In this document: positions 1-35,315 of the stretch, one piece after another
Layout of the letters: every line of letters begins with the position of its first letter
Numbering within the stretch: the stretch's first letter is position 1
Source of the DNA: Sulfurovaceae bacterium
GTDB lineage: Bacteria; Campylobacterota; Campylobacteria; Campylobacterales; Sulfurovaceae
NCBI GenBank assembly: GCA_028715055.1
Contig: JAQTLE010000007.1
Span: 1 to 35,315 of the forward strand
Length of the DNA: 35,315 nucleotides
Reading direction: 5' to 3'
Made by a program: the position numbers and the translations under genes
Notes under the pieces: model-generated
What the model was told of the DNA's origin: nothing
Seen by the model: the letters and a program-made list of their open reading frames with translations, nothing else
Database searches by the model: none

Positions 1-1878
1 TCTCAAAAGTTCAAAATTCTCATTCCATCTCTCATCATCTTTTTCATTCCTAGAAATCTTCCAACTCTCATCAATACTATCAAGCAACGCTATCCTATCG
101 TCCGAGAGTTGCCCTTTTTTATAATTCCCTTTTTGGATTGAAAGCCAAATACCTATTTTCACATCTTTATATATTTTTGTCTGTGCCGGCCACTCTCCAA
201 ACTCCTCATAATACTCTCTCAAAAGTTCAAAATTCTCATTCCAACTCTCATCCGGTGTATTTTTCCAACTCTCATCAATACTATCAAGCAACGCTATCCT
301 ATCGTCCGAGAGTTGCCCTTTTTTATAATTCCCTTTTTGATGACTAAGCCAAATACCTATTTTCACATCTTTATATATTTTTGTCTGTGCCGGCCACTCT
401 CCAAACTCCTCATAATACTCTCTCAAAAGTTCATAGTTCTTATACCAATTAGGAATAATTTTATTAATTATTAATGTGGTTATTTTTTTTTCTAAATCAT
501 CTTTAAGTTCAAAATTCTTTGTTTCGTTTGTGTGAATTATTTTAATAATATTGCTAGAAGAGTTATTACCAAATACTCTTCTGTTATAAAGCTCTGCATA
601 AAGCTCTTGATCTTGCTCCGCCATTGTATTAATGATTTCAAGCATTTCTCCAAGATCACTTGACGTATTAAAGTTGTTTATATCTTCTTCTTCCGATATA
701 AAAATAGGAATAAATATATATCCTATTTTATGTGGATTTTGAGGATCTAGTCTTGTAGCTCTACCGATCCTTTGTGCAATATTCACACTACTCGTTGATT
801 TTTCCATAAATGCTGCAAGCTCTATGGCCGGTATATCAATTCCTTCACTTAATATTTGTGCGTTAAACAATAAACCTTTTTTAGAATTATCAAATTGATC
901 GAAAATATTATTAATCTCTTGAGTGGTAAAGCTTGAGTCTATGTGTTGGGTAAAAATAGCATGATTATGTTTTTTAAACGTTTCAAGATAACTTTTTGAT
1001 TTATTAATTCTTTCTGCAAAAACAATGCCCTTGTTAATTGAATATTTTTGCATAGCATTATTAAGGGCCAAGATTTTTGCTTCTTGTTTTAGTGCAGCAT
1101 TATGTATTATATTTTTAGTATCTTTTTTTTGTAATTTAGAGATCTCATCTTTTGTTGCAACTGCTATGATAATTTGATATGGTGAAATTACTTCATCATC
1201 GATAGCTTCTCTTAGTGTATATTTATTTGCAATTGATCCATAAATTTCTTCATTATTCATACTAAATAAATATTGTTCTTCTTCAATATTTTTTGTATTT
1301 ATCTTTCTGTGTTTTGGAGTTGCTGTCATAAAAAGTCGTTTTGTGATAGATATATTATTATTATCAAGTGAATAGTTATAATAACTATCATTTGATGTAG
1401 CAGTTCTATGAGCTTCATCATATAATGCAAAATCTATCTTTGTATTCATGTTGTCAGATAATATTTTACTAGAGTGATAAGTACAAAATATGATTTTATT
1501 TTTTGTACTATTTTGTTTCATGAATGTAGCTATCTCTTCACTGTTTGTAGTTACTTTGAAATTTGTTTCAAATTCACCTATTGGTAGATCCTCTTCTTCA
1601 TATACACTCTCATCAGAACAAACAAATAATATTTCATTATTTGATATATCAAGTCCATAAGATAGATATGATTTATATGTTTGTGCTATTAAAGCAAGTG
1701 AAGGAAAAAATAAAATAATGGTTTTGTTTGTATTTGAAGATAATATATTATTCACTATATCATAGCCGACAAGAGTTTTGCCGGTACCGCAAGCAGATAT
1801 ATATTGTGCTCTATCGTTTTGCTGTAAAGTTATATTTATATCATCTACTGCTCTAACTTGATGTGGTTTTCTTTTCAT
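1..1878 (-). CDS. SF2 DEAH-box helicase with helicase-associated (HA) repeats, N-terminal part cut by the window end
   Basis: The minus-strand frame is open from ATG at 1878 to base 1 and resumes at 35315-35135. It is a predicted ATP-dependent superfamily 2 helicase/translocase of unknown plasmid role. Visible motifs are Walker A ACGTGKT (residues 29-35), DEAH (154-157), a TAT motif III, and QRIGRATR motif VI (about 369-376). From about residue 476 come HA-type repeats with the pattern W-x-ENFELLREYYEEFGE...IGIWLS...QLSDDRIALLDSIDESW. Two full copies lie in this part (coding DNA about 450-263 and 245-59), and a third crosses the junction. The start has a good ribosome site (AAAGGAAAACA before ATG) and overlaps the stop of the upstream 38-aa ORF (ATGA). 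The joined product would be about 686 aa, but direct end-to-end joining is 2 bp short and runs into TGA. No HsdR/HsdM partner is adjacent, so a restriction role is not supported. Confidence 0.88.
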   Translation of the reverse strand, partial: MKRKPHQVRAVDDINITLQQNDRAQYISACGTGKTLVGYDIVNNILSSNTNKTIILFFPSLALIAQTYKSYLSYGLDISNNEILFVCSDESVYEEEDLPIGEFETNFKVTTNSEEIATFMKQNSTKNKIIFCTYHSSKILSDNMNTKIDFALYDEAHRTATSNDSYYNYSLDNNNISITKRLFMTATPKHRKINTKNIEEEQYLFSMNNEEIYGSIANKYTLREAIDDEVISPYQIIIAVATKDEISKLQKKDTKNIIHNAALKQEAKILALNNAMQKYSINKGIVFAERINKSKSYLETFKKHNHAIFTQHIDSSFTTQEINNIFDQFDNSKKGLLFNAQILSEGIDIPAIELAAFMEKSTSSVNIAQRIGRATRLDPQNPHKIGYIFIPIFISEEEDINNFNTSSDLGEMLEIINTMAEQDQELYAELYNRRVFGNNSSSNIIKIIHTNETKNFELKDDLEKKITTLIINKIIPNWYKNYELLREYYEEFGEWPAQTKIYKDVKIGIWLSHQKGNYKKGQLSDDRIALLDSIDESWKNTPDESWNENFELLREYYEEFGEWPAQTKIYKDVKIGIWLSIQKGNYKKGQLSDDRIALLDSIDESWKISRNEKDDERWNENFELLR

Positions 1879-1991
1879 TGTTTTCCTTTGGTGAGCAAGA
1901 GCAGGCTTTTTGTTGCTATAAAAACTATTGGCTTCACAATAATGTAGCTTATTATAAAACCTATTATAAATCCTATGCCAAAATGTTTCAT
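1875..1991 (-). CDS. 38-aa small membrane peptide at the head of the minus-strand operon
   Basis: This short ORF begins MKHFGIGFIIGFIISYIIV and ends KSLLLLTKGKQ. It has a good Shine-Dalgarno (AAGGAAAACAAA before ATG), almost the same as those of trbJ and the helicase. One long hydrophobic segment covers most of the peptide, so a single-pass inner-membrane peptide is likely. Its TGA overlaps the helicase ATG (ATGA). It is the first gene after the predicted oriT on the strand that would enter first. The frame stays open upstream to 2147, but that extension runs through the predicted oriT and the -35 box and has no ribosome site, so I chose the internal start. The function is unknown. Entry exclusion or membrane anchoring of a partner are guesses from size and position only. 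Confidence 0.55.
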   Translation of the reverse strand: MKHFGIGFIIGFIISYIIVKPIVFIATKSLLLLTKGKQ

Positions 1992-2013
1992 TTTGTTTTC
2001 CTTTTTTCGTTGA

Positions 2014-2077
2014 GCACCTTTGGTGCGAATAAGTTTCAGGATGTTAATGTTAATTACTCGGCTCGCCGTGTAATTAC
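2014..2077 (-). other. oriT: Candidate P-type origin of transfer (oriT) with nic site
   Basis: An inverted repeat at 2051-2076 (12-base arms TAATTAC, one mismatch, CGGC; 2-base centre) is followed on the minus strand, 14 bases on, by CATCCTG (2043-2037). This matches the MOBP/IncP nic consensus YATCCTG, so the predicted cut is between 2037 and 2036. In RP4 the oriT lies just upstream of traK and has an inverted repeat bound by TraJ beside the nic. Here traK, a MobC/TraJ-like gene and a MOBP relaxase are all present, and the site lies just upstream of traK. A second small hairpin (GCACC, TTT, GGTGC at 2014-2026) flanks it. The assignment is by motif and position only. Confidence 0.6.
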
Positions 2078-2118
2078 ATTCACCCTTCCTGCCTTTACGT
2101 TCTGTAGTAATATTTAGT

Positions 2119-2147
2119 ATTATATGAGATTTTTTAGGATTTGTCAA
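2119..2147 (-). promoter_or_regulatory. Consensus sigma70 promoter for the minus-strand leading operon
   Basis: On the minus strand TTGACA (2147-2142) is followed by exactly 17 bases and TATAAT (2124-2119), a perfect match to the housekeeping consensus. Transcription would start near 2112, run through the oriT candidate, and enter the 38-aa ORF and the helicase. Confidence 0.8.
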
Positions 2148-2203
2148 GAAATTTCTATTAAATATATGAAATTTCTATTGACATATTAGAATTTTTCTAT
2201 TAT
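2148..2203 (+). repeat. Direct repeats between and overlapping the divergent -35 boxes
   Basis: GAAATTTCTATT occurs at 2148-2159 and 2168-2179, exactly 20 bp apart. A relaxed third copy (AGAATTTTTCTATT) begins at 2188. The GAAATTTC core is itself palindromic. The copies fill the space between the two -35 boxes and touch both. The arrangement suggests operators for a relaxosome protein such as TraK or MobC/TraJ, which would control both promoters. The binding protein is inferred. Confidence 0.5.
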
Positions 2204-2206
2204 AAT
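2178..2206 (+). promoter_or_regulatory. Consensus sigma70 promoter for traKLM
   Basis: TTGACA (2178-2183), a 17-base spacer and TATAAT (2201-2206) form a second perfect consensus promoter. It is divergent from the one at 2119-2147, with 30 bp between the two -35 boxes. It fixes the traK start downstream at 2245, because the TTG at 2206 overlaps the -10 box. Confidence 0.8.
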
Positions 2207-2244
2207 TGCAAAAGTTACTAAAAAATCGCAGGAGTTCGCAAAAA

Positions 2245-2679
2245 ATGTTAAAAAATCGCAAAAAATCGCAGGAAACGGATCCAGTTAGAGAATTTTATTC
2301 AGTAATTAGCGAAATAATAGATTTATACCAAAATCAAGGCTATCTAAAACAAAAATCATTATATGAAAAAATGAAAAAAACCCATAATTGGACAATGTCT
2401 TATTCCACTTTTAATAGATATTTTGTGAAAGAAATTAAAAATAAATATCTTCGCCCTGCTCCGCTTGGCGAAGATTATAACACCAAGAAAAATGAAAATA
2501 TCGATAATAATTATCAAAAAAAGGAAAACAATGAAAATTCAAAAACCGCCGTAAAAAAAGAATTTAGCGATGAGGCATATGAAAGATATAATAAAATGAA
2601 TGAGGCTATTGATGCTAAGTATGGAGATTACTTAAAAAATCAAAAAAACATATTAGACACGGAGGAAAAAAATAAATGA
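2245..2679 (+). CDS. traK: TraK-like oriT-binding relaxosome protein
   Basis: A 144-aa basic, hydrophilic protein. Residues of the form IIDLYQNQGYLKQKSLYEKM...WTMSYSTFNRYF resemble the core of IncP TraK (a long helix, then SYxTFxRYV), which binds and bends DNA at oriT. The C-terminal half is Lys/Asn/Glu-rich and low in complexity. I place the start at ATG 2245, ten bases after AGGAG. An upstream TTG at 2206 is in frame but overlaps the -10 box of the promoter. The leader carries repeated AAAAAATCGCA motifs. The stop overlaps the traL start (ATGA). Its place next to the predicted oriT and before traL-traM is the IncP Tra1 arrangement. The family call is by pattern and synteny. Confidence 0.7.
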   Translation: MLKNRKKSQETDPVREFYSVISEIIDLYQNQGYLKQKSLYEKMKKTHNWTMSYSTFNRYFVKEIKNKYLRPAPLGEDYNTKKNENIDNNYQKKENNENSKTAVKKEFSDEAYERYNKMNEAIDAKYGDYLKNQKNILDTEEKNK

Positions 2680-3428
2680 CAATCGCGGTATTAAACACAA
2701 AAGGTGGTGCAAGTAAAAGCACAGTTGCTCTTCAAGTTGCAGCAGCATATTTTCTTCATAAAAATCAAAACGTAGATCTATACGAATTTGATGATGAAAA
2801 CAAAGACAGCTTGAACTTTACCTATTCAGAAATCAAAAGTAAGCAAATTAAAATTGGTGAAGGTAAAGATATATCAGATATTTTAAGAAATTCTATTTTG
2901 GAATTTAAAGGCGAAAATCTCGTAATCGATGTGGGTGGAAATAAAACTACAACAATCTTTATTGACGGCCTTAAAAAAAGTAGAATATTCAAAAAAATAG
3001 ATCTCATTATAATACCAATGAGTGGCGGATCACAAGACTTGTCTAATGCAATCAAAACATATGATATGGTAAAGGAACTTGATGTGCCTATATTGTTTGC
3101 TCTTTCTCGAGTAACAAATATGAATAGATTAAAATTCAAATACAACGACTTTTTTATGTATTTCCCTACAAACAATTATATTGCACTAGCCGAAAGCGAT
3201 GTAATAGATTTAAGTAGATCTGTTAACAAAAGTGTATATGAAGTTGCTGTAGATAAAGAGTTTAAATCCATATTAGAGAAAGAACTTGATGAAGCTTTTG
3301 ATAAAAATGACAATGAAAAAGCAAAATTGTTATCATTCAAATATGAAATATCCGGTGAAGCAGAACAATATCTTAATGATATTTTACATCCAGCATGGAA
3401 AACGATAGATGCACTTTGCAAAGAGTAA
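2676..3428 (+). CDS. traL: TraL-like ParA/MinD-family ATPase
   Basis: A 250-aa P-loop ATPase with a deviant Walker A, KGGASKST (residues 9-16), including the signature lysine of ParA/MinD proteins. A Walker A' region reads VDLYEFDDEN (33-42), and VIDVGGNKTT follows around 85-95. In IncP plasmids the traL product is this kind of ATPase, encoded between traK and traM. Its role in transfer is accessory and poorly defined. It overlaps traK by 4 nt and traM follows after 3 nt, so the three are one operon. It is distinct from the short ParA at 5565, which is the likely partition ATPase. A 14-residue stretch KNQNVDLYEFDDEN (29-42) recurs almost codon for codon in the SprT-like protein at 4620 (see findings). 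Confidence 0.75.
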   Translation: MTIAVLNTKGGASKSTVALQVAAAYFLHKNQNVDLYEFDDENKDSLNFTYSEIKSKQIKIGEGKDISDILRNSILEFKGENLVIDVGGNKTTTIFIDGLKKSRIFKKIDLIIIPMSGGSQDLSNAIKTYDMVKELDVPILFALSRVTNMNRLKFKYNDFFMYFPTNNYIALAESDVIDLSRSVNKSVYEVAVDKEFKSILEKELDEAFDKNDNEKAKLLSFKYEISGEAEQYLNDILHPAWKTIDALCKE

Positions 3429-3431
3429 CCA

Positions 3432-3965
3432 ATGTCATTAACAATGGAAGAGGCCAAAGACATCACCCAAACTTTAATGCTCTTGGTGATGAAAATTAAT
3501 GGCACGAAAAATCAAGATGGAAGTATAAATACACCTGGCTTAATAACGCAACTTGAAGACTTGTATGAAAAATTGAATCCTGCAAGTATAAATTTTGTAA
3601 ATAATCAAGCTAGAAAAGTGGCCGAAGAGAGTTCAAAAAACATTGATCTAATGCTGCAAAACCAACAAAAAGCATTTGAAGATATGACAATTAGATATCA
3701 AAATATTCTTAAAGAACATGAAAATATTTTGAATCAAAAAATATCAAAGATCGACCAGCAAGCAAAAGACAGCGTAAAGATGTACGCGAACAATTTGGTT
3801 AATGATCTATCTAACAAAGTGGCCGTATCTGTTGCCAGTGTTACAGATAAAATTGATGATATCAAAAACATCAAAGATTATGTAAATATGAAATATCTTT
3901 ATGCCGGTACTGGAGCTATATTGGCTTTAATGATTGGAATGTTGATAGGCATCTATATAAGCTAG
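3432..3965 (+). CDS. traM: TraM-like coiled-coil protein with C-terminal membrane anchor
   Basis: A 177-aa protein. The middle (about 55-145) is rich in Gln, Lys, Glu, Asn and Asp with heptad-like spacing, suggesting a coiled coil. Residues about 155-175 form a single hydrophobic segment (LYAGTGAILALMIGMLIGIY) at the very C-terminus, so it is probably tail-anchored with its bulk in the cytoplasm. The third gene after traK and traL in IncP plasmids is traM, of similar size and layout, and the call rests mainly on that synteny. The product may tether relaxosome or ATPase components to the membrane, which is inference. Two hairpins follow the stop. Confidence 0.6.
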   Translation: MSLTMEEAKDITQTLMLLVMKINGTKNQDGSINTPGLITQLEDLYEKLNPASINFVNNQARKVAEESSKNIDLMLQNQQKAFEDMTIRYQNILKEHENILNQKISKIDQQAKDSVKMYANNLVNDLSNKVAVSVASVTDKIDDIKNIKDYVNMKYLYAGTGAILALMIGMLIGIYIS

Positions 3966-3970
3966 AGGTG

Positions 3971-4029
3971 CCACTCCAAAAGAGGAGTGGTGTAAAAATA
4001 CATCGGGTCGTTATTTTGATAATAACGAC
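3971..4029 (+). terminator. Two consecutive hairpins after traM
   Basis: CCACTCC (3971-3977) pairs with GGAGTGG (3984-3990) over a 6-base loop. GTCGTTATT (4007-4015) pairs with AATAACGAC (4021-4029) over 5 bases. Neither has a strong T run downstream. They may act as a weak terminator/attenuator or as mRNA-stabilising ends between traKLM and traF. Confidence 0.45.
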
Positions 4030-4053
4030 TTAATATTATATCATAAAAGACAA

Positions 4054-4590
4054 ATGAAAAACACAACACTCAAAAACACAAAATTTATGTTATATATTGC
4101 TTTTTTTATCATAGCAAGCACTCTTTTTGCTATTATATGGAAGTCTTATAATTTGACATTAAATCTCACCCATTCTTTTCCTATTGGGATATACCAAATA
4201 GACCAGGTACACCAATGGCAAAAAGGAGATCTAGTCGTAGTTTGCCCTCCAAACAATGATAAATTTTCCAAAAATAACCATCATTATATAGTATCAGGAC
4301 GCTGCTCTACCGGTACAGCACCTTTGCTTAAAAAAATAGCTGCAACTGCCGGCGATTTAGTTGCTGTTAGTGATTTTGTATATATAAATAATATAAAACA
4401 AAAAAATAGCAGAGTTTATAAATATAATGGCTTCACAAAAATGTATCCATGCGCCGGGCGACACCTTGTAACTAAAGGTTTTGTGTGGTTGATGAGTGAT
4501 TATAATGAGAGAAGCTTTGATAGTCGTTATTTTTGCGAAGTGCCAGCAGCAAACATTATTGGCAGGGCTAAATTATTAATTGAGTTTTAA
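4054..4590 (+). CDS. traF: TraF-like S26 signal peptidase, pilin-processing protease
   Basis: A 178-aa membrane-anchored S26-family peptidase. An N-terminal membrane segment (about 12-30) is followed by the catalytic-serine motif THSFPIGIY (Ser41). A candidate catalytic lysine is in PLLKKIAATAGD (Lys93 or Lys94), and a conserved substrate-pocket region lies near the end (WLMSDYNERSFDSRYFCEV). In RP4, TraF removes the C-terminal residues of TrbC and helps cyclise the pilin in the periplasm. A TrbC homologue is present here at 10414, so the same role is likely. The gene follows two hairpins and lacks an obvious strong promoter of its own. A palindromic operator-like site follows immediately. 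Confidence 0.85.
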   Translation: MKNTTLKNTKFMLYIAFFIIASTLFAIIWKSYNLTLNLTHSFPIGIYQIDQVHQWQKGDLVVVCPPNNDKFSKNNHHYIVSGRCSTGTAPLLKKIAATAGDLVAVSDFVYINNIKQKNSRVYKYNGFTKMYPCAGRHLVTKGFVWLMSDYNERSFDSRYFCEVPAANIIGRAKLLIEF

Positions 4591-4608
4591 TTGTATCGTA
4601 CGATACAA
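4591..4608 (+). promoter_or_regulatory. Perfect 18-bp palindrome before the SprT-like gene
   Basis: TTGTATCGTACGATACAA is perfectly symmetrical. It lies right after the traF stop and just before the ribosome site (AAAAAGG) of the next gene. Its half-site GATACAA recurs in the origin region at 6598-6604 and 6622-6628, which suggests a shared DNA-binding regulator. No match to a named operator was established. Confidence 0.5.
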
Positions 4609-4619
4609 AAAGGTAAAAC

Positions 4620-5405
4620 ATGAATACAATTCCTACAGCAGAATTTTATGATATATTACAAAAAATCTATCATATATTTAATGAAAAACTTTTTGAAGGT
4701 ACATTGCCAAATTGTCTAATCACGGTGCAACGAAAAAAAAGTGTAATGGGATATTTTAGCTCTCATAGATGGGTTAGCAACGATGGCATAAAAATACATG
4801 AATTAGCTTTAAATCCTGCATATTTCACAAGTTGCAACTTTATAGAGGTATTTCAAACAATGGTTCATGAAATGTGCCATTTATGGCAATTTGAACATGG
4901 CAAGCCTTCTCGCAGATCTTATCATAATAAAGAATGGGCCCAAAAAATGGAGAGTATAGGTTTAATACCATCTTCAACCGGTGTGCCTGGTGGCAGCAAA
5001 ACCGGTCAAAACATGAATGATTACCCACAAAAAAATGGTTTGTTTGAGCGAGTTTGCATAGAGTTATATAAAAATGGATTATTTGTAAAATGGTTTGATA
5101 GATTTCCGGAAGTCCATAAAGTAATAAAAAATCAAAATGTAGATCTATACGAATTTGATGACGAAAATATAGATGATCCTGCTCTTTTGGGTTTAAATGA
5201 CAACGAGATACTTCAAAACTTATATACGGTAGTTTCAAATATGGTATCTGATATTGTACCAATAGATGAAATACAAGCTGCTGCCAAAGCTAAACAAAAA
5301 ACAAAATACATTTGCAATAGTTGTGGAGCTGCCGTGTGGGGCAGAGATAATTTAAACATTAAATGTAATAGTTGCAATATTGATTTTGAAATAATTGACT
5401 ATTAA
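4620..5405 (+). CDS. SprT-like zinc metalloprotease with C-terminal zinc ribbon
   Basis: A 261-aa protein with the SprT-family zincin motif HEMCH (83-87), preceded by the usual FNEKLFEGTLPNCLITVQR segment. The C-terminus holds a Cys-x2-Cys ... Cys-x2-Cys zinc ribbon (CNSCGAAVWG and CNSCNIDF). SprT/SPRTN-like proteases are known on plasmids and phages and in some cases act on proteins bound or crosslinked to DNA. An attractive but untested idea is removal of the covalently bound relaxase or help with single-stranded DNA in the recipient. Between the domains, residues 170-183 (KNQNVDLYEFDDEN) duplicate part of TraL. The gene starts with a good ribosome site just after an 18-bp palindrome. Confidence 0.82.
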   Translation: MNTIPTAEFYDILQKIYHIFNEKLFEGTLPNCLITVQRKKSVMGYFSSHRWVSNDGIKIHELALNPAYFTSCNFIEVFQTMVHEMCHLWQFEHGKPSRRSYHNKEWAQKMESIGLIPSSTGVPGGSKTGQNMNDYPQKNGLFERVCIELYKNGLFVKWFDRFPEVHKVIKNQNVDLYEFDDENIDDPALLGLNDNEILQNLYTVVSNMVSDIVPIDEIQAAAKAKQKTKYICNSCGAAVWGRDNLNIKCNSCNIDFEIIDY

Positions 5406-5564
5406 ACTATATTTTAAAGTAAAATACTGTTTTTTACAGTAATTTACTATATAATAAGGTATATTAAAGTTTTTTACATTAAAATAATGTAAGATACAGT
5501 TTAATACTGTTTTTTACAGTAATTTACTATATTTAATTATCTCTTACAATAAAAAGGATCTTCT
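5406..5564 (+). repeat. Centromere/operator-like repeat array upstream of parA
   Basis: This very AT-rich gap holds two identical 30-bp copies (5423-5452 and 5503-5532, exactly 80 bp apart). Each copy starts with the inverted repeat ACTGT, TTTTTT, ACAGT, followed by AATTTACTATAT. Related pentamers (ACATT, ATGT, ACAGT, AAAGT) lie between them at about 10-11 bp spacing, close to one helical turn. Such arrays upstream of a small parA with an RHH partner are typical of par centromeres, where the RHH protein also autoregulates the operon. Confidence 0.65.
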
Positions 5565-6140
5565 ATGTCAAACAAAACCATTACAGTATTTAATAAAAAG
5601 GGTGGTACCGGTAAGACAAGCATTGCTTATAGTGTCGCAAAAGATTTACATTACCCTTTACTTTCAAACGATGATAGTGTAATAGAGAGTATTTATCCTG
5701 GTAAAGCTAAAATACTCGATAATATTCAACTCATAGATCATGATGTTGTATATGACTTAGGCGGATTTATAGACCCGGGCATGATAGAAATTTTCAAGTC
5801 AAGTACAACTATTTTAGTACCGACTTTATTAGATATTAATTCTATCAAACGAACAATCAATACTGTTATGGAATTAATTAAATATTGTGAAAATATAGTT
5901 ATTATCATTAATAGGGTTGAAAACAAAAAACTACCAAAATATAAACAATCAATAAATGCACTTGAGGGCTTAGGTAAAAAAATAGTTTATATAAGGGAAT
6001 CAGAAGCTATAACAAATAGTATGCACCTTGCAAAAAGCATAAGTGAGTTATACGCCGAATCAGCTCTAACAAAATATAGTTATAGTGGAATTTATGAAGA
6101 CTATAAAAAATTATTAGAAAGGGTAAATTATGGAGTTTAA
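5565..6140 (+). CDS. parA: ParA-type partition ATPase (small, type Ib-like)
   Basis: A 191-aa ParA/MinD-family ATPase without an N-terminal DNA-binding domain, as in type Ib partition systems. The deviant Walker A is FNKKGGTGKTS (9-19), with the signature lysine. VVYDLGGFID (about 62-72) occupies the Walker A' position and VIIINRVEN (about 108-116) the later strand. It would position plasmid copies on the nucleoid together with the adjacent RHH protein. The start has AAAAGGATC upstream. The 3' end overlaps the RHH gene by 11 nt. The upstream repeat array is the likely centromere and operator. Confidence 0.85.
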   Translation: MSNKTITVFNKKGGTGKTSIAYSVAKDLHYPLLSNDDSVIESIYPGKAKILDNIQLIDHDVVYDLGGFIDPGMIEIFKSSTTILVPTLLDINSIKRTINTVMELIKYCENIVIIINRVENKKLPKYKQSINALEGLGKKIVYIRESEAITNSMHLAKSISELYAESALTKYSYSGIYEDYKKLLERVNYGV

Positions 6141-6360
6141 TGTAAATGATCTTCTAACTAAAGATAAAAAAACGATCGAGCAGGGCGGCCATGTGCAAAA
6201 CAAAGGCGGTCGTCCAAAAGTAGAAAAAGTTAAAAATAAAAGAGTAACGGCTTATTTTACCGATGAAGATTTTGCATTGCTAAAACAAAAAGCGAATGGA
6301 TTGTCTTTGGCCGCTTTTATCTCTTCTTTGGTGTTGGAACATATAAAAAATAAAGATTGA
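6130..6360 (+). CDS. Small ribbon-helix-helix protein, ParB/ParG-like partner of ParA
   Basis: A 76-aa protein. The first half is polar and probably disordered (ending GGRPKVEK). The second half, KRVTAYFTDEDFALLKQKA followed by GLSLAAFISSLVLEHI, fits a ribbon-helix-helix DNA-binding fold: a short strand, then two helices. ParG/ParR-like partners of small ParA proteins have this size and layout, bind the centromere, and stimulate the ATPase through their N-terminus. The 11-nt overlap with parA supports coupled synthesis. Binding to the 5406-5564 repeats is inferred. Confidence 0.75.
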   Translation: MEFNVNDLLTKDKKTIEQGGHVQNKGGRPKVEKVKNKRVTAYFTDEDFALLKQKANGLSLAAFISSLVLEHIKNKD

Positions 6361-6435
6361 AAAATTTATTAAAAATCCTAAGAGAGTTAAAAAAAGTTAA
6401 ATATCTAGTTAATATACAAGTTATGTGTTTCTGCA

Positions 6436-6457
6436 AAAGCCCTCCTCGTCGGGCTTT
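6436..6457 (+). terminator. GC-rich hairpin after the par operon (copy 1)
   Basis: AAAGCCC (6436-6442) pairs with GGGCTTT (6451-6457) around the 8-base loop TCCTCGTC, followed by the T-rich GTTTGGTTT. It could terminate the par transcript. An identical hairpin is at 6766-6787 within the duplicated origin block, so an origin-specific role is also possible. Confidence 0.6.
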
Positions 6458-6468
6458 GTTTGGTTTAT

Positions 6469-6552
6469 ATGTGGAGTAAACTACGGCTTTATGTGGAGTA
6501 AACTACGGCTTTATGTGGAGTAAACTACGGCTTTATGTGGAGTAAACTACGG
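6469..6552 (+). repeat. Iteron cluster 1 (four copies)
   Basis: Four tandem 22-bp units, each ATGTGGAGTAAACTACGG plus CTTT, with AAATTAAG after the last. These are the likely Rep binding sites. Confidence 0.9.
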
Positions 6553-6765
6553 AAATTAAGATTCTACCATGTGCTCCGAATAGGCTTAATACGCCTTGAT
6601 ACAAGCAATGTATACACTTTGGATACAAAATGTATACAAGATGTGTCCAGCTTGGATACACAGGTTAGGTTAGGTTAGTCTAGGTAAGGATAAACTCTCT
6701 CCTAGATCCTCTCTTAAACAAAATTTAAAACGAGTTAAAAAAAGTACAAGTTATGTGTTTCTGCA

Positions 6766-6787
6766 AAAGCCCTCCTCGTCGGGCTTT
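6766..6787 (+). terminator. Same GC-rich hairpin, copy 2, inside the origin
   Basis: This is an exact second copy of the AAAGCCC/GGGCTTT hairpin with the same loop, 330 bp further on and again 11 bp before an iteron cluster. It could shield the rep promoter region from upstream transcription. Confidence 0.55.
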
Positions 6788-6798
6788 GTTTGGTTTAT

Positions 6799-6880
6799 AT
6801 GTGGAGTAAACTACGGCTTTATGTGGAGTAAACTACGGAAATTAAGAATATGTGGAGTAAACTACGGCTTTATGTGGAGT
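6799..6880 (+). repeat. Iteron cluster 2 (three copies plus one partial), just before rep
   Basis: Two tandem units (6799, 6821), then AAATTAAG, a third unit at 6850 shifted off the 22-bp register, and a truncated unit at 6872-6880 that runs into a T-rich stretch. The closeness to the rep start suggests autoregulation by Rep. Confidence 0.88.
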
Positions 6881-6916
6881 TTATTTTTTTTAACTCAACA
6901 TATAATTAAGGAGTAA

Positions 6917-8116
6917 ATGATGCAAGAAATAATCAAACAAAAAAACTTAATTATTCCAACAGAAAATGAGGTTATTAAAAATAGAGTCTTTGGCACACCA
7001 ACATCTAAAATGACTAGACATCAAAAAGTTGCCTTTACTGTAATGATTAAAATTGCATACGACGCATTGAATATTGATCCAACTACGCGGGTGTTTGAAT
7101 TTCCTACTGATAGATTTTTTGAGTTAATGGGTATATCAACAGTAAGAAAACAATCACACTTATTTACACAAACTTTTATCGATGATGAGGGGTGGCAGCA
7201 AGATAGTGAAGAATATTCTCTTGAACGCACGCTCAAAGCGCTCGTAAATAAATCAATCGATATGCGTTTTAAAGATGTAGATGGGAAAACATATGCAGTT
7301 GAAAGTACGGCTTTGATATCTTACTTTAAACTCACGCGAAAAAAAGTGATCTTTGAATTTAGCGAATGGGTGCGGCATAAAATTTTTATTACTGACAATT
7401 CATATATTATGAAATTGCCAATAATTGCAACCTTTGATGGTGTTCATACTGTTACGCTTTTTGAACAAGTTGAACAAAGAAGAGATTTTTGCAGATGGGA
7501 AGTTTCAGTAAATACACTTAAACAAATTTTTGGATTAATCGACGGTGAATATGCCAAATTTTCTGATTTTAGAAAATGGTGTTTAGATAAACCTAGAGAC
7601 GAAATGAATAAAAAGACCAACTATACTGTTGCCTATGATTATGTAAAAAAAGGTAAAAAAATAGATAAGATTATTTTCACTTGGTATATAAATAAAACTT
7701 CTTTGATGGAATTTCAAAATTTCATAAGAACAAAGTTTATTAATCAAGCATTAGCCGAAATTCCTTCAAAAGACGGTACTTATCATTTGATACAGGTTTC
7801 GGCAGATGGACTCTTATATAATGCTAGAAACCCAAATATAAATTATACAACCACAAAAGCAAAAGCTCTTTGGCGTTGGATGTATGAAAATCAACATCTT
7901 TTGTTAATGAAAGAGCAAGCAGAAAACCTAGAGAATTTTAAAGAGAGTAATTTTACAAAATATTATGGTTGTGATTTAATCCTTGACGGTGAAAAATATA
8001 ACAATATTGTTTTAATACAACCTACTTCTTTAAAAAATAAATTAAAAGTAAAATTTTATGCCGGCGAGCTATTGGTGATGGAAGAAGAAGATTTTATCAA
8101 AAGTGTAATAATATGA
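6917..8116 (+). CDS. rep: Rep_3-family (RepB/RepE-like) replication initiator
   Basis: A 399-aa initiator. The N-terminal half shows the usual pattern of Rep_3 proteins with two winged-helix domains: an early MTRHQKVAFTVMIKIAYDAL helix, an LMGIS region, LERTLKALVNKSI, and then VTLFEQVEQRRDFCRWEVSVNTLKQIFG, which matches the Y/F-x-LYE...L.lFG region of these initiators. The protein would bind the upstream iterons as a monomer and open the origin. The C-terminal roughly 120 residues (after about 275) extend beyond the common Rep_3 core, with no fold I can name. The ribosome site AAGGAG is followed by ATGATG, so the true start may be 6917 or 6920. Confidence 0.85.
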   Translation: MMQEIIKQKNLIIPTENEVIKNRVFGTPTSKMTRHQKVAFTVMIKIAYDALNIDPTTRVFEFPTDRFFELMGISTVRKQSHLFTQTFIDDEGWQQDSEEYSLERTLKALVNKSIDMRFKDVDGKTYAVESTALISYFKLTRKKVIFEFSEWVRHKIFITDNSYIMKLPIIATFDGVHTVTLFEQVEQRRDFCRWEVSVNTLKQIFGLIDGEYAKFSDFRKWCLDKPRDEMNKKTNYTVAYDYVKKGKKIDKIIFTWYINKTSLMEFQNFIRTKFINQALAEIPSKDGTYHLIQVSADGLLYNARNPNINYTTTKAKALWRWMYENQHLLLMKEQAENLENFKESNFTKYYGCDLILDGEKYNNIVLIQPTSLKNKLKVKFYAGELLVMEEEDFIKSVII

Positions 8117-8155
8117 CATTTTGCAATATTTATCATATTTATTTATTAAGTTTGA

Positions 8156-8161
8156 TATAAT
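8156..8161 (+). promoter_or_regulatory. -10 box for the LprI-like/eexN pair
   Basis: TATAAT at 8156-8161 is preceded by the T-rich stretch TTTATTAAGTTTGA, with no good -35. This resembles the Campylobacter/Helicobacter vegetative promoter type. It lies 27 bp before the next start codon. Confidence 0.5.
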
Positions 8162-8187
8162 AAATAAACCGCCGCAAGGAGATTAAA

Positions 8188-8466
8188 ATGATCAAAAAAC
8201 AAATAATATTATTTGTTTGTGTTATTACTGTAGCTTTAAGTAATAATCAGGCCGAAGTAACAATTAATTCATCATTACAATTAATTGCACTTGAAAAGGA
8301 AATGAATATTATGTACAATAACGCATTGACACTGGCAATAAACAAACAAAAACTTAGAGATGAGCAAGAAATATTTTTGCTTGCAAGGAAAAATTGTTTA
8401 AACAATACTATGTGTTTAAAAACTGCTGTTGAAAACAGAATAGCACAGTTAAAAATATACAATTAA
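8188..8466 (+). CDS. Small exported LprI/DUF1311-like protein
   Basis: A 92-aa protein with an N-terminal signal peptide (KKQIILFVCVITVALSNNQA). The rest has the look of LprI/DUF1311 domains: LEKEMNIMYNNAL, then LRDEQEIFLLARKNC, and CLKTAVENRIAQLK, with two cysteines likely to form a disulfide. LprI-type proteins are periplasmic, and some inhibit lysozyme. On a conjugative plasmid this could protect the cell wall while the secretion channel is built, which is inference. The gene has a clear ribosome site (AAGGAG) and is followed 13 nt later by eexN, probably as one operon. Confidence 0.6.
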   Translation: MIKKQIILFVCVITVALSNNQAEVTINSSLQLIALEKEMNIMYNNALTLAINKQKLRDEQEIFLLARKNCLNNTMCLKTAVENRIAQLKIYN

Positions 8467-8479
8467 AAGGAGTAAAAGT

Positions 8480-8746
8480 ATGAAAAAATTAATTTTATCT
8501 GTAACACTCACATTCATTTATGTAGGATGTAGTAATAAGGCCGAAGAGACAAAAACTGTTGATTATTATCAAAACAATCCAACGCAAATGGATATAAAAA
8601 TAAAAGAGTGTCTAAATAATCCAGGCGAGCTTAAAGATACTCCAAATTGTAAAAATGCTGCCAAAGCTCAACAAATACTTTGGGGTAAATCAAATGTAAA
8701 TATTACACCAGGCGAAGGCAAACCAATGGGTGGCCGCCAATGGTAA
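8480..8746 (+). CDS. eexN: EexN-family entry-exclusion lipoprotein with a TrbJ-like C-terminal tail
   Basis: An 88-aa lipoprotein. The signal peptide ends in a lipobox at YVGC (Cys17). The mature part shows the EexN signature VDYYQNNP followed by NNPGELKDTPNCKNA. Such lipoproteins reduce mating between cells that already carry the same plasmid. The last 21 residues, starting WGKSNVNI and ending MGGRQW, are nearly the same as the end of TrbJ. The 66 bp encoding them are identical at 61 positions, stop codon included. The gene sits with the LprI-like gene on the plus strand, just upstream of the trb operon and facing the XRE gene. It may do the job of TrbK, which is missing between trbJ and trbL. 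Confidence 0.78.
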   Translation: MKKLILSVTLTFIYVGCSNKAEETKTVDYYQNNPTQMDIKIKECLNNPGELKDTPNCKNAAKAQQILWGKSNVNITPGEGKPMGGRQW

Positions 8747-8765
8747 AATTGTAATTTTTTAAATT

Positions 8766-9113
8766 CTATGATTGTTTTTGGTGATCTTCTATTTTTTTAA
8801 TTATGTCTTTTTTAATTTCTTCTATAAGCTGCGGAGGTGCATATTTGTTTAATATTTCTGCAATCTCCATCACATCTTTAGAGAAGTTAAAATTTGGTTG
8901 TATGAACATTTCTCCCCTACCATAGGTTAACCATATTGGATTAATATTATAGAGGTCTTGTAAAGCACAGAGCTCTATCCCTCTCAAATTTTTAACTTTC
9001 CCAGTCTCTATATCTGCCACTCTTTGTTTAGGTACATCCATTATTTCTGATAATTGTTTTTGAGTTAAGTTAAGTTCAATCCTTAATTGTTTAAGTCGTT
9101 TAGGCAAGGACAT
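8766..9113 (-). CDS. XRE-family transcriptional repressor
   Basis: A 115-aa protein with an N-terminal helix-turn-helix: LKQLRIELNLTQKQLSEIM, then DVPKQRVADIETGKVKNL (about 5-45). NINPIWLTYGRGEMF, typical of phage-type XRE regulators, follows. The C-terminal helix-rich part is probably for dimerisation. It is transcribed divergently from the trb operon and convergently with eexN, so it most likely controls the 9114-9262 intergenic region and itself. A palindrome at 9140-9152 is a candidate operator. It may serve the role that TrbA/KorB play on IncP plasmids. Confidence 0.8.
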   Translation of the reverse strand: MSLPKRLKQLRIELNLTQKQLSEIMDVPKQRVADIETGKVKNLRGIELCALQDLYNINPIWLTYGRGEMFIQPNFNFSKDVMEIAEILNKYAPPQLIEEIKKDIIKKIEDHQKQS

Positions 9114-9139
9114 TATTTTGGCACCTTTATAAGTTTATA

Positions 9140-9152
9140 TATTGCAACAATA
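9140..9152 (+). promoter_or_regulatory. Candidate operator in the XRE/trb divergent region
   Basis: TATTG, CAA, CAATA is a perfect inverted repeat with a 3-base centre, 27-39 bp upstream of the XRE start codon. It is a plausible binding site for that repressor. Confidence 0.45.
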
Positions 9153-9183
9153 CAGAAAAAAGCAAAAAAAGATAGAAAAACTA

Positions 9184-9212
9184 TTGACTTGTTGGATTTT
9201 TTCTAATATAAT
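9184..9212 (+). promoter_or_regulatory. sigma70 promoter of the trb operon
   Basis: TTGACT (9184-9189), a 17-base spacer and TATAAT (9207-9212) form a near-consensus promoter. It is 50 bp before the first ORF of the trb operon and next to the candidate repressor site. Confidence 0.75.
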
Positions 9213-9262
9213 TTCCATTATATGTATTAATTTTGCATTATATCATAAAAAAAAGGTAAACA

Positions 9263-9478
9263 ATGGGAAAAAGAAAGCCGGGCTCAATTGCAGATCAAAT
9301 TGATCAAAAGCTCAATCTTACTTTGGTCAAATACGCCGAATTAAGAGGTATCCCCGTAAGCAGCTTGAAAAGAAATTATATATCGCTTACGACAGCACAA
9401 ATATTAGCCCAAGATGGCATATATGCGCCATCTACAAAAACAAAACTACAATCACAAAACTCGGATCAAAAATGTTAA
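9263..9478 (+). CDS. 71-aa unknown protein at the head of the trb operon, possibly DNA-binding
   Basis: A small basic protein beginning MGKRKPGSIADQIDQ. The stretch LVKYAELRGIPVSSLKRNYIS has a helix-turn-helix-like shape. The C-terminus is polar. It is the first gene after the trb promoter and has a good ribosome site (AAAAAAGGTAAACA before ATG). Its end overlaps the trbB start by 7 nt, so it is cotranscribed and probably coupled. I do not recognise the family. A small regulator or an accessory relaxosome/T4SS protein is possible. Confidence 0.6.
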   Translation: MGKRKPGSIADQIDQKLNLTLVKYAELRGIPVSSLKRNYISLTTAQILAQDGIYAPSTKTKLQSQNSDQKC

Positions 9479-10413
9479 CCGACACTCAAAAACGGCTGCA
9501 CACCAAACTTCGGAACGAATTAGGCAGAGAAGTAGTGGCAGCTCTCGAGGACAACGACGTTATAGAAATAATGTTAAACAGCGATAACACAATGTGGATT
9601 GATAAACTTTCATCCGGTATGGAAAAAATTGAAAAGCACAGCTGCTCTGCTCAAATTGCAATACACACGATCGCGTCTTACCTCGACACAAACATCACCA
9701 TAGAAAATCCAATTTTGGAATGTGAGTTGCCACTGGACGGCTCTCGTTTTGAGGCACTTGTTCCCCCAGTCGTTTCGCATCCTAGCTTTACAATTCGCAA
9801 AAAAGCAAAAAAGATTTTTACGCTAGATGACTATGTAAAAAATAAAATAATCACACCCCAACAAAAAGGAGTAATCGAGGCAGCAATACAACAACATAAA
9901 AATATATTAATCGCAGGTGGCACTGGTTCGGGTAAGACCACACTTACAAATGCGATAATAGATAGCATTTCTACAATCACACCAACCGATCGGATGGTTA
10001 TCATAGAAGATACGGCGGAGATCCAATGCCAGTCTGAAAATAATGTAATTTTTCGTGCGACGGAATTTGCGCCAATGGTTCGTTTGCTAAAAGCAACGAT
10101 GAGATACCGCCCGGATAGAATACTTGTCGGTGAGGTGCGTGGTGGTGAGGCATTAACCCTGCTCAAAAGTTGGAATACCGGCCATCCTGGCGGTGTTGCA
10201 ACGGTTCACGCTAATAATGCTTATGCGGCACTGGTTCGATTAGAGCAGTTAGTCGCGGAAGGCACTATAGCTGACAGTAGAACTGTTATCGCCGAGGCAA
10301 TAGATATTGTGATTTTTATTGAAAAAACACAACAAGGCAGAAAAGTGACGGATCTGCTTGAAGTAGAGCGTTACGATTTCCAAAAAAACAAATATATTAC
10401 AAGGAGTATATAG
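9472..10413 (+). CDS. trbB: TrbB, VirB11-type secretion ATPase
   Basis: A 313-aa protein, close to RP4 TrbB (about 320 aa). Walker A is GGTGSGKTT (149-157). The Asp box region reads VIIEDTAEIQ (177-186), Walker B lies near RILVGEVRGGE (216-226), and the His box is GHPGGVATVHANN (237-249). The N-terminal domain (1-110) has the expected VirB11-like mixed fold. It forms the hexameric cytoplasmic ATPase that powers pilus biogenesis and substrate transfer. It starts the conserved trbBCDE order. The start overlaps the upstream 71-aa gene, and trbC begins directly after the stop. Confidence 0.93.
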   Translation: MLTDTQKRLHTKLRNELGREVVAALEDNDVIEIMLNSDNTMWIDKLSSGMEKIEKHSCSAQIAIHTIASYLDTNITIENPILECELPLDGSRFEALVPPVVSHPSFTIRKKAKKIFTLDDYVKNKIITPQQKGVIEAAIQQHKNILIAGGTGSGKTTLTNAIIDSISTITPTDRMVIIEDTAEIQCQSENNVIFRATEFAPMVRLLKATMRYRPDRILVGEVRGGEALTLLKSWNTGHPGGVATVHANNAYAALVRLEQLVAEGTIADSRTVIAEAIDIVIFIEKTQQGRKVTDLLEVERYDFQKNKYITRSI

Positions 10414-10722
10414 ATGAATAAAAAGAATGTAGGTTTTTTGTTAATAATGATGTTAATTTTAACTGACATGGTTTTTGCAGGTTCGGGTATGCCGTGGGAT
10501 TCGGCTTTAAATAAAGTGACAGATGCAATTACTGGCCCAGTCGCCGGAACAATCGCGTTGGTAGCCGTGGTCGGTGCAGGTGCCGCGCTGATTTTTATGG
10601 GCCAAGAAATGGGGCAATTCATGAAGGCTCTCGTTTATGTTGTTATCGTGGGCGGAATAATCGTAGGCGCTAGTTCAATCATTGGCTTCCTCGGCGGCAA
10701 TACTGGTGGAGCCTTAATCTAA
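10414..10722 (+). CDS. trbC: TrbC, major pilin (VirB2-like)
   Basis: A 102-aa prepilin. A signal peptide (to about VFAG, residues 20-23) is followed by two hydrophobic segments (about 43-62 and 72-95), separated by a short polar loop (QEMGQFMK). The layout is that of TrbC/VirB2 pilins. In RP4 the C-terminus is trimmed and the chain is cyclised by TraF; a TraF homologue is encoded at 4054. It lies between trbB and trbD, with the trbD start overlapping its last base (TAATG). Confidence 0.9.
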   Translation: MNKKNVGFLLIMMLILTDMVFAGSGMPWDSALNKVTDAITGPVAGTIALVAVVGAGAALIFMGQEMGQFMKALVYVVIVGGIIVGASSIIGFLGGNTGGALI

Positions 10723-10997
10723 TGCTTCATACCATTCCAATTTACCGCGCACTTAATAAGCCGATGTTGTTTATGGGCGGAGAGCGCGAATTAATGATGT
10801 TAGCCGCATTGGTGTCGCTCACTCTCATTTTTGTTGCTTTGTCTGTCCAAAGTGCAATACTAGGAATAGTGCTTTGGTTGTTTGCAGCAGCAGTCTTAAG
10901 AATGATGGCAAAAAAAGATCCTTTGATGAGTAAAATTTTTGTTCGTCAAGCTAGATACAAAAAATATTATAGAGCGGTTGCTTCGGCAACCGCTTAA
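10722..10997 (+). CDS. trbD: TrbD, VirB3-like inner-membrane T4SS component
   Basis: A 91-aa protein beginning IPIYRALNKPMLFMGGEREL, the usual start of TrbD. Two close membrane segments (about 27-45 and 45-58) and a basic C-terminal part (MAKKDPLMSKIFVRQARYKKYY) follow. It is thought to work with the TrbE/VirB4 ATPase. Its last codons (AVASATA and stop) encode a perfect 9-bp hairpin with a TTCG loop. Confidence 0.9.
   Translation: MLHTIPIYRALNKPMLFMGGERELMMLAALVSLTLIFVALSVQSAILGIVLWLFAAAVLRMMAKKDPLMSKIFVRQARYKKYYRAVASATA
10973..10994 (+). terminator. Hairpin with TTCG tetraloop in the last codons of trbD
   Basis: AGCGGTTGC (10973-10981) pairs perfectly with GCAACCGCT (10986-10994) around TTCG. 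Only TAATTT follows, with no strong T run. It is therefore better read as a partial terminator, attenuator or 3'-end stabiliser for the trbB-C-D message. Confidence 0.55.
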
Positions 10998-11006
10998 TTT
11001 AGACAT

Positions 11007-11080
11007 AGCGGCGTTTAATTTATAAAGTCCTTTTATATAAACTCCCTCCCCCTTTAGTAGTCTCAACGCTAAACGCCGCT
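11007..11080 (+). promoter_or_regulatory. Long-range stem in the trbD-trbE gap
   Basis: AGCGGCGTTTA (11007-11017) is exactly complementary to TAAACGCCGCT (11070-11080), closing a 52-nt AT- and C-rich loop. The pair lies in the only sizeable gap (124 bp) in the first part of the trb operon, 41 bp before the trbE start. A regulatory RNA fold, or a mark of processing between the pilin genes and trbE, is possible. Confidence 0.5.
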
Positions 11081-11121
11081 TTGTGTGAATTATCACAAAT
11101 AAATACATCGGAGTAAAAAAG

Positions 11122-13596
11122 ATGCTTAATTTACAAGAATTTAGAGATACCACAAAAGGTTTTGCAGATCTACTTAATTATGCCTTCCTGGCCGACGATG
11201 GTGTTGTAATTAACAAAGATGGCAGTTTGTCCGCCGCTTTTCAATATCAAGCACCGGATGTTTTCTCTGCAACAGAGATTGAACGCAATACAACAGTAAG
11301 AGAGATAAATCAATTACTTACTAAACTAGGTGGTGGTTGGTCTATACAATTTGATAGTATAAACACACCGCTTAATAGCTACACAGAAACCAATGAAAGT
11401 TATTTTAATGATAAAGTCTGCAAAATGATTGATGAAGAGAGAAGATATTTTTTTCTTAATTCTAAAGATTTATATACTTCTAACACTTATATTACATTGA
11501 CGTATTTACCTCCTCTTCGTTCTAAATCAAAAATTGCAGATATGATGTTCGATGATACAACATCAAATAAATCACAAAATTCAATAGGAGACAAGATCCT
11601 TAAATATTTTAATGAAAAATTAAATGAATTTGAGGCACTCGCCAAATTGTCTTTTCTTGAGATCAAAAGATTAAAACAAGAAAAAATAATGAATCAAGAT
11701 GGAAGCTATACTTATCATGATAAGCTTCTGTCTTTTCTAAATGCTTGCATTGTAGATAAAAATAATCCTATAGTGTACCCAACTGCAAATATGTATATAG
11801 ATACACTTTTAGCCTATGATTTTTTTACTGGTGTAACTCCTAAAATAGACAATAAATTTATACAAATAATAACGATTGAAGGCTATCCTCTTGAGAGCTA
11901 TGCAAATATTCTATATAACCTTTCGCAACTAGATCTTGAGTGCCGTTGGAATACAAAATTTGTTTTCTTGGATAATTTTGAAGCTTTAACAAAATTAGAC
12001 CAAATAAGAAAAAAATGGAAACAAAAAGAACGCGGCCTTCTAACACAAATTTTTAATCCACAGTCAACAAAATATGATCTTGATGCTGTTCATATGGTAC
12101 AGCAAACCGACAGTGCGATCGCCGATGTAAATAGCGGATTGCTTGCATATGGGTACCATAATACAAGTGTTGTTGTTTTCAATACAAATCGTGAGGCTGT
12201 TGAAGATGCAGCGATGAGAGTCAAACAAGTTTTTGAAAAAAATGGTTTTGTATCAAGAATTGAAGACATAAATACAGTTGAGGCTTATCTAGGTTCTTTG
12301 CCCGGGCATATAACTCCAAACATACGAAGATCATTGATTGGCAGCATGAACCTCGCTCATTTGTTGCCTTTATCTACTATGTGGCAAGGCAATAAATATA
12401 ATGAGTGTGATAAATATTCTCCACACTCACCGGCACTGCTAAGAGCTGTAGCCGGAACGACACCATTTAATCTTAATCTTCACGTGGGCGATATCGGACA
12501 CACTCTAATTTTCGGCCCAACTGGAGCCGGTAAATCGACGTTGCTCGCAACTATCGTGGCGCAGGCAAGAAGATATCACAATGTTCAAATTTTTGCCTTT
12601 GATAAAGGCAAATCACTTTATCCGCTAACAGCGGCTGCCGGAGGTGATCATTATGATATCGGTGGAGACGAGGATAAATTATCATTTGCTCCTCTTTCTA
12701 ATTTAAAAACACAAAATGATATTGCCTGGGCAGAAGATTGGATACTTACCTTGATTGAGCTACAAGGGATTAAGCCTACACCACACCACAAAGAGCTTAT
12801 ACACCATGCTTTAAAACTTCATGTTGATAATAATTCTACGTCTATTACGGACTTTATATCAAATGTACAAAGTTCGGAATTGAGAGCTGCTCTTGGACAT
12901 TACTCAATCGCTGGCGCAATGGGCCGACTACTAGATGCAGAAACCGATAATTTATCTATGAGTAACTTTAGTGTTTTTGAAATAGAAGAGCTTATGAATT
13001 TAAAGATAGAAGACGCGGTACCGGTTTTGCTTTATTTGTTCAATAGAATAGAAAAATCATTAGATGGCCGGCCATCTTTTTTGGTTTTAGATGAGGCTTG
13101 GATAATGTTGGGCCATCAAGTTTTTAGAGATAAGATTAGAGAATGGCTAAAGGTTCTACGCAAGGCAAATTGTGCGGTTATTTTAGCAACACAATCACTA
13201 TCAGATGCTGCCAAAAGTGGAATACTTGATGTGCTGCAAGAGAGCTGCCCTACAAAAATTTTATTGCCAAATCCGGAAGCCCAAAATAGAGGAACCGAGA
13301 ATAATTGGGGGCCGTATGATTATTACAAATCGTTTGGTTTAAATGAAAGAGAAATAGAAATAATTTCAAAGGCAAAACCAAAAAGAGAATATTACTATAA
13401 AAGCATGTATGGATCTCGATTGTTTAATCTTGTATTGGGCGAATTTGCTCTTTCGTTTGTAGGTGCCAGCAGCAAACATGATATCGCAAAAATAAAAGAG
13501 TTAAAAACTCAATATGTGGAGTGGGTGCCTAAATGGCTTGAATTTAGAAACGTTGATAATAATATAATAAATTATTATAATAATTTAGAGCTGTAG
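11122..13596 (+). CDS. trbE: TrbE, VirB4-type ATPase
   Basis: An 824-aa protein, the expected size for TrbE. The N-terminal part has the CagE/TrbE/VirB domain (start LQEFRDTTKGFADLLNYAFLADDGVVINKDGSL; IEGYPLESYANILYNL near 250). The C-terminal ATPase domain has Walker A FGPTGAGKST (about 464-473), Walker B FLVLDEAWIML (about 652-662), and ATQSLSDAAKSG after it. It is the conserved energising ATPase of the T4SS at the inner membrane. A 31-nt stretch at 11888-11918 (encoding ESYANILYN) recurs in reverse orientation in the gene at 32613. The gene has its own ribosome site (CGGAG) after a structured gap. Confidence 0.95.
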   Translation: MLNLQEFRDTTKGFADLLNYAFLADDGVVINKDGSLSAAFQYQAPDVFSATEIERNTTVREINQLLTKLGGGWSIQFDSINTPLNSYTETNESYFNDKVCKMIDEERRYFFLNSKDLYTSNTYITLTYLPPLRSKSKIADMMFDDTTSNKSQNSIGDKILKYFNEKLNEFEALAKLSFLEIKRLKQEKIMNQDGSYTYHDKLLSFLNACIVDKNNPIVYPTANMYIDTLLAYDFFTGVTPKIDNKFIQIITIEGYPLESYANILYNLSQLDLECRWNTKFVFLDNFEALTKLDQIRKKWKQKERGLLTQIFNPQSTKYDLDAVHMVQQTDSAIADVNSGLLAYGYHNTSVVVFNTNREAVEDAAMRVKQVFEKNGFVSRIEDINTVEAYLGSLPGHITPNIRRSLIGSMNLAHLLPLSTMWQGNKYNECDKYSPHSPALLRAVAGTTPFNLNLHVGDIGHTLIFGPTGAGKSTLLATIVAQARRYHNVQIFAFDKGKSLYPLTAAAGGDHYDIGGDEDKLSFAPLSNLKTQNDIAWAEDWILTLIELQGIKPTPHHKELIHHALKLHVDNNSTSITDFISNVQSSELRAALGHYSIAGAMGRLLDAETDNLSMSNFSVFEIEELMNLKIEDAVPVLLYLFNRIEKSLDGRPSFLVLDEAWIMLGHQVFRDKIREWLKVLRKANCAVILATQSLSDAAKSGILDVLQESCPTKILLPNPEAQNRGTENNWGPYDYYKSFGLNEREIEIISKAKPKREYYYKSMYGSRLFNLVLGEFALSFVGASSKHDIAKIKELKTQYVEWVPKWLEFRNVDNNIINYYNNLEL

Positions 13597-13611
13597 TTAA
13601 AAACGATCTTG

Positions 13612-13668
13612 GGCTCATTAGAGCCTTTAGATTTGATGAAGCCCACTTTGTGAGTTTCACAAAATCTA
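13612..13668 (+). promoter_or_regulatory. Structured leader of trbJ (first copy of a repeated element)
   Basis: A small hairpin (GGCTC, ATTA, GAGCC at 13612-13625) is followed by a 41-nt element (13628-13668) starting TAGATTTGATGAAGCCC and ending CACAAAATCTA. Its ends pair. TTTAGATTT at 13626-13634 is complementary to AAATCTAAA at 13662-13670. It ends just before the trbJ ribosome site. A nearly identical 43-nt copy lies at 22781-22823 before another operon. Confidence 0.6.
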
Positions 13669-13684
13669 AAAAGAAAGGAAAACA

Positions 13685-14476
13685 ATGAAACAAAGTAAAA
13701 GAATTTTTACAAGTTTTATAACGGCTTCTGCATTAGTCCTTTCAACGGCTAATGCAGGTACTGTGGGCGGTTTCGGTGGGTCAACCGAAATAACGCAACT
13801 CGCAAATAATTCACAGTTGGCAGCTCAATATGGAAAGCAGGTACAACAGTATGCGACGCAGATCCAGCAATACCAAACAGCGGTGCAGCAGTTTGCCAAT
13901 CAAGTACAAAGCTATAAGTTGATGTTGCAAAACATTGGTACACTTCCGCAAACACAGTGGAATCAATTTGCTTCTAGTGTTAATAAAATGCGTCAGATCA
14001 TGGATAACACAGCAGGAATGACTTATACCGCTGCAAACTATGATCAAATGTTCAAACAAATGTATCCAGGATATCAGAAATTGCTCGATAGTGGCAATGT
14101 GGATCCTACTAGCATTTATAAAAGTTTAGACAAACAAAAAACTGCAACAATCAATGATTCTCTCAAAAGATTAAATCTTACTCAAGCAGATCTTGAGAGT
14201 GATACAAGTACCATGAGAGCACTACAAAACGTAAGTCAATCCGCCGAAGGTCAGCTAGGAGCTATTCAAGCAGCTAACGAAATTGCTTTACATCAAACCA
14301 ATACTCTCAAGCGGCTACATCAAACAATGATGATGCAAGCTAATATGCAAGCTCAAGCAATCGCAGCAGATCAACAAAACAAAGACGCGGTAAAAGCTCA
14401 AGAGGCGCAATGGGGTAAATCAAATGTAAATATTGCACCAGGCGAAGGCAACACAATGGGCGGTCGCCAATGGTAA
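13685..14476 (+). CDS. trbJ: TrbJ, VirB5-like periplasmic T4SS protein
   Basis: A 263-aa exported protein. The signal peptide ends near STANAG (20-25). The mature part is Gln-rich and helical (QQYATQIQQYQTAVQQFANQ and later coiled regions), as in TrbJ/VirB5 family proteins, which act at the pilus tip or in the periplasm. The C-terminal 21 residues (WGKSNVNI ... GGRQW) are shared with the EexN lipoprotein. The start is preceded by AAGAAAGGAAAACA. The last codons overlap the trbL start. In the Ti-plasmid order trbK follows trbJ; here it does not. Confidence 0.88.
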   Translation: MKQSKRIFTSFITASALVLSTANAGTVGGFGGSTEITQLANNSQLAAQYGKQVQQYATQIQQYQTAVQQFANQVQSYKLMLQNIGTLPQTQWNQFASSVNKMRQIMDNTAGMTYTAANYDQMFKQMYPGYQKLLDSGNVDPTSIYKSLDKQKTATINDSLKRLNLTQADLESDTSTMRALQNVSQSAEGQLGAIQAANEIALHQTNTLKRLHQTMMMQANMQAQAIAADQQNKDAVKAQEAQWGKSNVNIAPGEGNTMGGRQW

Positions 14477-15717
14477 AAAAAATATTAATTGTCTTTGGTA
14501 TATTTTTCTTTTTTTCAACCGCTTCTTTTGCAGCGCAAGAAAAAAATATACCAACGCAGGTGCAAGAAAAGTTTGAGCAGAAAGTTCAAACTTTTTATCC
14601 AAAGATCGAATCAGCTGCTAAAAATGTATTGTTTTCTCTAGCAACAATTCAATTAGTTTTGACTTTTGGCTTTATGGCCATGAGAGGTGAGCTGGAGCTA
14701 GGCGGTATTTTTGCACAATTGGTAAAAACCATTTTGATTGTTGGTTTCTTTTTGTTCGTACTGGAATCGCCGCAATATTTAAAGTCAATATATCAAGGCT
14801 TTGATAAACTGGGCGTAACCGCTGGCGGAAACCAAGCCAGTATGGACGAAATCACCAATCAATTTATAAACATGTGGAAAAAAATCTATGATAGTGTTAG
14901 CATATGGGAGCCGGGTGCCGCTATATTTTATGTAATAGTCGGAGCCATTGCCAGCGTCGCATTACTTCATCTTGTAGGTACAGCACTTATGTTTTATGCT
15001 TTTACGATTTTTAGCATATATGTAGGTATATTTTTCATGGCTTTTGGTGCTTTTGATCAAACTCGGTCATGGGCTTTTCATGCAATCACTAACGTTGTAC
15101 GTTGGGGTGTGAAATGGATGATGATCTTGTTGCTAATGTCTATTACATTTACTCTCGTTAATGATGCACTAAGCAGCGCAACTAATAATATTGATTCAAT
15201 GATTGTATTGCTTATTGTCTCCATTTTAATGGTTTCTATCAACAACGGCCTATCCGCGTTTGTAGATGGCTACTTCTCCGGAATGGGTGGAGCGGACAAT
15301 AACAGAGGTATGCAAATGTTAGCAGCAGCAGCATCGGCTGGGGCCGGTGCTGCAATAGGTGCTGCAACCGGTGCAGGTGCCGGAGTAATGGCAGCAAGCG
15401 ACGCGGTAAAAGCCGCTAAAGCAGGCAATCCTGACGGAGGTGCAGGCTTAAAAGATTATGCTAAAGCGGCTGGCGGAGCAATGGGCTCTTCTTTCAAGGG
15501 TGGAGTAGAGGGGGCAAAACAAGGCTTTTTATCCGCCCTCACCCAACCGCCAGGATTTGGTAAGACCAGTTCCGGATCTTCAAGCAGCGGCATGAGTGGC
15601 GGATCATCGGGTTCAAAAGAGGTGCCACTTGGTACAGATAGCGGTTTCGGAGGCGTTGACGGTACTATCGGCAATGCAATTACGGAACCAAAGCCTGATC
15701 CAAACGTGGTTAGTTAA
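14470..15717 (+). CDS. trbL: TrbL, VirB6-like polytopic inner-membrane protein
   Basis: A 415-aa protein with a signal-like N-terminus (ending FAAQ near 20) and a set of membrane segments between about 50 and 265. An Ala/Gly/Ser-rich C-terminal tail (for example SSGSSSSGMSGGSSGS) follows, as is usual for TrbL/VirB6. It is thought to form part of the inner-membrane channel. The start ATG overlaps the end of trbJ by 7 nt. The low-complexity tail has a visibly higher GC content than the rest. Confidence 0.9.
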   Translation: MVKKILIVFGIFFFFSTASFAAQEKNIPTQVQEKFEQKVQTFYPKIESAAKNVLFSLATIQLVLTFGFMAMRGELELGGIFAQLVKTILIVGFFLFVLESPQYLKSIYQGFDKLGVTAGGNQASMDEITNQFINMWKKIYDSVSIWEPGAAIFYVIVGAIASVALLHLVGTALMFYAFTIFSIYVGIFFMAFGAFDQTRSWAFHAITNVVRWGVKWMMILLLMSITFTLVNDALSSATNNIDSMIVLLIVSILMVSINNGLSAFVDGYFSGMGGADNNRGMQMLAAAASAGAGAAIGAATGAGAGVMAASDAVKAAKAGNPDGGAGLKDYAKAAGGAMGSSFKGGVEGAKQGFLSALTQPPGFGKTSSGSSSSGMSGGSSGSKEVPLGTDSGFGGVDGTIGNAITEPKPDPNVVS

Positions 15718-15734
15718 TTAAAAGGAGTAAAAAT

Positions 15735-16394
15735 ATGTCGGATAAAAATAAATCTGTAAATCCGTATTTAGACGGACGTCGCGAATGGAACGAGAGATAT
15801 GGTAGCTATATATCGCAAGCTAAAAATTGGAGAATATTCGCATTTTTGAGCCTCTTAATAGCTTTAATGGCCGTAGCAGGTGTTATTTATATTGGTTCAC
15901 AAAGCAAAGTAAAGCCGGTTTTGGTCGAAATAGATAAATTAGGTACTCCAATAGAAGCGAGAGAGATACCTGATATGAAAGTAGATCAAAAGGTAATTAA
16001 ATACGCTCTTGGTGATTTTATTACAAATTATAGAACAGTCTATAAGAGTGATCCAAATATACAAAAACAGATGATTTATAAAGCTTATAAATATTTGTCC
16101 GATTCATTGCCGGCTTATACACAAATAAGTGAAAATTATCAAAACAATTCCCCTTTTGTTTCACAGTTCGATAAACAAATAGAAATTGTTAGTGTATTGC
16201 CTCTTGGCGAAAAAACTTATCAAATTGATTGGATTGAAAAAACAATCGATCGTTCCGGCAAAACGATATCAATTGATAAGTATAGAGCTACGGCAAATAT
16301 TGTATTAAAAACACCGGCTACAGAAAAAGATATTATGAATAATCCGGTCGGACTATTCATTAAAGATATCGCTTTCCAAAAAACATTAAACTAA
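15735..16394 (+). CDS. trbF: TrbF, VirB8-like assembly factor
   Basis: A 219-aa bitopic protein. A short cytoplasmic part has the characteristic NPYLDGRREWNERYGSYISQAKNWR. One membrane segment follows (about 35-55), then a periplasmic NTF2-like domain that includes PVLVEIDKLGTPIEAR and a conserved YQIDWIEKTID stretch. VirB8-type proteins nucleate the T4SS inner-membrane complex. The ribosome site is AAAAGGAGTAAAAAT. trbG follows after 10 nt. Confidence 0.92.
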   Translation: MSDKNKSVNPYLDGRREWNERYGSYISQAKNWRIFAFLSLLIALMAVAGVIYIGSQSKVKPVLVEIDKLGTPIEAREIPDMKVDQKVIKYALGDFITNYRTVYKSDPNIQKQMIYKAYKYLSDSLPAYTQISENYQNNSPFVSQFDKQIEIVSVLPLGEKTYQIDWIEKTIDRSGKTISIDKYRATANIVLKTPATEKDIMNNPVGLFIKDIAFQKTLN

Positions 16395-16404
16395 GGAGAA
16401 AAAA

Positions 16405-17277
16405 ATGAAAAATAAAATTATAACTTCAACATTGCTTGCAACTATGCTAATAACTGGAGCAGCTGCATATAGTGACATGGAAAATCACTCTTTGCAACTT
16501 GCAAAAAAATTTATAAATGGTCATGATAAAAGTTTTTACCGTCCGGATGGTGGCGTGGTATTTTTACACGGCGGCACGCTGCCTAGCGTTTTAACTGCCC
16601 CATTGAAGCTGACCGATATACAATTAGAACCAGGTGAAATTATCAAAGAGGTACAACTCGGAGATACGGTAAGATGGCAGGTATCGCCATCTATAAGTGG
16701 TAGCGGAGATAGTCAAGTGAGTCATGTAATTGTAAAACCAACGGATAGTGGTTTGGCAACAACACTTGATATTTTTACCGATAGAAGATCCTATCACATA
16801 AATCTAAGATCTACATCAAAAAATTATTTTCCAATTGTTGCTTTTGCTTACCAAGATCAACTACGAAATTTTTGGTCAGATTATCAAAAGAAGCTCCAAC
16901 AACAAAAAGATAATAACACCATCAAAGATCCTGATATCGGATCAAAAAACGCAGAAGATCTCGATTTTAATTACGACATAAGCGGAAGCACAAGCTGGAA
17001 GCCGACAAGAGTTTATAATGATGGCGTAAAAACATATATTTTTATGCCACGCTCCATGAACTCAAAAGATGCGCCAGTGCTGCTGGCTATAGATGGTTCA
17101 GGAAGCCAAAAAATTGTGAATTATAGAATTGTAAACAATAAATTTATTGTGGATAATCTATTTGATAAAGCGATTTTACTAATCGGTGCCGGCAGTAGCC
17201 AAGATAAGGTTGTAATTACACATTCATCCCGCTCTTATCGTAATAGAGGCTCAAATTTGAGCGTGTTAGAAAACTAA
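16405..17277 (+). CDS. trbG: TrbG, VirB9-like core-complex protein
   Basis: A 290-aa exported protein with an N-terminal signal peptide (to about AAAYS). The body matches the CagX/VirB9/TrbG pattern: LQPGEIIKEVQLGDTVRW-like text here reads LEPGEIIKEVQLGDTVRW, then TTLDIFTDRRSYHINLRS, and near the end VYNDGVKTYIFMPRSM. It forms the outer-membrane core complex with TrbI and the TrbH lipoprotein. An AAGGAG ribosome site precedes it. Confidence 0.93.
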   Translation: MKNKIITSTLLATMLITGAAAYSDMENHSLQLAKKFINGHDKSFYRPDGGVVFLHGGTLPSVLTAPLKLTDIQLEPGEIIKEVQLGDTVRWQVSPSISGSGDSQVSHVIVKPTDSGLATTLDIFTDRRSYHINLRSTSKNYFPIVAFAYQDQLRNFWSDYQKKLQQQKDNNTIKDPDIGSKNAEDLDFNYDISGSTSWKPTRVYNDGVKTYIFMPRSMNSKDAPVLLAIDGSGSQKIVNYRIVNNKFIVDNLFDKAILLIGAGSSQDKVVITHSSRSYRNRGSNLSVLEN

Positions 17278-17284
17278 GGAGTAA

Positions 17285-17677
17285 ATGATGTATAAAATAA
17301 TAATAATTATGGCCGCTATTTTATTTACCGGTTGTGCAACACCAAGCTTTAATACAACTAACACGGCTTATTTGGTAAATGATTTTTTATACCAAACTAA
17401 AAATTCATACCCGGTGTCTAGCTCTAATATATATATAAAGCCTGATTCGGCGTATAAAAAGCAACTATCAGATGCTTTGAGAAAAGCCGGCTATAAAATA
17501 GAAAGTAGCAGCTCCAGTGCGAACGTTATAATAGATATCAAAATTGGGCGTATTGAAAAGGATGTATATAACCTTTCGTACATAGTAAATGATCAAATGT
17601 TATCTCGTGCATATATGATAAACAAATCATCTGCTCCAATAACAAATTGGTCAAAAACAATGGGCGGTGTAAAATGA
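17285..17677 (+). CDS. trbH: TrbH-like outer-membrane lipoprotein
   Basis: A 130-aa lipoprotein with the lipobox FTGCA (Cys17). The mature part contains the alternating SGYKIESSSSSANVIIDIKIG-type pattern (here AGYKIESSSSSANVIIDIKI) seen in TrbH and other periplasmic lipoproteins. Position between trbG and trbI and the lipobox support a VirB7-like stabilising role. The TGA overlaps the trbI ATG (ATGA at 17674-17677). An 18-nt piece (17620-17637, encoding NKSSAP) is repeated in trbI. Confidence 0.8.
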   Translation: MMYKIIIIMAAILFTGCATPSFNTTNTAYLVNDFLYQTKNSYPVSSSNIYIKPDSAYKKQLSDALRKAGYKIESSSSSANVIIDIKIGRIEKDVYNLSYIVNDQMLSRAYMINKSSAPITNWSKTMGGVK

Positions 17678-18900
17678 TAGGTGAAGAAAATCCACAAGGA
17701 ATCAAGTTGAAAAAACCGCTTCCGGATGGAATTAAAAAACTTAATTCCAAGCCTTTCCTTTTTTTGGGAGCAATAACAATTATTGTTATATTGTCTATCA
17801 TTTATGCAATGAGCCAAAGAGGTATAAAAAAAGACTCAAATGACACGGCAAAACATGAAGATGTTATAGAAGCTGTCAATGATGATAGCGTAGGCAATAT
17901 TATAAAAAATGCTAATCAAGCAAGTATGGTGGATGAAAACAAATCATCTGCTCCGCTTGTAGTGAATGGAAGCAACATGAATGACTATAATGTTACAATG
18001 CCTCAACAAAAAAATACACCTCTTGATGATGCCGCCCAAAAAGCAGCAGCAGATCAATTGCAAAGATCAATTGATGCTAAAAATTCGCCAACAGCTTTAG
18101 ATAATACAAAATCTCAAAGCAACAATCAAAGTTCGGAAATTGGAAATATTTTAGCCAATGTTATGAATCCAAATCAAAACCAAAATCAAGGACAAGGCGC
18201 AAATTCTTTAGCCGAAATTTTGGCAGCTCAAAATCCGCAAAAAGCAAGCATAAATCAAGACTCTAATAGCTTTATGAAGAGTACGCAAGCTTCTTATGAT
18301 TATTTACCGTACAAAAAAACACCACAAATCAGCAAATATGAGCTTAAAACTGGAAGTGTAATTCCAGGGGTGATGATAAGTGGAATTAACAGCGAGCTTC
18401 CGGGCATGTTAATAGGACAAGTTAGTCAAAATGTATATGACAGCGCAACTGGACATTACTTGTTAATACCACAAGGATCAAGACTTGTGGGCCAATATAG
18501 TGCCGACGTACAATACGGACAATCAAGAGTGCTTATAGCATGGAACCGCATCATATTTCCGGATGGACAATCACTAAACATCGGTGCAATGAATGGCACC
18601 GATCAAGCCGGTTATGCAGGATTTGAGGATAAGGTTAATAATCATTACATGAGAATCTTCGGTTCTGCGCTTTTGATATCTGTTATTGGAGGAGAGTTTA
18701 GTTTTTCTAACGGTCATATAGCAATAAATCAACAAGCTCAAAGTGCTAATAGCGGCACTACGATATCTCAAGTTGGAAATACTATGCTTGAAAAAAATCT
18801 TGCAGTATCCCCGACCATAGAGATACGCCCAGGATATCAGTTTAATATCTTTGTTACAAAAGATATGCAGCTTGAGAACCTGCCAAAATTTAGAGGCTAA
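17674..18900 (+). CDS. trbI: TrbI, VirB10-like core-complex protein
   Basis: A 408-aa protein. It has a short cytoplasmic N-terminus, one membrane segment (LFLGAITIIVILSIIYAMS, about 28-46), and a long Asn/Gln/Ser-rich periplasmic linker. The C-terminal VirB10 barrel domain (about 215-408) includes ELKTGSVIPGVMISGINSEL, PQGSRLVGQY and IFPDGQSLNIG. VirB10 proteins span both membranes and transmit energy from the ATPases. I use ATG 17674 (overlapping the trbH stop) rather than an upstream in-frame ATG at 17647 that lies inside trbH and lacks a ribosome site. Confidence 0.93.
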   Translation: MIGEENPQGIKLKKPLPDGIKKLNSKPFLFLGAITIIVILSIIYAMSQRGIKKDSNDTAKHEDVIEAVNDDSVGNIIKNANQASMVDENKSSAPLVVNGSNMNDYNVTMPQQKNTPLDDAAQKAAADQLQRSIDAKNSPTALDNTKSQSNNQSSEIGNILANVMNPNQNQNQGQGANSLAEILAAQNPQKASINQDSNSFMKSTQASYDYLPYKKTPQISKYELKTGSVIPGVMISGINSELPGMLIGQVSQNVYDSATGHYLLIPQGSRLVGQYSADVQYGQSRVLIAWNRIIFPDGQSLNIGAMNGTDQAGYAGFEDKVNNHYMRIFGSALLISVIGGEFSFSNGHIAINQQAQSANSGTTISQVGNTMLEKNLAVSPTIEIRPGYQFNIFVTKDMQLENLPKFRG

Positions 18901-18904
18901 TAAA

Positions 18905-19468
18905 ATGAGAGTGATGTTTTTGGTGCTGCTTGTAGTATTACAATTAGAGGCTTTTAATGCCTCTTATGCAGAAATAACAGCTAAGACACACTTAGGAGGC
19001 AAATATGTATGGGGCGGTACAAATCCAAATTTTGGAGCAGATTGCAGCGGCTTTACACAATATATTTATAAGCAGCAAAATATTAATTTACCACGAACCG
19101 CTTTAGGCCAATCTCAAGTTGGCCAAAGAGTGAAACCCTCTGCCCTACAAAAAGGAGATCTTCTTTTTTTTCTTACAGATAAAAAAAGAGGTATCCCGGT
19201 TACTCACGTCGGTATGTATTTGGAAAATGGAAATTTTATACACGCGGCCGGCAAAAACAAAGGCATAATAATTTCGTCGTTAGGCGATTATGCCAATCGT
19301 TTTGTCGAAGCAAAAAGAGTTACTAACGAATTGCTTAAAGCAACTAATGTTGTAAAGTTTGCATTAAGTCTTCAAGAGCAAGCAATGAGGTCTAATACAA
19401 AAGTTAATACTGTGATGGATCCGCTTGTACTTCTTGATGGCAAATACGTTAGAGCAAGTCAACTTTAA
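18905..19468 (+). CDS. NlpC/P60-family peptidoglycan endopeptidase
   Basis: A 187-aa exported protein. A signal peptide (MRVMFLVLLVVLQLEAFNAS) precedes an NlpC/P60 domain with catalytic Cys47 in DCSGF, His101 in THVGMY and His113 in FIHAAG. It should cleave peptide stems of peptidoglycan. It directly follows trbI (4 nt gap) and so probably opens the wall for the secretion channel, a job done on RP4 by a lytic transglycosylase (TrbN/VirB1-like). The start at 18905 gives a clean signal peptide. An in-frame ATG at 18851 lies within trbI and would bury it. Confidence 0.88.
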   Translation: MRVMFLVLLVVLQLEAFNASYAEITAKTHLGGKYVWGGTNPNFGADCSGFTQYIYKQQNINLPRTALGQSQVGQRVKPSALQKGDLLFFLTDKKRGIPVTHVGMYLENGNFIHAAGKNKGIIISSLGDYANRFVEAKRVTNELLKATNVVKFALSLQEQAMRSNTKVNTVMDPLVLLDGKYVRASQL

Positions 19469-19489
19469 TCTACAAAAAGGAGAGTTATT

Positions 19490-19651
19490 ATGTCTGAAAA
19501 CCTTGAAAACTATGAAGAAGAGATCTATACCGTTATAGACGGTAAAGAGTATAAAATAGTTGAGGGTGTTGAGTACACCGTACCGGCCGAAGAAGCTGCC
19601 AAAATGGGTGTTACAGAAACGAGTGAAGATATGTCTGAAGATATCGAATAA
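19490..19651 (+). CDS. 53-aa acidic small protein of unknown function
   Basis: This short ORF begins MSENLENYEEEIYTVIDGKE and ends SEDMSEDIE. It has a strong ribosome site (AAAAAGGAGAG) and sits between the NlpC/P60 gene and the ArdC-like gene, in the same direction. It is very acidic and has no membrane segment. The middle (IDGKEYKIVEGVEYTVP) could form a small beta structure. Acidic small proteins next to ArdC-like genes may mimic DNA or act as partners, but I see nothing that proves this. Confidence 0.65.
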   Translation: MSENLENYEEEIYTVIDGKEYKIVEGVEYTVPAEEAAKMGVTETSEDMSEDIE

Positions 19652-19661
19652 AGGAATTAGT

Positions 19662-22616
19662 ATGTCGGATATGAAAAACAAAAAAATATTTTATGAAGAT
19701 CTAGTTGCTGAAAAAGTAATAGAAGCCATAGAAGCCGGTACAGCACCTTGGCTAAAGCCCTGGAGTGGAGAAGAGCTTTACCAAAACTATCCACGTAATG
19801 GTCTTACCGGTAAAGAATACAATGGCATTAATAATATAAACTTATCGGTAAGTGGTTTTCAAGATCCACGTTGGTACACTTTTAAGCAAGCTCAAAAGTT
19901 AGATGCCAAAGTCAAAAAAGGCGCAAAAGCCATAATGATTGAACATTGGAGATTTAAAGAATTAGTCCAGGAAATGGATGAAAACAATAATCCCATTTTT
20001 GGTGAAGACGGCAAACCTAAAAAGATAGAAGTTAGATTAAAAAATCCAAAAGCTTCATACGCTTATGTTTTTAATGCTGAACAAATTGACGGACTGCCTC
20101 CTTTAGAAAAAAGAGAGCTTCCGGTTAGAAATTTTACACCAAATATAATTGCCGAAGAAATTTTAAAAAATAGTGGTGCTGATATTAATCATGTTGGCGG
20201 TGGACGTGCTTTTTATGCTCCTCGCACAGATTCAATAACATTACCGCTAAAAGAGCAATTTGAAACAATCGAAGGCTATTATGGTACAGCATTGCATGAA
20301 CTCGGGCATTGGACTGGCCATGAGAGTAGATTAAATAGGGATTTAACTGGCAGATTTGGCACAGAAAGCTATGCAAGAGAAGAGCTAAGGGCCGAACTTG
20401 CTTCTTTTATGCTATCAAGCAAAATAGGTATTGATTTTGATCCATCACAACATTATTCATACATTGGCAGTTGGGTAAAAATATTAACAGAAGAAAAGCA
20501 AGAAATTTTTAAAGCATCAAGAGACGCTAAAAAAATAAGTGATTACATCGAAGGATTGAGCATGGAAAAAACAAATCAAAAAATGTATAACAATGACGGT
20601 ACTTTAACAATGGAAGAGGCGTTGAAAAGAATTGACAGAAATTTGGGCGATGCAAGCTTTGGAAATCCAGTTTATCTCAAAGATGGTACTGTTATCATGG
20701 AGCATTTAACTGGTGGAACCGTTGATGGTGTAAAATCAGAAGGTTTGTTTCTTTTTGCCGGTGAACCTGGGAAAAAGAAACCTTTAAAATCTCTTAGCTT
20801 TGCCGAAGCAAAAGCTTTAGTAGCAGATACATATTCCGAACAAATCAAGCAAGAAATAGATCCGAAAAAAATGGAAACATCCGGTGCGTTTTTGGATAGT
20901 CCTTATTATTATGATGAGATTAGAAATGAAATTAATTCATATTTGAAAGAAATGAAGGTGACACTTAATCAAGATCTCATTAAAGAATACGAAGCTGCGG
21001 TTGTAGGCATGATAGAAAGCGATGGAGGCTATACAATAGCCGAAGCGGTAAAAGAGGCCTATTTTGATGTAAACGAAAAAATACATATAGAGCAAGTAAA
21101 TACAAAATTTGTATTATTTGATCCAATTACATTAAAAAATGTAGCAACTGCGGATACTCTTGAGGATTTAAAACAAGAATATTTGGCTTTGACCAAAAAT
21201 GAATTTTTTAAAGATATGGATACTCTTGTGTATGAAATGAAACAAGAAGCAAATGGCGCGTGGACAGCTAATTATGACAAAAAGCTTGATGTGGATTGGA
21301 ATAATTTTGAAAAATCAATTTCTCAATCTACATTAAAACAAACCTATCTTTATGTACCAAGAGAGGAAAAAGAGGCTGCAAAAAGCGTTGGCTGCCGGTG
21401 GGATGCAGAAAACAAAGCTTGGTATGCTCCGAAAGGTACAGAATTACAAAAAATATCCGCATGGATGCTGAACAATCAACAAATTAAAATTGGTGCTTTT
21501 GTGGACGGAGGTGCTATGGATACAGATCCTATTGTTGCCTTTAGAGAAGAGTTGGCCAAAAGAGGATTTGAACTTCCGGGTAATCCTATCGCCGATGGTA
21601 ATTTTCATAGAGTTAAAGTGCCAGGAGACAAAGGTTCTACTAAAAGCGGATCTTATCGAATCCATAATGATGGCCGCCCAAATCTATATCTTAAAGATTT
21701 TAAAAATGGTATTGAAGAGAGCATAAGTCACAAGGAGAGTTATTTTAGAGCTGGAGCAGATGACAAAACAATCGAAGCTCAAAAAGAAATAAATCGCATA
21801 AAATCTCTCCAGGCGCAAAAGGATCTTGAGAGAAAACATTATGCGATCTCAAAAAGACTACAAGAGACAATCCCTAAGTTGGACACTGCACCTCTTGATA
21901 ATTTTTACCTTGTTAAAAAAGGAATTGAGACAACAGAGGGCGTCAAAGTTGATGATAACGGAAGTCTTGTAATTCCTTTTATCGATAACGAAGGAAATAT
22001 TAAAACCATTCAAAAAATTATAGAAAAAGATGATGGATCATATTTTAAATTATTTGAAGAGGGTGGTCAAAAAGTAGGTAATTTTGCTTATATCGGAAAC
22101 GATTTTATGCCAAACCTTGCAAAAGATAATCAAACGTTCATTATCTGTGAGGGCTGGGCCACTGGTGCAAGTCTTAGAGAAGCGACCGGAATACCTGTCT
22201 TGGTTGCAGGAGACGCCGGTAATATTAAAAATGTTTTGCAAAATGTAATAACTGATAACAATACTCTTAATATTATTATCGCAGCAGATAATGATCTCAA
22301 TAATGTTGGCATTAATAAAGCGGATGACGCTATTAATTCGCTTGAAGAAATTATGCCGGCAATGAAGCCAAAAGTTGTTTCAGTTAAACCGAGTTTTACT
22401 GCTCAAGAGATTGAAAATAAATTAACTGACTTTAATGACCTTGCAAGATCAAGAGGAAAAGCAGCGGTCTTGAGCCAAATAAATGTAGCAATAACAAAGC
22501 TTGAAAAGCTTGAGCAAAAGCAAGAGCTTAAAGAGGAAAAAGCAATAGATCAAGAGCATAAAAAACAACAAGATACCGCTCGCGATCATACTCTTGGCAT
22601 GGCAATTAATAGCTAA
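19662..22616 (+). CDS. ArdC-like ssDNA-binding/zincin, DUF5710 and Toprim polyvalent protein (TraC-primase-like)
   Basis: A 984-aa multidomain protein. Residues about 5-150 form an ArdC N-terminal ssDNA-binding domain (FYEDLVAEKVIEAIEAGTAPW ... GLTGKEYNGINN). A zincin domain follows with HELGH (212-216) and HESRLNR after it. A DUF5710-type domain (YVPREEKEAAKSVGC, about 560-592) is next, and then a C-terminal Toprim-like domain (IICEGWATGAS near 827 and IIIAADND near 871). RP4 TraC primase combines an ArdC-like N-terminus with a primase, and ArdC protects incoming DNA from restriction. This protein probably travels to or acts in the recipient. ATG 19662 has AAAGGAATTAGT upstream. An earlier in-frame ATG (19560) lies within the 53-aa ORF. 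A 12-bp hairpin follows the stop. Confidence 0.85.
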   Translation: MSDMKNKKIFYEDLVAEKVIEAIEAGTAPWLKPWSGEELYQNYPRNGLTGKEYNGINNINLSVSGFQDPRWYTFKQAQKLDAKVKKGAKAIMIEHWRFKELVQEMDENNNPIFGEDGKPKKIEVRLKNPKASYAYVFNAEQIDGLPPLEKRELPVRNFTPNIIAEEILKNSGADINHVGGGRAFYAPRTDSITLPLKEQFETIEGYYGTALHELGHWTGHESRLNRDLTGRFGTESYAREELRAELASFMLSSKIGIDFDPSQHYSYIGSWVKILTEEKQEIFKASRDAKKISDYIEGLSMEKTNQKMYNNDGTLTMEEALKRIDRNLGDASFGNPVYLKDGTVIMEHLTGGTVDGVKSEGLFLFAGEPGKKKPLKSLSFAEAKALVADTYSEQIKQEIDPKKMETSGAFLDSPYYYDEIRNEINSYLKEMKVTLNQDLIKEYEAAVVGMIESDGGYTIAEAVKEAYFDVNEKIHIEQVNTKFVLFDPITLKNVATADTLEDLKQEYLALTKNEFFKDMDTLVYEMKQEANGAWTANYDKKLDVDWNNFEKSISQSTLKQTYLYVPREEKEAAKSVGCRWDAENKAWYAPKGTELQKISAWMLNNQQIKIGAFVDGGAMDTDPIVAFREELAKRGFELPGNPIADGNFHRVKVPGDKGSTKSGSYRIHNDGRPNLYLKDFKNGIEESISHKESYFRAGADDKTIEAQKEINRIKSLQAQKDLERKHYAISKRLQETIPKLDTAPLDNFYLVKKGIETTEGVKVDDNGSLVIPFIDNEGNIKTIQKIIEKDDGSYFKLFEEGGQKVGNFAYIGNDFMPNLAKDNQTFIICEGWATGASLREATGIPVLVAGDAGNIKNVLQNVITDNNTLNIIIAADNDLNNVGINKADDAINSLEEIMPAMKPKVVSVKPSFTAQEIENKLTDFNDLARSRGKAAVLSQINVAITKLEKLEQKQELKEEKAIDQEHKKQQDTARDHTLGMAINS

Positions 22617-22622
22617 AGAAAA

Positions 22623-22652
22623 TTGCTTAAAATCAAATAAGATTTTAAGCAA
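22623..22652 (+). terminator. 12-bp perfect hairpin after the ArdC/Toprim gene
   Basis: TTGCTTAAAATC (22623-22634) pairs perfectly with GATTTTAAGCAA (22641-22652) over a 6-base loop, 6 nt after the stop codon. It lacks a T tract on the plus strand. It may end the trb-ArdC transcript or protect its 3' end. Confidence 0.6.
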
Positions 22653-22654
22653 AT

Positions 22655-22763
22655 AGCGTTAGGGATAGCAGTGGAATCCTTGTTTCGCTTGAAATGTTAA
22701 AAACATAGCTTAGTGAGACAAGATTTTAAAAGAATAGCCCGACCTCTCTCGAGAGGGAACGCC
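22655..22763 (+). ncRNA. Candidate structured RNA between the ArdC/Toprim gene and the next operon
   Basis: About 109 nt with several nested complementary pairs. A closing stem is formed by GCGTT (22656-22660) with AACGC (22758-22762). CTTGTTTCGCT (22679-22689) pairs with AGTGAGACAAG (22712-22722), 11 pairs including two G-U. Inside it is a hairpin ATGTT, AAA, AACAT (22694-22706). A terminal hairpin CCTCT, CTCG, AGAGG lies at 22743-22756. GGAT and ATCC may also pair near the 5' end. It contains no ORF with a ribosome site. I cannot name a family. A cis-regulatory leader or a free small RNA are both possible. Confidence 0.55.
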
Positions 22764-22780
22764 AAAAAAGAAAAAATAAT

Positions 22781-22823
22781 TAGATTTGATGAAGCCCGCT
22801 ATTTGTGAGTTTCACAAAATCTA
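22781..22823 (+). promoter_or_regulatory. Second copy of the trbJ-type hairpin leader
   Basis: This 43-nt element starts TAGATTTGATGAAGCCC and ends CACAAAATCTA. It is nearly identical to 13628-13668 apart from one substitution and two extra bases in the loop. TAGATTT and AAATCTA close the stem. It ends just before the ribosome site (AAAAGG) of the 82-aa gene that heads the topoisomerase-traG-traB operon. Confidence 0.6.
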
Positions 22824-22837
22824 TAAAAGGTAAAAAT

Positions 22838-23086
22838 ATGTCGGAAAATGTAATAAAAAATCCATTATGGAGATTAGCAGATGCAATTCATAATTTTGGA
22901 GAGTACTTTGATAGGTATGAAAAAGATGAAAATGGCAATATCTTGATAAATGAGCAAAAAGCTCATGACATTAGAAAAATTGCAAGTAAAATAAAATTAT
23001 TAGTACAAAATAGAGTTAATAATGACCAATTATTACAAGAAATAGATAATTTACGATCTATTGTTGAAAGCAATAAGGAATTATAA
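22838..23086 (+). CDS. 82-aa unknown protein, first gene of the topoisomerase-traG operon
   Basis: A small protein (MSENVIKNPLWRLADAIHNF ... ESNKEL), charged and predicted helical, with a likely coiled coil in the second half (IRKIASKIKLLVQNRV, then LLQEIDNLRSIVESN). ATG 22838 has AAAAGGTAAAAAT upstream. An in-frame ATG at 22805 lies inside the repeated leader and is rejected. The topoisomerase starts 1 nt after its stop, so the two are coupled. The family is not recognised; an accessory or regulatory role is possible. Confidence 0.65.
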   Translation: MSENVIKNPLWRLADAIHNFGEYFDRYEKDENGNILINEQKAHDIRKIASKIKLLVQNRVNNDQLLQEIDNLRSIVESNKEL

Positions 23087-23087
23087 A

Positions 23088-25568
23088 ATGAAAACACTTA
23101 TACTAACGGAAAAAAGAGAAGCTGGATATCAAGCTGCAAGCACACTTGGAGACAGCATACTAGGCGGTGATGAAAAAAAACTAGGTGATGTTTCAAAAAC
23201 AAAAGGATATCTCGAGGGAGATAAATATCTTCTTTGTTGGGCTTCCGGTCACTTGTTCACCCAAATCAAACCATCACAAATCAATGCAAATTATCAACTT
23301 TTCAAGAAGTTTGAAAACAAAGAAGACTATAAAATGCCAAATCTTGTCAATGAAATCAAGACAGAACAAGCAGCAGAACAAAACAAACAAAGACAGATAA
23401 AAATCCTTAAGGAACTTCTCTCGAGAAATGACATCAACGAAATAATTGTTATGACAGATGCCGATGAAGAGGGAGAGGCAATCGGCAGAGATATGCTTTA
23501 TAAAATCGTTAAAAAACTACCTACAAACAAAATCACAAGAGCTTTTAACAGCGGATCATTTAAAGCCAAAGAAGCAGTAGAAAAGGCACTAAACGAACGA
23601 GAACCGATAGATACACCAAAATATAATAGACTTTACGACACGCAGCAAGTAAGAAGTAAAGGAGATTATATAACCGGAATGAAGCTCATTAAAGCACTAT
23701 GTGACACGTATGGTCGAAAACTTTACACCGGCCGAGTAAAAGGCGTAATAACCGCACTCATAGGAAATAGAGAAGAGGAGATAAAAAACTTTATACCAAA
23801 AGATTTTTACTCAATTACCGGCAAAAAAGGCGTAATAGAACTCAAACATTTTTTCTATGAAGAGCAGGAGGATGAAAACGGAAAAATGTCCAAAACAAAG
23901 CAAGAGAGATACTATGAGAAAAGTATTCTTGAAGAGGTAGAGAAAAGGCTTTACAAAGTAGGTTTGATAGGCTTTATAGAAGAGTATTCAAAAGAAATTA
24001 CAACGACTAAAAACCGCCCTCTTCCTCTCTCTGGAACTGACTTTGCAAGCGAGATGATGGGTAAATACAAAATAACCTACAAACAGTGTAATGAGATACT
24101 TGATTATCTTAGAACAAACGGATTTACAACATATCCAGGTACGAATGGCAGATACTTTTCCAAAAATGATAATGCCGATGTACAAAACGCTTTTTTAACT
24201 GCCAAAAAATATTTCAATGCAGAAGCTGCTGAATACTCCAAAGATGTTCCAATCTTTGATGATAAAAAAGCGGCCAAACAAAACCACACTCCTCTCTCTC
24301 CTACTGCAAAATTGCCAACACAAAGGGATGTTAATGAGTGGCAAAATCAAAAGCTGCCAAAGATCAAAGAGGGATATGAACTCATTGCAAAAAGGATCCT
24401 GGTACACTTCATGCCGGATGATGAAATTGAAAAACAATCACTTACAATTAATATCGATGATCTTCTCTTTTTTGTATCCGGACAAAAAGCAATCAAGCAA
24501 GGTTGGAGAGAGCTTCTTGGCCAGGAAATCAAAAATACACTATTTGAAACCGAATTAAAAAAAGGTGATCAAATAGACCTAGATAAAATAGAAAGAAAAA
24601 CGGGCCAAACAAAATGCCCGGTACTTTTCAATGAAAAAACTTTAACCGATATTATGCTTAACATTTCAAAAGTAGTTGACGACATGATCAAAGAGGAAAC
24701 AGATCCACAAAAGCTCCAGCAGCTCAAAAAAGACAGAAAGCTGCTAAAAGATGCCGAAGGTATTGGAACTGACAGAACGAGAGAGCAGATTATAAGTGAT
24801 CTTATAAATGAAGAGATTGTGTTAAACACCAAAGATGGCTTGATCCTAAGCCAAAATGGAAATATACTCTATAGAGTACTTCCAAAACACCTAAAAGATC
24901 CTATCATGACTGCACAGTGGGAAAATGCTTTTGAGGAGATAAGAAGAGGAGAAAAAGCCGGCAATGATGTATTGGCTGAAATAGACAATACAATCATGAA
25001 CGAAATGATACCTGGTATTGTAAATGAGCCAAATAAGGAGTATGTAATGAGTAATGAAAACAAAAAAGTAGAAAGTGATATCAAATGTCCTCTTTGTGGT
25101 GGAGTGCTTGTTGAAACAGCAAAAACATACAAATGCGAACACAATGAATATAAAAATGGCCAACAAAGTGGCTGCAAGTTTTCTATATTCAAAGATCAAA
25201 CAAAATTCTTTGGCCGTGCAATAAACGGCAAAGATCTGCCGGCATTATTTCAAGCAACAAAAGAAGATCCATACAAGGACGGCAAAGCAGGAATTTATAT
25301 AGATCCTACAAACCAATATTTTGTAGTAGCTGTTTTTGAACAAAGAGAATCAACACCAGGTGAACTCATTGAGACACCAAAAACATTTAAACTAAATGAC
25401 AAATTTGTATTTAAAAATGTTTATTACAAAGATCTTACAAAAACAGAAGCCAAAAAACTTCTTGAAGGTAATGAAGTTACTTTAAAAAGAAAAACAAAAG
25501 ATGGCAAGGCTTACGAATTAAAAGTCAAACTTGATGAAGACAAGCCAGGAAGCGTAGTTAAAATATGA
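23088..25568 (+). CDS. Type IA DNA topoisomerase (TopB/TraE-like) with altered active-site motif
   Basis: An 826-aa type IA topoisomerase. A Toprim domain starts at MKTLILTEKREAGYQAAS and carries the acidic motif TDADEEGEAIGRD (about 123-135). GRVKGVITALIGNREEEI marks the central domain. The active-site region is DYLRTNGFTTYPGTNGRYF, with the predicted catalytic Tyr349. A C-terminal zinc ribbon (CPLCGGVL, then Cys pairs, from about 667) is followed by small beta-rich repeats. IncP plasmids encode TraE of this family. Oddly, the usual Y-x-R-T-D-S/C reads Y-P-G-T-N-G here, so the arginine and aspartate after the tyrosine are missing. It may be divergent or catalytically impaired. I use ATG 23088, the start of the Toprim strand. 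It overlaps traG by 4 nt. Confidence 0.86.
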   Translation: MKTLILTEKREAGYQAASTLGDSILGGDEKKLGDVSKTKGYLEGDKYLLCWASGHLFTQIKPSQINANYQLFKKFENKEDYKMPNLVNEIKTEQAAEQNKQRQIKILKELLSRNDINEIIVMTDADEEGEAIGRDMLYKIVKKLPTNKITRAFNSGSFKAKEAVEKALNEREPIDTPKYNRLYDTQQVRSKGDYITGMKLIKALCDTYGRKLYTGRVKGVITALIGNREEEIKNFIPKDFYSITGKKGVIELKHFFYEEQEDENGKMSKTKQERYYEKSILEEVEKRLYKVGLIGFIEEYSKEITTTKNRPLPLSGTDFASEMMGKYKITYKQCNEILDYLRTNGFTTYPGTNGRYFSKNDNADVQNAFLTAKKYFNAEAAEYSKDVPIFDDKKAAKQNHTPLSPTAKLPTQRDVNEWQNQKLPKIKEGYELIAKRILVHFMPDDEIEKQSLTINIDDLLFFVSGQKAIKQGWRELLGQEIKNTLFETELKKGDQIDLDKIERKTGQTKCPVLFNEKTLTDIMLNISKVVDDMIKEETDPQKLQQLKKDRKLLKDAEGIGTDRTREQIISDLINEEIVLNTKDGLILSQNGNILYRVLPKHLKDPIMTAQWENAFEEIRRGEKAGNDVLAEIDNTIMNEMIPGIVNEPNKEYVMSNENKKVESDIKCPLCGGVLVETAKTYKCEHNEYKNGQQSGCKFSIFKDQTKFFGRAINGKDLPALFQATKEDPYKDGKAGIYIDPTNQYFVVAVFEQRESTPGELIETPKTFKLNDKFVFKNVYYKDLTKTEAKKLLEGNEVTLKRKTKDGKAYELKVKLDEDKPGSVVKI

Positions 25569-27391
25569 ATAACTTAACAGATGCAAGCAAGAGAGGCACT
25601 TTTTTATTGTTTCTCTTTTTTAGTTTATTGATAGTTATATTGCTTATAAACGAATATGCAACACAATATGTGGCAAAAGCATTTAATTATGATGCAGCAC
25701 TTGGGAAACCTTTTTTAAAAGGTTTTTACCAACCTTTCGCATGGATTAAGTGGAGCTATCAATATGCACACTGGAATCAACAATTTTTTAAAATATTGTT
25801 TGTTAAAGTAGGCCTCGCTCACTTGGCCGCATTTGTCTTATTTGCAATAATTAAATTTTTCTTTTATAGACAAGCCAAAAGCTATGATGATGTTCACGGC
25901 TCGGCGCATTGGGCCAAAGAAACAGAAATAGAAAAAATGGGATTAATAAACCAATCAAAAGGCGTTTATATTGGCGCGTGGGAAAACAAAAAAACAGATG
26001 AGATAAAATATCTCAAGCATAATGGGCCGGAACATATTTTAGCGTTTGCTCCAACAAGATCCGGAAAAGGTGTTGGACTTGTTATTCCAACATTGCTCGC
26101 TTGGGAAGGAAGCTGCGTTGTATTAGACATCAAGGGCGAAAACTGGGAGCTTACCTCCGGATATCGAAAAAGTAGAGGCAATAAAGTATTGCGGTTTGAT
26201 CCGGTATCACAAAGCGGTGGGGTTGGATACAATCCTCTTGAGGAAATTAGGTTAAATAGCATATATACGGTATCAGATGCACAAAATATATCTTCAATCA
26301 TTATAGATCCCGACGGCAAAGGATTAGAAGATCACTGGGCGAAGACCGGTTATGCCCTGCTTACCACTATGATCCTGCACCTGGTGTATAAAGCTCAAAA
26401 AGAGGGTTTCACTCCAAATCTATCACAGCTTAGAGGATTAATTAATGATCCTGCAAAAGACAGCGTAAAAGACGTATTAAATGAGTGGATTGAATATAAA
26501 CATTACATGGATGAAAACGGAGATTGGATAACTGATCCGGTTGTGGCTGTCGGTGCAAAAGAGGCCGCAAACAAGCCTGACAATGAGTTGGGTTCTGTTG
26601 TATCAACCGTCGTTTCAAATTTATCTCTTTATGATGATCCTATTTTAAAACAAAATATCAACAAAAGTGGTTTTAAAATTCAAGATTTAATGAAAAACCA
26701 ATCAAAAGCTCCAATAAGTTTATATCTAATAATCAAGCCGAGCGATATGAATAGATTAAGACCACTAACTAGAATTATACTTAATCAAATTCTAACACTA
26801 CTTGTTGGTGATATGAAATTTGAGCAGGGGCAACAAAAGATAGAGTATGATCATAGATTGTTGCTTATGCTAGATGAGTTTACGTCGCTTGGCAAATTGC
26901 CGTTATTTGAAACGGCTTTAGCCTATATGGCAGGTTATGGCATTAAGGCATATATTATAGTACAAGATCTAACTCAACTTTATAAAGCCTACTCCAAAGA
27001 TGAGGCTATCATTTCAAACTGTCACGTGAGAATCGCTTATGCGCCCAACAAAGTTGAAACAGCAGAATTGTTATCAAAAATGAGTGGTCAAACAACGGTG
27101 GTTAAAACAGTAAGAACAACAAGCGGCCAAAGAGGTTCGGTTATTTTAGGACATATAAGTGAAAATTATCAAGAGGTTCAACGTCCATTGTTAACGGTTG
27201 ATGAGTGTATGACTTTGCCCGGTGCAAAAAAAGATAATAATGGTAAAGTGACGGAACCTGGTGATATGTTGGTTTTTATTGCCGGTAATCCTGCAATATA
27301 TGGCAAACAAATTTTGTATTTTTTGGATCCAATTTTTTCAAAGAGATCAAAAATTCAATCTCCAGCTGAATCGGATGTGTTGTATGCTTAG
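25565..27391 (+). CDS. traG: TraG, VirD4-type coupling protein
   Basis: A 608-aa type IV coupling protein. Two N-terminal membrane segments (about 12-32 and 75-98) precede VHGSAHWAKETEIEKMGL, a TraG/VirD4 hallmark. Walker A is APTRSGKGVGL (about 161-171), and VVLDIKGENWELTSGYR follows. Walker B is LLLMLDEFTSLGKLP (about 431-445), and a YIIVQDLTQLYKAY region comes after it. It forms the ATP-driven pump that delivers the relaxase-DNA complex to the Trb channel. Its start overlaps the topoisomerase stop (ATGA), and its 3' end overlaps or abuts traB, so the set is one translation-coupled operon. Confidence 0.95.
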   Translation: MNNLTDASKRGTFLLFLFFSLLIVILLINEYATQYVAKAFNYDAALGKPFLKGFYQPFAWIKWSYQYAHWNQQFFKILFVKVGLAHLAAFVLFAIIKFFFYRQAKSYDDVHGSAHWAKETEIEKMGLINQSKGVYIGAWENKKTDEIKYLKHNGPEHILAFAPTRSGKGVGLVIPTLLAWEGSCVVLDIKGENWELTSGYRKSRGNKVLRFDPVSQSGGVGYNPLEEIRLNSIYTVSDAQNISSIIIDPDGKGLEDHWAKTGYALLTTMILHLVYKAQKEGFTPNLSQLRGLINDPAKDSVKDVLNEWIEYKHYMDENGDWITDPVVAVGAKEAANKPDNELGSVVSTVVSNLSLYDDPILKQNINKSGFKIQDLMKNQSKAPISLYLIIKPSDMNRLRPLTRIILNQILTLLVGDMKFEQGQQKIEYDHRLLLMLDEFTSLGKLPLFETALAYMAGYGIKAYIIVQDLTQLYKAYSKDEAIISNCHVRIAYAPNKVETAELLSKMSGQTTVVKTVRTTSGQRGSVILGHISENYQEVQRPLLTVDECMTLPGAKKDNNGKVTEPGDMLVFIAGNPAIYGKQILYFLDPIFSKRSKIQSPAESDVLYA

Positions 27392-28502
27392 TATGCTTAA
27401 TGTTTTATATTTTGTAACTGGTTTATTGTTAGGCTTCATCGCTTGGGGGCACGGTCTATTTTTTACTTCATTTTCAATTTTAGTTATATTGGTTTATTTT
27501 TACTCTCCAAAGAGAATAACTTTTTTGTTTTTCATCTTTGGTTATTATTTGGCTGCTTCAAGAGGCCTATTTGTGGGTACAATGGTTTATTACAATATTG
27601 CCAGTGCTGCTGGAGTATATATACTTGTAGCATTAATTGTATCTTTATCATGGATAATTTTTTGGGGTAATGATCCAAAAACAAAATTGTTGAGTTTTAT
27701 AGCTACTCAAGCGATTTTGATATTGCCGCCGATCGGTTTGATTTCTTGGGTTAATCCCATCCAAGCGGCAGCATTGTTTTTCCCTGGTACAAAAATATTT
27801 GGTTTTTTTCTATTAACCGCTCTCCTCTTTTTTATGTATCTTAAACCTAAATTTGCTCCAGTATTGATTTTGTTTTTTCTATTACCGATATATAGTGTAA
27901 ATCTTGTTAAACAAGATAAAAAAATTAATGCTCTCTTTGGTAATGAGAACTATGAAACCGGTACAGTTGCGCCAATAGTTGATTATCAAAGACAGATAAA
28001 ATATTTAAGACAAATAGAAAACACATCCAATGAGTTTTTTCTACTGCCGGAAAACGCATTAGGATATGTTACCGGTGCAAATGGGCTTGTTTGGCAGAAT
28101 ACAAATAAAACTATATTTGCCGGTGCGTCTTATCTTGATACTAATATCACTTATAATACATTATCGTTGGTCAAAAACGGTTCAATTAATCCGGTGTATG
28201 TAGAGAGAGTGCCGGTACCGTTATCGATGTGGAAACCATTTAGCAAAACCGGTGTACACGCAAATATTTTTGGCAAAGGCGGATTTGTATTAAATAACAA
28301 AAAATATGGTGTCCTTGTCTGCTATGAACAACTAATTATGTGGACGTGGCTTCAAACAATGCTGCATGATCCTGATACAATACTTGCTGTCTCCAACCTT
28401 TGGTGGGCTAAAGATACGAGTATCTTATCGATCCAAAAAGAAAATATAGAGCTATGGTCAATTTTGTTTGACAAGCCTTATACATTTTCGTATAATCTAT
28501 AA
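27384..28502 (+). CDS. traB: TraB-like membrane protein with nitrilase (N-acyltransferase) fold
   Basis: A 372-aa protein. The N-terminal half is membrane-embedded (six or more hydrophobic segments up to about 185). The C-terminal half has a carbon-nitrogen hydrolase fold as in apolipoprotein N-acyltransferase, with Glu223 in LPENALG, a lysine-containing MWKPFSK stretch, and Cys313 in VLVCYEQLI. IncP TraB belongs to this family. Its part in transfer is unclear; lipid or lipoprotein modification in the envelope is the natural guess. The start is uncertain. ATGs at 27375, 27384 and 27393 are in frame around the traG stop (27389-27391), none with a strong ribosome site. I chose 27384. Confidence 0.8.
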   Translation: MLSMLNVLYFVTGLLLGFIAWGHGLFFTSFSILVILVYFYSPKRITFLFFIFGYYLAASRGLFVGTMVYYNIASAAGVYILVALIVSLSWIIFWGNDPKTKLLSFIATQAILILPPIGLISWVNPIQAAALFFPGTKIFGFFLLTALLFFMYLKPKFAPVLILFFLLPIYSVNLVKQDKKINALFGNENYETGTVAPIVDYQRQIKYLRQIENTSNEFFLLPENALGYVTGANGLVWQNTNKTIFAGASYLDTNITYNTLSLVKNGSINPVYVERVPVPLSMWKPFSKTGVHANIFGKGGFVLNNKKYGVLVCYEQLIMWTWLQTMLHDPDTILAVSNLWWAKDTSILSIQKENIELWSILFDKPYTFSYNL

Positions 28503-28516
28503 AAAAGGAAAACAAA

Positions 28517-28750
28517 ATGCCACAAATACCAAATACAAACCTTACGCTTACAGAAGCCGAGATCCAGGCTGTAGTTAATTTTGCCTACAGCAGAAGTATG
28601 TCGGCTGCTGCCGGCAAAGAAGTGGAGCCTGATTATAAAGATAGAGATGAATATAAAAAATATTTCAATAAAAAAAGACTCCGAGACAAAAACGGACAAG
28701 TGCCAAGCCCTGCTCCTGAATTTTCTTATTATCGCAAAGAAACTCTATGA
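28517..28750 (+). CDS. 77-aa unknown protein before the PolyVal-type zincin
   Basis: A small soluble protein (MPQIPNTNLTLTEAEIQAVV ... YYRKETL). A helix (LTEAEIQAVVNFAYSRSMSA) is followed by a charged stretch (KDRDEYKKYFNKKRLRDK) and a Pro-rich end. It has a good ribosome site (AAAAAAGGAAAACAAA). The TGA overlaps the next ATG (ATGA), so it is coupled to the zincin gene. I do not recognise the family. The coupling suggests a partner, regulator or inhibitor of that peptidase. Confidence 0.65.
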   Translation: MPQIPNTNLTLTEAEIQAVVNFAYSRSMSAAAGKEVEPDYKDRDEYKKYFNKKRLRDKNGQVPSPAPEFSYYRKETL

Positions 28751-29382
28751 ATACAAGTGATGTAGAAAGAACTTTATTTAATTTTCTAGATCAAAATAGG
28801 CTCTTAAATTTAGGTTTGGAATATTACATTGCAGATAACGTCGATGAATTAAAACAAGAATATAAAATTAATATAGACAACAAAGACTTTTTGGGTGGTT
28901 TTTTACCTAATGAAAATACGGTTATTTTGATAGCAGATAGGATAATAGATACAAGTGAGGTTATTGCTGTTGCTTCCCACGAAATTTTTGGACACGCAAT
29001 GATAAATTTTTTGAGTAGAAATGAAAAAGCAAAACTTTTAATTAAAATAGGCAACGAATTTAAAAAACCAAATTCACCAATAAAGAGTGAAATTAAAGTT
29101 TTGCAAAATACTCCAGGCTATAAAAATATATCACAATACCATCAAGCAGAAGAGATATTTTGTTTTGTAGCAGAAAAAGTAAAAATAAATTTATTTGTAA
29201 AATATGATGAAAACTATAAAAATACCGTAAATAACCTTGGTGGTATTATTCAGAATATTGCTGCTGGTGCAAGAGAAAATAAACTTGAGCAACAAATATT
29301 TCCAAAAAATGTAAATGACTTGGGTGTTGAAAAAGAGATTGTAGATATTCAAAAATCTCAAGACAAGGGCATGAGCAGATAG
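28747..29382 (+). CDS. Zincin metallopeptidase-like protein (PolyVal-type HExxGH)
   Basis: A 211-aa protein. The central motif is ASHEIFGHAMINFL with HEIFGH at residues 78-83. HExxGH is the pattern of the metallopeptidase domains found in phage and plasmid polyvalent proteins. A downstream EEIFCFVAEKV (about 135) could supply the third ligand. It ends in a polar tail. Such proteins are thought to be injected or carried with incoming DNA and to cut host defence proteins, which is inference for this one. It is the second plasmid-borne putative zincin family beside ArdC, besides the SprT-like protein. The stop is 2 nt from the convergent methylase-like gene, with a small hairpin spanning the ends. 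Confidence 0.65.
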   Translation: MNTSDVERTLFNFLDQNRLLNLGLEYYIADNVDELKQEYKINIDNKDFLGGFLPNENTVILIADRIIDTSEVIAVASHEIFGHAMINFLSRNEKAKLLIKIGNEFKKPNSPIKSEIKVLQNTPGYKNISQYHQAEEIFCFVAEKVKINLFVKYDENYKNTVNNLGGIIQNIAAGARENKLEQQIFPKNVNDLGVEKEIVDIQKSQDKGMSR

Positions 29383-29396
29383 GTTAAAATAACCTA
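29380..29396. terminator. Small hairpin between convergent genes
   Basis: TAGGTTA (29380-29386) and TAACCTA (29390-29396) pair over AAA. It overlaps the stop codons of both convergent genes and could weakly end transcription from either side. Confidence 0.35.
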
Positions 29397-30121
29397 CCTT
29401 GCTCAAATGTATTAATTTGTTCTTGAGTATAAATCAAGCTCTTGTTTTCTACTTCAACATTGTTGATAGTTTCAATTTTTTTATGTAATATGTTATGAGC
29501 ATTACTCATATAGTATGCTGGAGTTCTCCAAATGCTCCATATCTCCAAAGATAAAGAGTTCCCATGTATTACCTCGGCCGGTATGTGTAAAAGTGTTAAT
29601 TGGATATAACACATGTGTACACATAAAATATCAACATCAACGGCTTGTGCCATCATTTCTTGTTGAAAATTTATACCTGCTTTCATCATTGCGTCTGCTC
29701 TCGCGATAATCATTCCTCCGGATCCACAAGCTGGTTCACTCATTATTTCTATTTCACTTGCTTTGTCTCCTAAAATTTGAGCCATAAATTTTGAGATATG
29801 ATAAGGTGTAAAAAATTGTCCTTTGTATTTATTGCCAAGATCTAAAAGATGAAAACACTCACCAAGGAAATCGCCAAATTTATCAGTAAGTGCAAAGATT
29901 ATATAACTTAGTAATTCCGGAAATATTTCGGCTTCTTTTTTTGTGTACTTTTTTATTATTGACAAATACTCTTCTTCCAGCGTCTGTGATTTTTCAAAAG
30001 GTTGTCTCAAACTAATTGCTGCCATATGGCAAAAATCCGAAAAGATCTCCCAATTTTGATATTTATATCCAAGGCTTGTAATAGTTTTTACAAATTGTTT
30101 TTTTGCTTGTTCGTATGTCAT
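29384..30121 (-). CDS. N-6 adenine methylase-like protein lacking a visible catalytic NPPY motif
   Basis: A 245-aa protein related to the methyltransferase part of type I HsdM and other N6 enzymes. It shows YKGQFFTPYHISKFM (99-113) and the SAM-binding motif EPACGSGGM (129-137). A later HGNSLSLEIWSIWRTPAYYM (186-205) stands where the family usually continues to the catalytic (D/N)PP(Y/F). I find no such motif. Similar short forms occur on integrative and conjugative elements. It may methylate plasmid DNA by a variant active site, may only bind SAM, or may be inactive. The ribosome site is AGGAGAAGATT before ATG. It follows the 110-aa gene with a 9-nt gap, at the end of the long minus-strand operon. 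Confidence 0.75.
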   Translation of the reverse strand: MTYEQAKKQFVKTITSLGYKYQNWEIFSDFCHMAAISLRQPFEKSQTLEEEYLSIIKKYTKKEAEIFPELLSYIIFALTDKFGDFLGECFHLLDLGNKYKGQFFTPYHISKFMAQILGDKASEIEIMSEPACGSGGMIIARADAMMKAGINFQQEMMAQAVDVDILCVHMCYIQLTLLHIPAEVIHGNSLSLEIWSIWRTPAYYMSNAHNILHKKIETINNVEVENKSLIYTQEQINTFEQGRLF

Positions 30122-30130
30122 AATCTTCTC

Positions 30131-30463
30131 CTAAAATAGACTTAATTGTATTGGTTTAACGACACTCAAATTTATTTCTGCTGCTTCAATTTCTTTAATT
30201 AAAAACTCTTTAATTAAGCGATATGAATAGATAGTTTTTGCAGATCCAGTAAAAATAGATCTATAACCGGTTTCAGTAAATTTTTCGAGATTAAGACTCA
30301 TGCAATAAAAATCAAAATGATGATAATTAGTAAAATAGTTTGGTTGATATATAACTCCAAATTTGAAATTATTTATATTAAAGAAAAGACAAAATGTTTT
30401 CTTCTTGGTGTTTTTTTGGTTTATTGATTTATTTAATAAATCTTTTTTTGTGTAAGTTTGCAT
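30131..30463 (-). CDS. 110-aa unknown protein paired with the methylase-like gene
   Basis: A basic protein starting MQTYTKKDLLNKSINQKN and ending EINLSVVKPIQLSLF. The strong ribosome site AAAAGGAGTAAAAG precedes ATG 30463, and the methylase-like gene starts 9 nt after its stop. The interior is aromatic-rich (NINNFKFGVIYQPNYFTNYHHFDFYCM), suggesting a compact beta-rich fold. The C-terminal half is helical. No family is recognised. The tight pairing suggests function with the methylase-like protein. Confidence 0.6.
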   Translation of the reverse strand: MQTYTKKDLLNKSINQKNTKKKTFCLFFNINNFKFGVIYQPNYFTNYHHFDFYCMSLNLEKFTETGYRSIFTGSAKTIYSYRLIKEFLIKEIEAAEINLSVVKPIQLSLF

Positions 30464-30651
30464 CTTTTACTCCTTTTAATTTTATAAAGCTGGAGGAGCA
30501 ATAATTTGATTGGTATAAAATTGATTTTATTAATTTTAGAGTCAACAAAACGTGAGGTTTATTGTTAGGCTTTAGTTAAAAAATTAAGGAGTGAATATGC
30601 AAGTCGTGGCAATAAGACAGATCTTGAATTGATGAAGACAAATAATAATTA
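30464..30651. other. 188-bp gap with possible gene remnants
   Basis: On the plus strand the gap holds GGTTTATTGTTAGGCTT (30556-30572). This is identical to 27420-27436 in traB and in a frame that would read GLLLGFS then stop. A well-formed ribosome site (TTAAGGAGTGAAT) then leads to an 11-codon ORF (MQVVAIRQILN) at 30598-30633. These look like remains of an earlier plus-strand gene arrangement. On the minus strand it is the spacer between the relaxase and the 110-aa gene, with no clear terminator. Confidence 0.4.
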
Positions 30652-32550
30652 CTATAAATTTTTACCTTTTTTAACAACTATTTCATCAGTAACATTCTTC
30701 TCATTTTCTTTTAGTACATCCAACGCTTTTTGCATGCCTTTGTCCTTGAAATTAATATTAATATTGTGTTTCTGCACCAGGGATATAACTTTTGTTTTAA
30801 AGGCATTATCACCGGTTATATCAAGAGTGCTGCCATACTTGAGCTTTGCCATTTCCAAAGCTCTAAGCAGTGCTTCATCGCTTGCGTTGGATACCTTGAG
30901 GTGATTACCTTTATCTATGATCTTTGAATTATCGTTTTGTTTATCTAGCTTATAGACAACAAAGCCGAGTTTTGTGATAACCGGTTTGCTGGAGACAAAA
31001 AGTCTATGATCCATTTTGGATCCAATAGTATTTTCATCTTCTTTTGGCTTAGGCGGTTTTTGTTTTCTAAGTATCTCAAGAGCTTTATCGTCTCCTTTAA
31101 GAGATTCGCTTATGAGATAATCTTTATATGTTATTTGTCTGTTTTCTTTGTTTATGTGAGATTTTGAGATAGTATAATTCTCATATAGCTCTCTAAGCTC
31201 TTTTCTTTGATTTTCAAATATCTTTTGATATGCTTCTTTTTTGATCCTCTTGTTCATTCTTTTATCTGACTTGAGAGTTACAATCCTTTGTCTCCATTTT
31301 GTTTGAATGGCCGATTTACCTTGGTTATACTCGTCTCTTAGGATATCTGATTGTTCTTTTTTTGTTTTGTATTGTAGATCCATTTGAGCTTTGTATTTAT
31401 CCCAGTAATCATTTTTAGGTGTACCAAACTGTATGGTTGGTTTGATATCTATGTCCATGGCCGTAAAGCTGCCATACAGTTTTGCTAAATGGTTCTTTGA
31501 TAGGTTTCGATCGATATCGCTAGCCTTGCAAAAGAGATTTCGGCTCTTATCTTTGATGATAAGGCCATTGCCTCTTTCTTTTAGCTCCAGGTTGTATTTT
31601 GCTAGAGTTGTATGCAATTGCTCAAGTGAAGTGTTTTTATCGCTTAAAACGGCTTTTATGTCCAAAAGCGCGTTATCTCTGATCCATTCTGTGAGATTTG
31701 TTTTGCCGGTGTGAGATTTGATATCTACTGCTCTTGTGCTGCCAGCATTGCTGCTATTGCTTTGTCTCTCCCATCGCAATTGATTATCGGCAAGTCCTTG
31801 CTCTTCTCCTCGTACACTATTGCGTTCATTTGTGGACAATAGCACTTGAGTAAGCTTTTTGTCGTGAACCATATCGATATCGGACAGCTTACGCATGCTA
31901 TCTCGTTTGCCGGCCTTTGTTCTGTTTTTAAGGTCGTTAGTAACGGACTGTGATATTCTAAGTCTTCTATTTTCAGCTCGGCTGTGTTGCTCTCGTATTG
32001 GCTCATAATTATTCTCCTTATTATGTTCTATATTATTGGACTTACGATCTTGCTCGGCCAATTTCCAATTAGGTATATGGTTGTCTTTTTTTAGATTATA
32101 TTTTTCTTCCAATTCAATCATCTTTTTATCAAGCTTCCGTTTTGATTGAAAAGGATCTATTCTTTTATATGTGTCAGGATCTATTCTGCTTACTGCAATA
32201 TGCAAGTGGTAGTTATTTGTATTTGCATGAGTGACGCTAAGTCTTTGATGGTGTTCCATGCCTATAGCTTTAAGCAGCTCTTTTTCGATATCTCTAAGTG
32301 TCTCTTTTGCCGGCTTTTCATCTTCCTGGAACGAAACAATAAGATGAAGTGTTTTATCGCTTTTGGAGTAGTTTAAAGATTGTATTTGTTCGATAAACTC
32401 GATATTGGTTTCAATATCATCAAATTCACAATTAGAAAACTCGATATCTTCTACTTTGTCTTTATGAATACCAAGTTTATCCAACAAATAATTGGAAAGT
32501 CCGCCGAAACTTCCAGTTGCTTTTTTAGCTGCTACAATTTTAACTATCAA
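30652..32550 (-). CDS. MOBP-type relaxase (TraI/VirD2-like) with C-terminal LPD7-like domain
   Basis: A 632-aa relaxase. The N-terminal domain carries the catalytic Tyr21 (GGLSNYLLD), a central acidic/His stretch, and the metal-binding motif III HANTNNYHLHIAV (His108, His115, His117). This is the MOBP pattern HxDTxxxHxH with Ala-Asn in place of the usual residues between. The long charged middle is helical. The end (ALLRALEMAKLKYGSTLDI ... DKGMQKALDVL) resembles the LPD7 domain seen in relaxases and primases. It would nick the predicted oriT and lead the DNA through TraG and Trb. The start is probably TTG 32550. No ATG exists upstream of Tyr21 and the ribosome site is weak, so low translation is expected. 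Confidence 0.88.
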   Translation of the reverse strand: MIVKIVAAKKATGSFGGLSNYLLDKLGIHKDKVEDIEFSNCEFDDIETNIEFIEQIQSLNYSKSDKTLHLIVSFQEDEKPAKETLRDIEKELLKAIGMEHHQRLSVTHANTNNYHLHIAVSRIDPDTYKRIDPFQSKRKLDKKMIELEEKYNLKKDNHIPNWKLAEQDRKSNNIEHNKENNYEPIREQHSRAENRRLRISQSVTNDLKNRTKAGKRDSMRKLSDIDMVHDKKLTQVLLSTNERNSVRGEEQGLADNQLRWERQSNSSNAGSTRAVDIKSHTGKTNLTEWIRDNALLDIKAVLSDKNTSLEQLHTTLAKYNLELKERGNGLIIKDKSRNLFCKASDIDRNLSKNHLAKLYGSFTAMDIDIKPTIQFGTPKNDYWDKYKAQMDLQYKTKKEQSDILRDEYNQGKSAIQTKWRQRIVTLKSDKRMNKRIKKEAYQKIFENQRKELRELYENYTISKSHINKENRQITYKDYLISESLKGDDKALEILRKQKPPKPKEDENTIGSKMDHRLFVSSKPVITKLGFVVYKLDKQNDNSKIIDKGNHLKVSNASDEALLRALEMAKLKYGSTLDITGDNAFKTKVISLVQKHNININFKDKGMQKALDVLKENEKNVTDEIVVKKGKNL

Positions 32551-32612
32551 TTACCACTTCTTTCGTGTTTGTAATTTATATAAAATGTCAAGGATTTTTA
32601 GCAGAAATTTTT

Positions 32613-32900
32613 TCATTTCATTTCTTTGTATTTTCTAAACTCAAGAAATTCTTTGAAGAGATTATATTCTTTGCTCTTCTCTTGAGAGCTATGCAAATAT
32701 TCTATATAATCATCTAGTTTAGAAATTTTACCAGTAACTAAAAACTCTTGCAAATCTTCATTGGTAAAATATTTTTCAATTAAAGTAATAATAGGTCTAT
32801 TTTCTTTTTTCCAATTATTCCAACTTTGTCGTGAGAATTTGAATATTTCCATAACTATTTTATAATCTAGAACATTTTTTAATCTCAAAAATTTATGCAT
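32613..32900 (-). CDS. Fourth tandem paralog: small HTH-like protein with a trbE-derived patch
   Basis: A 95-aa protein. It shares with the three genes upstream a short helix-turn-helix-like start (FSRQSWNNWKKENRP), then LIEKYFTNEDLQEFLVTGKI and SKL. The following region is different in each paralog. Here it includes DYIEYLHSSQEKSKE, whose DNA (32679-32709) is an exact 31-nt match to trbE 11888-11918 in reverse orientation. It overlaps the previous gene by 1 nt (TAATG). The function is unknown; DNA binding is suggested by the N-terminus. It is the last of the small genes before the relaxase. Confidence 0.65.
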   Translation of the reverse strand: MHKFLRLKNVLDYKIVMEIFKFSRQSWNNWKKENRPIITLIEKYFTNEDLQEFLVTGKISKLDDYIEYLHSSQEKSKEYNLFKEFLEFRKYKEMK

Positions 32901-33181
32901 TATTTGTCCTCCAATAATGATTTTATTTCTGTTACTTTATGTAGTAAGTCCTTGTTTTTGATAAGAGTTTTAAGTTCCTCGATATCAATATCTTTTATAA
33001 GTTCTAATTTTTCAATTTTCCCACTACTTAGATATTCATCTAATTCTTGTTCAGAAAAAGCATACTCAAGCAAAGAGAATATTTTTGGAGCCTCTTTTTT
33101 ATCTTTTTGCTTTGGTGATTTTTTCCATCTATAATAAGAAACGTCAGATATTTGCATAAGTTCTGTAATTTGTTTTTTCAT
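32900..33181 (-). CDS. Third tandem paralog: small HTH-like protein
   Basis: A 93-aa protein with the family start MKKQITELMQISDVSYYRWK, a longer basic insert (KSPKQKDKKEAPK), and then FSLLEYAFSEQELDEYLSSG, KIEKLE and a helical C-terminus (IDIEELKTLIKNKDLL). The same blocks occur in the genes at 33178, 33444 and 32613. The ATG overlaps the stop of the gene before it (ATGA). It is probably a DNA-binding or protein-binding adaptor. The family is not recognised. Confidence 0.65.
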   Translation of the reverse strand: MKKQITELMQISDVSYYRWKKSPKQKDKKEAPKIFSLLEYAFSEQELDEYLSSGKIEKLELIKDIDIEELKTLIKNKDLLHKVTEIKSLLEDK

Positions 33182-33447
33182 TGGGGTGATCCTTGCATGA
33201 GTTGTTTGATCTCTTGGAATTTCATAATGATCTCTTTATTGTCAAGGATAAATTTAACGTCCTCGATGGATAATCCCTCGAGAGCTTCCAATTTCGTAAT
33301 GCTCCCGGTGTCAATAAATTCCTCAAGGTCTTTTTGTGTAAAATATTTTTCGAGGAGTTTAATAATTAGTCTGTTTTGTTTCTTCCACTTATAGAACCCG
33401 CTCACCGAACAATCGAGAATTTTTGAGAAAATATCTTCTTTTTTCAT
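33178..33447 (-). CDS. Second tandem paralog: small HTH-like protein
   Basis: An 89-aa protein with the shared blocks CSVSGFYKWKKQNR, LLEKYFTQKDLEEFIDTGSI and TKLEALEG, and a helical C-terminus (IEDVKFILDNKEIIMKFQEI). The stop overlaps the next start, and its own start overlaps the stop of the first paralog (ATGA both times). The S-x-x-x-x-Y-x-W-K-K core is like the recognition helix of small XRE-type domains. Confidence 0.65.
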   Translation of the reverse strand: MKKEDIFSKILDCSVSGFYKWKKQNRLIIKLLEKYFTQKDLEEFIDTGSITKLEALEGLSIEDVKFILDNKEIIMKFQEIKQLMQGSPQ

Positions 33448-33713
33448 TTGGTGATCTCCCCGGACGTTTTTAATGCCTCTAAAAGCTCGGAGAGCATTTT
33501 TGAGTTGTTTTGTACCTCTGATAAAATGAGGTCTTGAGTACCTTGCTTGATCCCCTCGTATTTTGAAATTTTCCCGGTACTCAAAAACTCCTCAAGGTCT
33601 TTTTTGGTAAAGTATTTTTCAATTAACATTATTAATTTAATATGACTTTTCTTTCTCCAAACATAATAAGATTTATCTGAAATATTACACAACCTACTCA
33701 TAATTTCTCTCAT
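33444..33713 (-). CDS. First tandem paralog: small HTH-like protein
   Basis: An 89-aa protein with ISDKSYYVWRKKSH, LIEKYFTKKDLEEFLSTGKI and SKYEGIKQ, and a helical C-terminus (LILSEVQNNSKMLSELLEAL). The first three blocks recur in the three genes that follow, while the C-termini differ in sequence and length. The start overlaps the MobC-like gene stop by 4 nt. Placement right after mobC and before the relaxase suggests a role in the relaxosome or in regulation of the transfer operon. Confidence 0.65.
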   Translation of the reverse strand: MREIMSRLCNISDKSYYVWRKKSHIKLIMLIEKYFTKKDLEEFLSTGKISKYEGIKQGTQDLILSEVQNNSKMLSELLEALKTSGEITK

Positions 33714-34054
33714 AATAATCTCCTTGCTATTTCTAAAAGCTCTTGTTTATTTTGTTCTATCTCTCTAACCAGGAGTTCAACTTTGAATCTGCTTTTATCT
33801 CCAAGCCGTGGATCCCATTCCTCTTTTGTATTTGAGAGCCATAATTTAAACAATCCTCCAAGTCGGCCAAGATCTCCGATTGCTTTATTTAGTTGTGTTA
33901 TAGCCATAATATCTGTTTTGCTTTCAATTGTATATCCAAGTCCTAAATTTCTTAGATAAGCAGAGGCCGGTAAGTTTGCCATTTTACCCTTCTTCTCTAT
34001 CTGTTCTTTTTCTTCTTTCGTAAGTCTTATTTGCAAGGTTTTATTTTTAATCAT
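33710..34054 (-). CDS. MobC/TraJ-like relaxosome accessory protein
   Basis: A 114-aa protein with an N-terminal ribbon-helix-helix (LQIRLTKEEKEQIEKKGKMA, then LPASAYLRNLGLGY) and a helical C-terminal part with LNKAIGDLGRLGGLFKLWL, the typical MobC/TraJ core. IncP TraJ binds the inverted repeat next to nic and helps load the relaxase. The inverted repeat at 2051-2076 is its likely site. The start and stop both overlap neighbours (ATGA), placing it in the zeta-paralogs-relaxase operon. Confidence 0.85.
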   Translation of the reverse strand: MIKNKTLQIRLTKEEKEQIEKKGKMANLPASAYLRNLGLGYTIESKTDIMAITQLNKAIGDLGRLGGLFKLWLSNTKEEWDPRLGDKSRFKVELLVREIEQNKQELLEIARRLL

Positions 34055-34815
34055 CTGCTAATACCATCCTTCTTGATCTCTTGCTTTTGTTCTTTTTTGG
34101 GTTCTAGTTCTCTTTCTATAATGTTCCTTGAAAATTTACCATTGGTGTTGCTGTCGTAAGCGATATTTCTATTATAGTTTTGATCCCTGCTCCATACCAT
34201 AAATCTATCATGGAGATTTAGATTGTAAAGATCTTCTGCGTTTTTTGGTAAATCTTTAATAAGCTTGTCGTAATAATCTTTGTTTACTGCTCTAGGTATT
34301 TCTCCAAAAATCATATCTCTTTCATACCTTTGTACTGTACTTTCCCAGCTTAAATTTTGGTCACAAGTAACAATCATTAGAGTAATATCATAGCCTTGAG
34401 ATTTTAATAGCTGCATCGTTCCCATAGGAACCTTTAAATCCCTTAGTGTGCCTTCAACTTGTATGTTAAATTTTTGTTCGATAGCCTTTTCAATAATTTT
34501 TTCGACTAACTTACCTGACCATTTGCCGGTCTTTAAACTCCAGTCATCGCCGTAATGTTCAACGATTTGTTTAAATTGAGGATGATCTTTTCTGTATTCA
34601 TCACCGGAGATTATTACGCAATTTCCATTTAATAGTAAATTTTCCATATCCATCATTATGCTTGACTTGCCGGCCCCAGGTTGACCGCCAAACACAATTG
34701 CTTTTGGTTCGTCTTGTGGTATTGGTTTTTGATTATATATTATCTCTTGAAATATTTTTTCCAAAGCTTCATCAAAAGCTTCGTCCGAAAATTTTAAATA
34801 TCGCTCTTTATTCAC
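34051..34815 (-). CDS. Zeta-toxin family kinase
   Basis: A 254-aa protein. Walker A is FGGQPGAGKSS (42-52). The conserved substrate/catalytic stretch is ISGDEYRKDHPQF (69-81), and EGTLRD and a later arginine-rich VQRYERDMI region follow. These match zeta/PezT-type toxins, which phosphorylate UDP-N-acetylglucosamine and block wall synthesis. The Lys/Glu-rich C-terminal tail (EPKKEQKQEIKKDG) is extra. It is coupled by ATGA overlaps to the small gene upstream (likely antitoxin) and mobC downstream. On a plasmid it should enforce maintenance. Its place close behind the predicted oriT means it would enter the recipient early, together with its antitoxin. Confidence 0.85.
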   Translation of the reverse strand: MNKERYLKFSDEAFDEALEKIFQEIIYNQKPIPQDEPKAIVFGGQPGAGKSSIMMDMENLLLNGNCVIISGDEYRKDHPQFKQIVEHYGDDWSLKTGKWSGKLVEKIIEKAIEQKFNIQVEGTLRDLKVPMGTMQLLKSQGYDITLMIVTCDQNLSWESTVQRYERDMIFGEIPRAVNKDYYDKLIKDLPKNAEDLYNLNLHDRFMVWSRDQNYNRNIAYDSNTNGKFSRNIIERELEPKKEQKQEIKKDGISR

Positions 34816-35138
34816 AATATTCCTTTTTCAATCATTTCATTTTGTCGCTCAATTATTCCGGCCCATTTTTTATTTAATGCTCTATCTTTATATTTATTAT
34901 GAATTGCTTGCAACTCTGTATAATAAAAAGGATAATCTATCTCTTTTGGTTTTTTTGTGTTCACTGTAGTGTATGCAATTTCATGTACTCGTGCTGCATC
35001 GTTTTGGGCCTCTAAATCATCAGGTTCTACAACTTTGTTCATGGCAGCGTTTACGGTTGCTATTAATTCTCTCAATCCCTCATACATTATTTCCGGGGGG
35101 AATTTTCCGCATATTTTTTTGTTTTCTTCGTAGGTCAT
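34812..35138 (-). CDS. Putative antitoxin of the zeta-type toxin
   Basis: A 108-aa helical, acidic-to-neutral protein (MTYEENKKICGKFPPEIMYE ... NEMIEKGIL). The middle LRELIATVNAAMNKVVEPDD and AARVHEIAYTTVN suggest a three-helix bundle like epsilon antitoxins, but I see no clear sequence family. Position immediately before the zeta gene with a 4-nt overlap is the main evidence. The start at 35138 overlaps the helicase stop and has AAAAGGAAAACAAA upstream. An in-frame ATG at 35165 lies inside the helicase and lacks a ribosome site, so it is rejected. Confidence 0.65.
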   Translation of the reverse strand: MTYEENKKICGKFPPEIMYEGLRELIATVNAAMNKVVEPDDLEAQNDAARVHEIAYTTVNTKKPKEIDYPFYYTELQAIHNKYKDRALNKKWAGIIERQNEMIEKGIL

Positions 35139-35315
35139 TTTGTTTTCCTTTTGTTGATCTTCCAACTCTCATCAATACTCTCAAGTAGCGCTATCCTATC
35201 GTCCGAGAGTTGCCCTTTTTTATAATTCTTTTTTTGCACTGAAAGCCAAATACCTATTTTCACATCTTTATATATTTTTTTAGAAGCCGGAAACTCTCCA
35301 AACTCCTCATAATAC
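35135..35315 (-). CDS. C-terminal end of the same HA-repeat helicase, continuing across the window junction
   Basis: This frame encodes the last HA repeat (YYEEFGEFPASKKIY, then IGIWLSVQ and QLSDDRIALLESIDESW) and ends in KINKRKTK with TGA at 35137-35135. It is clearly the third copy of the repeat whose other copies lie at about 59-450. The TGA overlaps the ATG at 35138 of the next gene (ATGA), so the two are probably translationally coupled. Frame continuity with the part at 1-1878 needs two extra bases (one CT unit) at the junction. Internal copies have three CT units at this point and the joined ends have two. It is given as a separate entry because the window is linear. Confidence 0.85.
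   Translation of the reverse strand, partial: YYEEFGEFPASKKIYKDVKIGIWLSVQKKNYKKGQLSDDRIALLESIDESWKINKRKTK

Follow-up and report, generated by a model that had tools for sequence, protein, structure and literature searches.

Conjugation genes of the window and the tail shared by EexN and TrbJ

The DNA analysed (the window, 35,315 nucleotides in all) is a plasmid contig of a Sulfurovaceae bacterium carrying a Rep3-type initiator, a trbB-I set, traG and a relaxase (Table 1). Within this conjugative MPF_T region lies eexN, which is found upstream of trbB and not between trbJ and trbL. Its product scores 73.4 bits against the entry-exclusion family NF033894 (curated cut-off 33 bits), and its N-terminal hydrophobic stretch ends, as read from the translation, in the lipobox YVGC with Cys17, as in a lipoprotein. 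Recipient exclusion activity is predicted for this protein. The product of trbJ matches TIGR02780 over residues 26-254 with 123 bits (curated cut-off 100.55).

Table 1. Features of the conjugation region, with positions in the window
Feature	Position	Strand	Remarks
eexN	8480-8746	+	88-aa entry-exclusion lipoprotein; domain to residue 65, tail from residue 68; NF033894, E-value 1e-20
EexN tail WGKSNVNITPGEGKPMGGRQW-stop	8681-8746	+	copy of the TrbJ tail
Repeat, eexN copy, full extent	8651-8748	+	98 nt, 83% identical, ungapped
trbB, trbC, trbD, trbE (VirB11, VirB2, VirB3, VirB4)	9472-13596	+	
trbJ (virB5)	13685-14476	+	263-aa exported pilus-tip protein; TIGR02780, E-value 1.3e-35
TrbJ tail WGKSNVNIAPGEGNTMGGRQW-stop	14411-14476	+	
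Repeat, trbJ copy, full extent	14381-14478	+	98 nt, 83% identical, ungapped
trbL (virB6)	14470-15717	+	overlaps trbJ end by 7 nt; PF04610, E-value 5.5e-20; proposed docking partner of the tail
trbF, trbG, trbH-like, trbI (VirB8, VirB9, VirB7 position, VirB10)	15735-18900	+	

The original prediction had noted that these two genes end almost alike, and this is indeed the case, with 61 of 66 nucleotides identical (stop codon counted) and 18 of 21 residues matching. As the ungapped repeat extends to 98 nucleotides, the likeness starts about 10 codons earlier, at KxAxKAQ, and no other direct repeat within positions 7000-16500 comes near it in strength. The tail is not part of the NF033894 model, which stops at residue 65; since the model matches only residues 2-65 of EexN, the tail lies outside the family domain. 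No further copy of the tail was found elsewhere in the window, and whole-genome searches with EexN and TrbJ returned these two copies only. A plasmid collection searched with the window tail alone gave no match, so the tail is plasmid-specific, and a scan of viral contigs found no relative. In AlphaFold models built without an alignment (pLDDT 50-56) both tails are coil at low confidence, that of TrbJ following the last helix. Judged by sequence, EexN is an exported lipoprotein whose tail is closer to the C-terminus of its own TrbJ (score 115) than to the tails of non-partner VirB5 proteins (18 or less), the two features by which such proteins are recognized here.

Just upstream of eexN (8188-8466, forward strand) there is a gene for a 92-aa protein with a probable signal peptide, for which only a weak LprI-type match was obtained (E-value 0.11). 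On the reverse strand, the plasmid has a gene for a 245-aa protein (29384-30121) that by eye is an N-6 DNA methylase (HsdM-like), as well as four tandem overlapping genes (32613-33713) coding for paralogous proteins of about 90 residues with the pattern SxxxWxxWKKxx..LxEKYFTxxDLxEFLxTGKISKLE. A relative of these paralogs is encoded on contig C11 of the same genome (L007:7758-8360).

Tail pairs in other conjugative plasmids

The original prediction had made its mimicry reading depend on the EexN and TrbJ tails co-varying from plasmid to plasmid, and over 26 non-redundant pairs they co-vary strongly. These pairs were picked so that their VirB5 bodies are less than 60% identical, and represent Campylobacterota, Alpha- and Gammaproteobacteria, including R388, R751, IncN, IncX4, and IncI2. 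The mean score of an EexN/TrbK C-terminus against its own VirB5/TrbJ C-terminus was 44.5, compared with 16.3 for non-partners, a mean reached by none of 100,000 shuffles, and the true partner ranked first in 18 of the 26. As controls on these pairs, other parts of VirB5, as well as the N-terminus and the domain of EexN, gave no comparable excess, the EexN domain lying slightly above chance (5,612 of 100,000 shuffles reach its value). Chance is ruled out as the source of the match by the shuffles and controls. The signal holds when the eight most similar pairs are removed (29.6 vs. 16.0, z 9.8) and outside Campylobacterota (35.4 vs. 16.6, z 11.0). When the comparison is anchored at the protein ends (25.3 vs. 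2.8), it vanishes after trimming 12 residues from VirB5; the likeness is confined to the C-terminus of VirB5/TrbJ. Between plasmids, the tails are otherwise unrelated. In an annotation-blind scan of every stop-terminated frame near VirB5, which leaves out identical tails such as that of L030, a look-alike stood out at 15 of 34 loci (P ≤ 0.01).

A number of well-known plasmids possess such pairs. TrwJ of R388 ends in GNQGMPTIQ and its Eex in GDGMPKIR, while the IncN pair ends in NFVFGTGGDVTASPSIN and LFVHGKEDGEINSPKI. IncP is represented here by R751, in place of RP4, with its TrbJ/TrbK pair ending in RQGSYRASPARTW and RRGGDFKPSPKREW; the IncX4 pair ends in YKQQQMNAPIPTIQ and YKNQQQDAPVPQIN despite its eexN being 4 kb away. 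The match also holds in IncI2 and in additional IncP-like plasmids. Other examples are an Escherichia coli plasmid (SSGSLRNVNW/SSGSLRHINNW), an Agrobacterium plasmid (AAKRGNLGVQPM/AAKREGLNVQPM) and a Rhizobium plasmid (RKRMDTMGAALK/RLERMGKSLGG). Contig C11 of the genome to which the window belongs has a second VirB5-EexN-TrbL set, with other tails that are yet mutually alike (SKKDTRDYNY/APDTTDYSKW). Searches of Campylobacterota and Gammaproteobacteria gave more pairs, in which as many as 26 residues are identical (L030); most of the pairs from Alphaproteobacteria were obtained from the plasmid collection and by a scan of genomes. Left out of the set were EexN-like genes of Campylobacter with an end resembling KIGFPKDE and no VirB5 in the flanks examined. 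Profile searches with the TrbK families TIGR04361 and TIGR04360 gave no match in any collection searched.

Besides EexN, at least three other unrelated lipoprotein scaffolds end in the tail of the partner. One of these is TrbK. The others lie directly after trbJ, and include lipopeptides of just 26 mature residues (L206, L207), lipopeptides of 32-44 residues (L210, L219, L220), and a 110-residue lipoprotein that is beta-rich and has a weak lipocalin-like match at most (L215, L216). The carriers are alike in being anchored by a lipid and in having the tail of the partner TrbJ. Altogether, short lipoproteins directly downstream of trbJ that end in its tail were identified at L206, L207, L209, L210, L212, L215-L217, and L219-L221; most have no family assignment and their genes are probable unannotated exclusion genes.

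There are exceptions. In L172 and L173, EexN does not match its VirB5. The L168 protein (3501-3923) has two EexN-like domains, with the VirB5-like tail HAPIPKFSGMGD located between them and not at the end. No look-alike was found in the stretch examined at L211, L214, L223, and L224.

Tails that switch together and TrbL as a proposed partner

Within the family to which TrbJ of the window belongs, its relatives show a mean identity of 60% over the bodies and of 27.5% over the last 12 residues. TrbJ proteins of L219 and L220 have bodies 73% identical and share almost nothing in their last 12 residues, and their lipoproteins have switched too. Similarly, TrbJ proteins of L215 and L216 (76% identical) end in IIGDETPIGY and IIGDESRVTKW, with the lipoproteins ending in IIGDETPIGY and IIGDEKRVTKW, respectively. 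In pTet-type Campylobacter plasmids, VirB5 bodies are 83-92% identical and the tails unrelated, and each EexN, encoded in another operon about 9 kb or more away (distances from region coordinates), carries the tail of its own VirB5. Local gene linkage is ruled out as the whole story for EexN, with the match spanning 4 kb in IncX4, 5.7 kb in the window, and about 9 kb or more in the pTet-type plasmids.

Some plasmids have more than one eexN. Three occur in tandem on contig C2 of genome G164 (L230:4633-5615), two of them ending in the tail of the resident VirB5 and the third in a foreign tail, SFKKEPLDPSEFFKKK, also found in the EexN of another genome (L027). Contig C2 of G092 (L234) has two copies with different tails. 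Multiple copies on one plasmid may form a repertoire of exclusion specificities.

VirB5 is located at the pilus tip and binds between two VirB6 subunits before extrusion, with no receptor known (PMC9259494, PMC12624023). Where two TrbJ bodies are 55% or more identical, the corresponding TrbL proteins are 62-90% identical (mean 74.5) if the tails match and 24-41% (mean 32.5) if they do not. In one crossed case (L220/L213 vs. L220/L219), TrbL follows the tail and not the TrbJ body; between L219 and L220, the genes on either side keep 72-82% identity. As TrbL switches with the tail, TrbL/VirB6 appears to be the best candidate for the docking partner. Joint recombination is an alternative explanation for this co-switching, because trbL always adjoins trbJ, and in the proteobacterial sets the correspondence of VirB6 with the body of VirB5 is no worse than that with the tail.

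Proposed entry exclusion by mimicry and its alternatives

That the tails change together suggests that plasmids recognize and block their own kind by molecular mimicry. We consider it likely that EexN is an exclusion lipoprotein whose working end is a lipid-anchored decoy copy of the TrbJ/VirB5 tail of its own plasmid, and that this end sets the specificity of exclusion. In a cell with the resident plasmid, EexN would display the tail on the periplasmic side. On insertion of the tip by a donor that has the same machine, the EexN tail would fill the site needed by the donor TrbJ tail, most likely on TrbL/VirB6 or between VirB5 subunits, and with this docking site filled, entry of DNA would be blocked. 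Since tails differ between plasmids, each plasmid would block only its own kind. The mimicry put forward in the original prediction is supported in that the tails co-vary, switch together and match even across about 9 kb or more between their genes; from this we infer that they compete for a docking site.

Published results for IncP plasmids fit this proposal. When the RP4 tra2 genes and traF were tried in a recipient, only trbJ and trbK gave protection (PMC11045733). That recipient TrbJ protects is as mimicry predicts, because TrbJ carries the same tail. Control by the tail over exclusion and its specificity is a prediction from the sequences; truncation data exist for IncP, where removal of the C-terminus is reported to abolish TrbK function (PMC8923210).

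A recent duplication was the other origin proposed in the original prediction, and codon sharing bears this out for the window, where the same codon encodes 16 of the 19 identical residues, compared with an expected 8.5. The same is seen in L030 (23/23) and L068 (13/14), and with nearly all codons shared in these three pairs, copying must have been recent. In pTet-type plasmids of G084, G164 and the more distant G092, the tail shared by VirB5 and EexN is identical at 60/60, 75/75, and 74/75 nucleotides. Such figures would also be expected if the tail had no role in exclusion and merely reflected a recent duplication, or gene conversion, involving trbJ and eexN. This is very improbable, as the match persists in pairs with randomized codons and is found repeatedly, in many groups of plasmids and on several scaffolds that are unrelated. 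In the other 23 pairs taken together, 82 of 166 identical residues share their codon where about 71 are expected, and with sharing so near to chance, the likeness there must be old and kept at the protein level. It would appear that copying renews the match and selection keeps it. The trbJ stop overlaps the trbL start at 14470-14476 in CAATGGTAA, and the eexN copy ends in the same string with no trbL after it, a hint that eexN acquired its tail by copying from trbJ.

The tail could otherwise serve as an assembly signal in the donor, with both proteins docking on the same resident subunit, for example VirB6, and EexN acting as a component of the machine or a tuner of its assembly. Export of both EexN and TrbJ would suit such a role, as would the switching of TrbL with the tail and the finding that the exclusion gene of plasmid pKPC_UVA01 is needed in the donor as well (PMC8923210). 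However, RP4 trbK alone protects a recipient (PMC11045733), deletion of an exclusion gene of pKPC_UVA01 does not lower transfer (PMC8923210), and several of the proteins with the tail are mere lipopeptides, too short to contain a structural domain, which makes this role quite improbable. It is also unlikely that the tail is a self-tag, by which recipient EexN binds the donor VirB5 tail directly, like with like and with no third site. Near-identical tails fit homotypic pairing as well as they fit competition, and VirB5, as the tip subunit, comes into contact with the recipient (PMC12624023), but the tails are often rich in proline and glycine with no shared pattern for self-pairing, many pairs are only about half identical and the co-switching of TrbL is left unexplained.

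If the decoy reading is extended to MPF_T plasmids in general, the VirB5/TrbJ tail would be a fast-changing barcode that docks on VirB6/TrbL in mating, and any periplasmic lipoprotein of the recipient with the same tail, be it EexN, TrbK, or a bare lipopeptide of 26 residues, would block that machine only. The match would be renewed by copying from trbJ, and some plasmids would hold several eexN tails as a repertoire against others. We regard this general principle as evenly poised between right and wrong.

How the small Eex/TrbK lipoproteins of IncP, IncN, IncW, and IncX plasmids block entry is left unexplained in the recent reviews of type IV secretion systems consulted, one of which covers TraS/TraG and TraT (PMC12624023), while in another exclusion is not mentioned (PMC12857230). 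No description of the EexN/VirB5 tail match was found in the open-licence papers searched, and an earlier report elsewhere is possible. The tail rule would name the active part of these proteins, which is testable with short peptides, and would predict which plasmids exclude each other. It would also find unannotated exclusion genes as tail look-alikes downstream of trbJ and point to the docking site of a pilus-tip protein with no known receptor. Peptides that jam plasmid transfer could come from it.

Like EexN of the window, Eex of IncN and IncW (EexN family, NF033894) is a small lipoprotein encoded in a conjugation region, with members of this family usually located between virB5 and virB6. 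TrbK of the IncP plasmids RP4 and R751 (TIGR04359) is likewise an exclusion lipoprotein that acts in the recipient and has an essential C-terminus, with that of R751 also ending in its TrbJ tail. However, its domain sequence is unrelated and its gene normally lies between trbJ and trbL, whereas eexN of the window is upstream of trbB. In the SXT-IncC (Eex/TraG) and R64 (ExcA/TraY) systems, the recipient protein recognizes the donor machine in a plasmid-specific manner, TraG and TraY being in the VirB6 role. The TraS/TraG system of F resembles our proposal in the same way, a recipient protein recognizing the donor machine in a plasmid-specific pairing (PMC12624023). In all three, unlike in our proposal, the recipient protein is described as binding the VirB6-like protein of the donor, not as mimicking one of the donor's subunits.

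The published TrbK of pKPC_UVA01, which was included as a control (L227 21029-21487), also brings about entry exclusion, which is dose-dependent and for which its C-terminus is essential (PMC8923210). It differs in having no lipobox and no match to the tail of its TrbJ, and in acting in both donor and recipient with a broad range. Its name notwithstanding, this TrbK probably represents another type of exclusion protein.

Follow-up and report, generated by a model that had tools for sequence, protein, structure and literature searches.

Four overlapping genes in a mobilisation operon

The stretch of DNA analysed here (the window) is a whole contig of 35,315 bases from a genome of 1.76 Mb. Between its mobC and relaxase genes lie four small minus-strand genes, A to D, whose reading frames overlap one another by 4, 4 and 1 nt (Table 1). 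The preliminary description had put these four frames in one operon with mobC and the relaxase gene, and both the frames and their placement are present as it described them. This contig represents a conjugative, plasmid-like element: it carries VirB-type genes, ParA-like and Rep-like genes (the names VirB, ParA and Rep were assigned by inspection), an iteron-like repeat, a MOB-P relaxase, and a MobC/NikA-like protein.

The two ends of the contig contain parts of what appears to be a single helicase gene with repeated C-terminal units. Because this gene is split over both ends, the plasmid is probably circular and broken within a repeat; the ends lack an exact terminal repeat, and the helicase frames do not join directly. 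If the molecule is circular, the operon would run helicase, 117-aa gene, zeta-like toxin, mobC, A, B, C, D, relaxase. Genes resembling the 117-aa gene occur in loci L013 (7051-7377) and L104 (2313-2639). Elsewhere on the contig, nine copies of the 11-mer TATATGTGGAG (with at most one mismatch) stand upstream of a Rep-like ORF and likely mark an iteron-type origin. A gene for an XRE-type repressor is divergent from the VirB11-like (T4SS) operon, and the DNA between them contains a repeated 11-mer (3 copies; 0/100 shuffles). There is also an N6-methylase-like gene of just 245 aa, possibly truncated, whose N6_Mtase match covers profile positions 22-134 of 311.

Table 1 Features of the window.
Feature	Positions	Strand	Remarks
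Helicase gene, two parts	1-1878 and 35135-35314		at the two contig ends
Region upstream of the operon if circular	1879-2210		repeated 11-mer
11-mer repeats	6360-6917		likely iteron-type origin
Rep-like ORF	6917-8116
XRE-type repressor gene	8766-9263		divergent from VirB11-like operon
VirB-type genes	from 9472 onward
N6-methylase-like gene	29384-30121
TraI/MobA(P)-family (MOB-P) relaxase	30652-32550	minus	closest relative 65% identical, in an element bearing a D-like regulator
Insertion at mobC-relaxase junction	32551-33709	minus	1159 nt; the genes abut in 17/17 related places
Gene D, 95 aa	32613-32900	minus	head near-matching the L013 regulator; tail resembling that of L122
L013-like segment of D	32709-32890	minus	182 nt
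Gene C, 93 aa	32900-33181	minus	head with insertion after the HTH; tail type common to B and Aliarcobacter array proteins
Gene B, 89 aa	33178-33447	minus	head and C-type tail; nearest long head L150, identity 0.57 over the HTH
Gene A, 89 aa	33444-33713	minus	head and unassigned tail; nearest long head L025, identity 0.52 over 21 HTH positions
mobC / NikA-like relaxosome protein	33710-34054	minus	4 nt overlap with gene A
Zeta-toxin/PezT-like protein	34051-34815	minus	upstream, same packed operon
117-aa gene	34812-35165	minus	ahead of the zeta-like gene; possible antitoxin

A shared head with a variable and a constant half

A to D were originally described as having a conserved head and unrelated tails. 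The heads are indeed homologous over residues ~1-55, well above the shuffled background: taken through the SKLE-like block, the six head-head pairs give local alignment scores of 83-131 (Z 12.6-20.5), which none of 500 shuffles reached for any pair. The head is not uniformly conserved, however. Identity among A to D is 21-42% at positions 1-26, the helix-turn-helix (HTH) half, and 43-68% at positions 27-54, which are fairly constant. As for the tails, five of the pairs are unrelated as claimed (p 0.19-0.96), but the tails of B and C are related to each other (Z 8.5) and group with those of two further arrays, one on an Aliarcobacter plasmid (L018) and one on a MAG contig (L010). The tail of D resembles that of an array protein from L122 (Z 3.1, p 0.006). 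Third-codon GC is 0.40 in A and 0.43 in B versus 0.20 in C and 0.21 in D. All four are intact overlapping frames that keep the conserved head columns.

The same anatomy emerges from conservation over 97 heads, a variable HTH half followed by a constant half with the block LLEKYFTxxDLEEFL; identity across all pairs is 27% at positions 5-17 and 44% at positions 27-54. S14, T/S17 and W21 are conserved; positions 13, 15 and 16, where the second helix begins, vary strongly. The AF2 model of B (pLDDT 92.8, pTM 0.66) is all helical, with seven helices at residues 3-10, 15-23, 27-35, 38-47, 51-55, 61-69 and 71-84. Pfam searches with 47 heads returned weak matches to HTH_17 in 12 and to HTH_Tnp_1_2 in 11; B and C fall below the gathering cut-offs (17.7 bits vs 27 for B with HTH_17, 14.7 vs 27.9 for C with HTH_Tnp_1_2). 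Fold searches of the PDB and BFVD with B and one long relative gave nothing below E 1. The top Foldseek rows for B are MarR/SlyA proteins at E 1.2 and weaker, and 0 of 17 chains reached Z>=2; for the tail of the long relative, the top VIA row is AcrIE10-DNA (Z 4.5, rmsd 3.4, 79 aligned), a value in the range of a common arrangement. Short matches to DNA polymerase beta in a PDB sequence search (best E 0.016-0.024) were read as chance.

The head family in Campylobacterota

All four window genes match the head profile (HTH half followed by LLEKYFTxxDLEEFLxTGKIxKLE) and belong to it. A profile of A to D finds relatives in 49 of 397 genomes of the class, and a 47-row profile finds them in 19 of 175 genomes of the family and 73 of 398 of the order, where the weakest matches have E near 1e-4 to 1e-3; the genome of the window is included in these counts. 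The head is not limited to arrays: most relatives are single-copy proteins of 160-390 aa that begin with the head and differ in their C-terminal parts. Ten of these long proteins scanned against Pfam gave no match better than E 0.04. A pattern scan of genome contigs returned 11 loci, ten labelled as Campylobacterota and one as a Flavobacteria MAG; the latter is probably misbinned, because near-identical genes are found in G610, a genome of the window's order. Phage records and viral contigs yielded no credible relative.

In total, 181 ORFs correspond to 97 distinct head proteins, 81 long and 16 short. Among the short ones are three degenerate or remote proteins (L157-L159) and one, L139, that runs off its contig. 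In Campylobacterota, weakly matching small HTH proteins of the L158/L159 type align with the head through their HTH LAKLFNVSRNTINNWEKEKP but lack the LLEKYFTxxDLEEFL block. Ten similar head proteins of ~165 aa from Arcobacter-type genomes (L011, L032, L034, L035, L038, L042, L043, L045, L047 and L048) have no AlpA or Rep neighbours; this protein is possibly a domesticated chromosomal regulator. The long heads L066 and L068 (356-363 aa) appear to be fusions that unite two tail families, that of L037/L071 and another.

Long relatives face AlpA-like or Rep-like genes

We examined the gene neighbourhoods of 71 long heads, with the ten Arcobacter-type proteins tallied apart and the labels AlpA, Rep and VirB resting on seed proteins picked by inspection. 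Within 700 bp upstream, 51 of the 71 have a divergently oriented gene, AlpA-like in 34 and Rep-like in 17, and ParA, VirB5/6, MobC, relaxase or integrase genes are often nearby. By analogy, this layout is that of an immunity repressor facing the early genes of an integrative element. It is missing in the other 20 long heads and in all ten Arcobacter-type proteins, and none of the 16 short heads, A to D among them, has it.

The divergent intergenic regions of the long heads often contain an iterated 11-mer in 2-4 copies, with motifs that differ between heads. The test was confined to regions of 80-260 nt (margins included), which kept 30 of 41 regions; against dinucleotide shuffles, 14 of the 30 are significant at p<=0.05 and 10 at p<=0.01, counts that are inflated by kinship among the regions. 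By itself, palindrome strength was unconvincing as an operator signal (5/31 regions at p<=0.05).

The HTH and the upstream DNA change together

We compared HTH identity with upstream DNA for the 3,160 possible pairs among 80 long heads, the members of the 81 with at least 200 nt upstream, counting upstream DNA as shared when the score exceeded the 99th percentile of background. Windows and thresholds were chosen after a first pass whose 180 nt reached into AlpA coding DNA, the source of the high score that the pair L113/L115 received in that pass. When tails are unlike and HTH identity is at least 0.8, 8 of 12 pairs share upstream DNA; since the pairs are not independent (L072 and L115 represent a single region, and L105 nearly duplicates L106), these amount to about seven separate cases. 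Still among pairs with unlike tails, sharing is found in 1 of 17 at an HTH identity of 0.7-0.8 and in 6 of 194 at 0.5-0.7. Among pairs with like tails and an HTH identity below 0.5, 1 of 14 shares upstream DNA. It is with the HTH, and not with the tail, that upstream DNA co-varies; the HTH therefore very probably reads the adjacent operator.

The iterated sites might instead be bound by AlpA or Rep, and one set of loci was examined to tell these readers apart. L113 and L115 are nearly identical in AlpA (70/72), Rep (273/291), the middle of the head protein (29/29) and its tail (109/116), yet their HTHs agree at just 5 of 24 positions and the 138-140 bp between the genes have been replaced. L113 and L107, in contrast, have an HTH (18/22) and the palindrome TGTGTTnTAACACA in common while their AlpA proteins (24/70) and tails (6/41) are unlike. 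Because AlpA and Rep stay while the site and the HTH change together, the HTH, not AlpA, is likely the reader of the site. Judging from these comparisons, we consider it very likely that the HTH binds the iterated sites. For A to D, the DNA-binding-like head of the preliminary description is well supported, by the helix-turn-helix anatomy and by operator co-variation in the relatives.

The array is an insertion and the head of D has a sister copy

Of 36 related loci examined, 27 held both mobC and the relaxase gene, representing 17 distinct places. In all 17, the gap between the two genes is -4 to +5 nt; with 1,159 nt between them in the window, the array is an insertion.

The 182-nt segment of D matches the L013 regulator gene of a sister integrative element at 161 of 182 positions (88%). 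The match begins 2 nt upstream of the L013 start codon (TTG) and ends near residue 64, such that D residues ~4-64 are the segment in common, with 21 of 22 HTH positions identical. The operator/promoter region and the tail of L013 lie outside the match, and D begins at an ATG further upstream. The L013 element also contains the relaxase closest to that of the window, and there mobC and the relaxase gene overlap by 4 nt with nothing between them. The head of D thus appears to have been captured from the L013 regulator, the direction that we presume, or to be shared with it, and it probably reads sites of the L013 type.

Expansion of the array by tandem duplication, put forward in the preliminary description, is not supported. 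In trees and clade tests of 96 heads over 58 columns, D pairs with L013 (FastTree 0.999, SH-aLRT 97), and a single clade of A to D is marginally rejected (p-AU 0.049). Third-codon GC, too, sets A and B apart from C and D. A clade of A, B and C alone is not rejected (p-AU 0.37), so that these three may have arisen by duplication.

Other arrays occupy other places

On the A. butzleri plasmid NZ_CP104380.1 (L018), four head genes are tightly packed into a cluster located after parB, together with two CI-like HTH genes. In the related plasmid NC_025153.1, whose flanks are 90.4% and 90.6% identical, an unrelated stretch of ~316 bp replaces the array. A DNA search of 398 genomes with an Aliarcobacter stretch gave mostly short uninformative matches, plus a stretch with an SprT-like gene. 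In the parts of PMC3896396 that concern us here, the genes of a large A. butzleri plasmid are tabulated mostly as hypothetical proteins. Two further loci lie downstream of relaxase-like and methylase genes: L010, where two heads in tandem are accompanied by a third HTH gene, and L122/L090, with a head after a CI-like HTH gene. From their sequence contexts, the arrays occupy differing places and look exchangeable as cassettes.

A second small HTH family accompanies some of these arrays, in L018 (about 1649-1785 and 2238-2489) and L122 (4241-4585). Its C-terminus is constant (CRxLGIYNEIF; LGIYNEIF is present in the C-termini of both CI-like HTH genes of L018) and its HTH differs; one L018 copy is unannotated.

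A possible role in trans

In the reading that we favour, A to D would each combine the operator-reading head of Campylobacterota mobile-element regulators with a short helical tail. The N-terminus of the full-length relatives would read repeated sites in the promoter that they share with the AlpA-Rep(-ParA-VirB-MobC-relaxase) genes. The array would be a set of such heads that differ in specificity, inserted between mobC and the relaxase gene and translated via overlapping start and stop codons; the head of D would have come from a sister element's regulator, leaving the operator behind. Each protein would then occupy the operators of another element, keeping its establishment or transfer genes off.

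This reading in trans draws on the HTH anatomy, the divergent position of the long relatives and their iterated upstream motifs, the mosaic of heads and tails, the co-variation of HTH and upstream DNA, the capture of D, the insertion, and the exchangeable Aliarcobacter cassette; that binding represses and that the targets are foreign elements, we infer. Repression of other elements (cross-immunity) as the array's main role is a tentative proposal, which we put ahead of the alternatives below. A more specific version, possible yet more doubtful, is that the array is a multi-specific immunity cassette of competitors' heads without operators, with which the plasmid would silence the establishment genes of these competitors; heads would turn over by recombination, D would be a traceable acquisition, and the whole would amount to an immunity array built from repressors.

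We found no operators for A to D among D-type and L150-type sites in the window: the D-type motif occurs 9 times vs 7.7 expected, and L150-type sites are not above chance. A loose D-type pattern occurs 120 times in the genome itself vs 35 in a reversed control, with no element indicated. For A, B and C, relatives point to no target site: their HTHs match those of long heads at identities of at most 0.52-0.57, and upstream similarity is lost already at 0.7-0.8.

The main rival to cross-immunity, which we think unlikely, is that A to D are Cro-like autoregulators that set the level of the helicase-zeta-mobC-relaxase operon by binding its promoter, their differing specificities serving several promoters on the plasmid. 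Their packing in one operon with mobC and the relaxase gene would suit such a role, and, if the plasmid is circular, a repeated 11-mer (3 copies, p 0.04, one of seven regions tested) stands upstream of this operon. However, related mob operons do without the array in 17 of 17 places, a plasmid ~90.5% identical over the compared flanks has other DNA in place of the Aliarcobacter array, D-type and L150-type sites are at chance level in the window, and the T4SS side has an XRE repressor of its own. The chance-level D-type motif, the 17 junctions without an array and the XRE repressor at the T4SS operon also leave little in favour of the earlier suggestion that A to D regulate transfer of their own element. 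The other role suggested at that time, as anti-defence adaptors, gained no support: PADLOC models made no anti-phage defence assignment among A to D, with matches to B only (best E 0.011).

Alternatively, heads without the long tail might occupy foreign operators without repressing, unlocking resident elements, for example for their transfer machinery. It is the long tail that has been lost, with D keeping just residues ~4-64 of the segment shared with L013; but each of the four proteins has a short tail (two helices in the model of B), and the same tail types turn up in different arrays, arguing for a retained tail function, so that we hold this competitor or anti-repressor role to be improbable. 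Two further explanations seem to us very improbable. The location between mobC and the relaxase gene would fit relaxosome accessory proteins whose heads bind oriT-proximal DNA and whose tails contact MobC or the relaxase, yet the 17 related junctions have no array, and the other arrays follow a methylase gene (L010, L122) or parB (L018). Nor do we expect A to D to be decaying copies of captured regulator genes with no current function: they are truncated relative to the long regulators, and L157 appears degenerate, but four intact overlapping frames, conserved head columns and the presence of arrays on several element backgrounds tell against decay.

Relation to known immunity systems

Lambdoid heteroimmunity involves phage immunity repressors with swapped specificity, and ImmR of ICEBs1 (PMC8960796) is an ICE immunity repressor. 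In the sections of PMC6550527 that deal with Cluster A mycobacteriophages, repressor specificity co-varies with iterated operators (stoperators), and strains with a cloned repressor largely reproduce the immunity of the lysogen. The HTH of the long relatives is like these phage repressors (PMC6550527) in co-varying with upstream DNA, in which iterated sites are often found. In contrast, the elements here are conjugative or integrative, a swap of the DNA-reading half brings the intergenic DNA with it, and several heads stand in tandem without operators in the window. ImmR is likewise the regulator of an ICE, and the long heads are likewise divergent from element genes; the window genes differ in being short, tandem, and within a mob operon. 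Our searches found no homology of the heads to phage immunity repressors or to ImmR, and in the literature, mainly open-access, we found no description of the head family or of such arrays.

In the Campylobacterota family of mobile-element regulators, operator and HTH travel together, such that specificity may be read by sequence comparison. If the proposal for A to D is true, these genes would add a class of element-against-element control, in which plasmids use captured DNA-reading modules for cross-immunity.
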